From contig CAMDKY010000004.1 in the NCBI GenBank assembly GCA_945901245.1, forward strand, positions 1 to 64,000: DNA of 64,000 nucleotides. Direction: 5' to 3'. The notes under the pieces were generated by a model that ran no database searches, was not told where the DNA came from, and saw only the letters and a list, made by a program, of their open reading frames with translations. The translations under genes and the position numbers were made by a program. Below are positions 1 to 64,000 of the stretch, piece after piece. Position 1 is the stretch's first letter. Each line of letters opens with the position of its first letter. The DNA is from Polynucleobacter meluiroseus. GTDB lineage: Bacteria > Pseudomonadota > Gammaproteobacteria > Burkholderiales > Burkholderiaceae.

Positions 1-32
1 TTTAGAAATCAAGGCGCTGCGTCAAAAAGGAC

Positions 33-791
33 TTAGACATACCACGATGCCCCCAAATGCCAACGATTGAGGCGACCTTGCACTCTGGCATTTTCAATCG
101 CGCTGCGGGTACTCTCGAATTCTTTCAAAACTAAATTGTTCGGCTCATACAGCTCGCAACCTGCACGAATGCGATCCATTGCTGCGCCAGGTCGGACATT
201 TTTAATCAGCAAATCGATGGTTGTTGAGCGAGACTTCAAGCGCTCAAAATAACCAGAGTGCCAATACCGACCCACATCCACCTCGGTAGCGCCTAAACGA
301 ATATCAAGCAGGATGCCGTGGCTAGAAATATCAATTACCTTTGTCAACAGTTCCTGACCGGCGCCCAAGCACAGCACAAAACTCAAGTCCTCATCGGCAG
401 GACCCAGCGTGCGGAACTCTTTTCTGCGCTGAATTAAAATTAATTCATTCGGTAGAGGGCAGGTGATGTTTCCATCCTCGGTTAATTTCAAATTCACTGC
501 TAAAAATTGCATCTTTCCAGACTCGCCACACAGCACCACAATCCGCTGCCCCCCAACGATGCTGGTAAGGCCGCCTTCGGGCTTCGTTTCAGGCTTCATC
601 ACGATGAGGCCTTGCTTGATGTCCAATAATGAAACCGGTAATTCCCTAGCCGAGCCGTCTACAGGAAATAAACCGGCAAGCGGTTTTTTAAATAATTCGC
701 GCTCTATTGTTTTTGGAATTGCACGAGACTCCACATGAAACTTCGGGTCAACGTTTTTTAATGCTTCAGGTGGGTGTATATTAAATTTCAT
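33..791 (-). CDS. PilZ/YcgR-like c-di-GMP-responsive protein
   Basis: Full ORF; contains RRKEFR and DISSHGILLDI, typical of PilZ domains (RxxxR ... D/NxSxxG). Confidence 0.7.
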   Translation of the reverse strand: MKFNIHPPEALKNVDPKFHVESRAIPKTIERELFKKPLAGLFPVDGSARELPVSLLDIKQGLIVMKPETKPEGGLTSIVGGQRIVVLCGESGKMQFLAVNLKLTEDGNITCPLPNELILIQRRKEFRTLGPADEDLSFVLCLGAGQELLTKVIDISSHGILLDIRLGATEVDVGRYWHSGYFERLKSRSTTIDLLIKNVRPGAAMDRIRAGCELYEPNNLVLKEFESTRSAIENARVQGRLNRWHLGASWYV

Positions 792-800
792 AGAATTAAA

Positions 801-1247
801 TTAAGGCACGCATACTTGACTAAAGACAATGGCTAAAGGACTACCTTCGGGGACCGGGTCATCATTCAAATTAAATCCAGTGTCGGTTTGTAGCATGGGT
901 TTACCTGCTGCATTAAGCTCCGCATAGTTAATGGTGGCCAAGGTAGAGTAAGTATTGCGCACGCAATTAAATAGGATGTTTCGGCGCACCGATACGACGC
1001 GCGACTCAAGCTTTCCTTCATTGGCTTTTCGATTGGTGATGACCCATACTTTTTTCCAATCCGGAGGCAACGCCTTGATTGAACTTTTGTAATATCCAAT
1101 GGAATAGTATTTGCCATCAAAAACCATCATCAAATCATCTTTTGCTTGAGAATGGGCTAGACCAGCCCCAAGCCAACTGGAGACTGCTATAAAAGCAAAA
1201 TGAGTTAAAAAACGGTTGCCCATGGTTAAAACCATATAAATAGGCAA
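801..1247 (-). CDS. Secreted protein, surface-adhesin E-like domain
   Basis: Signal-peptide-like N-terminus; small cysteine-containing domain resembling adhesin-E-like secreted proteins; similar in style to 4027..4515. Confidence 0.45.
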   Translation of the reverse strand: MPIYMVLTMGNRFLTHFAFIAVSSWLGAGLAHSQAKDDLMMVFDGKYYSIGYYKSSIKALPPDWKKVWVITNRKANEGKLESRVVSVRRNILFNCVRNTYSTLATINYAELNAAGKPMLQTDTGFNLNDDPVPEGSPLAIVFSQVCVP

Positions 1248-1387
1248 TTATACGGACATCTAGGGGGTAAAAGTAGCCCTCAAAGGGGGATATGCCTTAT
1301 GGGCATTGTGGCGTCAGAGCTTAGCTCGCCGCCAAGAGGCATCGGGTCCTCCAAGATCCAAACCGCGACTTAGTTTAAAACCCCACT

Positions 1388-1576
1388 TTAGGCAGTTGGA
1401 GCATCCTCAGCATTGCCATTCTCCAGCACTGGAATCGCCTCACCATTAATGACGTGCTTCACCCAATAGCGCGCTGCAGCAATATTGGTTGTATAAAAAG
1501 CAATTTTGCTACTCTTTTCGATGGTGTAAAAGCGCTCGCCTCGGATACGGTGCTCGGTAATGACTGGATTTTCCAT
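1388..1576 (-). CDS. Small hypothetical protein (62 aa)
   Basis: Complete ORF with plausible composition; no family recognised. Confidence 0.4.
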   Translation of the reverse strand: MENPVITEHRIRGERFYTIEKSSKIAFYTTNIAAARYWVKHVINGEAIPVLENGNAEDAPTA

Positions 1577-1837
1577 GATGTGAAATGCCTGTTTATTCTA
1601 TCGTTCTCTTAATACGGCCATACCGGCTCTTTTGATTAGCCCATTATTGCAGGGGATTGACCTGCTCCCCGCTAAAACTCCTTAAGCCATTAATTTATAT
1701 AGCAATTTATCCAGTGCTTCTGGTTAGAATGGGGGTATGTTTTGCGAACTGCACTTTCTAAACTGGATGGTAGATAGAACAATACCCAATGGCCCTGACT
1801 CCAGGACCCTAGCCATTGGTCGTCCCTAAGTCCCATC

Positions 1838-3229
1838 ATGGCTATATCGCTCAATAATCGACTTAGCCCTCAGGTCAGCCTCACACCGCAACTGCAGCAG
1901 GCCATCAAGCTCTTGCAACTATCCAATAATGAACTCGAGCAGGAATTAGCAAAAGCAGCAGAAGAAAACCCACTCTTGGAATTCGAGCCCAACCCAGAAA
2001 TCGAATCGAATCTCAGCCAATCCAATGAACGCATTGAACTACCCCAAAATAATTGGTCCAACAGCAATCCAGTAAGTCATGATGATGAAGAATGGGTCGA
2101 GCGCCATGAACGCGTGGCGCACAAGCAAACCCTGCTGGAATACTTAGAAGAGCAAATTCAGTTACTGAACATTCCCAGCCAAGAGCAGTCCCTCCTTGCC
2201 TACTTAGCCGGATGCCTTGATGACAGGGGCTACTTGATGGATGATCTGGAATCCATTCATAGCGAAATTAGCGCTCAATTGATGGGTAGCGCTCTGAGCG
2301 CAATGGAGCGCATCGAATCGGGCTTAAAAAAACTACAGACCCTTGACCCCCCGGGCGTTGGTGCCCGTAATCTCGCCGAGTGCCTCTCACTGCAAATTGA
2401 TCGCATCCTTCAAGAAGGAAAAAACAATGCGGACGAATGGGGGCTGGCAAAACGCATTGTGAATACGCACTTAAATCAAGTGGGTTCTAAAGATTGGCTC
2501 AAGATAAAGCAAGCCTGCGGCAAATCCCAAGCGGAAGTCATGAAGGCGGTTGAATGCATTCGCAGCTTGCAACACAATCCGGGCGGTCAATTTGATCGCG
2601 AACATGATCAGTGGGTCTTGCCCGACGTGGTCGTCAAAGCAAGCCGCGGAAAGTGGGTAGTGGAATCCAATCCTAGTGCCAAGCCCCGCATCTCCCTCAA
2701 CGCAGAATACGCCAGAATCCTCAACGAAAATGGCGGGAAAAAAGCCGATGGCGGATTAAAACAAAAAATGCTGGAAGCGAATTGGATCGTAAAAAATATT
2801 GCGCAGCGAGAAGAGACCATTCTGAAGGTGGCTCAAGAGATCGTGGCTCGCCAGCAAACCTTCTTCTCCTTGGGCGCAGTTGGCATGCGTCCGCTTGTAC
2901 TGCGAGAAATTGCCGAAAGCGTGAATATGCACGAATCAACCATTTCACGCGTGACGACCCAAAAGTACTTATCGTGCCCGCTGGGCATTTATGAATTCAA
3001 ATACTTTTTTAGTAGCCAGCTGAGTTCGGAAAAAGGCGGGGCTATTTCATCCACAGCGGTGCAAGCACTGATCAAGCAAATTGTAGAGAGCGAATCCACT
3101 GCAAAGCCGATCTCGGACACCCATATTGCAAAATTATTGAATGATCAAGGCTATGTCATTGCCAGAAGAACGGTAGCAAAATACCGCGAGTCGCTGCGTA
3201 TTCCTGCGGTACACCTGCGCAAAGAATAA
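1838..3229 (+). CDS. rpoN: RNA polymerase sigma-54 factor
   Basis: N-terminal LTPQLQQAIKLLQLSNNELEQEL activator-interacting region and C-terminal RpoN box ARRTVAKYRE. Confidence 0.97.
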   Translation: MAISLNNRLSPQVSLTPQLQQAIKLLQLSNNELEQELAKAAEENPLLEFEPNPEIESNLSQSNERIELPQNNWSNSNPVSHDDEEWVERHERVAHKQTLLEYLEEQIQLLNIPSQEQSLLAYLAGCLDDRGYLMDDLESIHSEISAQLMGSALSAMERIESGLKKLQTLDPPGVGARNLAECLSLQIDRILQEGKNNADEWGLAKRIVNTHLNQVGSKDWLKIKQACGKSQAEVMKAVECIRSLQHNPGGQFDREHDQWVLPDVVVKASRGKWVVESNPSAKPRISLNAEYARILNENGGKKADGGLKQKMLEANWIVKNIAQREETILKVAQEIVARQQTFFSLGAVGMRPLVLREIAESVNMHESTISRVTTQKYLSCPLGIYEFKYFFSSQLSSEKGGAISSTAVQALIKQIVESESTAKPISDTHIAKLLNDQGYVIARRTVAKYRESLRIPAVHLRKE

Positions 3230-3232
3230 GGC

Positions 3233-4003
3233 TCACGGAAAAATGTGAATGCTGTTTTTTCCTGATTTTTTTGCTTGGTACATGGCTCGATCAGCTTGAT
3301 CAATTAAATCGTTGATTGATGTTGTTCCATCCGCTCCGATTGCAATACCAATACTGGCACCCAATGTGAACTCAATCGAGTGATCGGAATGTAAGTGCAA
3401 GGGTGCGGTGATAATTCTAAGCAAACGAGCGGCCAGCTCGATCACCAATTCCGGTTCGTGCACGCTCGCAAACGCCACAATAAATTCATCACCCCCCCAA
3501 CGCACCGCCATGTCGTCAGGTCTAATCGCACTCTGAATGCGGGCGCCTACTGCAGCCAAAACCCGGTCGCCAATCGCATGTCCATATTGATCATTGATCC
3601 GCTTAAACCCATCTAAATCAATAAAGTAGAGGGTCAAGGCGGTTTTCGCATTGTCTGCAGCCAAATGCTTTGGCGAAAAACGATCCACAAGACTGGCTCG
3701 CGTCAACATTCCGGTTAATTCATCTCGATTGCTCATCTCCACCTTATGCTCGCCATCCAGCAATGCCATCAGCATGCGGCGCTGAAATGCCGTCGAGCTC
3801 GGATCTTGGCGCAAGGCATCGATCACGTCTTGACGATTTGCCGTCTGCAGAACTTGCTGTAAGTTGGCCAGGTGGCGTTTAAAGAGAACTGCAGTTCGCT
3901 CTGGATTGAGCTCCATGAAATCCAGCTTTGAGTCCAAAGCCTCGGGCGTCAGATCCGCTGGAGTGATGGCCGAGGGTAAGGCAGTGGTTTTGCTGAGCGC
4001 CAT
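3233..4003 (-). CDS. GGDEF-domain diguanylate cyclase
   Basis: RWGGDEFIVAF motif with DLDGFKRINDQYGHAIGD. Confidence 0.93.
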   Translation of the reverse strand: MALSKTTALPSAITPADLTPEALDSKLDFMELNPERTAVLFKRHLANLQQVLQTANRQDVIDALRQDPSSTAFQRRMLMALLDGEHKVEMSNRDELTGMLTRASLVDRFSPKHLAADNAKTALTLYFIDLDGFKRINDQYGHAIGDRVLAAVGARIQSAIRPDDMAVRWGGDEFIVAFASVHEPELVIELAARLLRIITAPLHLHSDHSIEFTLGASIGIAIGADGTTSINDLIDQADRAMYQAKKSGKNSIHIFP

Positions 4004-4026
4004 AACTGACTTCAGCTCACAAAAAA

Positions 4027-4515
4027 TTATTTACAAATCGTATTTTTAACATCGCTCTCGATGCTTCCAGGATCAATGGGTATCGGCTTGGATTTATTCT
4101 TCTCAAAATACACTTCATTGAGCGATCCCGTCTTCGCATCAAAAAACAGATAGGATGTTCGATAGTAAAAAAAAGAATTTTCTTTGCATTCCATAGCGCC
4201 ACTCGCGCTGAATAAATTGAAGGGCTTGCCTCCCGGAGCAATCTGGTCCTTATTAAAGTGGGCTGATACGGTATACCAAACAGTAGGACCCTCAGCCTTA
4301 CCCCAGCCCGCCAGCAAATACAGGGTAGTTTGGGCATTTTTACTGAGGACGATATCGCTATCGTTGTTCGCTTTTTTTACCCCTTTAGACTCAGTGACCT
4401 TGTTCATGCCGGATTCCAGCGGGGGCTTTGCATCCGTAGCGCAGGCCAAGGTCAATAAAGCACAAGCGATACTGAAACGAAAGATGGGTTTGCATTTGCT
4501 AAAGCAGGCGCTCAT
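4027..4515 (-). CDS. Secreted protein, surface-adhesin E-like domain
   Basis: Signal peptide with lipobox-like LLTLACA; C-terminal domain similar in style to 801..1247. Confidence 0.4.
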   Translation of the reverse strand: MSACFSKCKPIFRFSIACALLTLACATDAKPPLESGMNKVTESKGVKKANNDSDIVLSKNAQTTLYLLAGWGKAEGPTVWYTVSAHFNKDQIAPGGKPFNLFSASGAMECKENSFFYYRTSYLFFDAKTGSLNEVYFEKNKSKPIPIDPGSIESDVKNTICK

Positions 4516-5075
4516 TTGGAGTCCCCCGCAATCTGCTTAGCTGCCCATCCCTCAAATGCTGCTGGAATTGCTTCACCTTCCATTAAACCAAAATACCGTG
4601 TTTTGCCATTTTCAATCGTAGCGGCATAAACACGACCCTTGCTGGGATCAATTAAGTATGCAGCTTGCGATAAGGCGCACCCCAATTTTTGACACCCCGC
4701 ACCAAAAATAGCTGGCCCCACATAAACTAAAGCTACGCTGTCTTCTAAGGCAGTAATGAAGGCTTGATAGCTGCTGCCGAGCAGATATTGAAATAAGGGT
4801 TCATTTACAGAGCGCTGAACAAACTGAAGTGAGGGGCCGCCGACAGCCAGTGGAGAATAGGTAGCGATCTGCTTACTTAAATTACTAAACTGCTCACTTT
4901 GCTCGCCCCGCAGCACCTTTGTTGCCTCTTGCTGGCTTGATTCAGCGGTGTATTCCCAGACTTTAAAAATGAAATAAATAAGCACTAAAGTGGCTAAGGC
5001 ATACAGCAAGACCTTAGCAACTTTTTTTGCTAAAAACACTACCCGACTTAGAATTGTTTGGGATTTGCTATCCAT
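4512..5075 (-). CDS. Membrane-anchored hypothetical protein
   Basis: ORF 4512..5168; internal Met (MDSKSQ...) at 5075 is a plausible start; one N-terminal TM segment. Confidence 0.45.
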   Translation of the reverse strand: MDSKSQTILSRVVFLAKKVAKVLLYALATLVLIYFIFKVWEYTAESSQQEATKVLRGEQSEQFSNLSKQIATYSPLAVGGPSLQFVQRSVNEPLFQYLLGSSYQAFITALEDSVALVYVGPAIFGAGCQKLGCALSQAAYLIDPSKGRVYAATIENGKTRYFGLMEGEAIPAAFEGWAAKQIAGDSK

Positions 5076-5269
5076 GCTGCGGGTCATCTTACAGAAGAAA
5101 TCATTCAGGTTTAGGCCATCAGAGGGCCTCAGCATTACTATAAAGCATAATCTTTGGGTTTCCAGCAATTAGTAAGTTAGTAGCAAGATTTGCAATAATC
5201 TACGAAATGCTTCAATGTCGCCGAGCTTATGCTTCAAACGATTCGCACAAACACTATTTTGGGATAAAT

Positions 5270-5542
5270 ATGGGTACTTTGGATGATGCAATCAAGGAAC
5301 TAAAAGCAGTTAATGCGCAATTAGCTGAGATTAGCGCTAACCTTGCCCAAAGGGATCGCAAATCCGATGAAAGTCTGAACGTCATTCGCAAGGACCTCTG
5401 GAATATTAAAAATATTGTGGCAGACGAAAACATTCAGAATAAGATTGTCCAAAAGGGGGTGGAACGAGCGCTTGCAAAAGTCTTTGGATACCTCTTCCTT
5501 TCTGGACTCATGTTGTATGTTGTTGGTAAATTTTTGATCTAA
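5270..5542 (+). CDS. Small membrane protein with predicted coiled coil
   Basis: ORF 5207..5542; internal Met MGTLDDAIKEL at 5270; heptad-like helix and C-terminal TM. Confidence 0.45.
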   Translation: MGTLDDAIKELKAVNAQLAEISANLAQRDRKSDESLNVIRKDLWNIKNIVADENIQNKIVQKGVERALAKVFGYLFLSGLMLYVVGKFLI

Positions 5543-5570
5543 ATCGGTATCTACTTTAGCGAATAAGCCC

Positions 5571-5948
5571 ATGACGACCCCGGAATTCAACGAGCGCCAA
5601 AAACGCTACCGACACATAGCGAAGTCCTTAGAGTCGGCAAGTCAAGAATACGAGAGCGCCGCCCTGGGTCTTGAACAAGGGATTAGCGAGGAACACATCC
5701 ATCGTCATGTTAAGAATGGGAATGCAGCGCTTGAATCCGCATTTCCAGAGCTATTTGCCCCACCAAAGCCCTCGGCTCCGCCCAAGCTTGCTCCAGCTCC
5801 GCGTGACTACACCAACCTGAAGGTGTTATTGATTGCTTTGCTGGTTTTGGGATTACTGTATGCCTTCGTTGCATTCGGTCCTACCGGCGACTTAACCAAG
5901 ACGTGGATGCTGCAAGATTTACAAAAGAACGTCGCTTATCCAAAGTAA
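5571..5948 (+). CDS. Hypothetical single-TM protein
   Basis: Complete ORF, Pro-rich linker, TM LLIALLVLGLLYAFVAF. Confidence 0.45.
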   Translation: MTTPEFNERQKRYRHIAKSLESASQEYESAALGLEQGISEEHIHRHVKNGNAALESAFPELFAPPKPSAPPKLAPAPRDYTNLKVLLIALLVLGLLYAFVAFGPTGDLTKTWMLQDLQKNVAYPK

Positions 5949-6019
5949 GCGCGTTGCTGTCTTTGGTAGTGGATTTTATGGCGCAGCTGCTGTGGATTCT
6001 TCAGTTGTGCCCAAAACAC

Positions 6020-6490
6020 TTAATAGCCATCCGCCTTTTTTATCGGCAACACATTATTTAAGCTTGAGTCCCCTTGCTCCCCTGCCAAATGCGCCAATGA
6101 ATCCGAAAGCAAGCACTTCAAATTACCGTTAACCTTGGCATCTGGATGTACGTTAATCTGTGAATACGTCACATCTCCATTCACGATCGCTCCCGGATAA
6201 ATTTCTACACGGCCTTTGGCATAAACCGAACCCTCGATACGTCCAATAATGATGGCATGGGAGCTGTAAATATTACCCTCGATAAAGCCTGTTTTACCAA
6301 TGACAGCGGTGTAGCCCTCATCTGATCCAGCAGAATCTTCCTCTTGATGCATGTCTCCAATGAGGTGGCCAGACAAGAGCACATTCCCACGGTGCGTGAA
6401 ATCTCCCTTAATCGTAGAGCCGCTGCCAATCGTGCTTGCATAACTCAGTTGCGTGTCGGCCATTGGGCCTTTTTTGGAAAACTCGAACAT
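6020..6490 (-). CDS. Bactofilin family protein
   Basis: Beta-helical repeats STIKGDFTHRGNVLLSGHLIGD ... GKTGFIEGNIYSSHAIIIGRIEGSVYAKGRVEI. Confidence 0.85.
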   Translation of the reverse strand: MFEFSKKGPMADTQLSYASTIGSGSTIKGDFTHRGNVLLSGHLIGDMHQEEDSAGSDEGYTAVIGKTGFIEGNIYSSHAIIIGRIEGSVYAKGRVEIYPGAIVNGDVTYSQINVHPDAKVNGNLKCLLSDSLAHLAGEQGDSSLNNVLPIKKADGY

Positions 6491-6530
6491 GTCAACACCT
6501 CATTAAATAAGCGCGCACGGTAGCGGGCTA

Positions 6531-7562
6531 TCAATTGACCTCGACTAACTTCACTTGCTTAGATCCTGCGTTTGGCAACCGCACTCTCCACCCCTGAAAA
6601 AACATTTCTACATTGTCTAAATCTTGCCCAAGAACCGTGAAAGGCGAGACGCCTTTAAAGGCATGGGCAGTGTTTGCCTCTAATGCAATGACAAGTTGCT
6701 TGCCACCCCCATCAATAAAACAGATGGTCTGCTTAATTAATGTTTTTATATTAACAGTGTCGCCGGCCTTGCTTGGGCTCGAAGTTTGATAACTGAGCAA
6801 TTGCCCATCCTGCTTGAAGGGGCACTGGCCTGCTTCCGCAACCATTTCAGGGGGTTTAGTTTCTTGACTCGCCTCGGCTGGCGTAGTTTGCGCTTCGGCT
6901 TTTGCCTCATCACTAGCCGCCTTTAGCGGCTCAGCAGGAAGAATTTCGAGTGGTTTTGCATCACGCTCAAGCAGTGAAGCGACCTGGTATGCAATATCGT
7001 ATTTTGAGTTCAAGCCGAACACAATTCCTGCAAGCGCAATACCAAGGGAAAGGAAGGCGATTGATTTCATCGAAAAACGAGCTCCACCCCGCGTATTGGC
7101 CTCCGCTAATTCCCCACCCACTTTTTCTGTCAGCAACTCTTGCCACTCCAAGCGCTCCGTTATTGCAGGATTAACTGAGTTCTTAGCCGAGCTAGTCGAT
7201 AGACCATCTAGCGCAGATGAAGCAGTCTTTTCAGAGGGAGCGCCCTCATTGGACTCATTTTTACCCTCGCTATCTAAGGACTCTTTATCTTCCCCTTCTG
7301 CACCCACCACAGTTGCGCGCGGGTAAATGAGGTAGTCGGATTCGGAGAGGTTCAGCACAGTGCCGACGCGTTTTGCGGCATTGATTTTGAGTTTGAGGCT
7401 GTAGAACGAGGTCATGCCCCCCTCTTCTAACTCTAAAATCATCTTGGCAGATAAACAGCATAAGTTCGCTAACTCATTGCGCTCATAACGACGCGCTTCC
7501 CTTGCCGCCTTTAAGGTGGATCCAATCACCTCAGGTAGGGGAGTGTTTTTTTCTGGCGGCAT
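6531..7562 (-). CDS. RodZ-like HTH and DUF4115-type cytoskeletal protein
   Basis: N-terminal XRE-like HTH, central TM (IAFLSLGIALAGIVFGL), C-terminal beta domain typical of RodZ. Confidence 0.7.
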   Translation of the reverse strand: MPPEKNTPLPEVIGSTLKAAREARRYERNELANLCCLSAKMILELEEGGMTSFYSLKLKINAAKRVGTVLNLSESDYLIYPRATVVGAEGEDKESLDSEGKNESNEGAPSEKTASSALDGLSTSSAKNSVNPAITERLEWQELLTEKVGGELAEANTRGGARFSMKSIAFLSLGIALAGIVFGLNSKYDIAYQVASLLERDAKPLEILPAEPLKAASDEAKAEAQTTPAEASQETKPPEMVAEAGQCPFKQDGQLLSYQTSSPSKAGDTVNIKTLIKQTICFIDGGGKQLVIALEANTAHAFKGVSPFTVLGQDLDNVEMFFQGWRVRLPNAGSKQVKLVEVN

Positions 7563-7805
7563 GCCTTTTATCCTGTTATTTACTGCACCGCAATAAAATA
7601 GGCTACAGTAAAGCGAAATCTGTCTCTTTTATTGATTCTGTCAAATCTTAGCAAATTAGCCTGCTTTGCAGGAAATTTATTCGGCATGCAACTTAAAACG
7701 TATCAATTTCAACTGGTAATATAGCCGAATTCAACAGATAACTCTTCTCCACAGAGGAAAAATAGCAAAATGCAGCTTATTTGGATTTCAGGGTCTACAT
7801 CGACC

Positions 7806-8117
7806 ATGAAACAAATCAAAATAACCGGTAGAACCCTGATCAAAATTGCCTTTTTGTCTATTAGTGCATTTTTGATATTCGGGATTAGCATCCATTTCTT
7901 TGGTTTTCGGGTGGCCATTCGCTTTAGCCCCGAAATGACGAAAGAAATGGGCGGCGTGATCACCCGCAAGGAAATGGAGGAGATTGAAGCCCATTACCGT
8001 GAGAATCTACAAGCCCTTCAGAAACAAATTCCCTTAATCGAAAGTAAGATTGGCGAACTGAAAAATCTGAAAGACCAGTTCTCAGAACTATCGACCCCCA
8101 CTACGACGAAAAAATAA
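7806..8117 (+). CDS. Hypothetical membrane/coiled-coil protein
   Basis: ORF 7770..8117; internal Met at 7806; TM followed by heptad-rich tail. Confidence 0.45.
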   Translation: MKQIKITGRTLIKIAFLSISAFLIFGISIHFFGFRVAIRFSPEMTKEMGGVITRKEMEEIEAHYRENLQALQKQIPLIESKIGELKNLKDQFSELSTPTTTKK

Positions 8118-8213
8118 GGCCTAGATCGAGGGCCGGCAGCTGATTAAATAGTATTGTCTTATGGCCAGAGTGTTATATGATGGTTTTACATTTATTACTT
8201 CAGGAAATATGAT

Positions 8214-8618
8214 ATGACGGATAACAATCCTAAAGGTTCTCTTTTTGTTGGTGAAGGTGTTATTGTTAAGGGTACATTCGAGGTGCCGGAGATGGCCGTC
8301 GTCGCAGGGCTAGTCGAGGGTGAGCTGAATACCAAGGAAGTTTTAGTGGACACCTCCGGTATTGTGAACGGGCGAATCAATGCCGAAGTGGTTGAAATTC
8401 GGGGCGAAGTCACGCAAGGCCTGCACGTAACCAATCACCTTAATGTGCGCTCGAGTGCCAAAATTACTGGACTGACCCAATACGCTGAAATGAGTGTTGA
8501 AAAAGGCGCCAAACTAAGCGGTGAGCTTCGGGTGATTGACTCTATCCCATCGCCCACCAGCTACTCGTCTTCCAGCAGCCAAAGCTATCAGAATACGGAC
8601 TCTAGCGACGCCGAGTAA
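8214..8618 (+). CDS. Bactofilin family protein
   Basis: GEGVIVKGTFEVPEMAVVAGLVEGELNTKEVLVDTSGIVNGRINAEVVEIRGEV beta-helical repeat. Confidence 0.85.
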   Translation: MTDNNPKGSLFVGEGVIVKGTFEVPEMAVVAGLVEGELNTKEVLVDTSGIVNGRINAEVVEIRGEVTQGLHVTNHLNVRSSAKITGLTQYAEMSVEKGAKLSGELRVIDSIPSPTSYSSSSSQSYQNTDSSDAE

Positions 8619-8638
8619 GTGGCTTTCAGCCTTCATCG

Positions 8639-8663
8639 AAATACCCCTTAGTGGGGTATTTTT
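8639..8663 (+). terminator. Rho-independent terminator after bactofilin gene
   Basis: AAATACCCC-TTAGT-GGGGTATTTTTA: 9-bp stem, 5-nt loop, T-run. Confidence 0.88.
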
Positions 8664-8665
8664 AT

Positions 8666-9544
8666 TTATAGGCCGCTATTTTTTGCCGCCATTGCCTTCA
8701 TCATCGAAAGCATTTGGAAATAGGGTGGCGGGGGATCATTAAATTCAGAATTATCAAATGCAGTAATTCGTGTCTTATCAATTGCCTTGAAAATTTCGGA
8801 ATCAAACTGAATGCCTCTGGGCGCCTCATCCAGACTATACGAATCTGCGTCAACCTTAGACACCATTTTCACTACTTCAGCCCTGCCCGCCTCAATCCGC
8901 ACAATCCAAATATCGGTATAGCCGGTGGTGTCCCGAAACAGAGTCCAGCGCCCCCAACTCACATCGTCATCCTGCATATAGGAATCTTGCTCTAATACCC
9001 GCAATACGCTACCGCTGTACTTAAATAGAGCGGATAAATTTTCATTAATGTCGTTCATAAAGTAATGCATTTTGATCGCATCATCAAATGCGGGCAAGCC
9101 GAGTTCCGCCAGATGCTGCTCGTATTTTTTAAACGACCGATTGCAACCATCTACCCGCATTTCTGGGTTTATTTCGCTTGGTTCCACAGGCTCTAATTGC
9201 ATATGCGCTTCATATGCTTGGCTGGCCTGTAGGCTAATGTTTGAAAAAAGACTTAGCGACTCAGGACTAATTCCATAGGTATTAAACCAATGCTTTTCAA
9301 TGTCCAAACAAGCCTGCGCTAACTGTGCATGCAGAAGGTCATCCTTTGGAAAATCAGCTTCGCAGGCGTAAAGTTGATCAACCAAACGCGCTACTCCCCC
9401 ATCGGATTTTGGGCTACTGGCATGCCAAAAGTCTTGGAAGCTATCGTATTTAAATCGCGCGCAATAAAACTGGAAAACGTTCAGGTCAAATTGCAATTGG
9501 CCCATAAAGGAGGGCTTACCTTTTACTAAATCAAATAATCCCAT
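8666..9544 (-). CDS. Hypothetical protein
   Basis: Long intact ORF between bactofilin genes; no family recognised. Confidence 0.6.
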   Translation of the reverse strand: MGLFDLVKGKPSFMGQLQFDLNVFQFYCARFKYDSFQDFWHASSPKSDGGVARLVDQLYACEADFPKDDLLHAQLAQACLDIEKHWFNTYGISPESLSLFSNISLQASQAYEAHMQLEPVEPSEINPEMRVDGCNRSFKKYEQHLAELGLPAFDDAIKMHYFMNDINENLSALFKYSGSVLRVLEQDSYMQDDDVSWGRWTLFRDTTGYTDIWIVRIEAGRAEVVKMVSKVDADSYSLDEAPRGIQFDSEIFKAIDKTRITAFDNSEFNDPPPPYFQMLSMMKAMAAKNSGL

Positions 9545-9597
9545 AACTGCCTATTCCTAATGTGGAGTATATGAATGGATGGCCCAGCAAGAAGGCT

Positions 9598-10050
9598 TTA
9601 CCTGCTTTTAATCTTGCTCCAATTGGCCTGAAAAATTGCTGCCGAATCAGACGATCCCTCGGGCTCTTCACCATTTCTGGAGATCATTAAGCCATTTAAT
9701 TTAGCGCCGTGCTCAATTCCCAACTGGCCATAGGTAATGTCGCCCCGGACTTCAGCACCCTCATGCAACTCGACGCGCTCGGTAGCATAAATATTTCCCT
9801 CGACTCGCCCCGCAACCAGAACTCGAAACGCAAAAATATCACCCTGCACCACGCCGGTTTTACCCAGTGCAATACTCACGCTCTTGCCCTGACGCGCTTC
9901 GATATTACCAATGACGCGCCCGTCAATTCGCAGGCTCTCATTGGCAACTAACCTACCATGCACCTCGGTTGCGGGTCCTATGATTGTTTCAAAGGACTCC
10001 ATGGTGGGCTGCAAGAACTTAATCGATTGGGATTTTTTTTTGAAGATCAT
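9598..10050 (-). CDS. Bactofilin family protein
   Basis: GPATEVHGRLVANESLRIDGRVIGNIEARQGKSVSIALGKTGVVQGDIFAFRVLVAGRVEGNIYATERVEL. Confidence 0.88.
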   Translation of the reverse strand: MIFKKKSQSIKFLQPTMESFETIIGPATEVHGRLVANESLRIDGRVIGNIEARQGKSVSIALGKTGVVQGDIFAFRVLVAGRVEGNIYATERVELHEGAEVRGDITYGQLGIEHGAKLNGLMISRNGEEPEGSSDSAAIFQANWSKIKSR

Positions 10051-10291
10051 CTTTCATTTTCCTTTGGGCGCCATCCCTTTATTTTGGCAGGGGATCCATT
10101 CTAGCTTCATTTGACTAAGTCAAACAGGCTCAATTCAGGCGGGGAAAATGAATTTAGTTAGTAATTACAAACTTTTTTAAGGCAACGCACTTCTTACAGT
10201 AAATTGAGGCAGTACCTCAGCATCCAAAAAGCTAGAACAATCCTATTTATTCCAGGGGCCGTGGAATCATCGCCTTTTCCAAGTGGCCCAG

Positions 10292-10618
10292 CTATTGGGC
10301 TTGCCAACTGTAGCCGCGTGCCCGCATGCAGGCGCGATACAACTCTGGGTTGGTCTGTACGCCAGCGTATCCGCTCGCCCCACCCCACCCTGGCCCCCAT
10401 CCCGGACCCCAACCAGAGCCCCAGCCAGGAGAGCCACTGAGGTAACTAAAGGGCTGCTGGGCTTGCTGTAAACAAGCGTACTTATCTTGATCTACCTGAA
10501 GCGGCTGTGTGCTGTCTTTAACCCAATCCCCTGCAGGCGCAGCGCAGCCACCTAGCAATAGTGTCGCCAGCAGCACCCCTGAAAGGATGGGGTTTACAAG
10601 GTGCGTGTACATGGCCAT
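10292..10618 (-). CDS. Small putative lipoprotein, Gly/Trp-rich
   Basis: Lipobox LLLGGC; GWGSGWGPGWGPGWGG repeat. Confidence 0.55.
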   Translation of the reverse strand: MAMYTHLVNPILSGVLLATLLLGGCAAPAGDWVKDSTQPLQVDQDKYACLQQAQQPFSYLSGSPGWGSGWGPGWGPGWGGASGYAGVQTNPELYRACMRARGYSWQAQ

Positions 10619-10636
10619 GGTGTTATTGGATTGTCT

Positions 10637-11359
10637 TTACTCAATGGGTTTACTCAGTTGCTCTCGATCGCCTGCTGAAAGCCAACACCACTCGCCCTCT
10701 TTGAGATCGGCTGGCATGGGGTAGTTTCCGATCGAGGATCGATGCAATAGAGCGACGTGATTGCCTGCTGCAGCGAGCATGCGCTTCACCTGGTGATAGC
10801 GCCCTTCCACAATCGTCATCGCCAAACGACGCTCATCCAGTAGGGTACATGCTTTAGCAAAACAAGGGCTGGGATCATCATCCAAAATAACGCCACCCAG
10901 TAAGTGATCAATTTGCTGTTGGGTGATCGGCTCAGCTGCAGTGATCTCATAGACCTTGCCAATATTTTTCTTAGGGGTGGTCATGCGGTGAATAAATTGC
11001 CCATCATCCGAGAGCAGCAATAAACCAGTCGTGTCTTGATCAAGGCGCCCAACGCATTGCACTGCTCGTTCAATTAAGGGTCTTGGTAAAAGGCTATAGA
11101 CGCTCGGGTGATGCTTGGTCTTATGGGAGCATTCGTAATTGGCGGGCTTATTAAAAGCTATGTAGGCTTTTTCGTGATAAACCCAATCGACGCCTTCAAC
11201 CCGGAGCACCAGACCTTCAGGGTCCATTTTGATTTCGGGATCATCGGCCAAAATACCATTGATCTCGACTAAATCGGCATAGACTAAATCACTGCAATAA
11301 CGGCGCGTGCCAAAGCCTTGGCTAAAGAGTATTTTTTCGAGCGTAAGGGGTTTAGCCAT
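10637..11359 (-). CDS. rsuA: 16S rRNA pseudouridine(516) synthase, RsuA/RluB family
   Basis: S4-like N-terminus and catalytic GRLDQDTTGLLLLSDDGQF motif. Confidence 0.85.
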   Translation of the reverse strand: MAKPLTLEKILFSQGFGTRRYCSDLVYADLVEINGILADDPEIKMDPEGLVLRVEGVDWVYHEKAYIAFNKPANYECSHKTKHHPSVYSLLPRPLIERAVQCVGRLDQDTTGLLLLSDDGQFIHRMTTPKKNIGKVYEITAAEPITQQQIDHLLGGVILDDDPSPCFAKACTLLDERRLAMTIVEGRYHQVKRMLAAAGNHVALLHRSSIGNYPMPADLKEGEWCWLSAGDREQLSKPIE

Positions 11360-11432
11360 GCAATGGGAATGAGTTCAGTGAATATCTGCTTAGCAGAATA
11401 CACCGATCAACCCCCTACTAGCACAGCCGCCT

Positions 11433-12410
11433 CTAGCCTTTGTATTGCTCGACGTGAAAGGTGGCTTTTTCTAAGGCGTCGACCGCATCAATGCCCACCA
11501 TGTCGGCGCCTAAATCCTCAACGAGTTCGGGGTTTTGATTAAACACCGGGCTGCCAATCATGATGCCAACATGGGGATTTAAGGATACCGATCGAACTTC
11601 GTCAATCATTCGCTTCAAATCTGGAAATTGCTCACGCACGCTTGCGGATAAGCCAACGACATCGAACCACTGCGTCTTGGCCATCCGTAAAATATCGGCT
11701 TCGGTTGCGGCTAGCTCACCCCACACACGCCAACCGGCACGCGCAAAAAACTCCGACACCATAAAAAGGCCCAAGGTGTGTTGTGAGCCTGGTAGAGGCA
11801 CTAGCATGACTCTTTTCCCTTGCTGTTTGTACTCGGCATACTCTTGAAACATCGGGCTTAAGTCATACATCAATTGCTTGATGCGCCATAAAGCCACTGT
11901 GACTTGCGTAAAGTCAGCATCGTCGCTTTCCCACATTTCACCGAGTTTGCGTGCCACTGGAGTTAAGAGATTGAGGTAGACCTCTTCCAACTCGATTCCA
12001 TTCGCGAATAATTCTTTAACGTAGCTTGCCGAAGGAGCGGCATCGTCCTTCAAAAGCAGAATTAACAACTGATCAATGTGCGCGCCATTAATGCTAGGGT
12101 GCGCTGGCACATTGAGCTGACCATTTTCCAATCGGTCAGCCTGTAAGTGGTGCTCAACAATATGCGGCAGGATATTGCCTTCAATCGTTTTTACCAAGGA
12201 GCTTAAATACTCTTCCGGGGTACATGCCTTCGATAAGGGGTGCGACTCAATCGGGCTATTGGCACCCGAATCGATTGGCGCATCGTTGGTCAAGCAATCC
12301 GCCCACGCATTGCGCTGCGCATTATTGATTGGATCAGGCCCACCGGAGACTGGCTTGGTCTTAACGACCAATTTCTCGCGCGCTAAGTCAACTAAGCTAA
12401 GAAGCTTCAT
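11433..12410 (-). CDS. B12-binding-domain regulator, AerR/PpaA-like (PGC-edge copy)
   Basis: Helical B12-binding cap region plus VPLPGSQHTLGLFMVSEFFARAGW; similar layout to 35753..36646. Confidence 0.7.
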   Translation of the reverse strand: MKLLSLVDLAREKLVVKTKPVSGGPDPINNAQRNAWADCLTNDAPIDSGANSPIESHPLSKACTPEEYLSSLVKTIEGNILPHIVEHHLQADRLENGQLNVPAHPSINGAHIDQLLILLLKDDAAPSASYVKELFANGIELEEVYLNLLTPVARKLGEMWESDDADFTQVTVALWRIKQLMYDLSPMFQEYAEYKQQGKRVMLVPLPGSQHTLGLFMVSEFFARAGWRVWGELAATEADILRMAKTQWFDVVGLSASVREQFPDLKRMIDEVRSVSLNPHVGIMIGSPVFNQNPELVEDLGADMVGIDAVDALEKATFHVEQYKG

Positions 12411-12632
12411 GTTATTCGGTTAAATGGTCCCACCAGATCATTTGTACGCAGAAAAAATTAATTTACGTTAATGGTTGAGGGCAGTTAAGAGATCCAGGTA
12501 AGTGAGAGAACTTACGTTATAAAGGGTTTTTTTCTTTCCCGCACGGTCTCCAATACCACTAAGGGATTACCTTAATAGGCACTTTCACATCATAAAAAAT
12601 AGTGTGCCTCAGAATTGCCCGCGAATCTGTAA

Positions 12633-13859
12633 TTAATGTGCGTCGCTGGATTTACTTTGTTCATTGGATTCAGGACTTAAGCCGTAGCGCTTAATCAAGG
12701 TCCAGATGTGTTGGGGGACCATATTCTTAATTTTCTGCGGCGCCATTTGCCGTAAGTGCAAAACCGACTCTATACCCTTCATCTCAACGCGGGCTTTAGC
12801 AAATTCGAGTCCGCGGGGACCAAATCGCGGCATCACCCAAGCCATGATCGGACGCAAAAAACTCGGCATGCGGTTTACAGGCAAGCCTCCAGCAGCTAAT
12901 TTGACGTTTTTCATAAAACCTTGCACTGCCGAGATGCGTTTACCCGCGGTAGTAACTGGCTCCAAGATGAGCTCGGGCGCAATTAAATCCAAGACAGCCT
13001 GTCCACGAGAATTACGCACAATCACCCACTGCGCGCCCGTGCCTGCCATATATCCCACTGTGATATCCGATAAGGCATTGACGTAATCCACGCAGGTTTT
13101 GCAGGTCAACGGAAAAAAATCACTGGGTAAATCGGATAAAGGCAAATTGAGAAAGGGGATCTCTTGTTTTGTGCCATTCTTAAAACGCAATTCCACTTTA
13201 TAGTCTGCCCGAAACTCCAAGTAAGTAATGCTATCGGGATCTTTATTTAACAAACTCAAAAAGTGATGAAAGTGTTCAGTCGTCGTATTGTCTGAGCACG
13301 GCGAACCCACAATCAGGAGTTTTTCAAAACCCAGCTCCTGCTCCAATGCGCGCGCCGCATACACTTGGCACGGAATACCAATCATCGCCACTTTTTTATG
13401 GCCGGCTTGTTTGGCGAGTTCCAGGTACTGCACTACGGGCGCATAACCCATACGCATACCGCGGCACTGCGCCATATCCGCTGCCTTGGTCACAATAATC
13501 GGTACGGGTTTCCAGCGGTCGTGGGAATCACCCGTTACGGTCACCACGGCATCCACAATGCCTTTTTCAAGGAGTAACTCACCAATGCGTGTGATGATGC
13601 CGGTCCACTGCGCTCCGACTAAAGGCGCTTTCATCTGCGCCCGTGCCATGCTGAGGTAGGGGCCGAAAAAGACCTCATCGGATTCAATCAGATTGCGCGG
13701 GCGGCCATGCACTACAGTTTCGAAACCGGGATAGTCCGGCTGAATAAATTGGCATGCGGAACCGCAGCGCTTAGGGTCGCTACTACGTGAGACTCCACAG
13801 TCAGTGCATAAATCCCGATAGGGTGCTGCTGCCGCTTGATTTACGACGCTGTCGAGCAT
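12633..13859 (-). CDS. bciB: Coenzyme F420 hydrogenase/dehydrogenase beta-subunit family; candidate 8-vinyl reductase BciB
   Basis: N-terminal [21 protein letters not shown] Fe-S cysteines, [11 protein letters not shown]-like segment; overlaps dxs end inside PGC. Confidence 0.72.
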
Positions 13860-15742
13860 GCCTCAATCGCAAAACGGGTTCGTACTCGAATCTCAATCTG
13901 CTTAGCTGATAAGCCATACAGATTCATCAGCGAAGGGATATCGCCATGCTCGGTAAATTGATCAGGTAAGCCAATTTGTAAAGCCGATACCTGAATATCT
14001 TGCTCTGCTAAATATTCTAAACAGGCGCTGCCCGCACCACCCATCACGCAACTGTCTTCGACGAGTACGATACCATCATGGCTCACTGCAATCGTTTTAA
14101 GTAATGCTTCATCGAGCGGTTTTACAAAGCGCATATTGACCACCGTGGCATCGATTACCTCCGCCACTTCCAGGGCGGTATAGAGCATCGGCCCAAAGCA
14201 GATAAAGGCAATGCGCTTAGCAGGTTTACCTTGGATAGTCCGTTCTACATGGCCTTTACCTATCACCATCGCCTCAAGTGCAGTGCCTGCATCCGGGCCC
14301 TGACCACTGCCGCGGGGGTAGCGAATCGCCGATGGGCCATCGAAGGCAAAGCCGGTTGTCAGCATATCGCGACACTCTTGCGCATTGGCGGGCGTCATCA
14401 CCAGCATATTGGGCAAGCAGCGCAGGTAGGCAATATCATAAGCACCTGCATGCGTCGCGCCATCGGCACCGACCATGCCCGCCCGATCTATCGCAAAGAC
14501 CACGGGTAAATTTTGTAGCGCCACATCGTGTACCAATTGATCGTAACCGCGTTGTAAGAAGGTGGAATAAATCGCAACGACGGGCTTTAATCCCTCACAG
14601 GCAATACCGGCAGCAAACGTTACGGCATGTTGCTCGGCAATACCCACATCGTGGTAGCGCGCCGGAAAGCGGCGTTCAAATTCCACTAGGCCAGAACCTT
14701 CGCGCATGGCGGGCGTAATACCAATCAAGCGCTCATCGGCTGCCGCCATATCGCATAACCAATTGCCAAACACCTGGGTGAAGGTTTGTTTGGACGGCTT
14801 ACTGGGCTGTATTCCGATTTCAGTATTGAATGGACTAGGGCCATGGTAGGCAATTGGATCGGCCTCGGCGCGATCGTAGCCTTTGCCCTTTTTGGTCACA
14901 ATGTGTAAGAACTGAGGGCCCTCCGTCTTGGCGAGCTTATTAATATTCTCGAGCGTAGCAACGAGGGCATGAATATCATGCCCATCAATTGGGCCATAGT
15001 AATCAAAACCAAATTCTTCAAAGATGGTGGCTGGGCCCACCATGCCTTTGGCATGGCCTTCGAGTCGCTTGGCAAACTCCCGTAGCGGCGGCGCGTACGA
15101 CAGTACTTTATCTAGACCGCGCTTGGTGACTGCATAGGCTGAACTGCTGATGAGTTTTGCAAAGTAACGATTGAGCGCCCCTACTGCTGGTGAGATGGAC
15201 ATTTCGTTGTCATTCAGAATCACGATCAGTGGCACATCTTTGCGCACGCCAGCGTTGTTCATCGCCTCAAAGGCCATACCCGCACTCATCGAGCCATCGC
15301 CAATCACGGCGACTACCGTGCGATCCTCCCCTTTGGTCTTGGCTGCAACTGCCATACCCAATGCTGCTGAAATGCTAGTCGACGAATGGGCTGTACCAAA
15401 GGCATCGTATTCACTCTCTGAACGGCGCGGAAACCCCGATAGGCCATTGAATTGACGCAAACTCGCCATGCCTTCGCGACGACCCGTCAAAATCTTGTGC
15501 GCATAGCTCTGGTGACCCACATCCCAAATGATCCGGTCTTCTGGGGTGTTGAGCACATAGTGGAGTGCCAAGCTCAGCTCAACCGTACCCAAGTTAGACG
15601 ACAGGTGTCCGCCGGTTTTAGCGACTGACTTTAGGATGTACTCCCGCAGATCATGAGCAAGTTGTGGCAATTGACTAGGGTCGCAATCCCGCAAGTCCTG
15701 CGGGGATCCAATGGTCTCTAAAAGATTGGTTACTTTAAGCAT
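13841..15742 (-). CDS. dxs: 1-deoxy-D-xylulose-5-phosphate synthase
   Basis: [36 protein letters not shown], transketolase architecture. Confidence 0.97.
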
Positions 15743-15757
15743 AGCGACCTCACTGTC

Positions 15758-17059
15758 CTATTTGTGTCCATACATGCTGGAAATCATTTTTTTGTAATCA
15801 TCCAACTCATGGGCAGGACTTGTCTTTAAAGCATGAATTGGTGCATGCATTAATTTATTCGCCAAGGCTTGGGCCATGGTCGCCATCACATCCATCGGAT
15901 CATCGCCCTTCGCCAAACGCCGGCGCGCTTTTTCCAATTCAATTTGCTTAAACTGCTCGGTTGATTCTTGCAGTGACTGAATAATCGGCACGACGGTACG
16001 ACGCTCAAGGGATTCATAAAACTCACTTACGCCCTGATCAATGATCGACTCTGCTTCGGTCACTGCTTGCAAACGGCTTTCTTGGCCGGCTTGCACTACC
16101 TCACCCAAATCATCTACCGAATACAAGTACACATCCCGAATCGATTTAATTTCTGGCTCGACATCGCGTGGCACAGCCAAATCGATTAAGACCATCGGCC
16201 GGCGATTGCGTGCTTTTAATGCGGTTTTAATCATCCCCATACCAATGATGGGCAAGGAGCTCGCAGTACAGGAAACCACGATATCAAATTGATGCAATTG
16301 GCTTGGTAGGTCTTGCAAAGCAAACACCTCGGTAGCGATGCCTTGCTGCGTAAACACAGCCGCCAATTCATGGCCCTTTTCAAGAGTACGATTAGAAATC
16401 GTAATTTGCTTGGGCTTGCGAGTTGCAAAATGATTAGCGCACAAGGAGATCATTTCACCGGCGCCAATAAAGAGTACTTTGCTATCGGCAATGTCGCCAA
16501 AAATACGTTCACTTAAGCGCACAGCGGCACTGGCCATGGATACTGATTGGCTACCAATTTTCGTATTGCCCCGAACCGCTTTAGCAACCGAGAAGGTCTT
16601 ATTGAAGAGTGGCTTTAGGTAAGAGCCTAAGGTACCAACCTCATCGGCATGCTGCACTGCTTGTTTCATCTGCCCGAGAATTTGGGTCTCACCCAGTACC
16701 ATGGAATCTAAACCACACCCGACGCGGAAGGCGTGCTTTACAGCCATATTCTCTTTAGCTGAATAGATGTAGGGTTTCAGTTCATGGCGGTGCATATTTT
16801 TTTGCGCTAAGAGCCAGTCAATCGCTTTCGCTTCTAAGTGATTGTCGGTGTAATCCAAATCATTGGCAGCGCAATAAATTTCCATCCGATTGCAGGTCGA
16901 CAATATGGCAACCTCGGGCGAGCTCGCTGCATTGGTACCTTTGAGATAGGCCCGCAAATCCAGCAAGGCATCGCGTAACACCTCAGGCGCAACAGCTACA
17001 CTCTCCCGAATATCAATCGGTGCGGTGTGGTGGTTTACGCCTAGGTTGAGTAGTTTCAT
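15758..17059 (-). CDS. hemA: Glutamyl-tRNA reductase
   Basis: LGVNHHTAPIDIRE, ILSTCNRMEIY, GLDSMVLGETQILGQMK. Confidence 0.97.
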   Translation of the reverse strand: MKLLNLGVNHHTAPIDIRESVAVAPEVLRDALLDLRAYLKGTNAASSPEVAILSTCNRMEIYCAANDLDYTDNHLEAKAIDWLLAQKNMHRHELKPYIYSAKENMAVKHAFRVGCGLDSMVLGETQILGQMKQAVQHADEVGTLGSYLKPLFNKTFSVAKAVRGNTKIGSQSVSMASAAVRLSERIFGDIADSKVLFIGAGEMISLCANHFATRKPKQITISNRTLEKGHELAAVFTQQGIATEVFALQDLPSQLHQFDIVVSCTASSLPIIGMGMIKTALKARNRRPMVLIDLAVPRDVEPEIKSIRDVYLYSVDDLGEVVQAGQESRLQAVTEAESIIDQGVSEFYESLERRTVVPIIQSLQESTEQFKQIELEKARRRLAKGDDPMDVMATMAQALANKLMHAPIHALKTSPAHELDDYKKMISSMYGHK

Positions 17060-17071
17060 CGTGATATCTGC

Positions 17072-17563
17072 TTAAGCAAACGGTCCATTGAGGCGAATCG
17101 TTTCCCAATTCAGGGCCATGGCAATCGAGACCCACACTAAGTAGGGAGCCATCAACCATGCTGCTAGGGTCGATACCGGAATCATCACCACAATAATGGC
17201 GGCTACCGATGCCCACAAAAAGACTGCTTCGATCATTGACCAATCAGGGCGGTGCAGCTTGAAATACAACACGCTCCACAGAATGTTGAAAGCGCCATTC
17301 AAAAGGAATAAAACGCTCACCATGAATTTTTTATCAGCACTCGGATGACGACTCCAAAACTCGAGCCAGGCAAACGCCGATGCAATAAAGATGCAGATCC
17401 ACACCACGCCAAAGGCCCAATCGGGTGGTTTCCATGGTGGCTGCAATAAGGCTTTGTACCAAGCCCCTACTTCAGTTGCAAGCCCGCCTGCAATGGCCAC
17501 AATCAAAACCCAGGCCGCGGCAGCGAGTACATGCTTTTGAAGAAGGAAGTCTGTTGTGTTCAT
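17072..17563 (-). CDS. tspO: TspO/MBR family protein
   Basis: W-rich five-TM protein: WYKALLQPPWKPPDWAFGVVW, GAFNILWSVLYFKLHRPDW. Confidence 0.92.
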   Translation of the reverse strand: MNTTDFLLQKHVLAAAAWVLIVAIAGGLATEVGAWYKALLQPPWKPPDWAFGVVWICIFIASAFAWLEFWSRHPSADKKFMVSVLFLLNGAFNILWSVLYFKLHRPDWSMIEAVFLWASVAAIIVVMIPVSTLAAWLMAPYLVWVSIAMALNWETIRLNGPFA

Positions 17564-17566
17564 ACT

Positions 17567-18787
17567 TTAGGCTTTGGCGATCCCTAGTAGATGACCCATG
17601 TCTTTAAAGAAAATCTTGACGTGGGCCAGTGGCTTCTTGCGCACCAGCTTTTTATGCATGTATGACTCGAAGGTCAGCTTTTGCACATCCTTGTCTTCGC
17701 ACATCTTTACAAAGCTCTCGCGGCGTTTATTAGTGGTGTACCAAAAGTACTGCATGATGCCCAACACAATAAAGGTCAAACGGTGCTCTTTCATGAAGCG
17801 CTTGCGGGCCAGTTGCAGGCAGGCAGGATTCCTGCTTTCTAAAAATTCCATAACCGCTTCGCCAGCCAGTTGACCACCAAGCATGGCGTAATAAATGCCT
17901 TCACCCGATGCGGGAGCGACTACCCCAGCGGCATCCCCGGCGAGAATCACCTGCTTACCGTCGTCCCATTTTTTGAGGGGCTTCATTGGCAGGGGCGCGC
18001 CCTCATGGCGGACAAGCTCGGCATTTTCAAGGCCAATTTCTTTACGGAGCTTACCCACCGCATGGCGCAATGAGAAACCTTTGTCTGCACTACCTGTTCC
18101 TATGCTTAAGGTATCGCCGTGGGGAAATACCCAGCCATAAAAATCGGGGGACAGGGGTTTTTGATAAAACACATCGCAGCGATCCGGGTTGTACGAATCG
18201 GGCTTCACTGCGGGTGTCTTCACAATCTCATGATAGGCAAAGACGTAGTTGGCTTCGGCGCATCCCTTCACGCCGGCGCTGCGGCCCACTTGGGATTTAG
18301 CACCGTCAGCACCAATTACCGCCCTTGCCAAGATGCTATCCATTGCACCTTCAGCAGTTGACTTGTTATCGCGCACCTTAAAGTGAATGCGCGCCAAGTC
18401 ACCTTCGCGCGTTAACTTCTCAAAAATACCATCGCGTCGCTCTGCGCCGTGCTGCACCGCGCGGTTACGTAACCACTCATCGAATTGCGAGCGGTCAACC
18501 ATGCCGACAAAGCCATTTTCAATCTGGATATCAACCTTCTTGCCGGCTGGAGAAATCATCCGTGCTGAGGTTGATCTAGCAACTAGCAATTCATCGGGAA
18601 TCGCAAAGTCTTTAATCAAGCGCGGCGGTATTGCACCACCGCAAGGCTTAATACGACCCCGTCGGTCCAGTAACAAGACTTTCTTGCCTTTTTTGGCCAG
18701 GGTCTCTGCGGCCGTTGCGCCCGCTGGGCCGCCGCCGACAACAACGACATCGTAAATAAGGCTTTCTTGATTTGTTTGCATAATCAC
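17567..18787 (-). CDS. bchP: Geranylgeranyl diphosphate / bacteriochlorophyllide reductase
   Basis: VVVGGGPAGATAAETLAKKG FAD site, KPCGGAIPPRLI, GDAAGVVAPASGEGIYYAM. Confidence 0.94.
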   Translation of the reverse strand: MIMQTNQESLIYDVVVVGGGPAGATAAETLAKKGKKVLLLDRRGRIKPCGGAIPPRLIKDFAIPDELLVARSTSARMISPAGKKVDIQIENGFVGMVDRSQFDEWLRNRAVQHGAERRDGIFEKLTREGDLARIHFKVRDNKSTAEGAMDSILARAVIGADGAKSQVGRSAGVKGCAEANYVFAYHEIVKTPAVKPDSYNPDRCDVFYQKPLSPDFYGWVFPHGDTLSIGTGSADKGFSLRHAVGKLRKEIGLENAELVRHEGAPLPMKPLKKWDDGKQVILAGDAAGVVAPASGEGIYYAMLGGQLAGEAVMEFLESRNPACLQLARKRFMKEHRLTFIVLGIMQYFWYTTNKRRESFVKMCEDKDVQKLTFESYMHKKLVRKKPLAHVKIFFKDMGHLLGIAKA

Positions 18788-20085
18788 TTCTCCACTTTCG
18801 AAGCTAAATAGGCTGATGCGATAAATAATCCCGACTCAATACTGAAGACGCTGGCGTAGGCTAATGATTGGCTCTCCATCAGCGTTCTCGCGACATCGCT
18901 CGCGGCTGCGCCGAGCAGTCCGCCTACACCAAAAGCAATGGCTTGCGCGCCACCCCATAGGCCGATACGAACCCCTTCTTTACCTGCACCGCCAGCAACC
19001 GCCAAACGCATCATCGAGGCAATTGCAGCAATCGAGAATGCACCGTTGGCAAGGCCTAGGGCGAAGACATTAAAACGCAATGGCCACTCGGGTCCAACCA
19101 TGCTGCCAACCGCTAGTCCAAACATCGCGATGCCGGAAGCAATGCAGCCGTAAATCATCCACAGGCGCAAAGAGCCGCAATATGCCCGTAGTCGACTTGA
19201 TCCGCAAATCGCGACTAGCAGCATGCCCATCAATACGCCGGAATGCTGTACTCCCGAGAGACTGGTAGTCTCGCCGAGGCTATAACCGAAGACAATGCCA
19301 GCAAAGGGTTCTAGGATTAAGTCTTGCGAACTAAAAGCAAACATCGAGATAAAGATGAAGATGGAGAAGCGACGTGCATCAGGGTCAGCCCAAACCTCGG
19401 CAATGGCTTGTCTAAAAGGTGTTTTGCGTTCTGAGCGCGCATGGCTATTTTGCAATTCAGGGGTCTCCAGTCGATACAGAGCCGCCAATACAACCAACAC
19501 GGCAATCGTGGAGATAACACCCGAGATCACCACTACCTTATATGGCTCGTATGGATCTAAAAATTTACCGGCCATGATGCTGGTAAAGGCAAAGCCAAAA
19601 ATCATCATGAGCCACACAATGGTTGCTGCTGCTGCGCGGCGCTCATCGTTCACGCCCTTAGCAAGCAGTGCTAGCAGGGAGGTGCCGCTAATGCTCACCC
19701 CAATTCCTATTAAGAAGAAAGCCACTGCAGCGCAGGCAATTCCGAGAATAAGATAGCTTGCCATTAATGCCGTGGAGAGTGCTGCGCCAAATCCACCCAG
19801 CGCCAAAACACAAATACCGCCAATGATCCACGGGGTCTTTTTAGCCCCGCTGTCAGAGGCATGGCCCATGCGTGGGCGAATCACTTGAATGAAGTAATGA
19901 AATGCCACTAGCAAGCCTGGCAGAATCGCGGGTAGCGCCAACTCCACCACCATGATGCGATTAAGTGTTGAGGTGGTCATCACCACAATGCCGCCAATAG
20001 CCGTTTGCACTAAACCCAAACGGACGATGTCGAGCCAACCAAAGCCGCTGGTACGCACATAACTGGGATTGAGTGCAATGCCCAT
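18784..20085 (-). CDS. PucC/LhaA (BCD family) MFS protein
   Basis: 12-TM BCD-family MFS; QDLILEPFAGIVFGYSLGETT; between bchP and bchG. Confidence 0.88.
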   Translation of the reverse strand: MGIALNPSYVRTSGFGWLDIVRLGLVQTAIGGIVVMTTSTLNRIMVVELALPAILPGLLVAFHYFIQVIRPRMGHASDSGAKKTPWIIGGICVLALGGFGAALSTALMASYLILGIACAAVAFFLIGIGVSISGTSLLALLAKGVNDERRAAAATIVWLMMIFGFAFTSIMAGKFLDPYEPYKVVVISGVISTIAVLVVLAALYRLETPELQNSHARSERKTPFRQAIAEVWADPDARRFSIFIFISMFAFSSQDLILEPFAGIVFGYSLGETTSLSGVQHSGVLMGMLLVAICGSSRLRAYCGSLRLWMIYGCIASGIAMFGLAVGSMVGPEWPLRFNVFALGLANGAFSIAAIASMMRLAVAGGAGKEGVRIGLWGGAQAIAFGVGGLLGAAASDVARTLMESQSLAYASVFSIESGLFIASAYLASKVEK

Positions 20086-20966
20086 TAGCGTACTCCGTAT
20101 GCGTGAATTGCAAACGCCGAAACCATCATGCCACTCACTAGTAGAGGCACACCAAAGCCACTATAGAAGAGTGCGTAGCGCACGGGATCCGATAAAAACT
20201 TTCGCATCAATAAAAGTTGACACACAATTAAGCCAGCGATGGCCAGTGCGTAATTACTGCGATCCCAATACAAGAGCAAGATTAGAACAATCACTTGCGG
20301 CACAACCATGACCCAGCACGCCAAGCGAGCCGCCCGATCCACGCCCAGCTGTACTGGCAATGAACGCACACCCATCTTGCGATCACCTTCTATTGCCTTG
20401 AAATCGTTGAGTGTCATGATGCCGTGGGCACTCAGGCTATACAAGATAGCAAAGGTCAGTGACTGCACGCTCGGCGCCAGACCGCCAGCAAGCAGGGCTG
20501 CGCCCGTTACCCAAGCTAGCCCTTCATAACTAAATCCGCAGGCTAGATTACCCCACCAGCCATTTTGTTTTAGTCTTACTGGTGGCATGCTATATGCCCA
20601 AGCCAAGATCAAGGCCAAGACCGTCGCAATAAATCCCCAGTGGCCTAATGCACTCGCAAGCAAGAGTGAAAGGATTGACCACGCGATGGCAATATACAAA
20701 CCCCAGTGACCTGGAATGCGCCCCGATGGAATGGGTCGATTGGGTTCGTTGATGGCATCGACGTGGCGATCAAACCAATCGTTGGTAGCTTGACTGGATG
20801 CGCAGACTAAAGGTCCAGTGAGAACTAAGCCTATCAACATGATCTGCCAATTGGCAGTAATCGAATAGCCGGAGGAGATTGCGCCACACGCAAACGCCCA
20901 CATCGGCGGAAACCACGTAATGGGTTTGAGCAGCGTTGCAACAGCACTGATCTGAGGCATATTCAT
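20085..20966 (-). CDS. bchG: Chlorophyll/bacteriochlorophyll synthase
   Basis: UbiA-family NDWFDRHVDAINEPNRPIPSGRI motif and ALNDFK-like second motif. Confidence 0.95.
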   Translation of the reverse strand: MNMPQISAVATLLKPITWFPPMWAFACGAISSGYSITANWQIMLIGLVLTGPLVCASSQATNDWFDRHVDAINEPNRPIPSGRIPGHWGLYIAIAWSILSLLLASALGHWGFIATVLALILAWAYSMPPVRLKQNGWWGNLACGFSYEGLAWVTGAALLAGGLAPSVQSLTFAILYSLSAHGIMTLNDFKAIEGDRKMGVRSLPVQLGVDRAARLACWVMVVPQVIVLILLLYWDRSNYALAIAGLIVCQLLLMRKFLSDPVRYALFYSGFGVPLLVSGMMVSAFAIHAYGVR

Positions 20967-20996
20967 GTAAATAATTTTTACATTGACACATCAGAC

Positions 20997-21014
20997 TGTC
21001 AACTAAATTTGACA
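20997..21014 (-). promoter_or_regulatory. PpsR/CrtJ-type box upstream of bchG
   Basis: TGTCAACTAAATTTGACA, TGT-N12-ACA palindrome, 31 nt upstream of bchG ATG. Confidence 0.6.
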
Positions 21015-21103
21015 CTATTAGGACCTGAATCGCTAAGGACTAACCCTATTATGCGGGTTTACCATTAGTCTGGTGGACGAAAACCACCCTAGACATAAAA
21101 CGA

Positions 21104-21865
21104 TCAACGCCCCTCGCGAAATCCCCACTTCCACAAGCCTTCACTGGAAAAAGGCAAGACCAATAAGACATGCTCCAAAATGCCGAGCGATAAGAGTGTC
21201 GCCAGCAGGGTTTTGGACGTCAGGGCAAAGGCACTCTCCGTCGCAGTAAATACATCAATCCACAGTGGCGTTACTACAAGCATCGCTAGCACCACTGAAA
21301 ATGGCATGAGGTAATTCATGGCGCGGCGACGGAAATAGGTCTGTAAATACTTGAGGTGATCCGGCAAGAAACGTTCATTCAAATTGAGAACGCCGAGAAA
21401 GATATTAATCTTGGCACTTTGGCGCATCACCCACAAAATCACGAAAGCCCAAAGGCCAGTTGTATTCACAGCATCAACATGCAGAATAGCTAAGATAATT
21501 CCCAGCGCTAGCAAGGCAAGTTCATGGTGGTTAATGGTCTGGAACGCAAACCACGCGCGTTGCCAGCCTTTAGCATCCACCGGACAAAGCGCACGGCGGG
21601 AGCCGGTGATGTAGCCGAGCAAGAAAGCCAATTCTTGCCAACCCCAAATCAATATTGCGCAGGTAAATGCACAGTAGGCCCCTAGCACCGTATCTTGCGT
21701 ACTGGAAATACTAATGCCCCAAAAAGCAAAAAAGAGCAAAACACACGATGCTAAAAAAATAAGGCGGAAGTACTTTTTAGAAAATCCATCGAGCCACAAA
21801 ATCGCCCCCGTACTAAACCACCACACCAGTACGGCAAAAGCAAGCGGAACGATCCAGGCTGACAT
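21104..21865 (-). CDS. puhE: Photosynthetic complex assembly protein PuhE
   Basis: Multi-TM protein directly downstream of acsF; WFSTGAILWLDG and ...RPDHLKYLQTYFRRR pattern. Confidence 0.88.
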   Translation of the reverse strand: MSAWIVPLAFAVLVWWFSTGAILWLDGFSKKYFRLIFLASCVLLFFAFWGISISSTQDTVLGAYCAFTCAILIWGWQELAFLLGYITGSRRALCPVDAKGWQRAWFAFQTINHHELALLALGIILAILHVDAVNTTGLWAFVILWVMRQSAKINIFLGVLNLNERFLPDHLKYLQTYFRRRAMNYLMPFSVVLAMLVVTPLWIDVFTATESAFALTSKTLLATLLSLGILEHVLLVLPFSSEGLWKWGFREGR

Positions 21866-21890
21866 TAGGATGCAAGGATACTATTCATAC

Positions 21891-22958
21891 TTACCAAGCC
21901 GGGGCCATGCGAATATCGGCAGGCAATGCGTTTGGTACCACAGGGAGCGTGTAAATGCGGACAAATACCAAAGCCGCATTGGCCGCCAAGAAGCCACGTT
22001 TCACATAGGAAAAGATGCCGCCCTGTACCTTAGCTGCCTCGACCGCATCGGAGATTTCACGCAGACGCTCAAAGCCAGCCCATAAGCGCTCATCGTCTAA
22101 ATTGATTGTGAATGGAAATACCTGCTTTGAAATATCCGATGTGATCTGCAGTACTTTGCGATCGTAGTCGGCAACCGATACGCCTAAGGCCGCATGAAAC
22201 TCGGGCCGTGAATGATCTCGCACGTACATAGTGGCATAGACAGCAATTAAGAAGAAACGGATCCACAACTTATTACGGCCCTCGAGCAAATACGGATTGG
22301 CGCGCATCATGAGAGCAAACGCTTCACCATGACGGAATTCATCGTTACACCACTTTTCAAACCAGGTGAAGATCGGATGAAAGCGCAGCTCAGGGTGTTT
22401 TTCAATAATGCGAAAGATGGTGATGTAGCGTGCGTAGCCAATCTTCTCAGATAAATAGGTTGCATAGAAAATAAACTTGGGCTTAAAGAAGGTGTATTTT
22501 TTCTCGCGGGCCAAGAATCCCAAGTCGACGCCGATACCAAAGTCTTTTAGCCACTGATTAATAAAACCGGCATGGCGACTTTCATCGCGCGCCATGTAGG
22601 AAAACAGGTCTTTTAAATCGGGGTTCTGCACGCGCTTTTTGATTTCAGCGTAAAGTACACAACCTGAAAACTCCGACGTAATCGAACTAATTAAGAAATC
22701 CAGAAACTCTTGATACAAGCCTTCGGGCAATTGCGAATAGTCCTTCACCATGTCATCAGGGCGTTGAAAGTGCGTTTGATTAATGTCCTTATCAAACTCC
22801 TTCATCAGGCGATTCCACTCAGGCCGCACCGACTCAATATCAAAGCTATCCATTTCTTTAAAGTCAGTCGTATAAAAACGGGGGCTTAAGATCGTGTTAT
22901 CTAAAGCGCGATCAGTTGACTCGCTAATTGGATTGGCGTGCATGGTTGCGCTGGTCAT
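21891..22958 (-). CDS. acsF: Aerobic Mg-protoporphyrin IX monomethyl ester cyclase
   Basis: [20 protein letters not shown], diiron EX..H motifs ([20 protein letters not shown]). Confidence 0.97.
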
Positions 22959-23326
22959 ACTTCTAACCTCTTTCCTAAATTCATATTTATGGCCGTTGTA
23001 TTGCCCGCCTGACTTTCTGCTGCTTTCAGTCTAGGGTACTTTTTGGTATGGGAAAAGCGGGTAGTGGAAAAACTCACTTCATACAACATGGTGAGCTCAA
23101 GTCGTGCCGTGCAATAGGTCCATAGACGACTCAAAAGCCCAGCCCGTGAAACAGTTGCTCTGCGGGTGTATTCGATTTGCTGCCCAAACTCAATCTGAGT
23201 TAGTGGATCATGTATTAAAACCTGGTCACCTGGGCCAACCTCGACCCCATTTAACTCCACATGGGCGTACAAGAATTCAGCGGTGTTCGACAGCTGAACT
23301 CGGCAATCGACTATTTCTTTATCCAT
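22955..23326 (-). CDS. bciE: Small PGC protein between puhC and acsF; candidate cyclase auxiliary subunit BciE
   Basis: 123 aa; conserved-looking [17 protein letters not shown]...[11 protein letters not shown]; gene order puhA-B-C-orf-acsF-puhE. Confidence 0.62.
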
Positions 23327-23781
23327 TACTGCGCCCCTTGTGGCTTAAGCATCACTGCAAACTCGACAACATTGTCTTTTCCAAATGACTCTAAATCAAT
23401 CCGATTGCCCGTAGCCGGATCCAATAAAGTCAAACGACCGTCTGCTCGCGCAATTAACTCAAATGGAACAGATTGGTTTACTTCTTTAATGCGCCGCTCA
23501 CGCGCCATAGCCCGCAAGATTCCCCGAACAAACCCAGCCTCGCCCTCGATCACTTTGACTATCTGACCGTCGGGCGCTGATATGACAGCAATAGAACCGT
23601 CACTGCGATCTTCAAAGCGCAATTGCTTGGTAATTACCGCCTTCGCATCCGCCTCACGCGTCAACTTTCCTGTATTCACGTAGTCGGCCACAAATAAAAT
23701 CAAGGCAGCCAAACTGCTCACAGCAATCAGTGCCAGGTATTTTGGTATGGGCATACCGCGGGTAGGCTGAGCTGTGTTCAT
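23326..23781 (-). CDS. puhC: Photosynthetic complex assembly protein PuhC
   Basis: Single N-terminal TM, LRFEDRSDGSIAVISAPDGQIV..GFVRGILRAMARERR; position after puhB. Confidence 0.88.
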   Translation of the reverse strand: MNTAQPTRGMPIPKYLALIAVSSLAALILFVADYVNTGKLTREADAKAVITKQLRFEDRSDGSIAVISAPDGQIVKVIEGEAGFVRGILRAMARERRIKEVNQSVPFELIARADGRLTLLDPATGNRIDLESFGKDNVVEFAVMLKPQGAQ

Positions 23782-24488
23782 GCGGCTTTGATTTCTCCAT
23801 TTAATCCAGAAGTACGACTAACTTGCACCTCAGGATACAAGAGGGTATCGCTTTTTGCTGAGCGCATCGTTTGTTCGGCTAATTCCACTTGATTTACCTC
23901 AGACCACGCATCCGATAACAAGCTAGCAACCCGCTGACTATCAGGGATGCAACGCAACATGGGCTCAGGATTAGCCCAAGCACCGGGTTTGGCGTGTGGC
24001 CACAAATGAAATACCGCTATCTTAGTTTGTACATCGAGCTTCAATGGAATGTCGCCAATACCATTTTTTCCGACATTCAAGCCCGCACTTTGTATTTTCG
24101 ACAGGGGTAAATTGAATGTCATGCCCAGCACAATACCAATACGCATCACGATGCGGCGATCCGTCAGCGTATATAGCGTGGTGGAACTAATTAAGTAAGC
24201 AAAATAGGCAACCAAACCAAGACACATAGCAGACAATACAGACATCCACACCATCGACATGGCCAGACTGGCAAATGCATCACCATCATAGATACCCGAA
24301 AATAAACGGTAGGCTAGCAAAATTCCAAAGTAAATTACCAGCGCCCGCATGTGGAAGACCCGCAATGCTACTGCCTTAAAGTCAGGCGCACCCTGCCAAA
24401 GGATGGATTCCCCCTTTGGCAACTTCTCTGGTAGGCCAAGCTGAGCCTCGAATTCATGCTCAGGACTTGAATGCAGGTTGGGGTTCAT
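23778..24488 (-). CDS. puhB: Photosynthetic complex assembly protein PuhB
   Basis: PH-like membrane protein; LPKGESILWQGAPDFKAVALRVFHMRALVIYF. Confidence 0.9.
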   Translation of the reverse strand: MNPNLHSSPEHEFEAQLGLPEKLPKGESILWQGAPDFKAVALRVFHMRALVIYFGILLAYRLFSGIYDGDAFASLAMSMVWMSVLSAMCLGLVAYFAYLISSTTLYTLTDRRIVMRIGIVLGMTFNLPLSKIQSAGLNVGKNGIGDIPLKLDVQTKIAVFHLWPHAKPGAWANPEPMLRCIPDSQRVASLLSDAWSEVNQVELAEQTMRSAKSDTLLYPEVQVSRTSGLNGEIKAA

Positions 24489-25252
24489 AGGAGTGGCTCC
24501 TGGCGATCTGGCGTAGCGTATAAAGTACCGCCGCCGTAGTACGCCATGACCTTCTCTTCTTCCAATAAGGTAATTTGCTCTGGATGCTTCGTGGTAGGCA
24601 CATGGGCAAACTGGGTCGATAAAATCGATTGCACCGTGATTTGCTCTTTACCAATTCGGCTGAAGTTCATTGGCAGTAATACAGTTTTGCCGCTATCCAA
24701 CTTAACTTCCAAATAGCGAATCGTCACTTCCATGTGATCGATCCAAGCATCCGCAACAGTGCCGGCCAAATTACCGTCGGCGCCCACCACCTTCATACCA
24801 ATGGGGTTACGATCTTTGCTCGATAAACCAAACTCGGGCAATAAACGCAGTGGCCGAATGCGAGCATGGCCCTCTAAGTCATAGTCGACATGATCGGCGC
24901 GTTGCGCATACGATCCTGGACCTACCCCAGCCAGCATGGGATTACCGGTCGGCTGCATGGGTGCGCCATTCCAAGGATGTGCTGGCTCAGCGGCAATGCG
25001 CTCTACCTCGGGCGGCGTAGGTAATGGTGCCGTATAGGTTTTACCGAATTCGGTTTTATACGTCACTGGTCGCGGCATACCTAAAATACCATCTTCGTGG
25101 CGTACTTTGCCATAACGCTCGGTCTCCAGCGGAAAGCCTTCGCGCTTACCTTCCAGGGTCAAGTAAATGACGAGCCCTATGAAAAAAAGCAAAAAGATAT
25201 AAAAAGCGATTTGTGCTACATCGATGTATTGCGTTATTGCTCCGGTTCCCAT
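24485..25252 (-). CDS. puhA: Photosynthetic reaction centre H subunit
   Basis: YIDVAQIAFYIFLLFFIGLVIYLTLEGKREGFPLETER; PRC-barrel C-terminus. Confidence 0.97.
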   Translation of the reverse strand: MGTGAITQYIDVAQIAFYIFLLFFIGLVIYLTLEGKREGFPLETERYGKVRHEDGILGMPRPVTYKTEFGKTYTAPLPTPPEVERIAAEPAHPWNGAPMQPTGNPMLAGVGPGSYAQRADHVDYDLEGHARIRPLRLLPEFGLSSKDRNPIGMKVVGADGNLAGTVADAWIDHMEVTIRYLEVKLDSGKTVLLPMNFSRIGKEQITVQSILSTQFAHVPTTKHPEQITLLEEEKVMAYYGGGTLYATPDRQEPLL

Positions 25253-25275
25253 TTTCTACTCCTTTACAAAATTAA

Positions 25276-26706
25276 CTAGCCTGGAAAATCAGCTAAACCA
25301 AACTTTTTGATACCTGAAACAGGGCGTTGATGGCGACTTGCCACCAAGGGGCCCAATGCGACGAGTGTTGCAAACAACAAATAAATCTCAATGTGATAGA
25401 CCACGCTATACCCAGTACCTGCAGTATTTAGAACTGGTCCAATGGCGCCGCTAGTAGCGAGCGTGGAGACCCCATCCCGAATGACACCGCCTATCGACAT
25501 ACCAATACCAGAGCAGGTTGCTGTGACTGCGCCCCAGGCACCAATCACCATCCCGGTCATATTGTCTTGATCGATGCTCATAGCGATGGTGAGCGTACTA
25601 ACCGCAAATAAACCACCACCAAATCCGATTAAGAAAGCACCCACCCGAAATAAGGTGGCGGAATTGAGGGGCTCTGAAAAAATCACCGACGTAAATGCCA
25701 GTAGGCCGACTAGTAGTCCAATCGATGCAATTCGGTAGGCATTAATGCCCCTCACTAACCAACGGGCCGACAGAATAAACGCTAGTAGCGATCCACCTGA
25801 AATCAAAGCGGTTAGTAAGCTCGTTGCCGACACACTTAAGCCCAAAATCTCGCCGCCGTAGGGCTCTAAGATAACGTCTTGCATGCTAAACGCCATGGTT
25901 CCCAGGCCCAGCATAATTAGAAAGCGCTTCACTTGCGGCATCGCGATAAAAGTCTTCCATGATGCAGAGAACGCAGGCTGCGAAATGCTAGGGTGGGTTT
26001 TGTGCGGCTGGCGCACCTCTTGTTTCCACAGGGCAATGAGATTCAGAATTAAAGTGACCGATGCCGCCCCCTGAATCACCTGAATTAATTGCACTTGGGT
26101 AAATGGCTTGAGTAACAAACTAAATACAATACCGCTCACCACCATACCAACTAGTAGCATCACATACATCAGGGCAACAACGCGTGGGCGATTTTTTGGT
26201 TCGGCTAAATCGGTTGCTAATGCTAAGCCTGCGGTTTGCGTGGTTTGCATGCCAGCACCAACCAGCAAAAAGGCAAAGGCACTCGCAATATAACTAAACC
26301 AAATGGGCCAGTGGGTATCGCCAGACATCAAGATCAGAGCAAATGGCATGATCGCTAGGCCACCGAATTGCAACCAGGTGCCGATCCAAATATATGGGAC
26401 GCGTTTCCAGCCCAAAATAGAGCGGTGTGTATCGGAGCGGTGCCCAATCAGCGCCCGAAAGGGAGCAAAGATTAAAGGCAAGGCAACCATCAAGGCCACC
26501 ATCCAAGCACTTATGCCCATCTCCACAATCATCACGCGGTTCAAGGTGCCGATAAGTAAAGTTGCCGCCATGCCTACCGTCACTTGGAATAAAGACAAAC
26601 GCAATAAACGGCTCAGCGGTAAGTCAGCTGTAGCAACATCCGCAAAGGGCAAGAAGCGCGGATTAATCCGCGTCCATGCCTTGGCCGTTTTAAAAAATTG
26701 CATCAT
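25276..26706 (-). CDS. lhaA: LhaA/PucC family LH1 assembly protein
   Basis: BCD-family MFS between bchM and puhA; MQDVILEPYGGEILGLSVSATS. Confidence 0.88.
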   Translation of the reverse strand: MMQFFKTAKAWTRINPRFLPFADVATADLPLSRLLRLSLFQVTVGMAATLLIGTLNRVMIVEMGISAWMVALMVALPLIFAPFRALIGHRSDTHRSILGWKRVPYIWIGTWLQFGGLAIMPFALILMSGDTHWPIWFSYIASAFAFLLVGAGMQTTQTAGLALATDLAEPKNRPRVVALMYVMLLVGMVVSGIVFSLLLKPFTQVQLIQVIQGAASVTLILNLIALWKQEVRQPHKTHPSISQPAFSASWKTFIAMPQVKRFLIMLGLGTMAFSMQDVILEPYGGEILGLSVSATSLLTALISGGSLLAFILSARWLVRGINAYRIASIGLLVGLLAFTSVIFSEPLNSATLFRVGAFLIGFGGGLFAVSTLTIAMSIDQDNMTGMVIGAWGAVTATCSGIGMSIGGVIRDGVSTLATSGAIGPVLNTAGTGYSVVYHIEIYLLFATLVALGPLVASRHQRPVSGIKKFGLADFPG

Positions 26707-27404
26707 GAGAAGCGTCTAAGTTCCATTATTTGTGATTGGTAAAAGCCGCTCGCTATGCGCAGGGTAAAACTCACTCGCCAACTGCTGAGTAACTTGGATT
26801 TACCAATTAAATCCCGTAATTTTTGCTCTCCAACTGGCTCAATAAACGGCGCTCGATCTTTGCGGGGAAATAGGCGCCCCACACGAATCATGATTTCCAG
26901 CAAAGCAGAGCTGGGGGCAAAGGTAAAAATGATCTTTTGATGAGTACGTTCCGCCAAACGCTCCAGTACATTGACCATGTCGTCCGATTGATAATGGATC
27001 ATCGAGTCCATACCCACGACATAGTCAAACTCGCCAAATGCTTCATCGAGCATGTCACCCGAGTGAAAGGCAATGTTCTGCCGCTCTTCTGCAGGAATAC
27101 GTTCTTGTGCTAGCTCAACTAACTTGGGCGATAAATCCACTGCAACCACGTTAGCACCGCGCTTGGCCATTTCTAAAGCCAATGCGCCAGTACCGCAACC
27201 GGCATCCAGAATCCGCTTACCCGTTAAATCTTCTGGCAGGCGATTCAGAATACGTTGACGGGTTTGGTCTCTACCCGCACGCACGGTCGCCCGAATGCCG
27301 CTTACTGGCGCATCGGAGGTGAGCTTAGCCCAGGCATCGACCGCAGTACGGTCAAAGTAGTTCTTCAGCTTGCTTCGGCGATCTTGGTAGGACATTTCAG
27401 CCAT
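26703..27404 (-). CDS. bchM: Mg-protoporphyrin IX methyltransferase
   Basis: SAM motif ILDAGCGTGALALEMAKRGANVVAVDLS; C-terminal ASGFYQSQIMEL; downstream of bchL. Confidence 0.94.
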   Translation of the reverse strand: MAEMSYQDRRSKLKNYFDRTAVDAWAKLTSDAPVSGIRATVRAGRDQTRQRILNRLPEDLTGKRILDAGCGTGALALEMAKRGANVVAVDLSPKLVELAQERIPAEERQNIAFHSGDMLDEAFGEFDYVVGMDSMIHYQSDDMVNVLERLAERTHQKIIFTFAPSSALLEIMIRVGRLFPRKDRAPFIEPVGEQKLRDLIGKSKLLSSWRVSFTLRIASGFYQSQIMELRRFS

Positions 27405-27406
27405 GC

Positions 27407-32101
<4,695 letters not shown>

Positions 32102-32112
<11 letters not shown>

Positions 32113-33721
32113 AGTGTGCCTTTGCATCGTATAAGGTTTCAATCGTGATCATCGACAGCCCCTGCTCTATAGCAAAACGCTCTGTATTGCGACGGGCCTT
32201 TCCACGCACAAAGAAAGGGATTTTTCCAAGCTCTTTCATGGCATCGGGTGCCCATGCTGCTTCACCTACTACGGCATCAACTACTGCACTGGCGGTAACG
32301 CTAATCTGTTCTGCTGGTATTTCTGTTTTGGCTGCAGCTGCTGGAGCATGGTTAACAGCACGATGGCCTAAGTGCGATCCGGCAGCGCTGGCATCAAACT
32401 CAAAGTCTTCACGGAACATCATGATGAGGTGCTCTTCTAAGCCCATCATCAGCGGATGAATCCAGGTATCAAACAGGACGTTTGCGCCCTCAAAGCCCAT
32501 TTGTGGGGAGTAGCGTGCTGGAAAATCCTGCACGTGAATCGGTGCCGAAATCACGGCGCACGGAATACCCAAGCGTTTAGCAATGTGGCGCTCCATTTGG
32601 GTGCCGAGCATTAGATCGGGAGTGAGTTCACTGGCTTTTTGCTCTACCTCTAAATAATCATCGGTAATTAAAGCCTCTACGCCGTACAGTGCTGCAGCCT
32701 CACGCACATCACGGGCAAACTCACGGCTGTAGGTGCCTAGTCCAACGACTTCAAAACCAATTTCTTGACTGGCTACGCGGGCGGCGGCAATGACGTGAGT
32801 CGCATCGCCGAAAATAAAAACCCGTTTACCAGTTAGGTAGGTCGAGTCTACTGATTTGGCATACCACTGTGCGCGACTATTCTGGTAGCGGTCCACTATG
32901 CTGACATCAAGCCCTGCGAGGGCTACGACTTCAGCAATAAATTCGGTAGTGGCATTGACGCCAATTGGAATGACTTTGGTTGCAGGCTGACCAAACGTCC
33001 GTGTTAGCCAGGATGCGGCTACACCGGCGATTTCAGGATATAGAACCACGTTGAAGTCTGCCTCGCCCAAACGCTGCATGTCTGCAACGCTAGCGTTCAG
33101 AGGCGCTGTGACGTTGACTGTAACGCCCAGCTCACCTAACAACTTCTGAATCTCCTGCACATCATCGCGGTGCCGAAATCCGAGTGCGGTAGCGCCCAAA
33201 ATATTGCAGCTTGGCGCTTTACCCGCAGCGCGTGCAGCGGCTCGCTCTGCCACAAAACTGGCTGATGGTACTTTGTTAGTCGGCGCAGATAGCGTGCGTA
33301 CTAACTGATAAAAGGTTTCAGCAGCGCCCCAATTTTCTTTTTTCTGATACGAAGGTAATTCCAGTGGAATAACTGGGATTGGTAAGTTCAGCGCCTTTGC
33401 GAGACCGGCAGGATCATCTTGAATTAGCTCGGCTGTACAAGAAGCGCCAACCAACATAGCCTTGGGCTGAAAACGCGCATAGGCCTCACGGGTTGCATTC
33501 TTAAAGAGTTCTGCGGTATCGCCGCCCAAGTCACGCGCCTGGAAGGTGGTGTATGTAACGGGGGGACGCTTTTTGGAACGCTCAATCATGGTGAACAGAA
33601 GATCGGCGTAGGTATCGCCTTGAGGGGAATGCAGTACGTAATGTACGTCTTTCAATGCAGTGGCAATGCGCATTGCGCCCACATGTGGGGGTCCTTCGTA
33701 GGTCCAGAGTGTCAGTTGCAT
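32102..33721 (-). CDS. bchB: DPOR subunit BchB
   Basis: [45 protein letters not shown]. Confidence 0.97.
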
Positions 33722-33722
33722 A

Positions 33723-35548
<1,826 letters not shown>

Positions 35549-35576
35549 GCTTTTGCTAGTCCCATTTGATTGAATG

Positions 35577-35594
35577 TGTAAACAAAACTTTACG
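35577..35594 (-). promoter_or_regulatory. PpsR/CrtJ-like box upstream of bchF
   Basis: TGTAAACAAAACTTTACG, TGTAAA-N6-TTTACG, one mismatch to TGT-N12-ACA; 28 nt upstream of bchF ATG. Confidence 0.5.
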
Positions 35595-35687
35595 ACTAAT
35601 TTAATTTACAAAATACCGTATTTACCCTTAGTTATTTGGGGTTTACCCTTAAATATGAGCTTTATTTACGGGTTATTCTATCAAAAC

Positions 35688-35705
35688 TGTAATATTTGTT
35701 TTACA
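35688..35705 (+). promoter_or_regulatory. PpsR/CrtJ-type box upstream of aerR/ppaA-like gene
   Basis: TGTAATATTTGTTTTACA, exact TGT-N12-ACA. Confidence 0.6.
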
Positions 35706-35752
35706 TTGATAGGAAGTTTATTTTTTTACACCACCCTTCACACGCGCCCCTT

Positions 35753-36646
35753 ATGTTGGCAAAAAAAGAAAACCAGACTGAACTAGTGGATTCACAGACC
35801 TTAGATACAGGCAAGGTGCTCGCTATGGTGAAAGGGATTGGGCGCGTTAATCAGACTGGTAATCGGGATTGGATAGAAGATCGCTTGCTGCACACCATCT
35901 TGGAAACAGGTGCACTAAACGCACGACCCCACTCATCCGCCCACCTCACCTGGCAAATCATTGAAGACCATGCAGATGAGTTTGTGGCTTTAATTACACG
36001 CGAAGGGCCGCAAAAAACAGAGCGCTACATTGCAGGGCTTCTCAACTTAGGCATGAGTGTGGATTCAATCGTATTGGAGTTAATACCGCGCATTGCTCGT
36101 AAGTTAGGGGATCAATGGATCAGCGATAGCCTCAGCTTCACGGAGGTCACGATCGCTACAGGTCGTTTACAAAAATTAATTTATAGCTTAGATCATTTAT
36201 TTCAAGAGACGCGAACACATGCAGCCACTGCGCACACGATCTTAGTGAGTGCTGCGCCTGGTTCGCACCACACACTAGGGCCGCTCATCCTCTCAAATTA
36301 CTTTACGTGGGCTGGATGGAATGTCTTAAATGAAAGCACGCCAAGTAAGCGCTTCATTGAGGCAGCCGTTGCACGCCAATCCCTTACTGCGATTGCGCTG
36401 AGCATTGCTGATTATGATCAATTGGATCAATTACCTGCTCTCATACAGTCAATACGCAATAAGTCGCGCAATCCAGGAATCATCGTGCTTACAGGGGGAT
36501 CACTTTATAATGCAGATGCAATGTCGTTTGGACATATCAAAGCCGATATCAAGTCCAATACGCCCGAAGAAGCATTGCATCAGCTTAATCGAATCTTAAA
36601 CATTACCAATGATGTTGGTAATTTGGCTTCAGTTCTACCTAATTAA
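35753..36646 (+). CDS. ppaA: AerR/PpaA-like B12-binding antirepressor
   Basis: Directly upstream of ppsR; VSAAPGSHHTLGPLILSNYFTWAGWNVL; start MLAKKENQ at 35753 (ORF extends to 35696). Confidence 0.82.
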   Translation: MLAKKENQTELVDSQTLDTGKVLAMVKGIGRVNQTGNRDWIEDRLLHTILETGALNARPHSSAHLTWQIIEDHADEFVALITREGPQKTERYIAGLLNLGMSVDSIVLELIPRIARKLGDQWISDSLSFTEVTIATGRLQKLIYSLDHLFQETRTHAATAHTILVSAAPGSHHTLGPLILSNYFTWAGWNVLNESTPSKRFIEAAVARQSLTAIALSIADYDQLDQLPALIQSIRNKSRNPGIIVLTGGSLYNADAMSFGHIKADIKSNTPEEALHQLNRILNITNDVGNLASVLPN

Positions 36647-36657
36647 AATAAGAAGAA

Positions 36658-38079
36658 ATGACGCTCACTGCATACTCCAACGAAGTACTTGACTCAGTCG
36701 ATATTAATGCAGCCGTCACGCTTGTCGCATATTCTGCTGATGTTGTTTTTGTACTCGATACGAATGGCACCATACATGATGTAGTCAATGCAGAAAAAAT
36801 TGGCATCGAAGATAGCAGTAGTCTTCTGAATAAAAAATGGATGGATACGATTGCAATCGATAGCCACCCAAAAGTACATGCGTTAATGGATGCGAATGCA
36901 ACAGAAGGCGCACAAAAATGGCGTCAAATTAATCAATTGTTACCCGACGGCAAATCCTTGCCTATTTTGTTTAGTACCGTTCACCTACAAAAGCAAAAAA
37001 GGGTTTTGGCAATTGGCCGAGACTTGCGTAATATTTCTGCACTACAACAACGCTTGGTAGAAGCTCAGCAAGAAATCGAACGCGACTATACCCGCTTACA
37101 TGCGATTGAAAACCGTTACTCGCAATTGTTTAATATTACTGATCAGGCATATTTATTAATTGATAGCCAAACCCTGCGGATACTGGAAGCGAACAAGGCT
37201 TCCGGAACCTTATTAGGCGACTCTAAAAAGTTAGTTGGCAAAGCCATCGCTGATCTCTTCTCTAAAGCTGATCAAGATGCCATACAAGACTATTTTGCCG
37301 ATTTTAAGATTGGTAACTTACAGCAAAATCGCGTAGTACACCTGCAAAATTCAGCCGATGAAGTAGAGATTTCGAGTGCTTTACTACGTGAAGGTCGGCA
37401 AAGTGTTTATTTAGTGAGCTTGAACCCACTATCGATCAATGCGGCCAATATTAATTTCGGCGAACAAAGTGCCTTAGTACTCAAAGCCATTGAAGAATCA
37501 AGCGATGCATTTGTGGTGACCAACCTGCAGGGCTTAATCCTTTCATCAAATAAAGCGTTTGTGCAAATGACCCACTCCGCCCAAGCAGAGTACGTCATCG
37601 GTAAATCATTGGAGCAATGGTTGGGGCGCTCAACAATAGATTTACGCATCATTTTAAATACGCTACGTGAGCATGGCGCCATTAAGAATTACGCCACCAC
37701 CATTACGAGCGATGATGGAAGCTCACCGCTAGAGGCTGAGATTTCAGGGGTAGATGTGCGATCCCACAATCCCCCTGCCTTTGCTTTTAGTATCCGTAGC
37801 ATTTCTAAACGGGTAGCGCAAGCTGGGCCTACGCCGAGTAATATAGAGAAAAATGCACGGCACCTTACTGAATTGGTCGGCAAGGTTCCCCTGAAAGAGA
37901 TTGTGACTGAGACAACTGACATCATCGAAAAGCTCTGCATTATTTCTGCTTTAGAGTTAACGATGTCAAATCGCGCCTCTGCTGCCGAGTTATTAGGTCT
38001 GTCACGTCAAGGCCTCTACATTAAGATGCGTCGCTTTGGCATTATTGAGAATAGCGCTTCCGAAGACAACGACTCTTAG
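36658..38079 (+). CDS. ppsR: PAS-domain transcriptional regulator PpsR/CrtJ
   Basis: Multiple PAS-like regions and C-terminal Fis-type HTH (ALELTMSNRASAAELLGLSRQGLYIKMRRFGI). Confidence 0.95.
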   Translation: MTLTAYSNEVLDSVDINAAVTLVAYSADVVFVLDTNGTIHDVVNAEKIGIEDSSSLLNKKWMDTIAIDSHPKVHALMDANATEGAQKWRQINQLLPDGKSLPILFSTVHLQKQKRVLAIGRDLRNISALQQRLVEAQQEIERDYTRLHAIENRYSQLFNITDQAYLLIDSQTLRILEANKASGTLLGDSKKLVGKAIADLFSKADQDAIQDYFADFKIGNLQQNRVVHLQNSADEVEISSALLREGRQSVYLVSLNPLSINAANINFGEQSALVLKAIEESSDAFVVTNLQGLILSSNKAFVQMTHSAQAEYVIGKSLEQWLGRSTIDLRIILNTLREHGAIKNYATTITSDDGSSPLEAEISGVDVRSHNPPAFAFSIRSISKRVAQAGPTPSNIEKNARHLTELVGKVPLKEIVTETTDIIEKLCIISALELTMSNRASAAELLGLSRQGLYIKMRRFGIIENSASEDNDS

Positions 38080-38090
38080 ATTACGTCATC

Positions 38091-38777
38091 ATGAGCAATC
38101 AAACCGCAGTATTAGTGTTAGTGGATATTGCGCCCGATGCTTTTCTATGGGGACTGTCACGTTACGTGATTGGTCGTTTTTCCCTGCGCGATATACCCGG
38201 CCTCCAATTTTTTAAAGTATTGGGATCCGGATTTGGCGGTGGTTTTAGCACTAAGCCCAGTTTGCACAAGCAAGGTTTATTTTGCCTATTTGATAGCGAT
38301 CAGCACGCCAAGGAATTCCGTCAGAATTCAGCTTTAGTTCAGTCCTATATCACGCACTCCCGTGAATTTTTTGCCGTTACTCTCAATGCTTTCAGCACGA
38401 GAGGCTCTTGGGCTAATACGCAACTCGACCTTACAGCAAAACCCCCCACATCAGGACCGATAGCCTCCTTAACGCGTGCATCGATCAAGCCTCTTAAAGC
38501 CAATGCGTTTTGGAAAAATGCACAGCCGGCGGAAGTCTCCATTAATCAATCTGAAGGTGTGCTTCTAAGTGCTGGTTTGGGTGAAGCTCCTTACTTACGG
38601 CAAGCGACGTTTACGATTTGGGAAGATGAAGCTGCACTGAATGCCTATGCACAACACGGCGCGCACCTGGCCGCCATTAAAGCAGCCTATGGCCAGCACT
38701 ACTTTTCAGAATCGATGTTTACGCGCTTTGCTCCATCGGACATAGAGGGCGCCTGGCGAGGCAAGCAGTATGGTTAG
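38091..38777 (+). CDS. crtA: Spheroidene monooxygenase
   Basis: LGSGFGGGFSTKPSLHKQGLFCLFD; between ppsR and crtD. Confidence 0.93.
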   Translation: MSNQTAVLVLVDIAPDAFLWGLSRYVIGRFSLRDIPGLQFFKVLGSGFGGGFSTKPSLHKQGLFCLFDSDQHAKEFRQNSALVQSYITHSREFFAVTLNAFSTRGSWANTQLDLTAKPPTSGPIASLTRASIKPLKANAFWKNAQPAEVSINQSEGVLLSAGLGEAPYLRQATFTIWEDEAALNAYAQHGAHLAAIKAAYGQHYFSESMFTRFAPSDIEGAWRGKQYG

Positions 38778-38780
38778 GAT

Positions 38781-40286
38781 ATGAGTAAAGAACGCGTAGT
38801 GGTCATTGGGGGTGGCATTGGCGGTTTGTGCGCCTGCCTTGAGCTTGCCCACCTGGGTTTTGACGTGACACTGCTTGAAAAAGAGTTAGCTGTTGGCGGC
38901 AAGATTCGCCAAATCGCTGTTGGGGCTCCCGATGATCTGGGCTTAGTTGACTCGGGTCCCACTGTCTTTACGATGCGCTGGGTTTTTGAGCAACTCTTTG
39001 ATGCGTGTGGTACCTCATTTTCGTCGCATGTACAAACCGATCCATTGGATATCTTGGCTAGGCATACCTGGGGTGAGCGCCATCTGGATTTATTTGCCGA
39101 TCGCCATAAAAGCGCCGATGCCATTGCGGCCTTTTCGAGTCCGGCAGAAGCAAAAGCATTTCTGGAATTTTGTGCAATGGCCAAGAAAGTTTATGAGTCG
39201 CTGGAGAAGCCCTTCATTCAATCCGCTAGGCCGTCCATGGCAGGCATGATGGGATCACTCGGCATCATGAAATCCATGCCCCTGATGGCGATTGGACCCT
39301 TCAGCGACTTATGGACCTCGCTGGGTAAATACTTTACAGACCCACGCCTGCACCAACTCTTTGGTCGCTATGCCACCTATTGTGGCTCTTCCCCTTTTTT
39401 GGCGCCGGCAACCTTAATGCTGATTGCTCAGGTTGAAATGGATGGGGTTTGGTCTGTGCGCGGCGGCATGGCTGAAATTCCGAATGCGATTGCACGCTTG
39501 GCACAAAGCAAAGGGGCTCGCATTCGCACCAATGCATCGGTACAGGCAATTCATCAGCAGCACAATCGCATTCAGTCGATTGAACTGGCGGAAGGCGAGC
39601 GCATTGAAGCAGACTATGTCGTCTTCAATGGTGATATCAATGCCTTGCGCCAAGGCTTACTGGGAGCTTCACTGCAATCGGCTGTTTCGACCAGTATTCC
39701 TACTACCAGATCACTCTCTGCGCTAACCTGGTCGATGAAAGTCAAAACCAGCGGCTTTCCCCTGGTACGCCACAATGTCTTTTTTAACCGCGACTACGCC
39801 CATGAATTCAGGGATATTTTCCAGCACAAAGCCTATCCCAGCTATCCCACCGTCTATGTCTGCGCGCAAGATAGAAGCGATAGCGGCGCTGACTTAGCGC
39901 ATGAAGAGCGACTGCTCTGCCTTGTCAATGCACCTGCCATTGGCGATCATGAAATTAACCAGAAGGAAATCGACCGATGCGAGCAAACCGCATTTACCCT
40001 ACTCAAGCAATGTGGTCTGGAGATTCAGGAATCCAGCCATTCAACAATACGCACCAGGCCTTGGGAATTCAATCGCCTCTTTCCGGGGCGTGGGGGAGCG
40101 CTATACGGTCAAGCAACCCATGGTTGGATGAGCTCATTCCAGCGCTCCAATGCGCTGACGCAAATCGAGAATCTCTTTCTGGTGGGCGGGAGCGTTCATC
40201 CGGGTCCGGGAGTACCGATGGCCGCTTTGTCCGGTCGACAGGCGGTCGCGGCCCTGATGGCGCGCCGCAATTTAATCAAGCAGTAG
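38781..40286 (+). CDS. crtD: Methoxyneurosporene/hydroxyneurosporene desaturase
   Basis: CrtI-family GGGIGGLCACLELAHLGFDVTLLEK; C-terminal GGSVHPGPGVPMAALSGRQA; adjacent to crtC. Confidence 0.92.
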   Translation: MSKERVVVIGGGIGGLCACLELAHLGFDVTLLEKELAVGGKIRQIAVGAPDDLGLVDSGPTVFTMRWVFEQLFDACGTSFSSHVQTDPLDILARHTWGERHLDLFADRHKSADAIAAFSSPAEAKAFLEFCAMAKKVYESLEKPFIQSARPSMAGMMGSLGIMKSMPLMAIGPFSDLWTSLGKYFTDPRLHQLFGRYATYCGSSPFLAPATLMLIAQVEMDGVWSVRGGMAEIPNAIARLAQSKGARIRTNASVQAIHQQHNRIQSIELAEGERIEADYVVFNGDINALRQGLLGASLQSAVSTSIPTTRSLSALTWSMKVKTSGFPLVRHNVFFNRDYAHEFRDIFQHKAYPSYPTVYVCAQDRSDSGADLAHEERLLCLVNAPAIGDHEINQKEIDRCEQTAFTLLKQCGLEIQESSHSTIRTRPWEFNRLFPGRGGALYGQATHGWMSSFQRSNALTQIENLFLVGGSVHPGPGVPMAALSGRQAVAALMARRNLIKQ

Positions 40287-41203
40287 ATCCTGGCAACTAC
40301 CTGTGGTGGTATCTGGATGCCCTGAGTGACGATGGCCAACACGGGCTCAGCATTATTGCCTTTGTAGGAAGTGTGTTCTCACCCTACTATGCGTGGGCTA
40401 ATCGATCGAAACCCGCCGACGCCAATGATTACTGTGCACTCAATGTTGCTATATATAGCCCTGGTAATAAACGCTGGACCATGACTGAGCGTGGCGGCAA
40501 ATGGATTCACCGCGATCAACATACCTTTCAGATTGGGCCAAGTGGGCTGCACTGGGATGGCAACTGCCTAACAATCGAAATTACCGAGCGTGCGATTCCG
40601 TTTGGCCAAAAAGTAGCCGGCACCATCAAAATGTATCCAGAACGACTATTTCAATTCACCACACCCCTGGATGATGCTGGCAAACACCGCTGGGGACCGA
40701 TAGCGCCCTCCGCACGCGTAGAAGTAAGCATGCGTCACCCCAATTTACATTGGCAAGGGCACGCCTACTTTGACTCCAACGAAGGAGATGAAGCAATTAG
40801 TGTGCCGTTTACCGAATGGGATTGGTCGCGTGCCTCCCTAAAAGACGGCAGTACTGCCGTGATTTACGACGTTCGCCAGAAATCAGGCGTGGAGCGACTG
40901 ATTGCAATGCGCTTTAAGCCGGATGGCAGTGTTGAACCCTTTGAGGCTCCTGCACGCCAAGCCCTCAAGAAGACCGGCTGGCGCATACAGCGCCACATGC
41001 GTACAGATCCGAATACCCTGGCGAGCACAAGTAAACTTTTGGAAGATACGCCGTTTTATGCACGCTCAATTTTGCAATCGACTTTGCTGGGGGAAGGTGT
41101 GACTTCAATGCATGAAACCCTCAATGTACCGCGCCTTGTCGCAACGAGTACCCAGCTGATGTTGCCATGGCGCATGCCACGCATACCCAAGCTCTTTTCT
41201 TAA
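40124..41203 (+). CDS. crtC: Hydroxyneurosporene synthase (carotenoid 1,2-hydratase)
   Basis: NYLWWYLDALSDDGQHGLSIIAFVGSVFSPYYAWA is CrtC-like. Start unclear: open frame 39977..41203; nearest in-frame start upstream of conserved region is TTG at 40124, inside crtD. Confidence 0.85.
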   Translation: MDELIPALQCADANRESLSGGRERSSGSGSTDGRFVRSTGGRGPDGAPQFNQAVDPGNYLWWYLDALSDDGQHGLSIIAFVGSVFSPYYAWANRSKPADANDYCALNVAIYSPGNKRWTMTERGGKWIHRDQHTFQIGPSGLHWDGNCLTIEITERAIPFGQKVAGTIKMYPERLFQFTTPLDDAGKHRWGPIAPSARVEVSMRHPNLHWQGHAYFDSNEGDEAISVPFTEWDWSRASLKDGSTAVIYDVRQKSGVERLIAMRFKPDGSVEPFEAPARQALKKTGWRIQRHMRTDPNTLASTSKLLEDTPFYARSILQSTLLGEGVTSMHETLNVPRLVATSTQLMLPWRMPRIPKLFS

Positions 41204-41230
41204 AGAGTACTACCTCAGTCGTCTAGGATT

Positions 41231-42316
41231 TTAAGCAGCAGCCTTTTCTGGCTGCATAAAGGCATCGTAGTTTTTAATGCGGCGCTGCTCTACCCGCTCC
41301 ATTAAATTGATGACCCAAATCATACGGTCCTCAATTGAGCCTTCGTAATGGGCATGCGGATCATTGGGAAGTACGGCCGCTACCAAAAACTGCAGTTCGG
41401 CAATCGGCTCTAATGACTTTTGCGATTTGGGGCTATAAATACCAGCGGTTAAGGCTTGCCCCATCAAGAGCATCTTTCTGGAAAACGATACTACTGCGCG
41501 GTGATTAACCGAGTTCATACCCCGGCGCTCAACCTCACGGCCGATTTGGCAATAAATTAAGCGCGCTGCAGAAATGGCAGCACGGCAATTGCGGGGCAAG
41601 TCAGCAACCCCATTAATCGAGCGTTGGTACATGGCATCTGCCGTCTTTAATAAACGGGAAACAACTGAGCCAAGCGCCTCGCTAAATACTGGATTCTGCA
41701 GCCAGGCATCGGGGTCAATTCCAACCTCACGCATCCAGCTTCGGGGTAAATACAGCCGACCGTTGCGAGCATCTTCACCCACATCGCGGGCAATGTTGGT
41801 CAGTTGCATGGCTAACCCCAGCTCGCAAGCCCGCTGCAGTACGACCGGATCGCGCACGCCCATAATGAGGGTCATCATCACGCCAACGGAAGAAGCTACC
41901 CGTGCACCATAGGCATTTAAGTCTTCTAAAGTCTCGTATCGGCGCCCATCGCGGTCCCACTGAAATCCCTCAATCAAGGCCTCGAGCAAGACCTTAGGCA
42001 CACCAAATCGCTCTACTACCAGTGCGAGCGCACGGTCTGCGGGTACATCGATTGGGTCTTGTTGGTAGATGCAGTTAAGCCGATCCTGAATTTGGGTAAT
42101 CACGTCATTGCTGGCAGCTTGATCATCGACCAAATCATCCAGCAGGCGGCAAAAGGCGTACAAAGCAGTTGCTGAATTGCGAATATTACTCGGCAGGATT
42201 TTAGAAGCAGCAAAGAAGGATTTAGAGCCATCTTTCATGAGCTCGGTGCAGGCGCGTAAATCGAGTTGAAAGCCAAACTCTGCAGTAATGGCCCTCACGG
42301 AGCTATGTTGCGGCAT
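41231..42316 (-). CDS. crtB: Phytoene synthase
   Basis: SFFAASKILPSNIRNSATALYAFCRLLDDLVDD; QLTNIARDVGEDARNGRLYLP. Confidence 0.96.
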   Translation of the reverse strand: MPQHSSVRAITAEFGFQLDLRACTELMKDGSKSFFAASKILPSNIRNSATALYAFCRLLDDLVDDQAASNDVITQIQDRLNCIYQQDPIDVPADRALALVVERFGVPKVLLEALIEGFQWDRDGRRYETLEDLNAYGARVASSVGVMMTLIMGVRDPVVLQRACELGLAMQLTNIARDVGEDARNGRLYLPRSWMREVGIDPDAWLQNPVFSEALGSVVSRLLKTADAMYQRSINGVADLPRNCRAAISAARLIYCQIGREVERRGMNSVNHRAVVSFSRKMLLMGQALTAGIYSPKSQKSLEPIAELQFLVAAVLPNDPHAHYEGSIEDRMIWVINLMERVEQRRIKNYDAFMQPEKAAA

Positions 42317-43889
42317 GCTTACTCTGCTGGAAATAGGGTGGGCTAACCGGCTTGATCACCGAATCCAAGGCCTTGGCCGAAGACAGCACCCCTGGAATGC
42401 CTGCGCCAGGATGGGTGCTCGCGCCGACCATGTACAAACCATGAATATCTTCGCTGCGATTGTGCGGCCTAAACCAAGCGCTTTGCGTTAGTAAGGGCTC
42501 AAGACCAAAGGCGGCGCCTTTATGAGACAGCAAGCGATCCTTAAAGTCTTGTGGCGTCATCATGAATGACTCGGTGATGTTGGCTTGCAAATCCGGCATC
42601 ACGGTGCTCTCCAACATGCTTGCTATCGACTGACGGTAGGACTCTGCCACGGTTTGCCAATCGGTTCCACTATCCAAGTGGGGCACTGGGGAGAGGACAT
42701 AAAACGTATCGCAACCCTCAGGTGCCATCGATGGATCGGTTGCCGTCGGGCGATGCAAATAAAGACTGAAGTCTTTGGCTAAATGGTGCTTTTTAAAAAT
42801 ATCATCCAGCAGCGTTTTATAGCGCTCACCCAACAGCATCATGTGGTGTGGAATTTCTGGGTATTTTTTCTTAGTACCAAAATACCAAACAAACAAACTC
42901 ATGGAGTACTTGCCGTTATCAACCTTTTTATCGGTCCATACCTTACGGTATTTAGCATCTACTAAATTTTTATAGGTCCATGCGGTATCGGCATTCGAGA
43001 CCACTAAATCAGAGTACAAAACCTGACCATTTTCAAGCGTGACGCCAGTAACGTGATTGTCTTCAATATTAATTTTACGTACGGTAGAGTTGTAGCGAAC
43101 TTCAACGCCCTGCTCGCCCAGTAACTTCACTAATCCTTGAATTAGCTGGCCAGTACCACCCATAACGGAATGGACGCCCCATTTACGCTCCAAGGCATTA
43201 ATCAGCGAATATACTGCCGTCACCGAGAAGGGATTACCACCAATCAGCAGTGGATGAAAGCTCATCACTTCACGCAGTTGTGGATTTTTAATGTGCTTCG
43301 CGACCAAGGAATAGAGATTATTCCAAGCGCGCATCTTGACTAGACTCGGAAAGGCTTTCGCCAGATCCCCCAAACTCTGAAAGCAGAAATCGCCCAACTC
43401 TTCAAAGCCTAACTTGTAGCATTTTTCCGCCTCATTTAGAAAGCGCTCATAACCCGGTAAATCCGATGGCTCAAATCTGGCCACTTCTGCGCGCATTTTT
43501 TCTGGATCGCCGGTGTAATGAAAAATCCGCCCATCGGCAAATCGCACTTGATAGAAAGGATCCATCATGCGTAAATCAATGTCGTCTTTCATGTTGCGGC
43601 CACATAAAGTCCACAACTCTTCCAGCAGAAATGGAGCCGTAATAATGGTAGGGCCTGCATCAAAGGTATAGCCATTGCGGCGGTGCACATAGGCGCGGCC
43701 GCCAGGTGAGTCAAGCCGCTCGAGTACCGTTACCTCATAACCCTTCACTGCTAGCCGAATAGCGGCGGCCAAGCCGCCAAAACCACTGCCAATCACAATA
43801 GCCCGAGCGCCTGTCTTTTTAGCTCCGCCTAAAACAGCCAGCTCGGGTAATTTAAATCGATCGACCTTTTGATCCATTACTACTCCCAA
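42303..43889 (-). CDS. crtI: Phytoene desaturase
   Basis: IGSGFGGLAAAIRLAVKGYEVTVLERLDSPGGRAYV; GASTHPGAGIPGVLSSAK. Confidence 0.96.
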   Translation of the reverse strand: MGVVMDQKVDRFKLPELAVLGGAKKTGARAIVIGSGFGGLAAAIRLAVKGYEVTVLERLDSPGGRAYVHRRNGYTFDAGPTIITAPFLLEELWTLCGRNMKDDIDLRMMDPFYQVRFADGRIFHYTGDPEKMRAEVARFEPSDLPGYERFLNEAEKCYKLGFEELGDFCFQSLGDLAKAFPSLVKMRAWNNLYSLVAKHIKNPQLREVMSFHPLLIGGNPFSVTAVYSLINALERKWGVHSVMGGTGQLIQGLVKLLGEQGVEVRYNSTVRKINIEDNHVTGVTLENGQVLYSDLVVSNADTAWTYKNLVDAKYRKVWTDKKVDNGKYSMSLFVWYFGTKKKYPEIPHHMMLLGERYKTLLDDIFKKHHLAKDFSLYLHRPTATDPSMAPEGCDTFYVLSPVPHLDSGTDWQTVAESYRQSIASMLESTVMPDLQANITESFMMTPQDFKDRLLSHKGAAFGLEPLLTQSAWFRPHNRSEDIHGLYMVGASTHPGAGIPGVLSSAKALDSVIKPVSPPYFQQSKHAAT

Positions 43890-43920
43890 TCATTAGCAGA
43901 GCTTGAAAACCAAGCCCCAC

Positions 43921-44961
43921 TTACTTCTGTTGCGCTACAGTTACAGGCTTTTCAGTTGGCGGTCCGACTAAGTAAGGGAAGTCTTTCAGCATACTTTTTC
44001 CCAACAAAGGCTTATTCACCCCTTGATGGCAGGTGGCGCAATTCGCTTTGGCAACATCCCCATCAGGTCCTAAGCGGTTCGGCGGAAAAATCGATGTGAT
44101 GGGCACGATGTAATTACTGTTCACGTCCTTTACCATCTGTATGCCATACCAAGCCTGTGCTCGTTGTGGTGGACTTTGCTCCCATTCCGCAAAAGCTCTG
44201 GAGTTATGGCAATAGGTGCAATTGACACCCAAAGCATTGGATTGATGGATCATTACCGCAAAGACCGATTCAGTTTCCTGAATCGATTTGACATGGCCGT
44301 TCGGTAGAGCAGTAGGTCCTGTTACACGGGCAGCATCTTTACCAGCCAAGAAATAACTTGAGAAGGGTTGATTGGGCAAAGAGGAATAGCCGACCACTGG
44401 CGAGGGCATGTTTTGACCATTGCGATTACCCAGCATGCCGCCTTTTTTCTTTTCTGCGGTTTCAAACCAAACTTCTTTCGGTATTGCATTACCCCGATGG
44501 CAGGTATAGCAGGTCACGCCGGTATCTTTGACGTGAGTATTCCAATTGGAATTGATTGCCTGTGTCATCTGAATCATCGTACGCGAAACGTTTTTGGTGT
44601 AAACCGAATCGTCTGCAAAGTTCTGCACATTGTGGCAATAGCCACAGCCTTCATTTGGAGCAATCCAAGCCGTCATCGCCACCATGAAACTAGTGAACTG
44701 CGCTTCACTTAAGTTACCCAGTACTTTGACGTTTTTGTACACCGCACTTGCCTTGGGTCCATCGGGAGAGGCAGCTACGCTCACAGGAACAATATTTTCA
44801 GCCGCTAACTTTTCCTGTGTACGGGGATTATTAATCTCCACCATCGCTGTGCCGCGGAAACCGGTTTGTACGGCATCAATCGGTGGTCGCTCACAACCTG
44901 TTAACAGGGCTGCCGAGGCGAGACCTAAAATAATCAGTAATTTATTGAGTCCAGCGTTCAT
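43921..44961 (-). CDS. pufC: Tetraheme reaction-centre cytochrome c subunit
   Basis: Four CXXCH motifs (CGYCH, CYTCH, CTYCH, CATCH) and lipobox LLTGC. Confidence 0.97.
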   Translation of the reverse strand: MNAGLNKLLIILGLASAALLTGCERPPIDAVQTGFRGTAMVEINNPRTQEKLAAENIVPVSVAASPDGPKASAVYKNVKVLGNLSEAQFTSFMVAMTAWIAPNEGCGYCHNVQNFADDSVYTKNVSRTMIQMTQAINSNWNTHVKDTGVTCYTCHRGNAIPKEVWFETAEKKKGGMLGNRNGQNMPSPVVGYSSLPNQPFSSYFLAGKDAARVTGPTALPNGHVKSIQETESVFAVMIHQSNALGVNCTYCHNSRAFAEWEQSPPQRAQAWYGIQMVKDVNSNYIVPITSIFPPNRLGPDGDVAKANCATCHQGVNKPLLGKSMLKDFPYLVGPPTEKPVTVAQQK

Positions 44962-45962
44962 TATTTTGCTCCCTGAATAGCGACAGGTGCCATCGGTGCA
45001 CTCAATGCAGGATCGGCAACTACTTCAAAGTAGGCAGGGTATGCCGGAGCAATGCCGTGTTTAACCCCCCATAGGTACCAGTTATCCACCACGGTACCGG
45101 TTAATAAGATTCCAATTCCGCCCGTAATTGGGGTCAATACTGCAAACCACCAAGCCCAGCGGTGAATCGATTCCATCGTCGCATTAAAGCCCATAGTCCA
45201 GCGCCAGAAAAGACCAGCGCGCTCGGATGCCGTTCCACGATCGACGATTTGCTCAATCTCGCGCTCGCCGCCAAAACGGCTGACTGCCAAGATGGTTGCC
45301 CCGTGCATTGCAAAGAGCAATACCGAGCCATATAAGAACACAATCGACAGCATGTGGAAGGGGTTGTAGAACAAATTACCGTAGCGAATCGAAAAGGCAG
45401 TGGTCCAGTCGAGATGAGAGAAGATACCAAATGGAACGGCCTCAGCCCAGCTACCCATCAGTACGGGACGTATCAGACCAAGCACTAAAAATAACCATAT
45501 TGCAGCGGCAAATGCCCAAGGTACATGGGTTCCCATACCCAATGCAATCGCACGGCGATAGGTGCGATACCACCACAACATAATTGAGATCGTTGTGAAG
45601 AGACCAGCGATTAACCACCAGCCGCCTTCATTCATGGGCGGAAAGGTCAGGCCATATTTAGGCGCAGGTGGATCCAGTGATAACCAAAATAGCTGGCGTA
45701 CAAACTGAATTGGGTTCCAATCCACCTGGGCCAGCATATTAAAGCCGATCAGAACAAACGCGGTGATGCCAAACATCAATGAGGCAACGCCAAGTCGGCC
45801 TAAATAAATGGGTCCGAGCTGCGCATTACCGATGACCCCCATGAGGTAACTAAAACCAAATGGTTTAGTGCGCTCCCGCATATCGTAGGCATTGATCGGC
45901 ACGCCATGACTAGCGGGACCAGTTACTTGAGTTTGGGTAAATAAATTTTGATATTCCATCAT
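44961..45962 (-). CDS. pufM: Reaction centre M subunit
   Basis: [18 protein letters not shown] family with conserved His residues ([13 protein letters not shown]). Confidence 0.97.
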
Positions 45963-45973
45963 GATCTCTCCTA

Positions 45974-46798
45974 TTAGCTCCAGATGGGCAAGTTAAGCCA
46001 CCATGTCCACCATTCAGGCCATCCTTTGGTCCAGAATGGGCCGCTAATCACAATACAAACAGCGCTCCAAAAGCCTGCCGATAAAGCTAGAAACAAGCCA
46101 ACCCGGTGAATGCCTAAGGTACCAACGGAGTAGCCAACAAAATCCCGAAAGAAGGTATCTTCATGCTCAGGCGTTTTTACATTGTGGCCAGGCTGCGGGT
46201 TTGTTGATGACAAAACCAAGGCACCATGCAATGACAATGCCAAAGTCGTAGTGAAGAAGAAAGTAACAGCCAGCATGTGCGCCGGGTTGTAATGGAAGTG
46301 CAGATACTGATACCCGGTATTCGATACCCAATCCAAATGACTCAAGATGCCGTAGGGGAAGCCATGTCCCCAAGCGCCCATCAAGACTGGACGAATGACC
46401 ACTAAGGTGAAGTAAGCAAAGATCGCCATACCAAAAGCAACCGGAACATGTAGCCCCATGCCCAGCTTGCGGCAAATTTCGACTTCACGGAGTGCCCACG
46501 ATATAAAGGCACCTAAGGCGCAGATCGTGATGATTTGCCATAAACCACCTTCCATCATCGGCGCCGGTCCTAGCCCGTAACTGATGTCGGGCGGCGCAAT
46601 ATTAATCTGCCACACATTCCAAACGCCGGATTGGGCAGCGCCCCAGAGTATGAGCGCAGTACCTAAAAAGCTAAAAAATATGGTTGTGACGCCAAAAAAA
46701 CCAACATAGAATGGCCCAACCCAGAAATCAAAGAGATCTCCGCCGATTAAGGTGCCACCGCGTACGCGGTATTTCTTTTCAAAATTGAGCATAGCCAT
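45974..46798 (-). CDS. pufL: Reaction centre L subunit
   Basis: [37 protein letters not shown]. Confidence 0.98.
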
Positions 46799-46847
46799 TT
46801 ATGCACTCCTTACTAAACGAGATAGTTCTCGTCTCTAATTAATCTGC

Positions 46848-46883
46848 CGTAAGCAGGTAACTATCGCTAGGTACCCACTTACG
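46848..46883 (-). promoter_or_regulatory. pufA-pufL intercistronic RNA hairpin
   Basis: Transcript CGTAAGUGGGUA-N12-UACCUGCUUACG: 12 consecutive pairs including two G-U, 12-nt loop, just 3' of pufA stop. Confidence 0.75.
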
Positions 46884-46895
46884 CCGGTACAACAA

Positions 46896-47072
46896 TTACT
46901 TCTTGGAAGCTGCAACTGCAGCTTGATACTCCGCTTGACTCAAGCCATCGAGCCATTTGTATTGAGTGGTACTCAATAGGATCAAATGAATCATTGCGGC
47001 CAAAGCAAAGAGAAAAACGCCCTGCGCAACCATCGCGCGTAGTGGGTCGTATAGTTTCCAAATTCTCCACAT
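46896..47072 (-). CDS. pufA: LH1 alpha polypeptide
   Basis: Read directly: [58 protein letters not shown] (58 aa); TM with BChl-ligand His; SD AGGAGA upstream. Absent from ORF track. Confidence 0.95.
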
Positions 47073-47082
47073 AATGTTTCTC

Positions 47083-47304
47083 CTAATTTAAGTAAGACAT
47101 AAAGCTATAAACGCCGCTTTCGACAGTCTTAAAAAATGATGCGCTGTCTGAACTTCCAAACAGCCAGCTTTTTTGAGATGCCGGCAAAACGATCGTTAAC
47201 AAGGCAACCCCAAAGATCACTACATAACTAATTAAAAAAATAAGTTTGAAAGACAGTCTGTCGTCTACCAAATTTTTATTTAAAACTTCTGCATTTATCT
47301 TCAT
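47083..47304 (-). CDS. Uncharacterised single-TM protein between pufB and pufA (73 aa)
   Basis: [79 protein letters not shown] 7-10 nt upstream; no His, so not an LH polypeptide. Confidence 0.75.
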
Positions 47305-47348
47305 GATTCACCTCTTCACTTTATTTTCTAAAACTTAATTACTACTTC

Positions 47349-47495
47349 TTAAAAAAACCATGGACGCCACGCCCATACGAGGATGTGCGCAACAACAGCG
47401 ATTGCAGTAAATCCAAGAAGTCCTTGTACATAAAATGTATGGAATTCTTGAGCCTCTGCATCGGTAAGCCCAGATATAGATCTGTTTTCACTCAT
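47349..47495 (-). CDS. pufB: LH1 beta polypeptide
   Basis: Read directly: [48 protein letters not shown] (48 aa); conserved AHxLVWxWRPW; SD AAGGAG. Absent from ORF track. Confidence 0.95.
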
Positions 47496-47618
47496 GATGA
47501 ATACTCCTTAAGACTGACCTTGCGGTCTTTTCTACATCACCCCTGTAGATTTGGGGACATGGCATGGTGGTGCCATATTCGGTTTGCCCTAACTGCAGGC
47601 TAATTGTTTGGTGTATGC

Positions 47619-49079
47619 TCATGCGGTTTCCATCACCCCTAAAGACGTTTTGGATTTATTCACACAAGCAACGGTGACGCGTTCTAAATTTCCGCTGCGC
47701 GCCTCGCGCTCGGACATATCGCGCAGGCGCTTTGCAACGGAGATCTGGGTCAACACAGGCTGGCCACTAATTAAGCGATTCAGCAGTAATTGCGCTTCGA
47801 CATCCCATGGCATTGCATGGATCGCGGTTTTCAAACGGGCTGGAGTAGGATCCACCTTATCCATCTCCGTGCCCAAGGGCAGAATATGAAAGAGTGCATC
47901 AAACAGCGCATTGCATACTTCTTGAATTAAGTAAGCCGCTCCCGAATAGCCCATGTAAGGGGTTCCGGTATGCCGACGAATAATCGCCCCGGGGAAAGAT
48001 GCAGGAATATAAGAGCAACGTGCATTGACTTCGCTGGCATACATCCGTTCGTTGTAACTACCAAATAGAACCAATGGCGTTTTCTTTTGTACTAAATTAC
48101 GAATCTCCATGTTGTCCGTTTTTTGGCCTGGCATTCTGGAGACTGCAAAGTTGCAAGGTAGGCCCATTTCAGTCTCTAAGAAATGACTGACGCCGCGTGT
48201 GTAGGTTTCATTAGCCACGATTGCAAAGCTCGCGGTACCAAAAAAGTCCTGGGTCACCGAGCGCCACAAGTCCCATACTGGCTTTAAGGTCGTATTTTTT
48301 TCCAATGCTATGAATGGCTCTGGATCAAGACCAGTCAATTCGCCTAATTTACGTAAAAATGACGTAGTGGAATGCATGCCAATTGGCGCTTGCAAATAGG
48401 GCCGCTCTAATGTTTCGCAGAGGAGGCGACCAAATTCACGGTACATGCAAATATTCACGTCGGAATCAGCCAACTTTTCCACATCAGCTAAATGGCTGCT
48501 AAGCGGAAACACCATATTGATTTGGGCGCCAATGCCCTCCACCAAGCGTTTAATTTCGGCTAGGTCACTGTATAAATTGAATGTGCCATACGCTGGTCCA
48601 ATAATATTCACCATTGGCTTTTCGCCATCTTTACGCGCTGGCCGTGCTGGTATTTTCTTCAATCCATACTCGGTCCATAACCAGTTCATCGCCCGGTTAG
48701 CGCACTGCCACTGATCTTCATCAATCGTTCTAGGCAAAAAGCGCTTGATGCCGGTACCTTCTGGAGTAACGCCGCCGCCAATCATCTCTGCAATCGATCC
48801 AGTAACCACTACCGCTGGTAAATCAGGATCCAGTACTTTATGTGCCCGCTTCATCGACTCTTCGGTGCCTTCGCGGCCCAATTGCTCTTCTGCTAGTCCA
48901 GTTACCACGATGGGTAACTCATGGGGTGGCAATGCATCGGTGTAATGCAACACCGATGTCACCGGAAGGTTTTCGCAACCCACCGGTCCATCAATGACAA
49001 CTTGCAACCCCTTGATTGCAGTAAATACATAGACAGCGCCCCAGTAGCCGCCAGCACGATCGTGGTCTAGTACTAGCAT
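47619..49079 (-). CDS. bchZ: Chlorophyllide a reductase subunit Z
   Basis: [65 protein letters not shown]. Confidence 0.97.
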
Positions 49080-50602
49080 TAGCCCATCTCCTCTGCTTTA
49101 CGTTTCTTCTGCGCTTTTTCATTGCGGCGACGAGTCTCAGCACGAAAATCCGGGTGATCCACAGGTAAGGCATCCCATACCCCAGCCGAGTAACCGGTAC
49201 CAACACCTTCAAAGAAGTCTTTCATGACATCAAAGCGGGCTTGATTACCAAGGGCTGAATTAATCACCTGCGCTAGCGATCCAGCACCGGCAGCGCCCAT
49301 GAGGGGTCTTGCTGAAATTAAGTTGGTGAAATACAGCGACGGTATTGCTGCTTCTTTGGCTTTTTGCACAATCGGTGTTGTACCAATCACTAAATCGGGC
49401 TTAAATTCATGCATAGCAGCTTCGTCTTGCTCAAGCGATGCACGGTATTGCACATGCACTCCGCGCGATTCCAGCCAATCTTGATCAGCGCTACTCCAAA
49501 TGGTTTTGGGGCAAGCTGTGCCAACGTATTTCACATCAGCACCGCTCTCAATCAGTAAACGGGCAACTAAGAGCTCAGAGCCCTCGTAGCCACTCATCGT
49601 AATACGGCCTTTAATTGGCTTTGCAGCCAGGGCTGCTTTAATCATGGGCAAGAACTGGTCTTTCGATAGCCCTACTTTTGCTTTTGAAATGCCGCAGGCC
49701 TCACCAATCGAATCAAGCCAAGCTGCAGTGCCTTCGTAACCAATGGGGGCTGAGCCGACAATTTTTCGTCCAGCCGCCTCAAATTCACGAATACTCGCGG
49801 TATAAAACGGATGAATCGCTGCAACTACTTTTGAGTCCAATGCTTGATAGAGTTCGCGCCACTCACGGGTTGGCACAACCGGCCCTACTGCTAAACCCAT
49901 TGGCTCGAGCATCATGCCAATTCCAACCGGATCGACCGGGAACATTTCCCCAAGCAAGGTGATGGTTGGCTTGTCGGATACACCATTGCGTGGTGCCGAT
50001 ACAGGACCCGACTCGGCCTCACCGCGGGCATAACGCAACATCGCACTAGCTAATACGTCTTTTGCTTCAGCATGGGTTGGTACGCCAAATCCAGGCACAT
50101 CAATACCAATGATGCGCACGCCATTGATTTCTTTTGGTAGGAGTTGTAAAGGTACGCCGCTAGCGGTTGGCACGCAGAGGTTAATAATCACAATCGCGTC
50201 ATACAGCTCTGGGTTGGCTTCTTTGTAAACTGCGTCCCGAATATCTTCAAACAATTTGCCAGTGACCAGACTTTCCGAGTTGAATGGCACATAACCCACG
50301 CTGCGACGCGCGCCATAAAAGTGGGAAGTAAAGGTCAATCCATAAACGCAGCAGGCAGATCCCGAAAGGATGGTTGCCGTACGGCGCATGCGCAATCCAA
50401 CTCGCAAGGAACCAAAGGCGGGGCACATACTCTGAGGTTGGTCGTGCGGGCCCTTGGGATAATCTTTGGCGTACTGTCCTAGGATCTCACTTTTGTTCGA
50501 TGCATGAGCAGCTGCTAATAATTTTTCTGCGCCAGAGTGGCAGCCCATTCCATCTTGGGTCAGTGCCTCGCTCTGAATTGGAATTATTTTGGATTGGCTC
50601 AT
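49079..50602 (-). CDS. bchY: Chlorophyllide a reductase subunit Y
   Basis: Downstream of bch[51 protein letters not shown]. Confidence 0.97.
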
Positions 50603-50615
50603 GGCGTATGGATCA

Positions 50616-51623
50616 TTAGACTTTGTCGTAAATCACTTCGAGGGTTGGCTTGATGACTTCATCTTTGCCAACCATGTCGAAAATAGTAGCGGGTTCAAGC
50701 ACCACATTGCGTCCGACTTGGTCTGCTGAAAACAAGCCGAGTAAGTCATCTGAGGTCATGGGCTTAGGCCGCACAGGTGGCGCCTCTGCCACATTAAGAG
50801 CCAACTCTTCAAAAACCGATGCCCATTGGCTATCGGGCTTACCGATAATTTCGTAACTGGCGCTCTTGCGGCGGATATCTTCGTTTGCAGGGATTGCCGA
50901 CAAAACAGGGATACCTACTTTTTCCGCAAAGGCTTTGGCCTCGCCGGTTCCATCGTCTTTATTAATTACCATGCCCGCTACGCCCACATTACCGCCCAGC
51001 TTACGGAAATACTCTACGGCTGAGCACACGTTATTGGCAACGTAGAGGGACTGCAAATCGTTACTTGCCACTACGATGACCTTTTGGCACATGTCGCGGG
51101 CGATGGGCAAACCAAAGCCACCACAAACGACGTCGCCTAAGAAGTCGAGTAAGACATAATCAAAACCCCAGTCATGGAAGCCCAGTTTTTCGAGGGTTTC
51201 AAAACCATGGATGATGCCGCGCCCACCGCAGCCACGACCGACTTCTGGGCCACCCAACTCCATCGCAAATACGCCATCGCGCTTAAAGCAAACATCACCG
51301 ATTTTGACTTCTTCACCAGCCAGTTTTTTCTTTGATGAGGTTTCAATAATGGTGGGGCACGCCTTGCCGCCGAAGAGCAGTGAAGTGGTATCGCTTTTTG
51401 GATCGCAACCAATTAGTAATACTTTTTTACCTTGCTGCGCCATCATGTACGACAGGTTGGCCAAGGTAAAACTTTTACCGATTCCGCCTTTGCCGTAAAT
51501 TGCAATGATCTGTGTTTTTTTCGTTACCTCGCCGGTGTGCACTGGATCTGGCTCCACCGCAGCTTCTTTTTTTAAGTTCGTAAACTGAATCGTGATTTCT
51601 TTTGGGTTTACTGGGGCGTTCAT
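50616..51623 (-). CDS. bchX: Chlorophyllide a reductase iron protein subunit X
   Basis: [55 protein letters not shown]; start MNAPVNPKE at 51623 overlaps bchC stop as ATGA. Confidence 0.97.
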   Translation of the reverse strand: MNAPVNPKEITIQFTNLKKEAAVEPDPVHTGEVTKKTQIIAIYGKGGIGKSFTLANLSYMMAQQGKKVLLIGCDPKSDTTSLLFGGKACPTIIETSSKKKLAGEEVKIGDVCFKRDGVFAMELGGPEVGRGCGGRGIIHGFETLEKLGFHDWGFDYVLLDFLGDVVCGGFGLPIARDMCQKVIVVASNDLQSLYVANNVCSAVEYFRKLGGNVGVAGMVINKDDGTGEAKAFAEKVGIPVLSAIPANEDIRRKSASYEIIGKPDSQWASVFEELALNVAEAPPVRPKPMTSDDLLGLFSADQVGRNVVLEPATIFDMVGKDEVIKPTLEVIYDKV

Positions 51624-52567
51624 GGTGCACTTCTCCAATCCACAATCATTTTTAAACAGCGGGCATCTTCAAACGCTGTGCGGTAGACATCATCGATTTG
51701 GGCTGATGAGCGATGGTGTGTAATCAAGTCATCCAAACTCAGAAGACCTGCATCAATGCAATTCTTTACAGCACTTAAATCACTCGGATCCCATTGGGAT
51801 GCAATCCGTAACTTGGCTTCCCGCATAAAAGCAGGTGCAAACTGAAACACAATGTCATTCTCATAAAAGCCGGCGAGAATAATTTCGCCGCCGTGCTTTA
51901 GTCGCATCATCAATTGATTTAGTACTTGGGCTTGACCGCTCGCATCACAAATGCGGGCGTAGTCTTTTCTTGCATCGCTATCAGGGTGTATTACTTGATA
52001 CCCTTTGGCACCACTCATCCGATCGGTATTGACTTCCCAGACGACTGGCTGATGCCCGAGCATGACAGCAATTCGAGCAATTAAACGCCCCACTACCCCA
52101 TGGCCAATAATTAAGTCGGGTTGTTTATGTACATTACCCTGCGTGACGTGATAGGCAGTTGCAGCCAAGGCAAGCAGTACACCCTCTCTACCAATTTGCT
52201 CTGATAGGGACGTAACACGTGCGGAAGGCACGACTACGTGAGACGCTGCGCCGCCAAACAATCCCTTGATATCGCCAAAGCATTTAGCTCCTGGTACAAA
52301 TACCCGTTGACCGACTGGAATGGTGGCTTTTGCGCCCGCTTCAATGACTCTACCGACCGATTCATATCCAGGCACCAAGGGGTAGCCCATGCCTGGGAAA
52401 TCCGGCATGGTTCCGTTCCACAGCAATTTTTCTGTGCCGGTACTGATGCCGCTCCACTCAATCTCCACCACGATGTCATCCGCTTTGGGCTCATCAAGCA
52501 CAAGTCTGCTGAGCTTGAGTTCTTTTGGAGACTCAATGACAACAGCAGTGGAATGGATAGTACTCAT
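51620..52567 (-). CDS. bchC: 2-desacetyl-2-hydroxyethyl bacteriochlorophyllide a dehydrogenase
   Basis: MDR-type dehydrogenase WSGISTGTEKLLWNGTMPDFPGMGYPLVPGYESVGRV; upstream of bchX. Confidence 0.96.
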   Translation of the reverse strand: MSTIHSTAVVIESPKELKLSRLVLDEPKADDIVVEIEWSGISTGTEKLLWNGTMPDFPGMGYPLVPGYESVGRVIEAGAKATIPVGQRVFVPGAKCFGDIKGLFGGAASHVVVPSARVTSLSEQIGREGVLLALAATAYHVTQGNVHKQPDLIIGHGVVGRLIARIAVMLGHQPVVWEVNTDRMSGAKGYQVIHPDSDARKDYARICDASGQAQVLNQLMMRLKHGGEIILAGFYENDIVFQFAPAFMREAKLRIASQWDPSDLSAVKNCIDAGLLSLDDLITHHRSSAQIDDVYRTAFEDARCLKMIVDWRSAP

Positions 52568-52568
52568 G

Positions 52569-52586
52569 TGTAATATTTTTTATACT
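52569..52586 (-). promoter_or_regulatory. PpsR/CrtJ-like box 1 upstream of bchC
   Basis: TGTAATATTTTTTATACT, TGT-N12-ACT. Confidence 0.5.
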
Positions 52587-52594
52587 TTGTTATA

Positions 52595-52612
52595 TGTAAA
52601 CTAATTTATACA
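52595..52612 (-). promoter_or_regulatory. PpsR/CrtJ-type box 2 upstream of bchC
   Basis: TGTAAACTAATTTATACA, exact TGT-N12-ACA, 8 nt from box 1. Confidence 0.65.
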
Positions 52613-52648
52613 CAATTTCAAGTTCTAACATCAGTATTTACCCTAGTA

Positions 52649-53824
52649 TTAGCGCTTAGCCAGCACGATTTGCGTATTAATTGGCATCTTGGTTGCTACC
52701 GTCTCTATTGCCTTAAAACCTACTTTTTTTAGTAAGTGACTGATTTCTTTAATGCTTCTGGGTCTACCCCGCCCCATTGCCAATAAATAGAAGCCAAAAT
52801 AGGCATGGCCCATGGCCTGTGCATCTGGCGCATCTGCCATGGGTTCTGCAACTAAAAGCGTTCCGCCATCTGGCAAGGCCGCATAAATTGCCCGAAGCAA
52901 GGTGAGCACTCGCTCGTCATCGTGGTCAAAAATGACACGCACCAGCGTAATCAGATCGGCGCCCGTTGGCAGTGGATCCGTAAAGAAATTACCGCCATGC
53001 GTTTGAATGCCTTGTGTTGCTGGATTCAAGGCCAATTGCTCGGCTGCCAATTGCGCAACGCCTGGCAAATCAAAGAGCATTTTTTTAAGTTCTGGACTTA
53101 CCGCGTGCACTCGCTTTAAAAAAGTGCCTTGACCACCGCCCACATCCAGCATGCACTGGTGTTTACTGAAGTTGTAAGCGTCGACGATTTCATCGGCAAC
53201 CAAGGGCAATGAAGCTGACATCAGGGCGGAGTACTCTGCGACATTCTCTTGGTGCTTTAAAGACGCCTGATCTTCATCCTTGTCCGAAACGTAAGGCCAA
53301 TACTTTCCTAAGTTACGCTCTGGCATCTCTCCGGATAATAGCGCTAGGGGATCACGCATGTCGGCATAGAAAGCAGTGTGGTGTTCTACCATTGCAGCAA
53401 TGGCATCATTACCAACCAATGGTGCGCCGAGCGTACCTAAACCATAGCGATTTTCAGAGCGTCGCTCGAGTAATTTAATCGCCGCTGCTGCATCGACTAA
53501 TGTTTGTAATCCCTTGACTGGAAAATACGTCAAGCGACTGAGCTCAGCGATTGTCAGCGGGCCATTTTTTAAATGATTAAATACATTGAGTCGGACACAA
53601 GCTAGCAAAATTTGGGAGTACACAAATCCCGCCATCACATCAAATAAATGACTTGCACGCGAGCGCGAGATCGAACGAAAAATCGGCACGCTGGCAGCAA
53701 ACCGTTGAAAGCGTTTCGTTGCAATCAACTGATCACGTCGGATCAAGATGCGATCCCATAAGCCGTACTCAGGCTTTAATGGCAATCGGGATTGCGGAGT
53801 TGTCTCTTCTGCAATAGTGGGCAT
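52649..53824 (-). CDS. crtF: Hydroxyneurosporene O-methyltransferase
   Basis: O-methyltransferase fold MLDVGGGQGTFLKRVHAVSPELKKMLFDLPGVA; between crtE and bchC. Confidence 0.93.
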   Translation of the reverse strand: MPTIAEETTPQSRLPLKPEYGLWDRILIRRDQLIATKRFQRFAASVPIFRSISRSRASHLFDVMAGFVYSQILLACVRLNVFNHLKNGPLTIAELSRLTYFPVKGLQTLVDAAAAIKLLERRSENRYGLGTLGAPLVGNDAIAAMVEHHTAFYADMRDPLALLSGEMPERNLGKYWPYVSDKDEDQASLKHQENVAEYSALMSASLPLVADEIVDAYNFSKHQCMLDVGGGQGTFLKRVHAVSPELKKMLFDLPGVAQLAAEQLALNPATQGIQTHGGNFFTDPLPTGADLITLVRVIFDHDDERVLTLLRAIYAALPDGGTLLVAEPMADAPDAQAMGHAYFGFYLLAMGRGRPRSIKEISHLLKKVGFKAIETVATKMPINTQIVLAKR

Positions 53825-53841
53825 GCGTGCCTAAGCCCGGT

Positions 53842-54747
53842 CTATGCGGCCATACGACTAATTCCAGCCGTAATGACACGTGCATCTTTTTCAAACCACG
53901 CGGCTGGCAGAAGGCGTTCGGCTTCGTGTGCAACGAGCATTTTTAAAGCGACATCGCCTTTGCAGTTGGGTATCGATGCAATCGCTTTTGAAACCAACTC
54001 GTCAAAGTATTGCACTGCGCCGCTCAGTCCAAGTTCGCGCGCTGAACTGGGTCTGTTGTGTTCAATATCTTGACCAGCAGGCTTTCCTAAAAATTGGCTA
54101 TCACCTAAGACATCACGAATGTCATCTGCGACTTGATAGGCTTCGCCCAGCCATTCTCCCAAGGCGCGCCAAGTGTCTGCATCAGAGCCCGCTGCTTGCG
54201 CGCCGCATGCAGTCGCCGCAGCAAACAAAGCACCTGTTTTGGCTCGTTGGTAATCCCCTAGCAAGGCTTGCGGCTCGCACTCCCAGGCCTGCCCTGCAAT
54301 GATTCCATTTGGAGCACCAACGCCGGCTGAAATGGTTTTAATTAAAGGTGCAATTCGATTGGCAGAATGGCGCGCTGCTAACGCTACCGTTTGATATGCC
54401 ATGACGATTAATGCATCACCCGATAACACTGCCAAGCGTTCGCCATATTGACGCTGAACCGACGGTACGCCGCGGCGTAATTCCGCATTATCAAAGCAAG
54501 GTAAATCATCGTGCACCAGCGACGCACAGTGCAGCAATTCAATCGCAATGGCAGCGGCCATGGATAAAGCAGGATCATCATCGCCGCAGGCATGCGCTAC
54601 CGCCAAGGTCAATTGTGGGCGGATGCGCGCGCCCCCTGGAAATACCGCATGGCGCATCGCGGCGCTCAATAATTTAGGGCCCGTATCGGATTCATGGCGG
54701 GCCAATGCGGCCTCTAATGCGCGATTAATATGCTTGATGGGTGACAT
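53842..54747 (-). CDS. crtE: Geranylgeranyl diphosphate synthase
   Basis: Polyprenyl synthase; LLHCASLVHDDLPCFDNAELRRGVPS and YQVADDIRD; start MSPIKH at 54747. Confidence 0.93.
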   Translation of the reverse strand: MSPIKHINRALEAALARHESDTGPKLLSAAMRHAVFPGGARIRPQLTLAVAHACGDDDPALSMAAAIAIELLHCASLVHDDLPCFDNAELRRGVPSVQRQYGERLAVLSGDALIVMAYQTVALAARHSANRIAPLIKTISAGVGAPNGIIAGQAWECEPQALLGDYQRAKTGALFAAATACGAQAAGSDADTWRALGEWLGEAYQVADDIRDVLGDSQFLGKPAGQDIEHNRPSSARELGLSGAVQYFDELVSKAIASIPNCKGDVALKMLVAHEAERLLPAAWFEKDARVITAGISRMAA

Positions 54748-54792
54748 AAGGCACACTCCCGATAGTGAATCGCCAAACTGAGCGATTTATAG

Positions 54793-54810
54793 TGTAAATA
54801 TTTAATTACT
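54793..54810. promoter_or_regulatory. PpsR/CrtJ-like box, crtE/bchO divergent region
   Basis: TGTAAATATTTAATTACT, TGT-N12-ACT. Confidence 0.45.
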
Positions 54811-54818
54811 TGTTAATA

Positions 54819-54836
54819 TGTAAAAAAATATAGACA
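54819..54836. promoter_or_regulatory. PpsR/CrtJ-type box, crtE/bchO divergent region
   Basis: TGTAAAAAAATATAGACA, TGT-N12-ACA, 8 nt from the previous box. Confidence 0.5.
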
Positions 54837-54961
54837 CTCTTATCCCTACTGTCAACCTATGAAACCCTTACATTCGTGAATAGCGCCCCAAATCCGATCC
54901 CATTTAAGCAATATTGCTTAAAAAATAGGCAACTTATTGCTTTTGAAGCCCTAAAGCGCAC

Positions 54962-55870
54962 ATGACCCACCCCTCTATTGACCGGATTCCCCAAGGCTGG
55001 CCTCTGCGCGGGCTCAGCCAATCGGTTTCTGCTGGCAAATTGGATTGGCATGTGCAAGTGGCCGGATCGCGCCATACCCCAGAGGGGTTAGCAAAACCGA
55101 TCGCCTTATTGCTGCACGGTACGGGTTCCTCGGCTCACTCCTGGGCAGAATTAATGCCCGCATTAGCAAGCAGTCATTGGGTAATTGCGCCCGACTTGCC
55201 TGGCCACGGCTTTACGATTAGCCACCAATCGGAGCCACTCTCACTCACACTAATTACGCACATGCTTGCTGAATTACTACATGCATTGGAAATCAAGCAG
55301 GTCGATGACCTCGTTGGACACTCAGCCGGCGCAACCCTAGGCCTGCAATACAGCCTGCTTTACCCAGCACCCCAGCGCATTCTTGGACTCAATCCATCGC
55401 TTGTTAGCCTGCCCAGCTTCTACCATTCTTTTCTAGCGCCACTGATTAATCCGATTGCGACTTCGTCATTTGTGTCATCCTTGATTGCGGATTTTTTACC
55501 CTATACCTCAATGATTGATAGGCTATTAGACTCCACTAATTCGAAGCTGAATGGCATTCAGCGTGAGCGCTACAAGCTGCTATTCAAGGAAAAAAATCAC
55601 ATTAATGGCTCACTCAATTTTATGGCAGCAACGGATATTCCGAACTTACTTGCCCACGCACATGAAATTAAATCTGAGCTCACTTTTTTAGTAGCAAGGC
55701 AAGATAGCTGGGTCCGCAAAGATGAACTGCTCGCTGTAATCCAACGCTACTTTCCGCAGGCTAGGGTAATACAAGAAGATGGCGGCCATTTGTTTCATGA
55801 GGCCAATCCGGATACGGCTTTAGCGCTAATTCAATCGGTAATCAATCCGGTACAGCCCGGCTCCAATTAA
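54962..55870 (+). CDS. bchO: Mg-chelatase-associated alpha/beta hydrolase
   Basis: alpha/beta hydrolase GHSAGATLGLQYSLLYP; IALLLHGTGSSAHSWAELMPAL; near bchD/bchI. Confidence 0.9.
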   Translation: MTHPSIDRIPQGWPLRGLSQSVSAGKLDWHVQVAGSRHTPEGLAKPIALLLHGTGSSAHSWAELMPALASSHWVIAPDLPGHGFTISHQSEPLSLTLITHMLAELLHALEIKQVDDLVGHSAGATLGLQYSLLYPAPQRILGLNPSLVSLPSFYHSFLAPLINPIATSSFVSSLIADFLPYTSMIDRLLDSTNSKLNGIQRERYKLLFKEKNHINGSLNFMAATDIPNLLAHAHEIKSELTFLVARQDSWVRKDELLAVIQRYFPQARVIQEDGGHLFHEANPDTALALIQSVINPVQPGSN

Positions 55871-55895
55871 TACATACCCAAGAAAGCAAAACTAC

Positions 55896-56030
55896 ATGGA
55901 CTCGATTACGCTCTATGCCATTGCCGGAATCATTATTGTGGCTGGCTTAGGTCTCTTTATGAATGCCTTCATCAAAGGTAATAAAACCTTAAAAAAACTG
56001 TCGTCCAAAGATAAGAAAAAAACGTGGTAA
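55896..56030 (+). CDS. Small single-TM hypothetical protein (44 aa)
   Basis: Read directly: MDSITLYAIAGIIIVAGLGLFMNAFIKGNKTLKKLSSKDKKKTW; 25 nt downstream of bchO; TM plus Lys-rich tail. Confidence 0.55.
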   Translation: MDSITLYAIAGIIIVAGLGLFMNAFIKGNKTLKKLSSKDKKKTW

Positions 56031-56051
56031 GTGCGGGATTATTGCTACAGA

Positions 56052-57902
56052 TTACTGCCGCGCTAAATGTGCAGCGCGTTGTGAAATAGCTTTCCCTGAA
56101 TTGATATACGGCAGCGGTAAATACTGTGCATTCATGGCATCGGCAAGTGCCTCAGCTAATGCTTGCGGCGCACTCGCGGTATCAATAAACAAGATAACAT
56201 GCCCTGCTATGCGTAGCTTGCTCGCCATATTTAGCGCATCCTGATGCGCTTGCTCCCGGCCACCAACACCCTCTAACGTGACATTAGCAACGCCATCGGT
56301 CATCACCACAATTAAGGGCGTCATGCCTTTGCGGCGAATCGATAAGGCCATTTCATTCACGGCAGCAAAGCCGGTTGCTAAGGGCGTTCCGCCTCCACCT
56401 GGTAGAGCAGCTAGATTACGCTTAGCACGCACAAGTGAGCGCGTGGGTGGTAACACCACCTCTGCACTGCGGCCACGTAAGGCAATCATCGCAACCTCAT
56501 CACGTCTTATGTAGCAGTCAGCCAACAGTTGCTCCACTGCACCCTTGGCCTCGGCTAGGCGTTGGGTCGCTGAAGATCCCGATGCATCCACCAGAAAAAT
56601 AGTTACCACCCCTTGGCGTTGTTGATAGTGCTTAATGTGTAAATCATCTACGCGAATCTGAATGCGGCTGCCAGTTTGATTAGCGATAGGTGGCCTTGCT
56701 TGTAATTCGGTTTGGCGCATGGTTTGCCATGGAATGGCCGCACGAATAGTTTTCAATAGATCTAAGCGCTTGCCCCCTTTTGGTAGGCCGCGCCGTGATT
56801 CTGCTGGACGACCTGAAGCCGCATTTTTTTGCAATTGACCAAATTGCCCTTGTGAACTATGTTTACTATTGGCACGCCCCAATCCAGCGCTGAGCTCTGC
56901 TAAAGCGTTGGGCGGAATACCAGCCCGAATGGCCTCCACCATGAGTTCTTCTAACTCATCCTGACTAGGTTGATCTGTATTTTCTTTAGATTCTTTTGAA
57001 TCCAGCTCGGCATCGTTATTTTGCTTTGGCTCATTTGCTGACGCACTGGGCTGATCCGCCTCTTCAGTCGAATCCGCCTCAGTATCCTCTTCATTGGGCT
57101 GCGTTTCTTCTCGGCTACTGGGCATCCGCGTAGCGCGATGGCTAAACACGAAACGCGCGGCATCCACTACCTCATCTTCGCTTACTGCATCCTGCTGTCG
57201 CAATGCTGCTAATGCTTTGGCTGCGCGCACTGCAAAAAGACTAGCGCGAATCGATTCAATTCCAAATGCGGCAGCCGATTGCACCAGTGATTCAATAAAA
57301 CGGGCGTCGCATTGAATCCGAGGGAGTCGCTTTTTTGCCTTTCTTATATCTGCAGATGTAATTTGAAGCGAGTCCGCGCAGTCTTTCAAACTCAGCTGAT
57401 CCAGATTTACCTGAAACGCCATGTGCTCTGCAAGCCTAAGGTGGATTGATTCATCGGGCGGGATACCCTCATCAAATGCAATCATGCCAAATAAACAGGG
57501 CATGGAGTCAGTTGCTTGCTGCTGTAAATCGACTGCGCCACGATCAACCACTTGCATGAGGTGCGCAATGGTATCGGCTGATAAGCGCTCAGCCATTGGC
57601 AACACAATAAAACCACCATGGCTTTTAGTAAGCAGACCTGCGCTGAATATCGGCTTGCCGCACTGCAGGGTTGCCTCTAAATCGAGGCCACCCAGTAATT
57701 GCTCCCTTTGGATTTGCAGGGGGATTTTCTGAAAATGCGATTCTGGGGCAAGCTGGGTTTGAAAGAAAGAAAACCACGTATCCCGGATTGACCCAAATTG
57801 ACTTTTGACACAAACGCCACCTAAACCATGGGGATCAATCGCTAGCAGTGCCGCAGCTGTCTGTGCATCAAACCACGCAGATTGACCGCTATTAGTGGTC
57901 AT
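56052..57902 (-). CDS. bchD: Magnesium chelatase subunit D
   Basis: MIDAS FLVDASGSSATQRLAEAKGAVEQLL; acidic Pro-rich linker; adjacent bchI. Confidence 0.96.
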   Translation of the reverse strand: MTTNSGQSAWFDAQTAAALLAIDPHGLGGVCVKSQFGSIRDTWFSFFQTQLAPESHFQKIPLQIQREQLLGGLDLEATLQCGKPIFSAGLLTKSHGGFIVLPMAERLSADTIAHLMQVVDRGAVDLQQQATDSMPCLFGMIAFDEGIPPDESIHLRLAEHMAFQVNLDQLSLKDCADSLQITSADIRKAKKRLPRIQCDARFIESLVQSAAAFGIESIRASLFAVRAAKALAALRQQDAVSEDEVVDAARFVFSHRATRMPSSREETQPNEEDTEADSTEEADQPSASANEPKQNNDAELDSKESKENTDQPSQDELEELMVEAIRAGIPPNALAELSAGLGRANSKHSSQGQFGQLQKNAASGRPAESRRGLPKGGKRLDLLKTIRAAIPWQTMRQTELQARPPIANQTGSRIQIRVDDLHIKHYQQRQGVVTIFLVDASGSSATQRLAEAKGAVEQLLADCYIRRDEVAMIALRGRSAEVVLPPTRSLVRAKRNLAALPGGGGTPLATGFAAVNEMALSIRRKGMTPLIVVMTDGVANVTLEGVGGREQAHQDALNMASKLRIAGHVILFIDTASAPQALAEALADAMNAQYLPLPYINSGKAISQRAAHLARQ

Positions 57903-57908
57903 GGCGCT

Positions 57909-58928
57909 TTAGAAAAAGTCTGCCAATACCCGCTCGACCCGCGTTGTCGAGCTACTGTCATCAAGGGGGTTGCGGCGTAAACGATGACGCAGCGCTAGGG
58001 GTGCTAAGCGCTTGAGGTGTTCAGCGCTGGCTTTGCGAGCGCCATCAAAGGCTGCAAGCGCACGCATGCCGCGCATTAAGGTTAATTCCCCACGCAAGCC
58101 ATCGGTTCCCAGCTGTGCGCATAGTTTAGTTGCCAGCATCAGCACATCGTCGCCAATCGTCACCTTGGATAAACGTTTGCGGGAACTAAGGATCTTCTCC
58201 TTAAACTCGGCTTCGCTGTCTTGGTATTGCGCTAGAAAAGCAACTGGGTCACGCTCAAATGCATCGCGGCGCTTAATGATCTCAATCCGTTGTGCCAAAT
58301 CTTGTGGGGTTCTCACCTCCACTGATAGGCCAAATCGGTCGAGCATTTGGGGGCGTAATTCACCCTCTTCTGGATTACCGCTCCCAATTAAGACAAACCG
58401 CGCTGGATGGCGAATACTTAAACCTTCGCGCTCAACCACGTTCTCGCCCGAAGCAGCAACATCAATCAGCAAATCAACTAAGTGGTCTTCGAGTAAGTTC
58501 ACTTCATCGATATACAAATAGCCCCGATTGGCTTTAGCCAGCAAACCTGGCTCGAATACTTTAATGCCGTGGGAGAGGGCTTTTTCAATATCGAGGGCGC
58601 CCACAACTCGGTCTTCGGTTGCGCCCAGCGGCAAGTCGACTACGGGCACAGGCACTAGCTCAGACTTGAGTTTCTCACCGGCGGCCTTACGGGCTTCGCA
58701 GGCAAAACATAGATTAGGCGCGCTGGGATCGCAGTGGTAGGGACAGCCCGCAACTACCTTCATGGGTGGCAAGAGAGCCGCTAAGGAACGAATGGTGGTT
58801 GATTTACCGGTCCCACGATCACCAAATATAAGTACACCACCAATACTCGGCTCGATGGTGGAGAGGGCAATTGCCAACTTCATCTCATCTTGGGCAACGA
58901 TTGCGGTAAAGGGAAAATTAAACGCCAT
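57909..58928 (-). CDS. bchI: Magnesium chelatase subunit I
   Basis: AAA+ Walker A GDRGTGKSTTIRSLAALLP and YIDEVNLLEDHLVDLLIDVAASGENVVEREG. Confidence 0.98.
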   Translation of the reverse strand: MAFNFPFTAIVAQDEMKLAIALSTIEPSIGGVLIFGDRGTGKSTTIRSLAALLPPMKVVAGCPYHCDPSAPNLCFACEARKAAGEKLKSELVPVPVVDLPLGATEDRVVGALDIEKALSHGIKVFEPGLLAKANRGYLYIDEVNLLEDHLVDLLIDVAASGENVVEREGLSIRHPARFVLIGSGNPEEGELRPQMLDRFGLSVEVRTPQDLAQRIEIIKRRDAFERDPVAFLAQYQDSEAEFKEKILSSRKRLSKVTIGDDVLMLATKLCAQLGTDGLRGELTLMRGMRALAAFDGARKASAEHLKRLAPLALRHRLRRNPLDDSSSTTRVERVLADFF

Positions 58929-58985
58929 CTCAATTCAGTTTAAGTAATCAACCCTGAAAGCATACTACGAATAGAAGCTAGCCCC

Positions 58986-59627
58986 CTATTGAATCGGGAT
59001 TAGGATCTCATTGCGCCGCATCCACGGAATGCTCCACGGCGGGTTGTAACGGGCTAAGCGTGGGTTGCCCAGCGCAATCTCATTTCTGGACTTAATCCAT
59101 GCCATGAGTTCAGTTGTTTTTTCTTGCACCTTATCGTCGCTGACAAACCCAGTAAACCGAATCACCGCTAACTTTTGCGGGCCGACTTGCACTAATTTGA
59201 CTTGCGGGTTATTTGGCTTTGGTAAGGTATCGATGGTGTATTGCTTTGGCATCACAAATTGGATTAACCAGGTTTTTTTATCGCCCTTACCTTCTGCAAT
59301 CACCGGCACAGTCATTGCAATCTTTTCAGGGACTGGCTCAGCGATATTGAGCCCTCCATCCCGTACTGAAATATTGTTACCAAAAATATAGTTAGCGATT
59401 AAACGAAATCCTGCGCTAGAAGCCTCACTCAGATCCCCTGGCACTTCTACCTGCGCCACTATTAATGGCGAGTATTGACGAATTTCAAATGGTTCGGACT
59501 GCTCTACAACACGGTAGCTGGGTTCTTCAGTTGCCATAGCAATGGGACTTCCAATGAGAGAAAAAGAAAAGGCTATGCCGAGCAAAAGCCAAGCCTGAAC
59601 TGTAAGGCATGAATTATTTAAAGTCAT
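58986..59627 (-). CDS. SOUL-family heme-binding protein
   Basis: EEPSYRVVEQSEPFEIRQYSPLIVAQVEV; signal peptide; C-terminal ARYNPPWSIPWMRRNEILIPI. Confidence 0.9.
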   Translation of the reverse strand: MTLNNSCLTVQAWLLLGIAFSFSLIGSPIAMATEEPSYRVVEQSEPFEIRQYSPLIVAQVEVPGDLSEASSAGFRLIANYIFGNNISVRDGGLNIAEPVPEKIAMTVPVIAEGKGDKKTWLIQFVMPKQYTIDTLPKPNNPQVKLVQVGPQKLAVIRFTGFVSDDKVQEKTTELMAWIKSRNEIALGNPRLARYNPPWSIPWMRRNEILIPIQ

Positions 59628-60546
59628 AGAGTCGCTCTGGATTGCTTACTAAGATTTTCTTTAACTGAGTTGGGTCCTGAACCCAATTTCCGAGCAAATC
59701 ACACAGATCAGCATCATTTGGCATGAAGCCCTTAACCATGACGTGAGGCCAGTCGGTTCCCCAAACAAGTTGCTCTGGATTTGACTCTATTAGTGCTTCA
59801 GCAAATCGATGAACATCAGCGTATGGCGGACTTATTTCATTGGAAATCCGATAGGCACCAGTCAATTTAACCCATGCTCGCCCTTCACGCATCATTGCGC
59901 ACAGGTTCTGAAAGCCAGTATTTGTAATACCAAGGCTCGCCTTAACATAACCAAAATGGCCGAGCACAATCTCGACCGGAAAATTATGAAAATCAGTTTG
60001 TAACTGCGGGAAAGCATCCACGTGCATTAAGAATTCCAGATGCCAACCAAAGGGAGCAATTCGCGTGGCAAGTGATCGAAGCATGGTGATTGGCAATTGC
60101 CCCGTTGCATCGGCTAAATCGACGATGTTGCAACGCAAGCCGCGAACGCCTGCCAGATGCAAGGCCTCAATTTCAGCATCGGTGATGCTGTCGTCTACTA
60201 CCGCAACGCCGCGTAATTTACTTGGAAATGCCTTGAGTGCGGCGAGCAACGCACGGTTATCCGTGCCATAAATACTAGGCTGCACTAAGACGGCACGCTC
60301 AACGCCCAAGTGAGCTAGTAAGTTGAAATAATCCGGTAGCAAAGCATCAGGCGGGGTGTAGATACGCTCACTGAAATAGGGAAAGCGACTTTCAGGCCCG
60401 CAAATATGAGCATGGCAATCAGTAGACCCCGCTGGCAAAAGCAGATCGGGCCGACGCAATACCCGATCTGGGGCCTGGCATAGTGGCGCCTTATTGAGGT
60501 TCAATACCGGCGTCTTTTGCAATCTTAGTGTACTTGGCGATTTCAT
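59614..60546 (-). CDS. Amidohydrolase-2 family metal-dependent hydrolase
   Basis: GSTDCHAHICGPESRFPY and WGTDWPHVMVKG; likely start MKSPSTLRL at 60546 (ORF extends to 60555). Confidence 0.88.
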   Translation of the reverse strand: MKSPSTLRLQKTPVLNLNKAPLCQAPDRVLRRPDLLLPAGSTDCHAHICGPESRFPYFSERIYTPPDALLPDYFNLLAHLGVERAVLVQPSIYGTDNRALLAALKAFPSKLRGVAVVDDSITDAEIEALHLAGVRGLRCNIVDLADATGQLPITMLRSLATRIAPFGWHLEFLMHVDAFPQLQTDFHNFPVEIVLGHFGYVKASLGITNTGFQNLCAMMREGRAWVKLTGAYRISNEISPPYADVHRFAEALIESNPEQLVWGTDWPHVMVKGFMPNDADLCDLLGNWVQDPTQLKKILVSNPERLYDFK

Positions 60547-61486
60547 TACGAACAAACTGGGCTGTTTGCTCTAAATTCATTGGCTTCGATGTGATGCCTG
60601 CTTTCGCGTAGGCAATCTTGATATCCACGTCTTGTAAGGCGCGATTAATGTCTTCGTTGATTTTGACTTTGATTCTCTCTGGCGTGGCAGATGGCGCCCA
60701 AACACCAAACCAAAGTCCGATATCAAAGTTCGGATACCCTTGCTCAGCAATGGTTGGAATCTCCGGTGCAACAGAGGCTCGCGCAATGCTGGTTATACCC
60801 AGCGCACGCGCTCTACCGCCGCGGACTTGCGCCATGGCTGTTTCAAATGGAGCCATGTAAAACGCTGTTCTGCCTGCAATCGTTTCTGTAATGGCTTCAG
60901 GTGAGCCCTTATAAGGAACGTGTAGCATCTTGATTCCCATGGTCTGATTAAAGTACTCGGCAGCCAAGTGCGTAGAGCTGCCAATACCAGCAGAAGCGTA
61001 AGGTAGGTCGCCTGGTTTTGCTTTTGCAGCGGCCACTAGATCTTTGATTGTTTTATAGGGGCTGTCAGCACCAACAATTAATAGATAGGGTGTTGTGCCC
61101 AGAATATTAAGGTCCGTCAGGCTTTTTAAGTCATAGGGTAATTTTTTATAAATGGCGGGGTTCGCTGCATATGAGGCAGACTGCACCAATAAAGTATAGC
61201 CATCCGGCGCCGCATTGACCACCACGCCCGTGCCAACTAAACCTCCAGCACCAGGACGATTTTCAATAATCACGGATTGCTTCCATAACTCACTCAGGCT
61301 TTTTGAAACTAGCCTACCAGCAATATCCGCACCCGATCCAGGCGTTAGCGGAACAACCATCTTGACGGTTTTAGTGGGGTATTTATCAACCGCTGGCTGG
61401 GCCTGCGCATGGGTGCCAGCACCTAATAAAGCCAAGCTAATTAATCCAACTTGCCATTGTTTATGCATCTGTTTAAATTGCGTCAT
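60491..61486 (-). CDS. Tripartite tricarboxylate transporter (Bug-family) substrate-binding protein
   Basis: YPTKTVKMVVPLTPGSGADIAGRLVSKSLSE; NRPGAGGLVGTGVVVNAAPDGYTLL. Confidence 0.95.
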   Translation of the reverse strand: MTQFKQMHKQWQVGLISLALLGAGTHAQAQPAVDKYPTKTVKMVVPLTPGSGADIAGRLVSKSLSELWKQSVIIENRPGAGGLVGTGVVVNAAPDGYTLLVQSASYAANPAIYKKLPYDLKSLTDLNILGTTPYLLIVGADSPYKTIKDLVAAAKAKPGDLPYASAGIGSSTHLAAEYFNQTMGIKMLHVPYKGSPEAITETIAGRTAFYMAPFETAMAQVRGGRARALGITSIARASVAPEIPTIAEQGYPNFDIGLWFGVWAPSATPERIKVKINEDINRALQDVDIKIAYAKAGITSKPMNLEQTAQFVRNEIAKYTKIAKDAGIEPQ

Positions 61487-61536
61487 ATTAAGTCTCCATT
61501 TATTTTTATTGTGTTGCGTTTAAATACTAAGCCAGT

Positions 61537-62328
61537 TTATTGAACCGAGTCCAAAAATTGCTTCAGGGCTGCATTAAATCCGGCCGGCTGCTCAATATTC
61601 GCCAAATGGGCTGCGTCCTCGATGATATGCATACTCGAATGATCAATTAAGCGATGCAGCACAGTTGCTTGAGCGACGGTACAAGCGGGGTCTTGTCTAC
61701 CCACCAAAATCGTAGTAGGTGCCGTAATCTTCAGTAACATGGTCGATTGAGCCATATCCCGAACGGCGCTGGCGCACGCAGTATAACCATCGACCGGCGT
61801 ACTCAAAATCATTTTACGAACCCGCTCAATCTTGTCAGGCTCGCTGGTAACAAATCCATCCAAAAACCAGCGTTTGATAGTGCCATCGACCAATCCACTT
61901 AAACCCTGTTGATGTGCAATGGCGAAACGCTCCTCCCACAGCGAGCGTGGCGGCATCTCACTGGCCGTATCACACAAACTTAAGGAAATAACCCGATCTG
62001 GAAAATAAGCGCCAACAAACTGGCAAATCATTCCGCCCATCGATAAGCCGACTAAATGGGCTTTGGGAATCTGCAAGGCATCCATCAGGCTAACGAGATC
62101 ATTCGCTAATAACTCAATACTGTACGGCCCAGGAGTTACTTGCGATTGCCCGTGCCCACGAGTGTCATAGCGCACAACGCGGTAATGGGAGGTCAATGCC
62201 ACAATCGTGTCATCCCACATTTCTAGGCTGGACATCAAACTATTACTCATCATGACGACGGGAGCGGTGTCGGGGCCATCGATTTGATACGCCATCGTGA
62301 TGCCATTGGCATGAATTGTTTTCTTCAT
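61537..62328 (-). CDS. Alpha/beta hydrolase, 3-oxoadipate enol-lactonase-like
   Basis: VVRYDTRGHGQSQVTPGPYSIELLANDLVSLMDAL and HLVGLSMGGMICQF. Confidence 0.85.
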   Translation of the reverse strand: MKKTIHANGITMAYQIDGPDTAPVVMMSNSLMSSLEMWDDTIVALTSHYRVVRYDTRGHGQSQVTPGPYSIELLANDLVSLMDALQIPKAHLVGLSMGGMICQFVGAYFPDRVISLSLCDTASEMPPRSLWEERFAIAHQQGLSGLVDGTIKRWFLDGFVTSEPDKIERVRKMILSTPVDGYTACASAVRDMAQSTMLLKITAPTTILVGRQDPACTVAQATVLHRLIDHSSMHIIEDAAHLANIEQPAGFNAALKQFLDSVQ

Positions 62329-62415
62329 AACAACCTTCAGGTAATTTGATTCATCTAAAAAGGGATATCAAGGCATTTTTCACTTGATTTGTAGATCTAA
62401 TTCTACTAAGAAGCG

Positions 62416-62790
62416 GTGGACTTCACATACACTATTGCCATGATTGCCGGTTTAGTTCAAATACTGTTATTCCAAGGCCTAGGCGAGCTGATCTCCAAAT
62501 TTGTCTTCACCACCCTACCGGGTCCAGTGATTGGGCTGGTCTTGCTTCTATCTTGGCTGATGCTGCGTGGCAAGCTCGATCCATCACTTGCTTTGGTGGC
62601 CGATGGCTTTAGCCAATACTTAGGCCTGCTGTTTGTTCCGGCTGCAGTTGGAGTAGTTCTTTTTTTACCGCAACTTAAAGAGCATGCTGGAGCACTAATT
62701 ACTGCTTTAGTGGTGAGTGTTGTCCTAACGATCGCAACTAGCGCCCTCATTCTGAAACTGATGCACCGCGAGCCTAAAAACGATGCGTGA
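62416..62790 (+). CDS. CidA/LrgA family protein
   Basis: Four-TM; FQGLGELISKFVFTTLPGPVIGLVLLL...FVPAAVGVV. Confidence 0.92.
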   Translation: MDFTYTIAMIAGLVQILLFQGLGELISKFVFTTLPGPVIGLVLLLSWLMLRGKLDPSLALVADGFSQYLGLLFVPAAVGVVLFLPQLKEHAGALITALVVSVVLTIATSALILKLMHREPKNDA

Positions 62791-63511
62791 GTCTGCTTCG
62801 ATAGTCGAGATCTGGGTCTATCTATCGGGCAGCCCCTTGATTGCCCTCTTTATTACATTAGCTGCCTATCAAATAGGTCTATGGCTCTATCAACGCAGCG
62901 CCCAAAATCCCTTAGCCAACCCCGTAGCGATTGCGGTGATTTTGGTTTCCGTTGCTATCGAGTTATTGCAAATGTCCTATCGGACGTATTTTGAAGGAGC
63001 TCAATTTGTCCATTTTTTACTGGGCTCGGCTACGGTCTCCTTGGCCATTCCGATTTACCGCGGCATACAGCATTTGCAAAGTCGGGCCCTGCCGCTGATT
63101 ATTTCCTTGGTGTGTGGTGGTTTAGTTTCAATTCTGAGTGCAGTAGGTATTGCTACCGCGCTGGGCGCAGACAAAACCTTGATAGGTGGACTGTATTCCA
63201 AATCGGTCACTGCGCCGATTGCGATGGGCATTGCCGAACAGATTGGAATATCACCCACACTAACGGCGGTGTTTGCGGTTGTCACCGGCATTTTGGGCGC
63301 CGTCTTAGCGCGCTTCATACTGGATGCGCTAGGCATGAAATCCTGGTGGCAGCGCGGCTTTGCGATTGGAGTAGCATCGCATGGCATCGGCGCATCACGG
63401 GCGTTTAGTGTGAGTCCTGAAGCAGGCGCCTATGCCAGTCTGGCGATGGGTATGCATGGCATCTTGGGTGCCATTGCCATCCCGTGGATTTTTCACCTGA
63501 TCAATCGCTAA
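62783..63511 (+). CDS. LrgB family protein
   Basis: SKSVTAPIAMGIAEQIG and SHGIGASRAF; 8-nt overlap with LrgA. Confidence 0.94.
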   Translation: MRESASIVEIWVYLSGSPLIALFITLAAYQIGLWLYQRSAQNPLANPVAIAVILVSVAIELLQMSYRTYFEGAQFVHFLLGSATVSLAIPIYRGIQHLQSRALPLIISLVCGGLVSILSAVGIATALGADKTLIGGLYSKSVTAPIAMGIAEQIGISPTLTAVFAVVTGILGAVLARFILDALGMKSWWQRGFAIGVASHGIGASRAFSVSPEAGAYASLAMGMHGILGAIAIPWIFHLINR

Positions 63512-63522
63512 GCTAAATAAAC

Positions 63523-64000
63523 TTAGCCCAAGTGGGTCTTTAAAAACGCATGGGCTCGCTGCCATGCTTCCTTAGTCGCAGTTGGGTTGTATTGCAAGGG
63601 CGGTAGGTGCCGCGCGTCTGCCTCTGGATTAGTAAAGGCATGCTTTGCGTCATAGCGATAGAAATCATAAGACACGCTTGCGGCTTTTAAATTATTCTCT
63701 AGCTGATCAACACCAGCAATGGGGAAAAATTCATCGTGCAAGGCCCAATGCCCCTGGAGTGGTTTTTGAATCTTGCTGGCATCGATGTACTCCAATGGAG
63801 GGTAGCCGTACCACACGATGCTGGCATCAAGCTCAGGCACATGCACTGCCGACAATAAGGTTAGTGCTCCACCCATGCAAAAACCAGTAACAGCAACCGT
63901 AGGACTGCCGGTTTTCTTTAAATGCTGTACTGCTCCTCGAATGTCCTGCGCTGCTACCTCCCCAAAATTCAGGTTGCCCATTAAGTGTTCAGCCTCTTTT
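63523..64000 (-). CDS. Dienelactone hydrolase family protein (truncated at window edge)
   Basis: VAVTGFCMGGALTLLSAVHVPELDASIVWYGYPP; frame runs to the edge, so the N-terminus is likely missing. Confidence 0.85.
   Translation of the reverse strand, partial: KEAEHLMGNLNFGEVAAQDIRGAVQHLKKTGSPTVAVTGFCMGGALTLLSAVHVPELDASIVWYGYPPLEYIDASKIQKPLQGHWALHDEFFPIAGVDQLENNLKAASVSYDFYRYDAKHAFTNPEADARHLPPLQYNPTATKEAWQRAHAFLKTHLG

Follow-up and report, generated by a model that had tools for sequence, protein, structure and literature searches.

The small gene between pufB and pufA, hereafter X, very probably arose by duplication of an LH1 beta gene, from an ancestral long-tailed PufB whose roles are now divided between a short PufB and X. 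In the window, that is, the whole stretch of 64,000 nucleotides of Polynucleobacter meluiroseus DNA that was analysed, the gene order on the minus strand is bchZ-pufB-X-pufA-pufL-pufM-pufC (Table 1). Direct reading gives X an ATG start, 73 codons, not a single histidine and one transmembrane (TM) segment, in agreement with a preliminary description, which gave no strand, of a 73-aa, one-TM, His-free ORF that separates pufB from pufA and has a Shine-Dalgarno (SD) sequence of its own. The TM segment spans about residues 20-40, Trp47 corresponds to the final Trp of the beta WRPW motif, a tail helix occupies residues 54-72, and Ile38 aligns with His37 of the adjoining PufB. The whole genome assembly (94% complete) holds a single gene each for LH1 alpha and LH1 beta above the family cut-off, so no LH2 was detected in it. 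Near puhA lie two ORFs (123 and 151 aa) that match no Pfam family at E 1e-5, neighboured by genes for a bPH_2-domain protein and the reaction centre (RC) H subunit.

Table 1. Features in and around the puf and puhA regions of the window, with the basis for each assignment
Feature	Position	Strand	Basis
bchZ	47619-49079	minus	
pufB, short LH1 beta, 48 aa, ending WRPWFF, without tail	47349-47495	minus	ORF, family match
Terminator-like stem-loop, pufB end	47359-47377	minus	
X Shine-Dalgarno GAGGTGA, ahead of ATG at 47304	47308-47314	minus	direct reading
X (ORF2/ORF74 family), probable pigment-less LH1 beta paralog, 73 aa	47083-47304	minus	ORF, profile, alignment, model
X codon 38 (Ile), aligned with the BChl-ligating His of LH1 beta	47191-47193	minus	alignment
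Terminator-like stem-loop in X	47143-47164	minus	
X C-terminal tail, residues 54-72, amphipathic, homologous to long-PufB tails	47089-47145	minus	alignment, hydrophobic moment, AlphaFold, tail HMM
pufA Shine-Dalgarno TAGGAG, overlapping X stop codon	47080-47085	minus	direct reading
pufA, LH1 alpha	46896-47072	minus	ORF, family match
Stem-loops, pufA 3' end and pufA-pufL intergenic, dG -40.2, z -3.1	46795-46920	minus	folding
bPH_2-domain protein	23778-24488		
RC H subunit	24485-25252		
ORF near puhA, 151 aa	23326-23781	minus	
ORF near puhA, 123 aa	22955-23326	minus	

That X is a real gene and not a chance ORF is confirmed by same-place orthologs in 12 or more families and by its dN/dS, which is 0.08-0.25 within Polynucleobacter. 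When relatives were searched, orthologs turned up in about one-third of the Polynucleobacter genomes and in other families, every ortholog with flanking sequence sitting between pufB and pufA. The synteny survey of this gap, which had been proposed as a check, covered 399 Burkholderiales genomes, 48 of them with a reaction centre; two of these (G181 and G334) are cut by contig ends and were left out, and the class counts for the 46 assessable genomes were compiled by hand. Of the 46, 38 carry X in the pufB-pufA gap, five lack X and possess a long PufB (G065, G200, G214, G287 and G317), and three, all of one genus, carry an X-related protein in the pufQ slot instead. Convincing X was absent from 350 Burkholderiales genomes without a reaction centre; G308 has X and no reaction centre that we could find, its contig stopping before pufL. 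Named carriers include Rubrivivax benzoatilyticus, Roseateles depolymerans, R. puraquae, Rivibacter, Piscinibacter, Pseudorhodoferax, Limnohabitans and many Polynucleobacter. Phototrophy itself is patchy: the complete same-genus genomes in the order-wide search have neither reaction centre nor X, a pattern to which G035, G376, G402 and other same-genus genomes belong, and close relatives carry both. A contig titled Thermoflexus hugenholtzii (L075) bears a Burkholderiales-type puf operon near-identical to that of L076 and is likely to represent a mislabelled or contaminated MAG.

The preliminary description called X uncharacterised, but genes at this place have been seen before. The puf operon of Rubrivivax (Rvi.) gelatinosus contains two ORFs, of which ORF2 lies upstream of pufA (Nagashima 1994, cited in PMC12817894), and an ORF74 of unknown function occurs in the puf operon of Roseateles depolymerans (PMC10037100). 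Both lie between pufB and pufA, as X does, and no difference from X was found. ORF2 and ORF74 are here taken as X members on the basis of position, of the length of ORF74 (X of R. depolymerans, at L130, has 74 aa, fitting the name) and, for ORF2, of the near relative R. benzoatilyticus, the X of which is at L136. X as an ORF is therefore already known; its identity as an LH1 beta paralog appears to be new, since a limited literature search found no recognition of ORF2 or ORF74 as such.

Descent of X from the LH1 beta subunit, or paralogy with it, is supported by comparisons of family profiles. When the PDB was searched by hmmsearch, the strong matches were all LH1 beta chains, both with a profile of 13 orthologs (best E=6e-12) and with one of 37 (best 8z81_B, E=5e-15). 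The hhalign alignment of X with the neighbouring PufB, which keeps the WRxW motif in register, gave P=91-92% and a score that beat 100 of 100 shuffles preserving the TM segment (z=6.6). Among individual members, Rivibacter X reaches 27.2 bits and so passes the Pfam LHC cut-off of 23 alone, and AAP99 X comes near it with 20.7 bits. The X sequence of the window has no Pfam match by itself, and its best match in the PDB is an LH1 beta chain at E=0.73, so that the homology becomes apparent through the family profile. A Foldseek search of the PDB with the X model returned no match, but the control with a true PufB returned just one LH beta (E=0.27), so the empty result carries no weight. These profile tests alter the preliminary picture, in which X was set apart from LH polypeptides for want of a histidine. 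Paralogy with LH1 alpha is rejected: ORF2 was tested as an ancestor of the alpha gene and dismissed in a 2025 paper (PMC12817894), and alpha chains in the PDB match the 37-ortholog profile only marginally (8ydm_A, E=0.42). Matches to SecG (E=0.021), to LH1-unrelated Pfam families and to holins were likewise rejected as below cut-offs and TM-driven. Family-profile searches found no X chain among solved PDB structures.

X lacks features of a working pigment-binding beta. None of 107 non-redundant X sequences has His at the BChl-ligand column, which is occupied by Gln in 64 and then by Val, Thr, Ile, Ser, Leu and others. Gln is able in principle to ligate Mg, so the loss of pigment is firm for the X of the window, with its Ile38, and less sure for other members. 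Also missing from the X alignment is the N-terminal SGLTxxEAxEFH domain, present in all aligned PufBs (with EFN in L013). The most conserved part of X is the tail, in which V65, Y66, M69 and S70 are invariant across the 37-member alignment. Conservation of VYxFMS is partly a product of how sequences were selected, one ortholog set having been gathered with a pattern containing this motif; sets gathered without the pattern filter also show it, except for truncated and divergent members. The amphipathic C-terminal segment that had been noted by eye is borne out: the helical hydrophobic moment calculated for the final 18 residues is 0.46, a value reached by none of 1000 shuffles, and AlphaFold places a helix at residues 54-72 with a moderate pLDDT of 69.

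PufB and X are complementary. In 140 X-bearing loci PufB ends 1-3 residues past RPW, and the five X-less Burkholderiales genomes with a long PufB have a single PufB with core, His and a tail of 27-28 residues. The long PufB of L232 is AHILAWQWRPWLPGSGGYTSMIDGVKAAVNSFMPYVFMA, against which Rubrivivax X can be set: ALIGQLLGWHWRSWLPGAEGVKSIFGGVKAAVYTFMSHLL. When an HMM of the X tail alone was run against 14,539 ORFs, long-PufB tails were the sole significant matches other than X itself (E 7e-7 to 1.5e-4), and reversed sequences gave no matches. Long PufBs score 70-81 bits and are the closest homologs of X. Long-tailed betas are common across alphaproteobacteria, and for this reason the long PufB is taken as ancestral. 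The ancestral protein, with a BChl-binding core and a C-terminal tail, would thus have been duplicated, one copy retaining the core and losing the tail to give today's short PufB, and the other retaining the tail and losing the BChl-ligand His and the SGLTxxEAxEFH domain to give X. Phylogeny gives an X clade with UFBoot support of 94, a grouping of X with Burkholderiales long betas at 80 and a separate clade at 100 for the pufQ-slot proteins discussed below; X of G087 is a long branch outside the X clade. The history need not have been tidy. X-bearing and long-beta operons are interleaved in the PufL tree, which argues for transfer, regain or repeated splitting and makes a single clean split too simple. 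PufL of L143 (G214) and of L142, L145 and L148 (genus g65) groups with Roseateles-type X-bearing operons, and these operons nevertheless carry a long PufB or a pufQ-slot protein, which suggests recombination inside puf. Two phototrophs (L221 and L222) have a short beta and neither X nor a pufQ-slot protein, so the tail is not universally required.

The proteins in the pufQ slot, hereafter Q, are X-homologous one-TM proteins encoded between bchZ and pufB in several alphaproteobacteria and in one Burkholderiales genus (g65); the loci noted are L208-L210, L212, L213, L215, L217, L219 and L220 (alphaproteobacteria) and L169-L171. Most are unannotated; only the L217 protein has a weak, sub-cut-off PufQ match, PF05398 being its sole Pfam match (E=0.021) and pufB_517 its sole NCBIfam match (E=0.0012). 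Alignment of X with Q by hhalign gave P=97%, E=1e-10 and z=21, so that in profile score X is nearer to Q than to PufB. This proximity makes a role in pigment biosynthesis or assembly possible. As a PufQ-like biogenesis factor, X would be no stable part of the mature RC-LH1 and would instead handle BChl or its precursors, or would adjust the haem/BChl branch point or the assembly of LH1; in Rhodobacter sphaeroides the enzyme on which PufQ acts is ferrochelatase (PMC5725709). X and Q were not found together in one operon, which speaks for this reading; the bchZ-pufB gap in X operons is 108-244 nt. We nonetheless regard such a role as less likely than the structural reading favoured below, of which it is the main rival. 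Compared directly with Rhodobacter PufQ, X gives a weak P=17-20% and z=3.0 (X or Q against PufQ ranges over a marginal z 2.4-4.2), and PF05398 is matched neither by X nor anywhere in the genome of the window. X is encoded inside the pufB-pufA segment expressed at LH1 level and not ahead of it, lying between pufB and pufA at all X loci where a PufB could be parsed. Moreover, X is absent from the five genomes with a long PufB and Q was not detected in them either, and the long PufBs stand closer to X in bit score than does Q, at most 32 bits; on that comparison the idea of a relocated PufQ was demoted. The PufQ-likeness first suggested for X survives as strong homology to pufQ-slot proteins, with PufQ itself a possible distant relative. 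PufQ shows no profile similarity to beta (z 0.5). The slot proteins hint that PufQ may itself be a diverged relative of LH1 beta, a lead and not a result.

The arrangement of signals bears on how X is expressed. X starts 44 nt from pufB and ends with TAG, and pufA begins 10 nt downstream of X in the window; the X-pufA gap is 9-13 nt in all 80 orthologous loci, and in 71 of them the X stop codon and the pufA SD share nucleotides. From this overlap, translation of X and pufA is likely to be coupled. It is also more constant than the fast-diverging X TM, as might be expected were X a functionless, decaying pseudo-beta retained for operon spacing or for coupling to pufA. Such decay is scarcely credible, however, given the low dN/dS within Polynucleobacter, the four invariant tail residues and the near-universal occurrence of X in the phototrophic Burkholderiales surveyed. 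The strong stem-loops in the pufA-pufL spacer resemble hairpins that elsewhere stabilise the pufBA mRNA segment, and X accordingly lies inside a stretch of message for which stabilisation at LH1 level is expected. A major 1-kb transcript of R. depolymerans carries pufB, ORF74 and pufA together, and no loci depend more on SP70 than these three (PMC10037100), which places the X message at LH1 level in terms of RNA and agrees with the earlier expectation of high expression. Five terminator-like stem-loops were observed in the region against 1.3 expected by shuffle, and those in X and at the pufB end might possibly act in attenuation inside the LH1 message. No Rfam families were found within 43500-50700.

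The reading we favour, with some reservation, is that X is a structural pseudo-beta of RC-LH1, giving in trans what long PufBs hold in cis. X would be transcribed on an abundant pufB-X-pufA message, as the published Roseateles RNA suggests, and its translation may be coupled to that of PufA, so that a non-pigmented LH1 component could be made at LH1 level. Charges flanking the TM segment are near-balanced (N flank +2.2/-2.1, C flank +1.9/-1.6), so topology is not set by charge; homology to beta predicts a cytoplasmic N-terminus and a periplasmic tail. It is somewhat probable, then, that X inserts like beta, N-in/C-out, and that its amphipathic tail helix binds RC-LH1 on the periplasmic surface. 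X might fill a beta-like place and prevent ring closure; alternatively, it might pack between adjacent beta helices, providing in trans contacts that in a long PufB arise in cis, and influence ring stability and quinone passage. The proposal that X is a good candidate accessory RC-LH1 polypeptide has held up, the gene being conserved, single-TM, His-free and within the LH1 part of puf. Of the outcomes named beforehand as counting against it, lack of conservation is contradicted by the survey, and a clear match to PufQ or PufX was not obtained. Packing against beta is also the habit of the gamma-type subunits known from Blastochloris viridis and Rhodopila globiformis (PMC9640540), and X, small, one-TM, pigment-less and expected at LH1 level, could be imagined to seal pores between LH1 beta helices in the same way. 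This is improbable: X has 73 aa, a conserved tail and a gene inside puf, whereas the Rhodopila gamma-like protein has 22 aa and is encoded far from puf. X matches no PDB gamma chain, identity as a gamma subunit is rejected on these same grounds, and packing at the gamma site would be convergence and not family membership. Returning to the structural pseudo-beta, a bolder form, in which betaproteobacterial LH1 consists of alpha, a short beta and a pigment-less tail-bearing X at no more than one copy per alpha-beta pair, is rather doubtful.

Collectively these results would turn an ORF that has had no assigned function since 1994, although it belongs to a model purple bacterium, into an LH1 beta paralog without pigment binding and, if true, the reciprocal losses of X and PufB would be a clear case of subfunctionalisation within the light-harvesting ring. 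Phototrophic Burkholderiales are common freshwater photoheterotrophs, and X concerns the core complex of most of them; no solved core-complex structure for the group was identified among the structures searched. It is predicted that an RC-LH1 with a short PufB should contain X, and that X should be dispensable where PufB is long. Were the three-polypeptide LH1 true, the core complexes of Rubrivivax, Roseateles, Limnohabitans and Polynucleobacter would be structurally distinct, with a split-beta ring unlike any solved structure. The same reasoning suggests that PufQ, the origin of which is unexplained, might join this set of pigment-less beta relatives.

Among known systems, the ring-opening subunits PufX, protein-W and protein-Y are, like X, short single membrane proteins of the core complex, but the analogy is functional only. 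X is beta-derived and matches none of their Pfam families, PufX, PufY and PufW were rejected for want of a profile match, and PufX follows pufM, a position taken in the window by pufC and not by X; the early comparison with PufX or PufY is therefore dropped. LH1 gamma and gamma-like proteins, as pigment-less small LH1-associated helices, are also no more than analogous, the Rhodopila protein being oriented opposite to alpha and beta. PufQ and Q resemble X in size (about 75 aa), in having one TM and in a conserved C-terminus, and Q is homologous to X; the pufQ gene, however, precedes pufB and that of X follows it. Closest is LH1 beta itself (PufB; PF00556 / NF040862), with which X shares TM register, the W/RxW motif, operon and a beta-like size, and from which it differs in the two losses described above and in always standing beside a complete short PufB. 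To the long-tailed PufBs (8z81_B, 7xxf_B and 9m8m_B) the likeness extends further, through a homologous PGxEG linker and tail.
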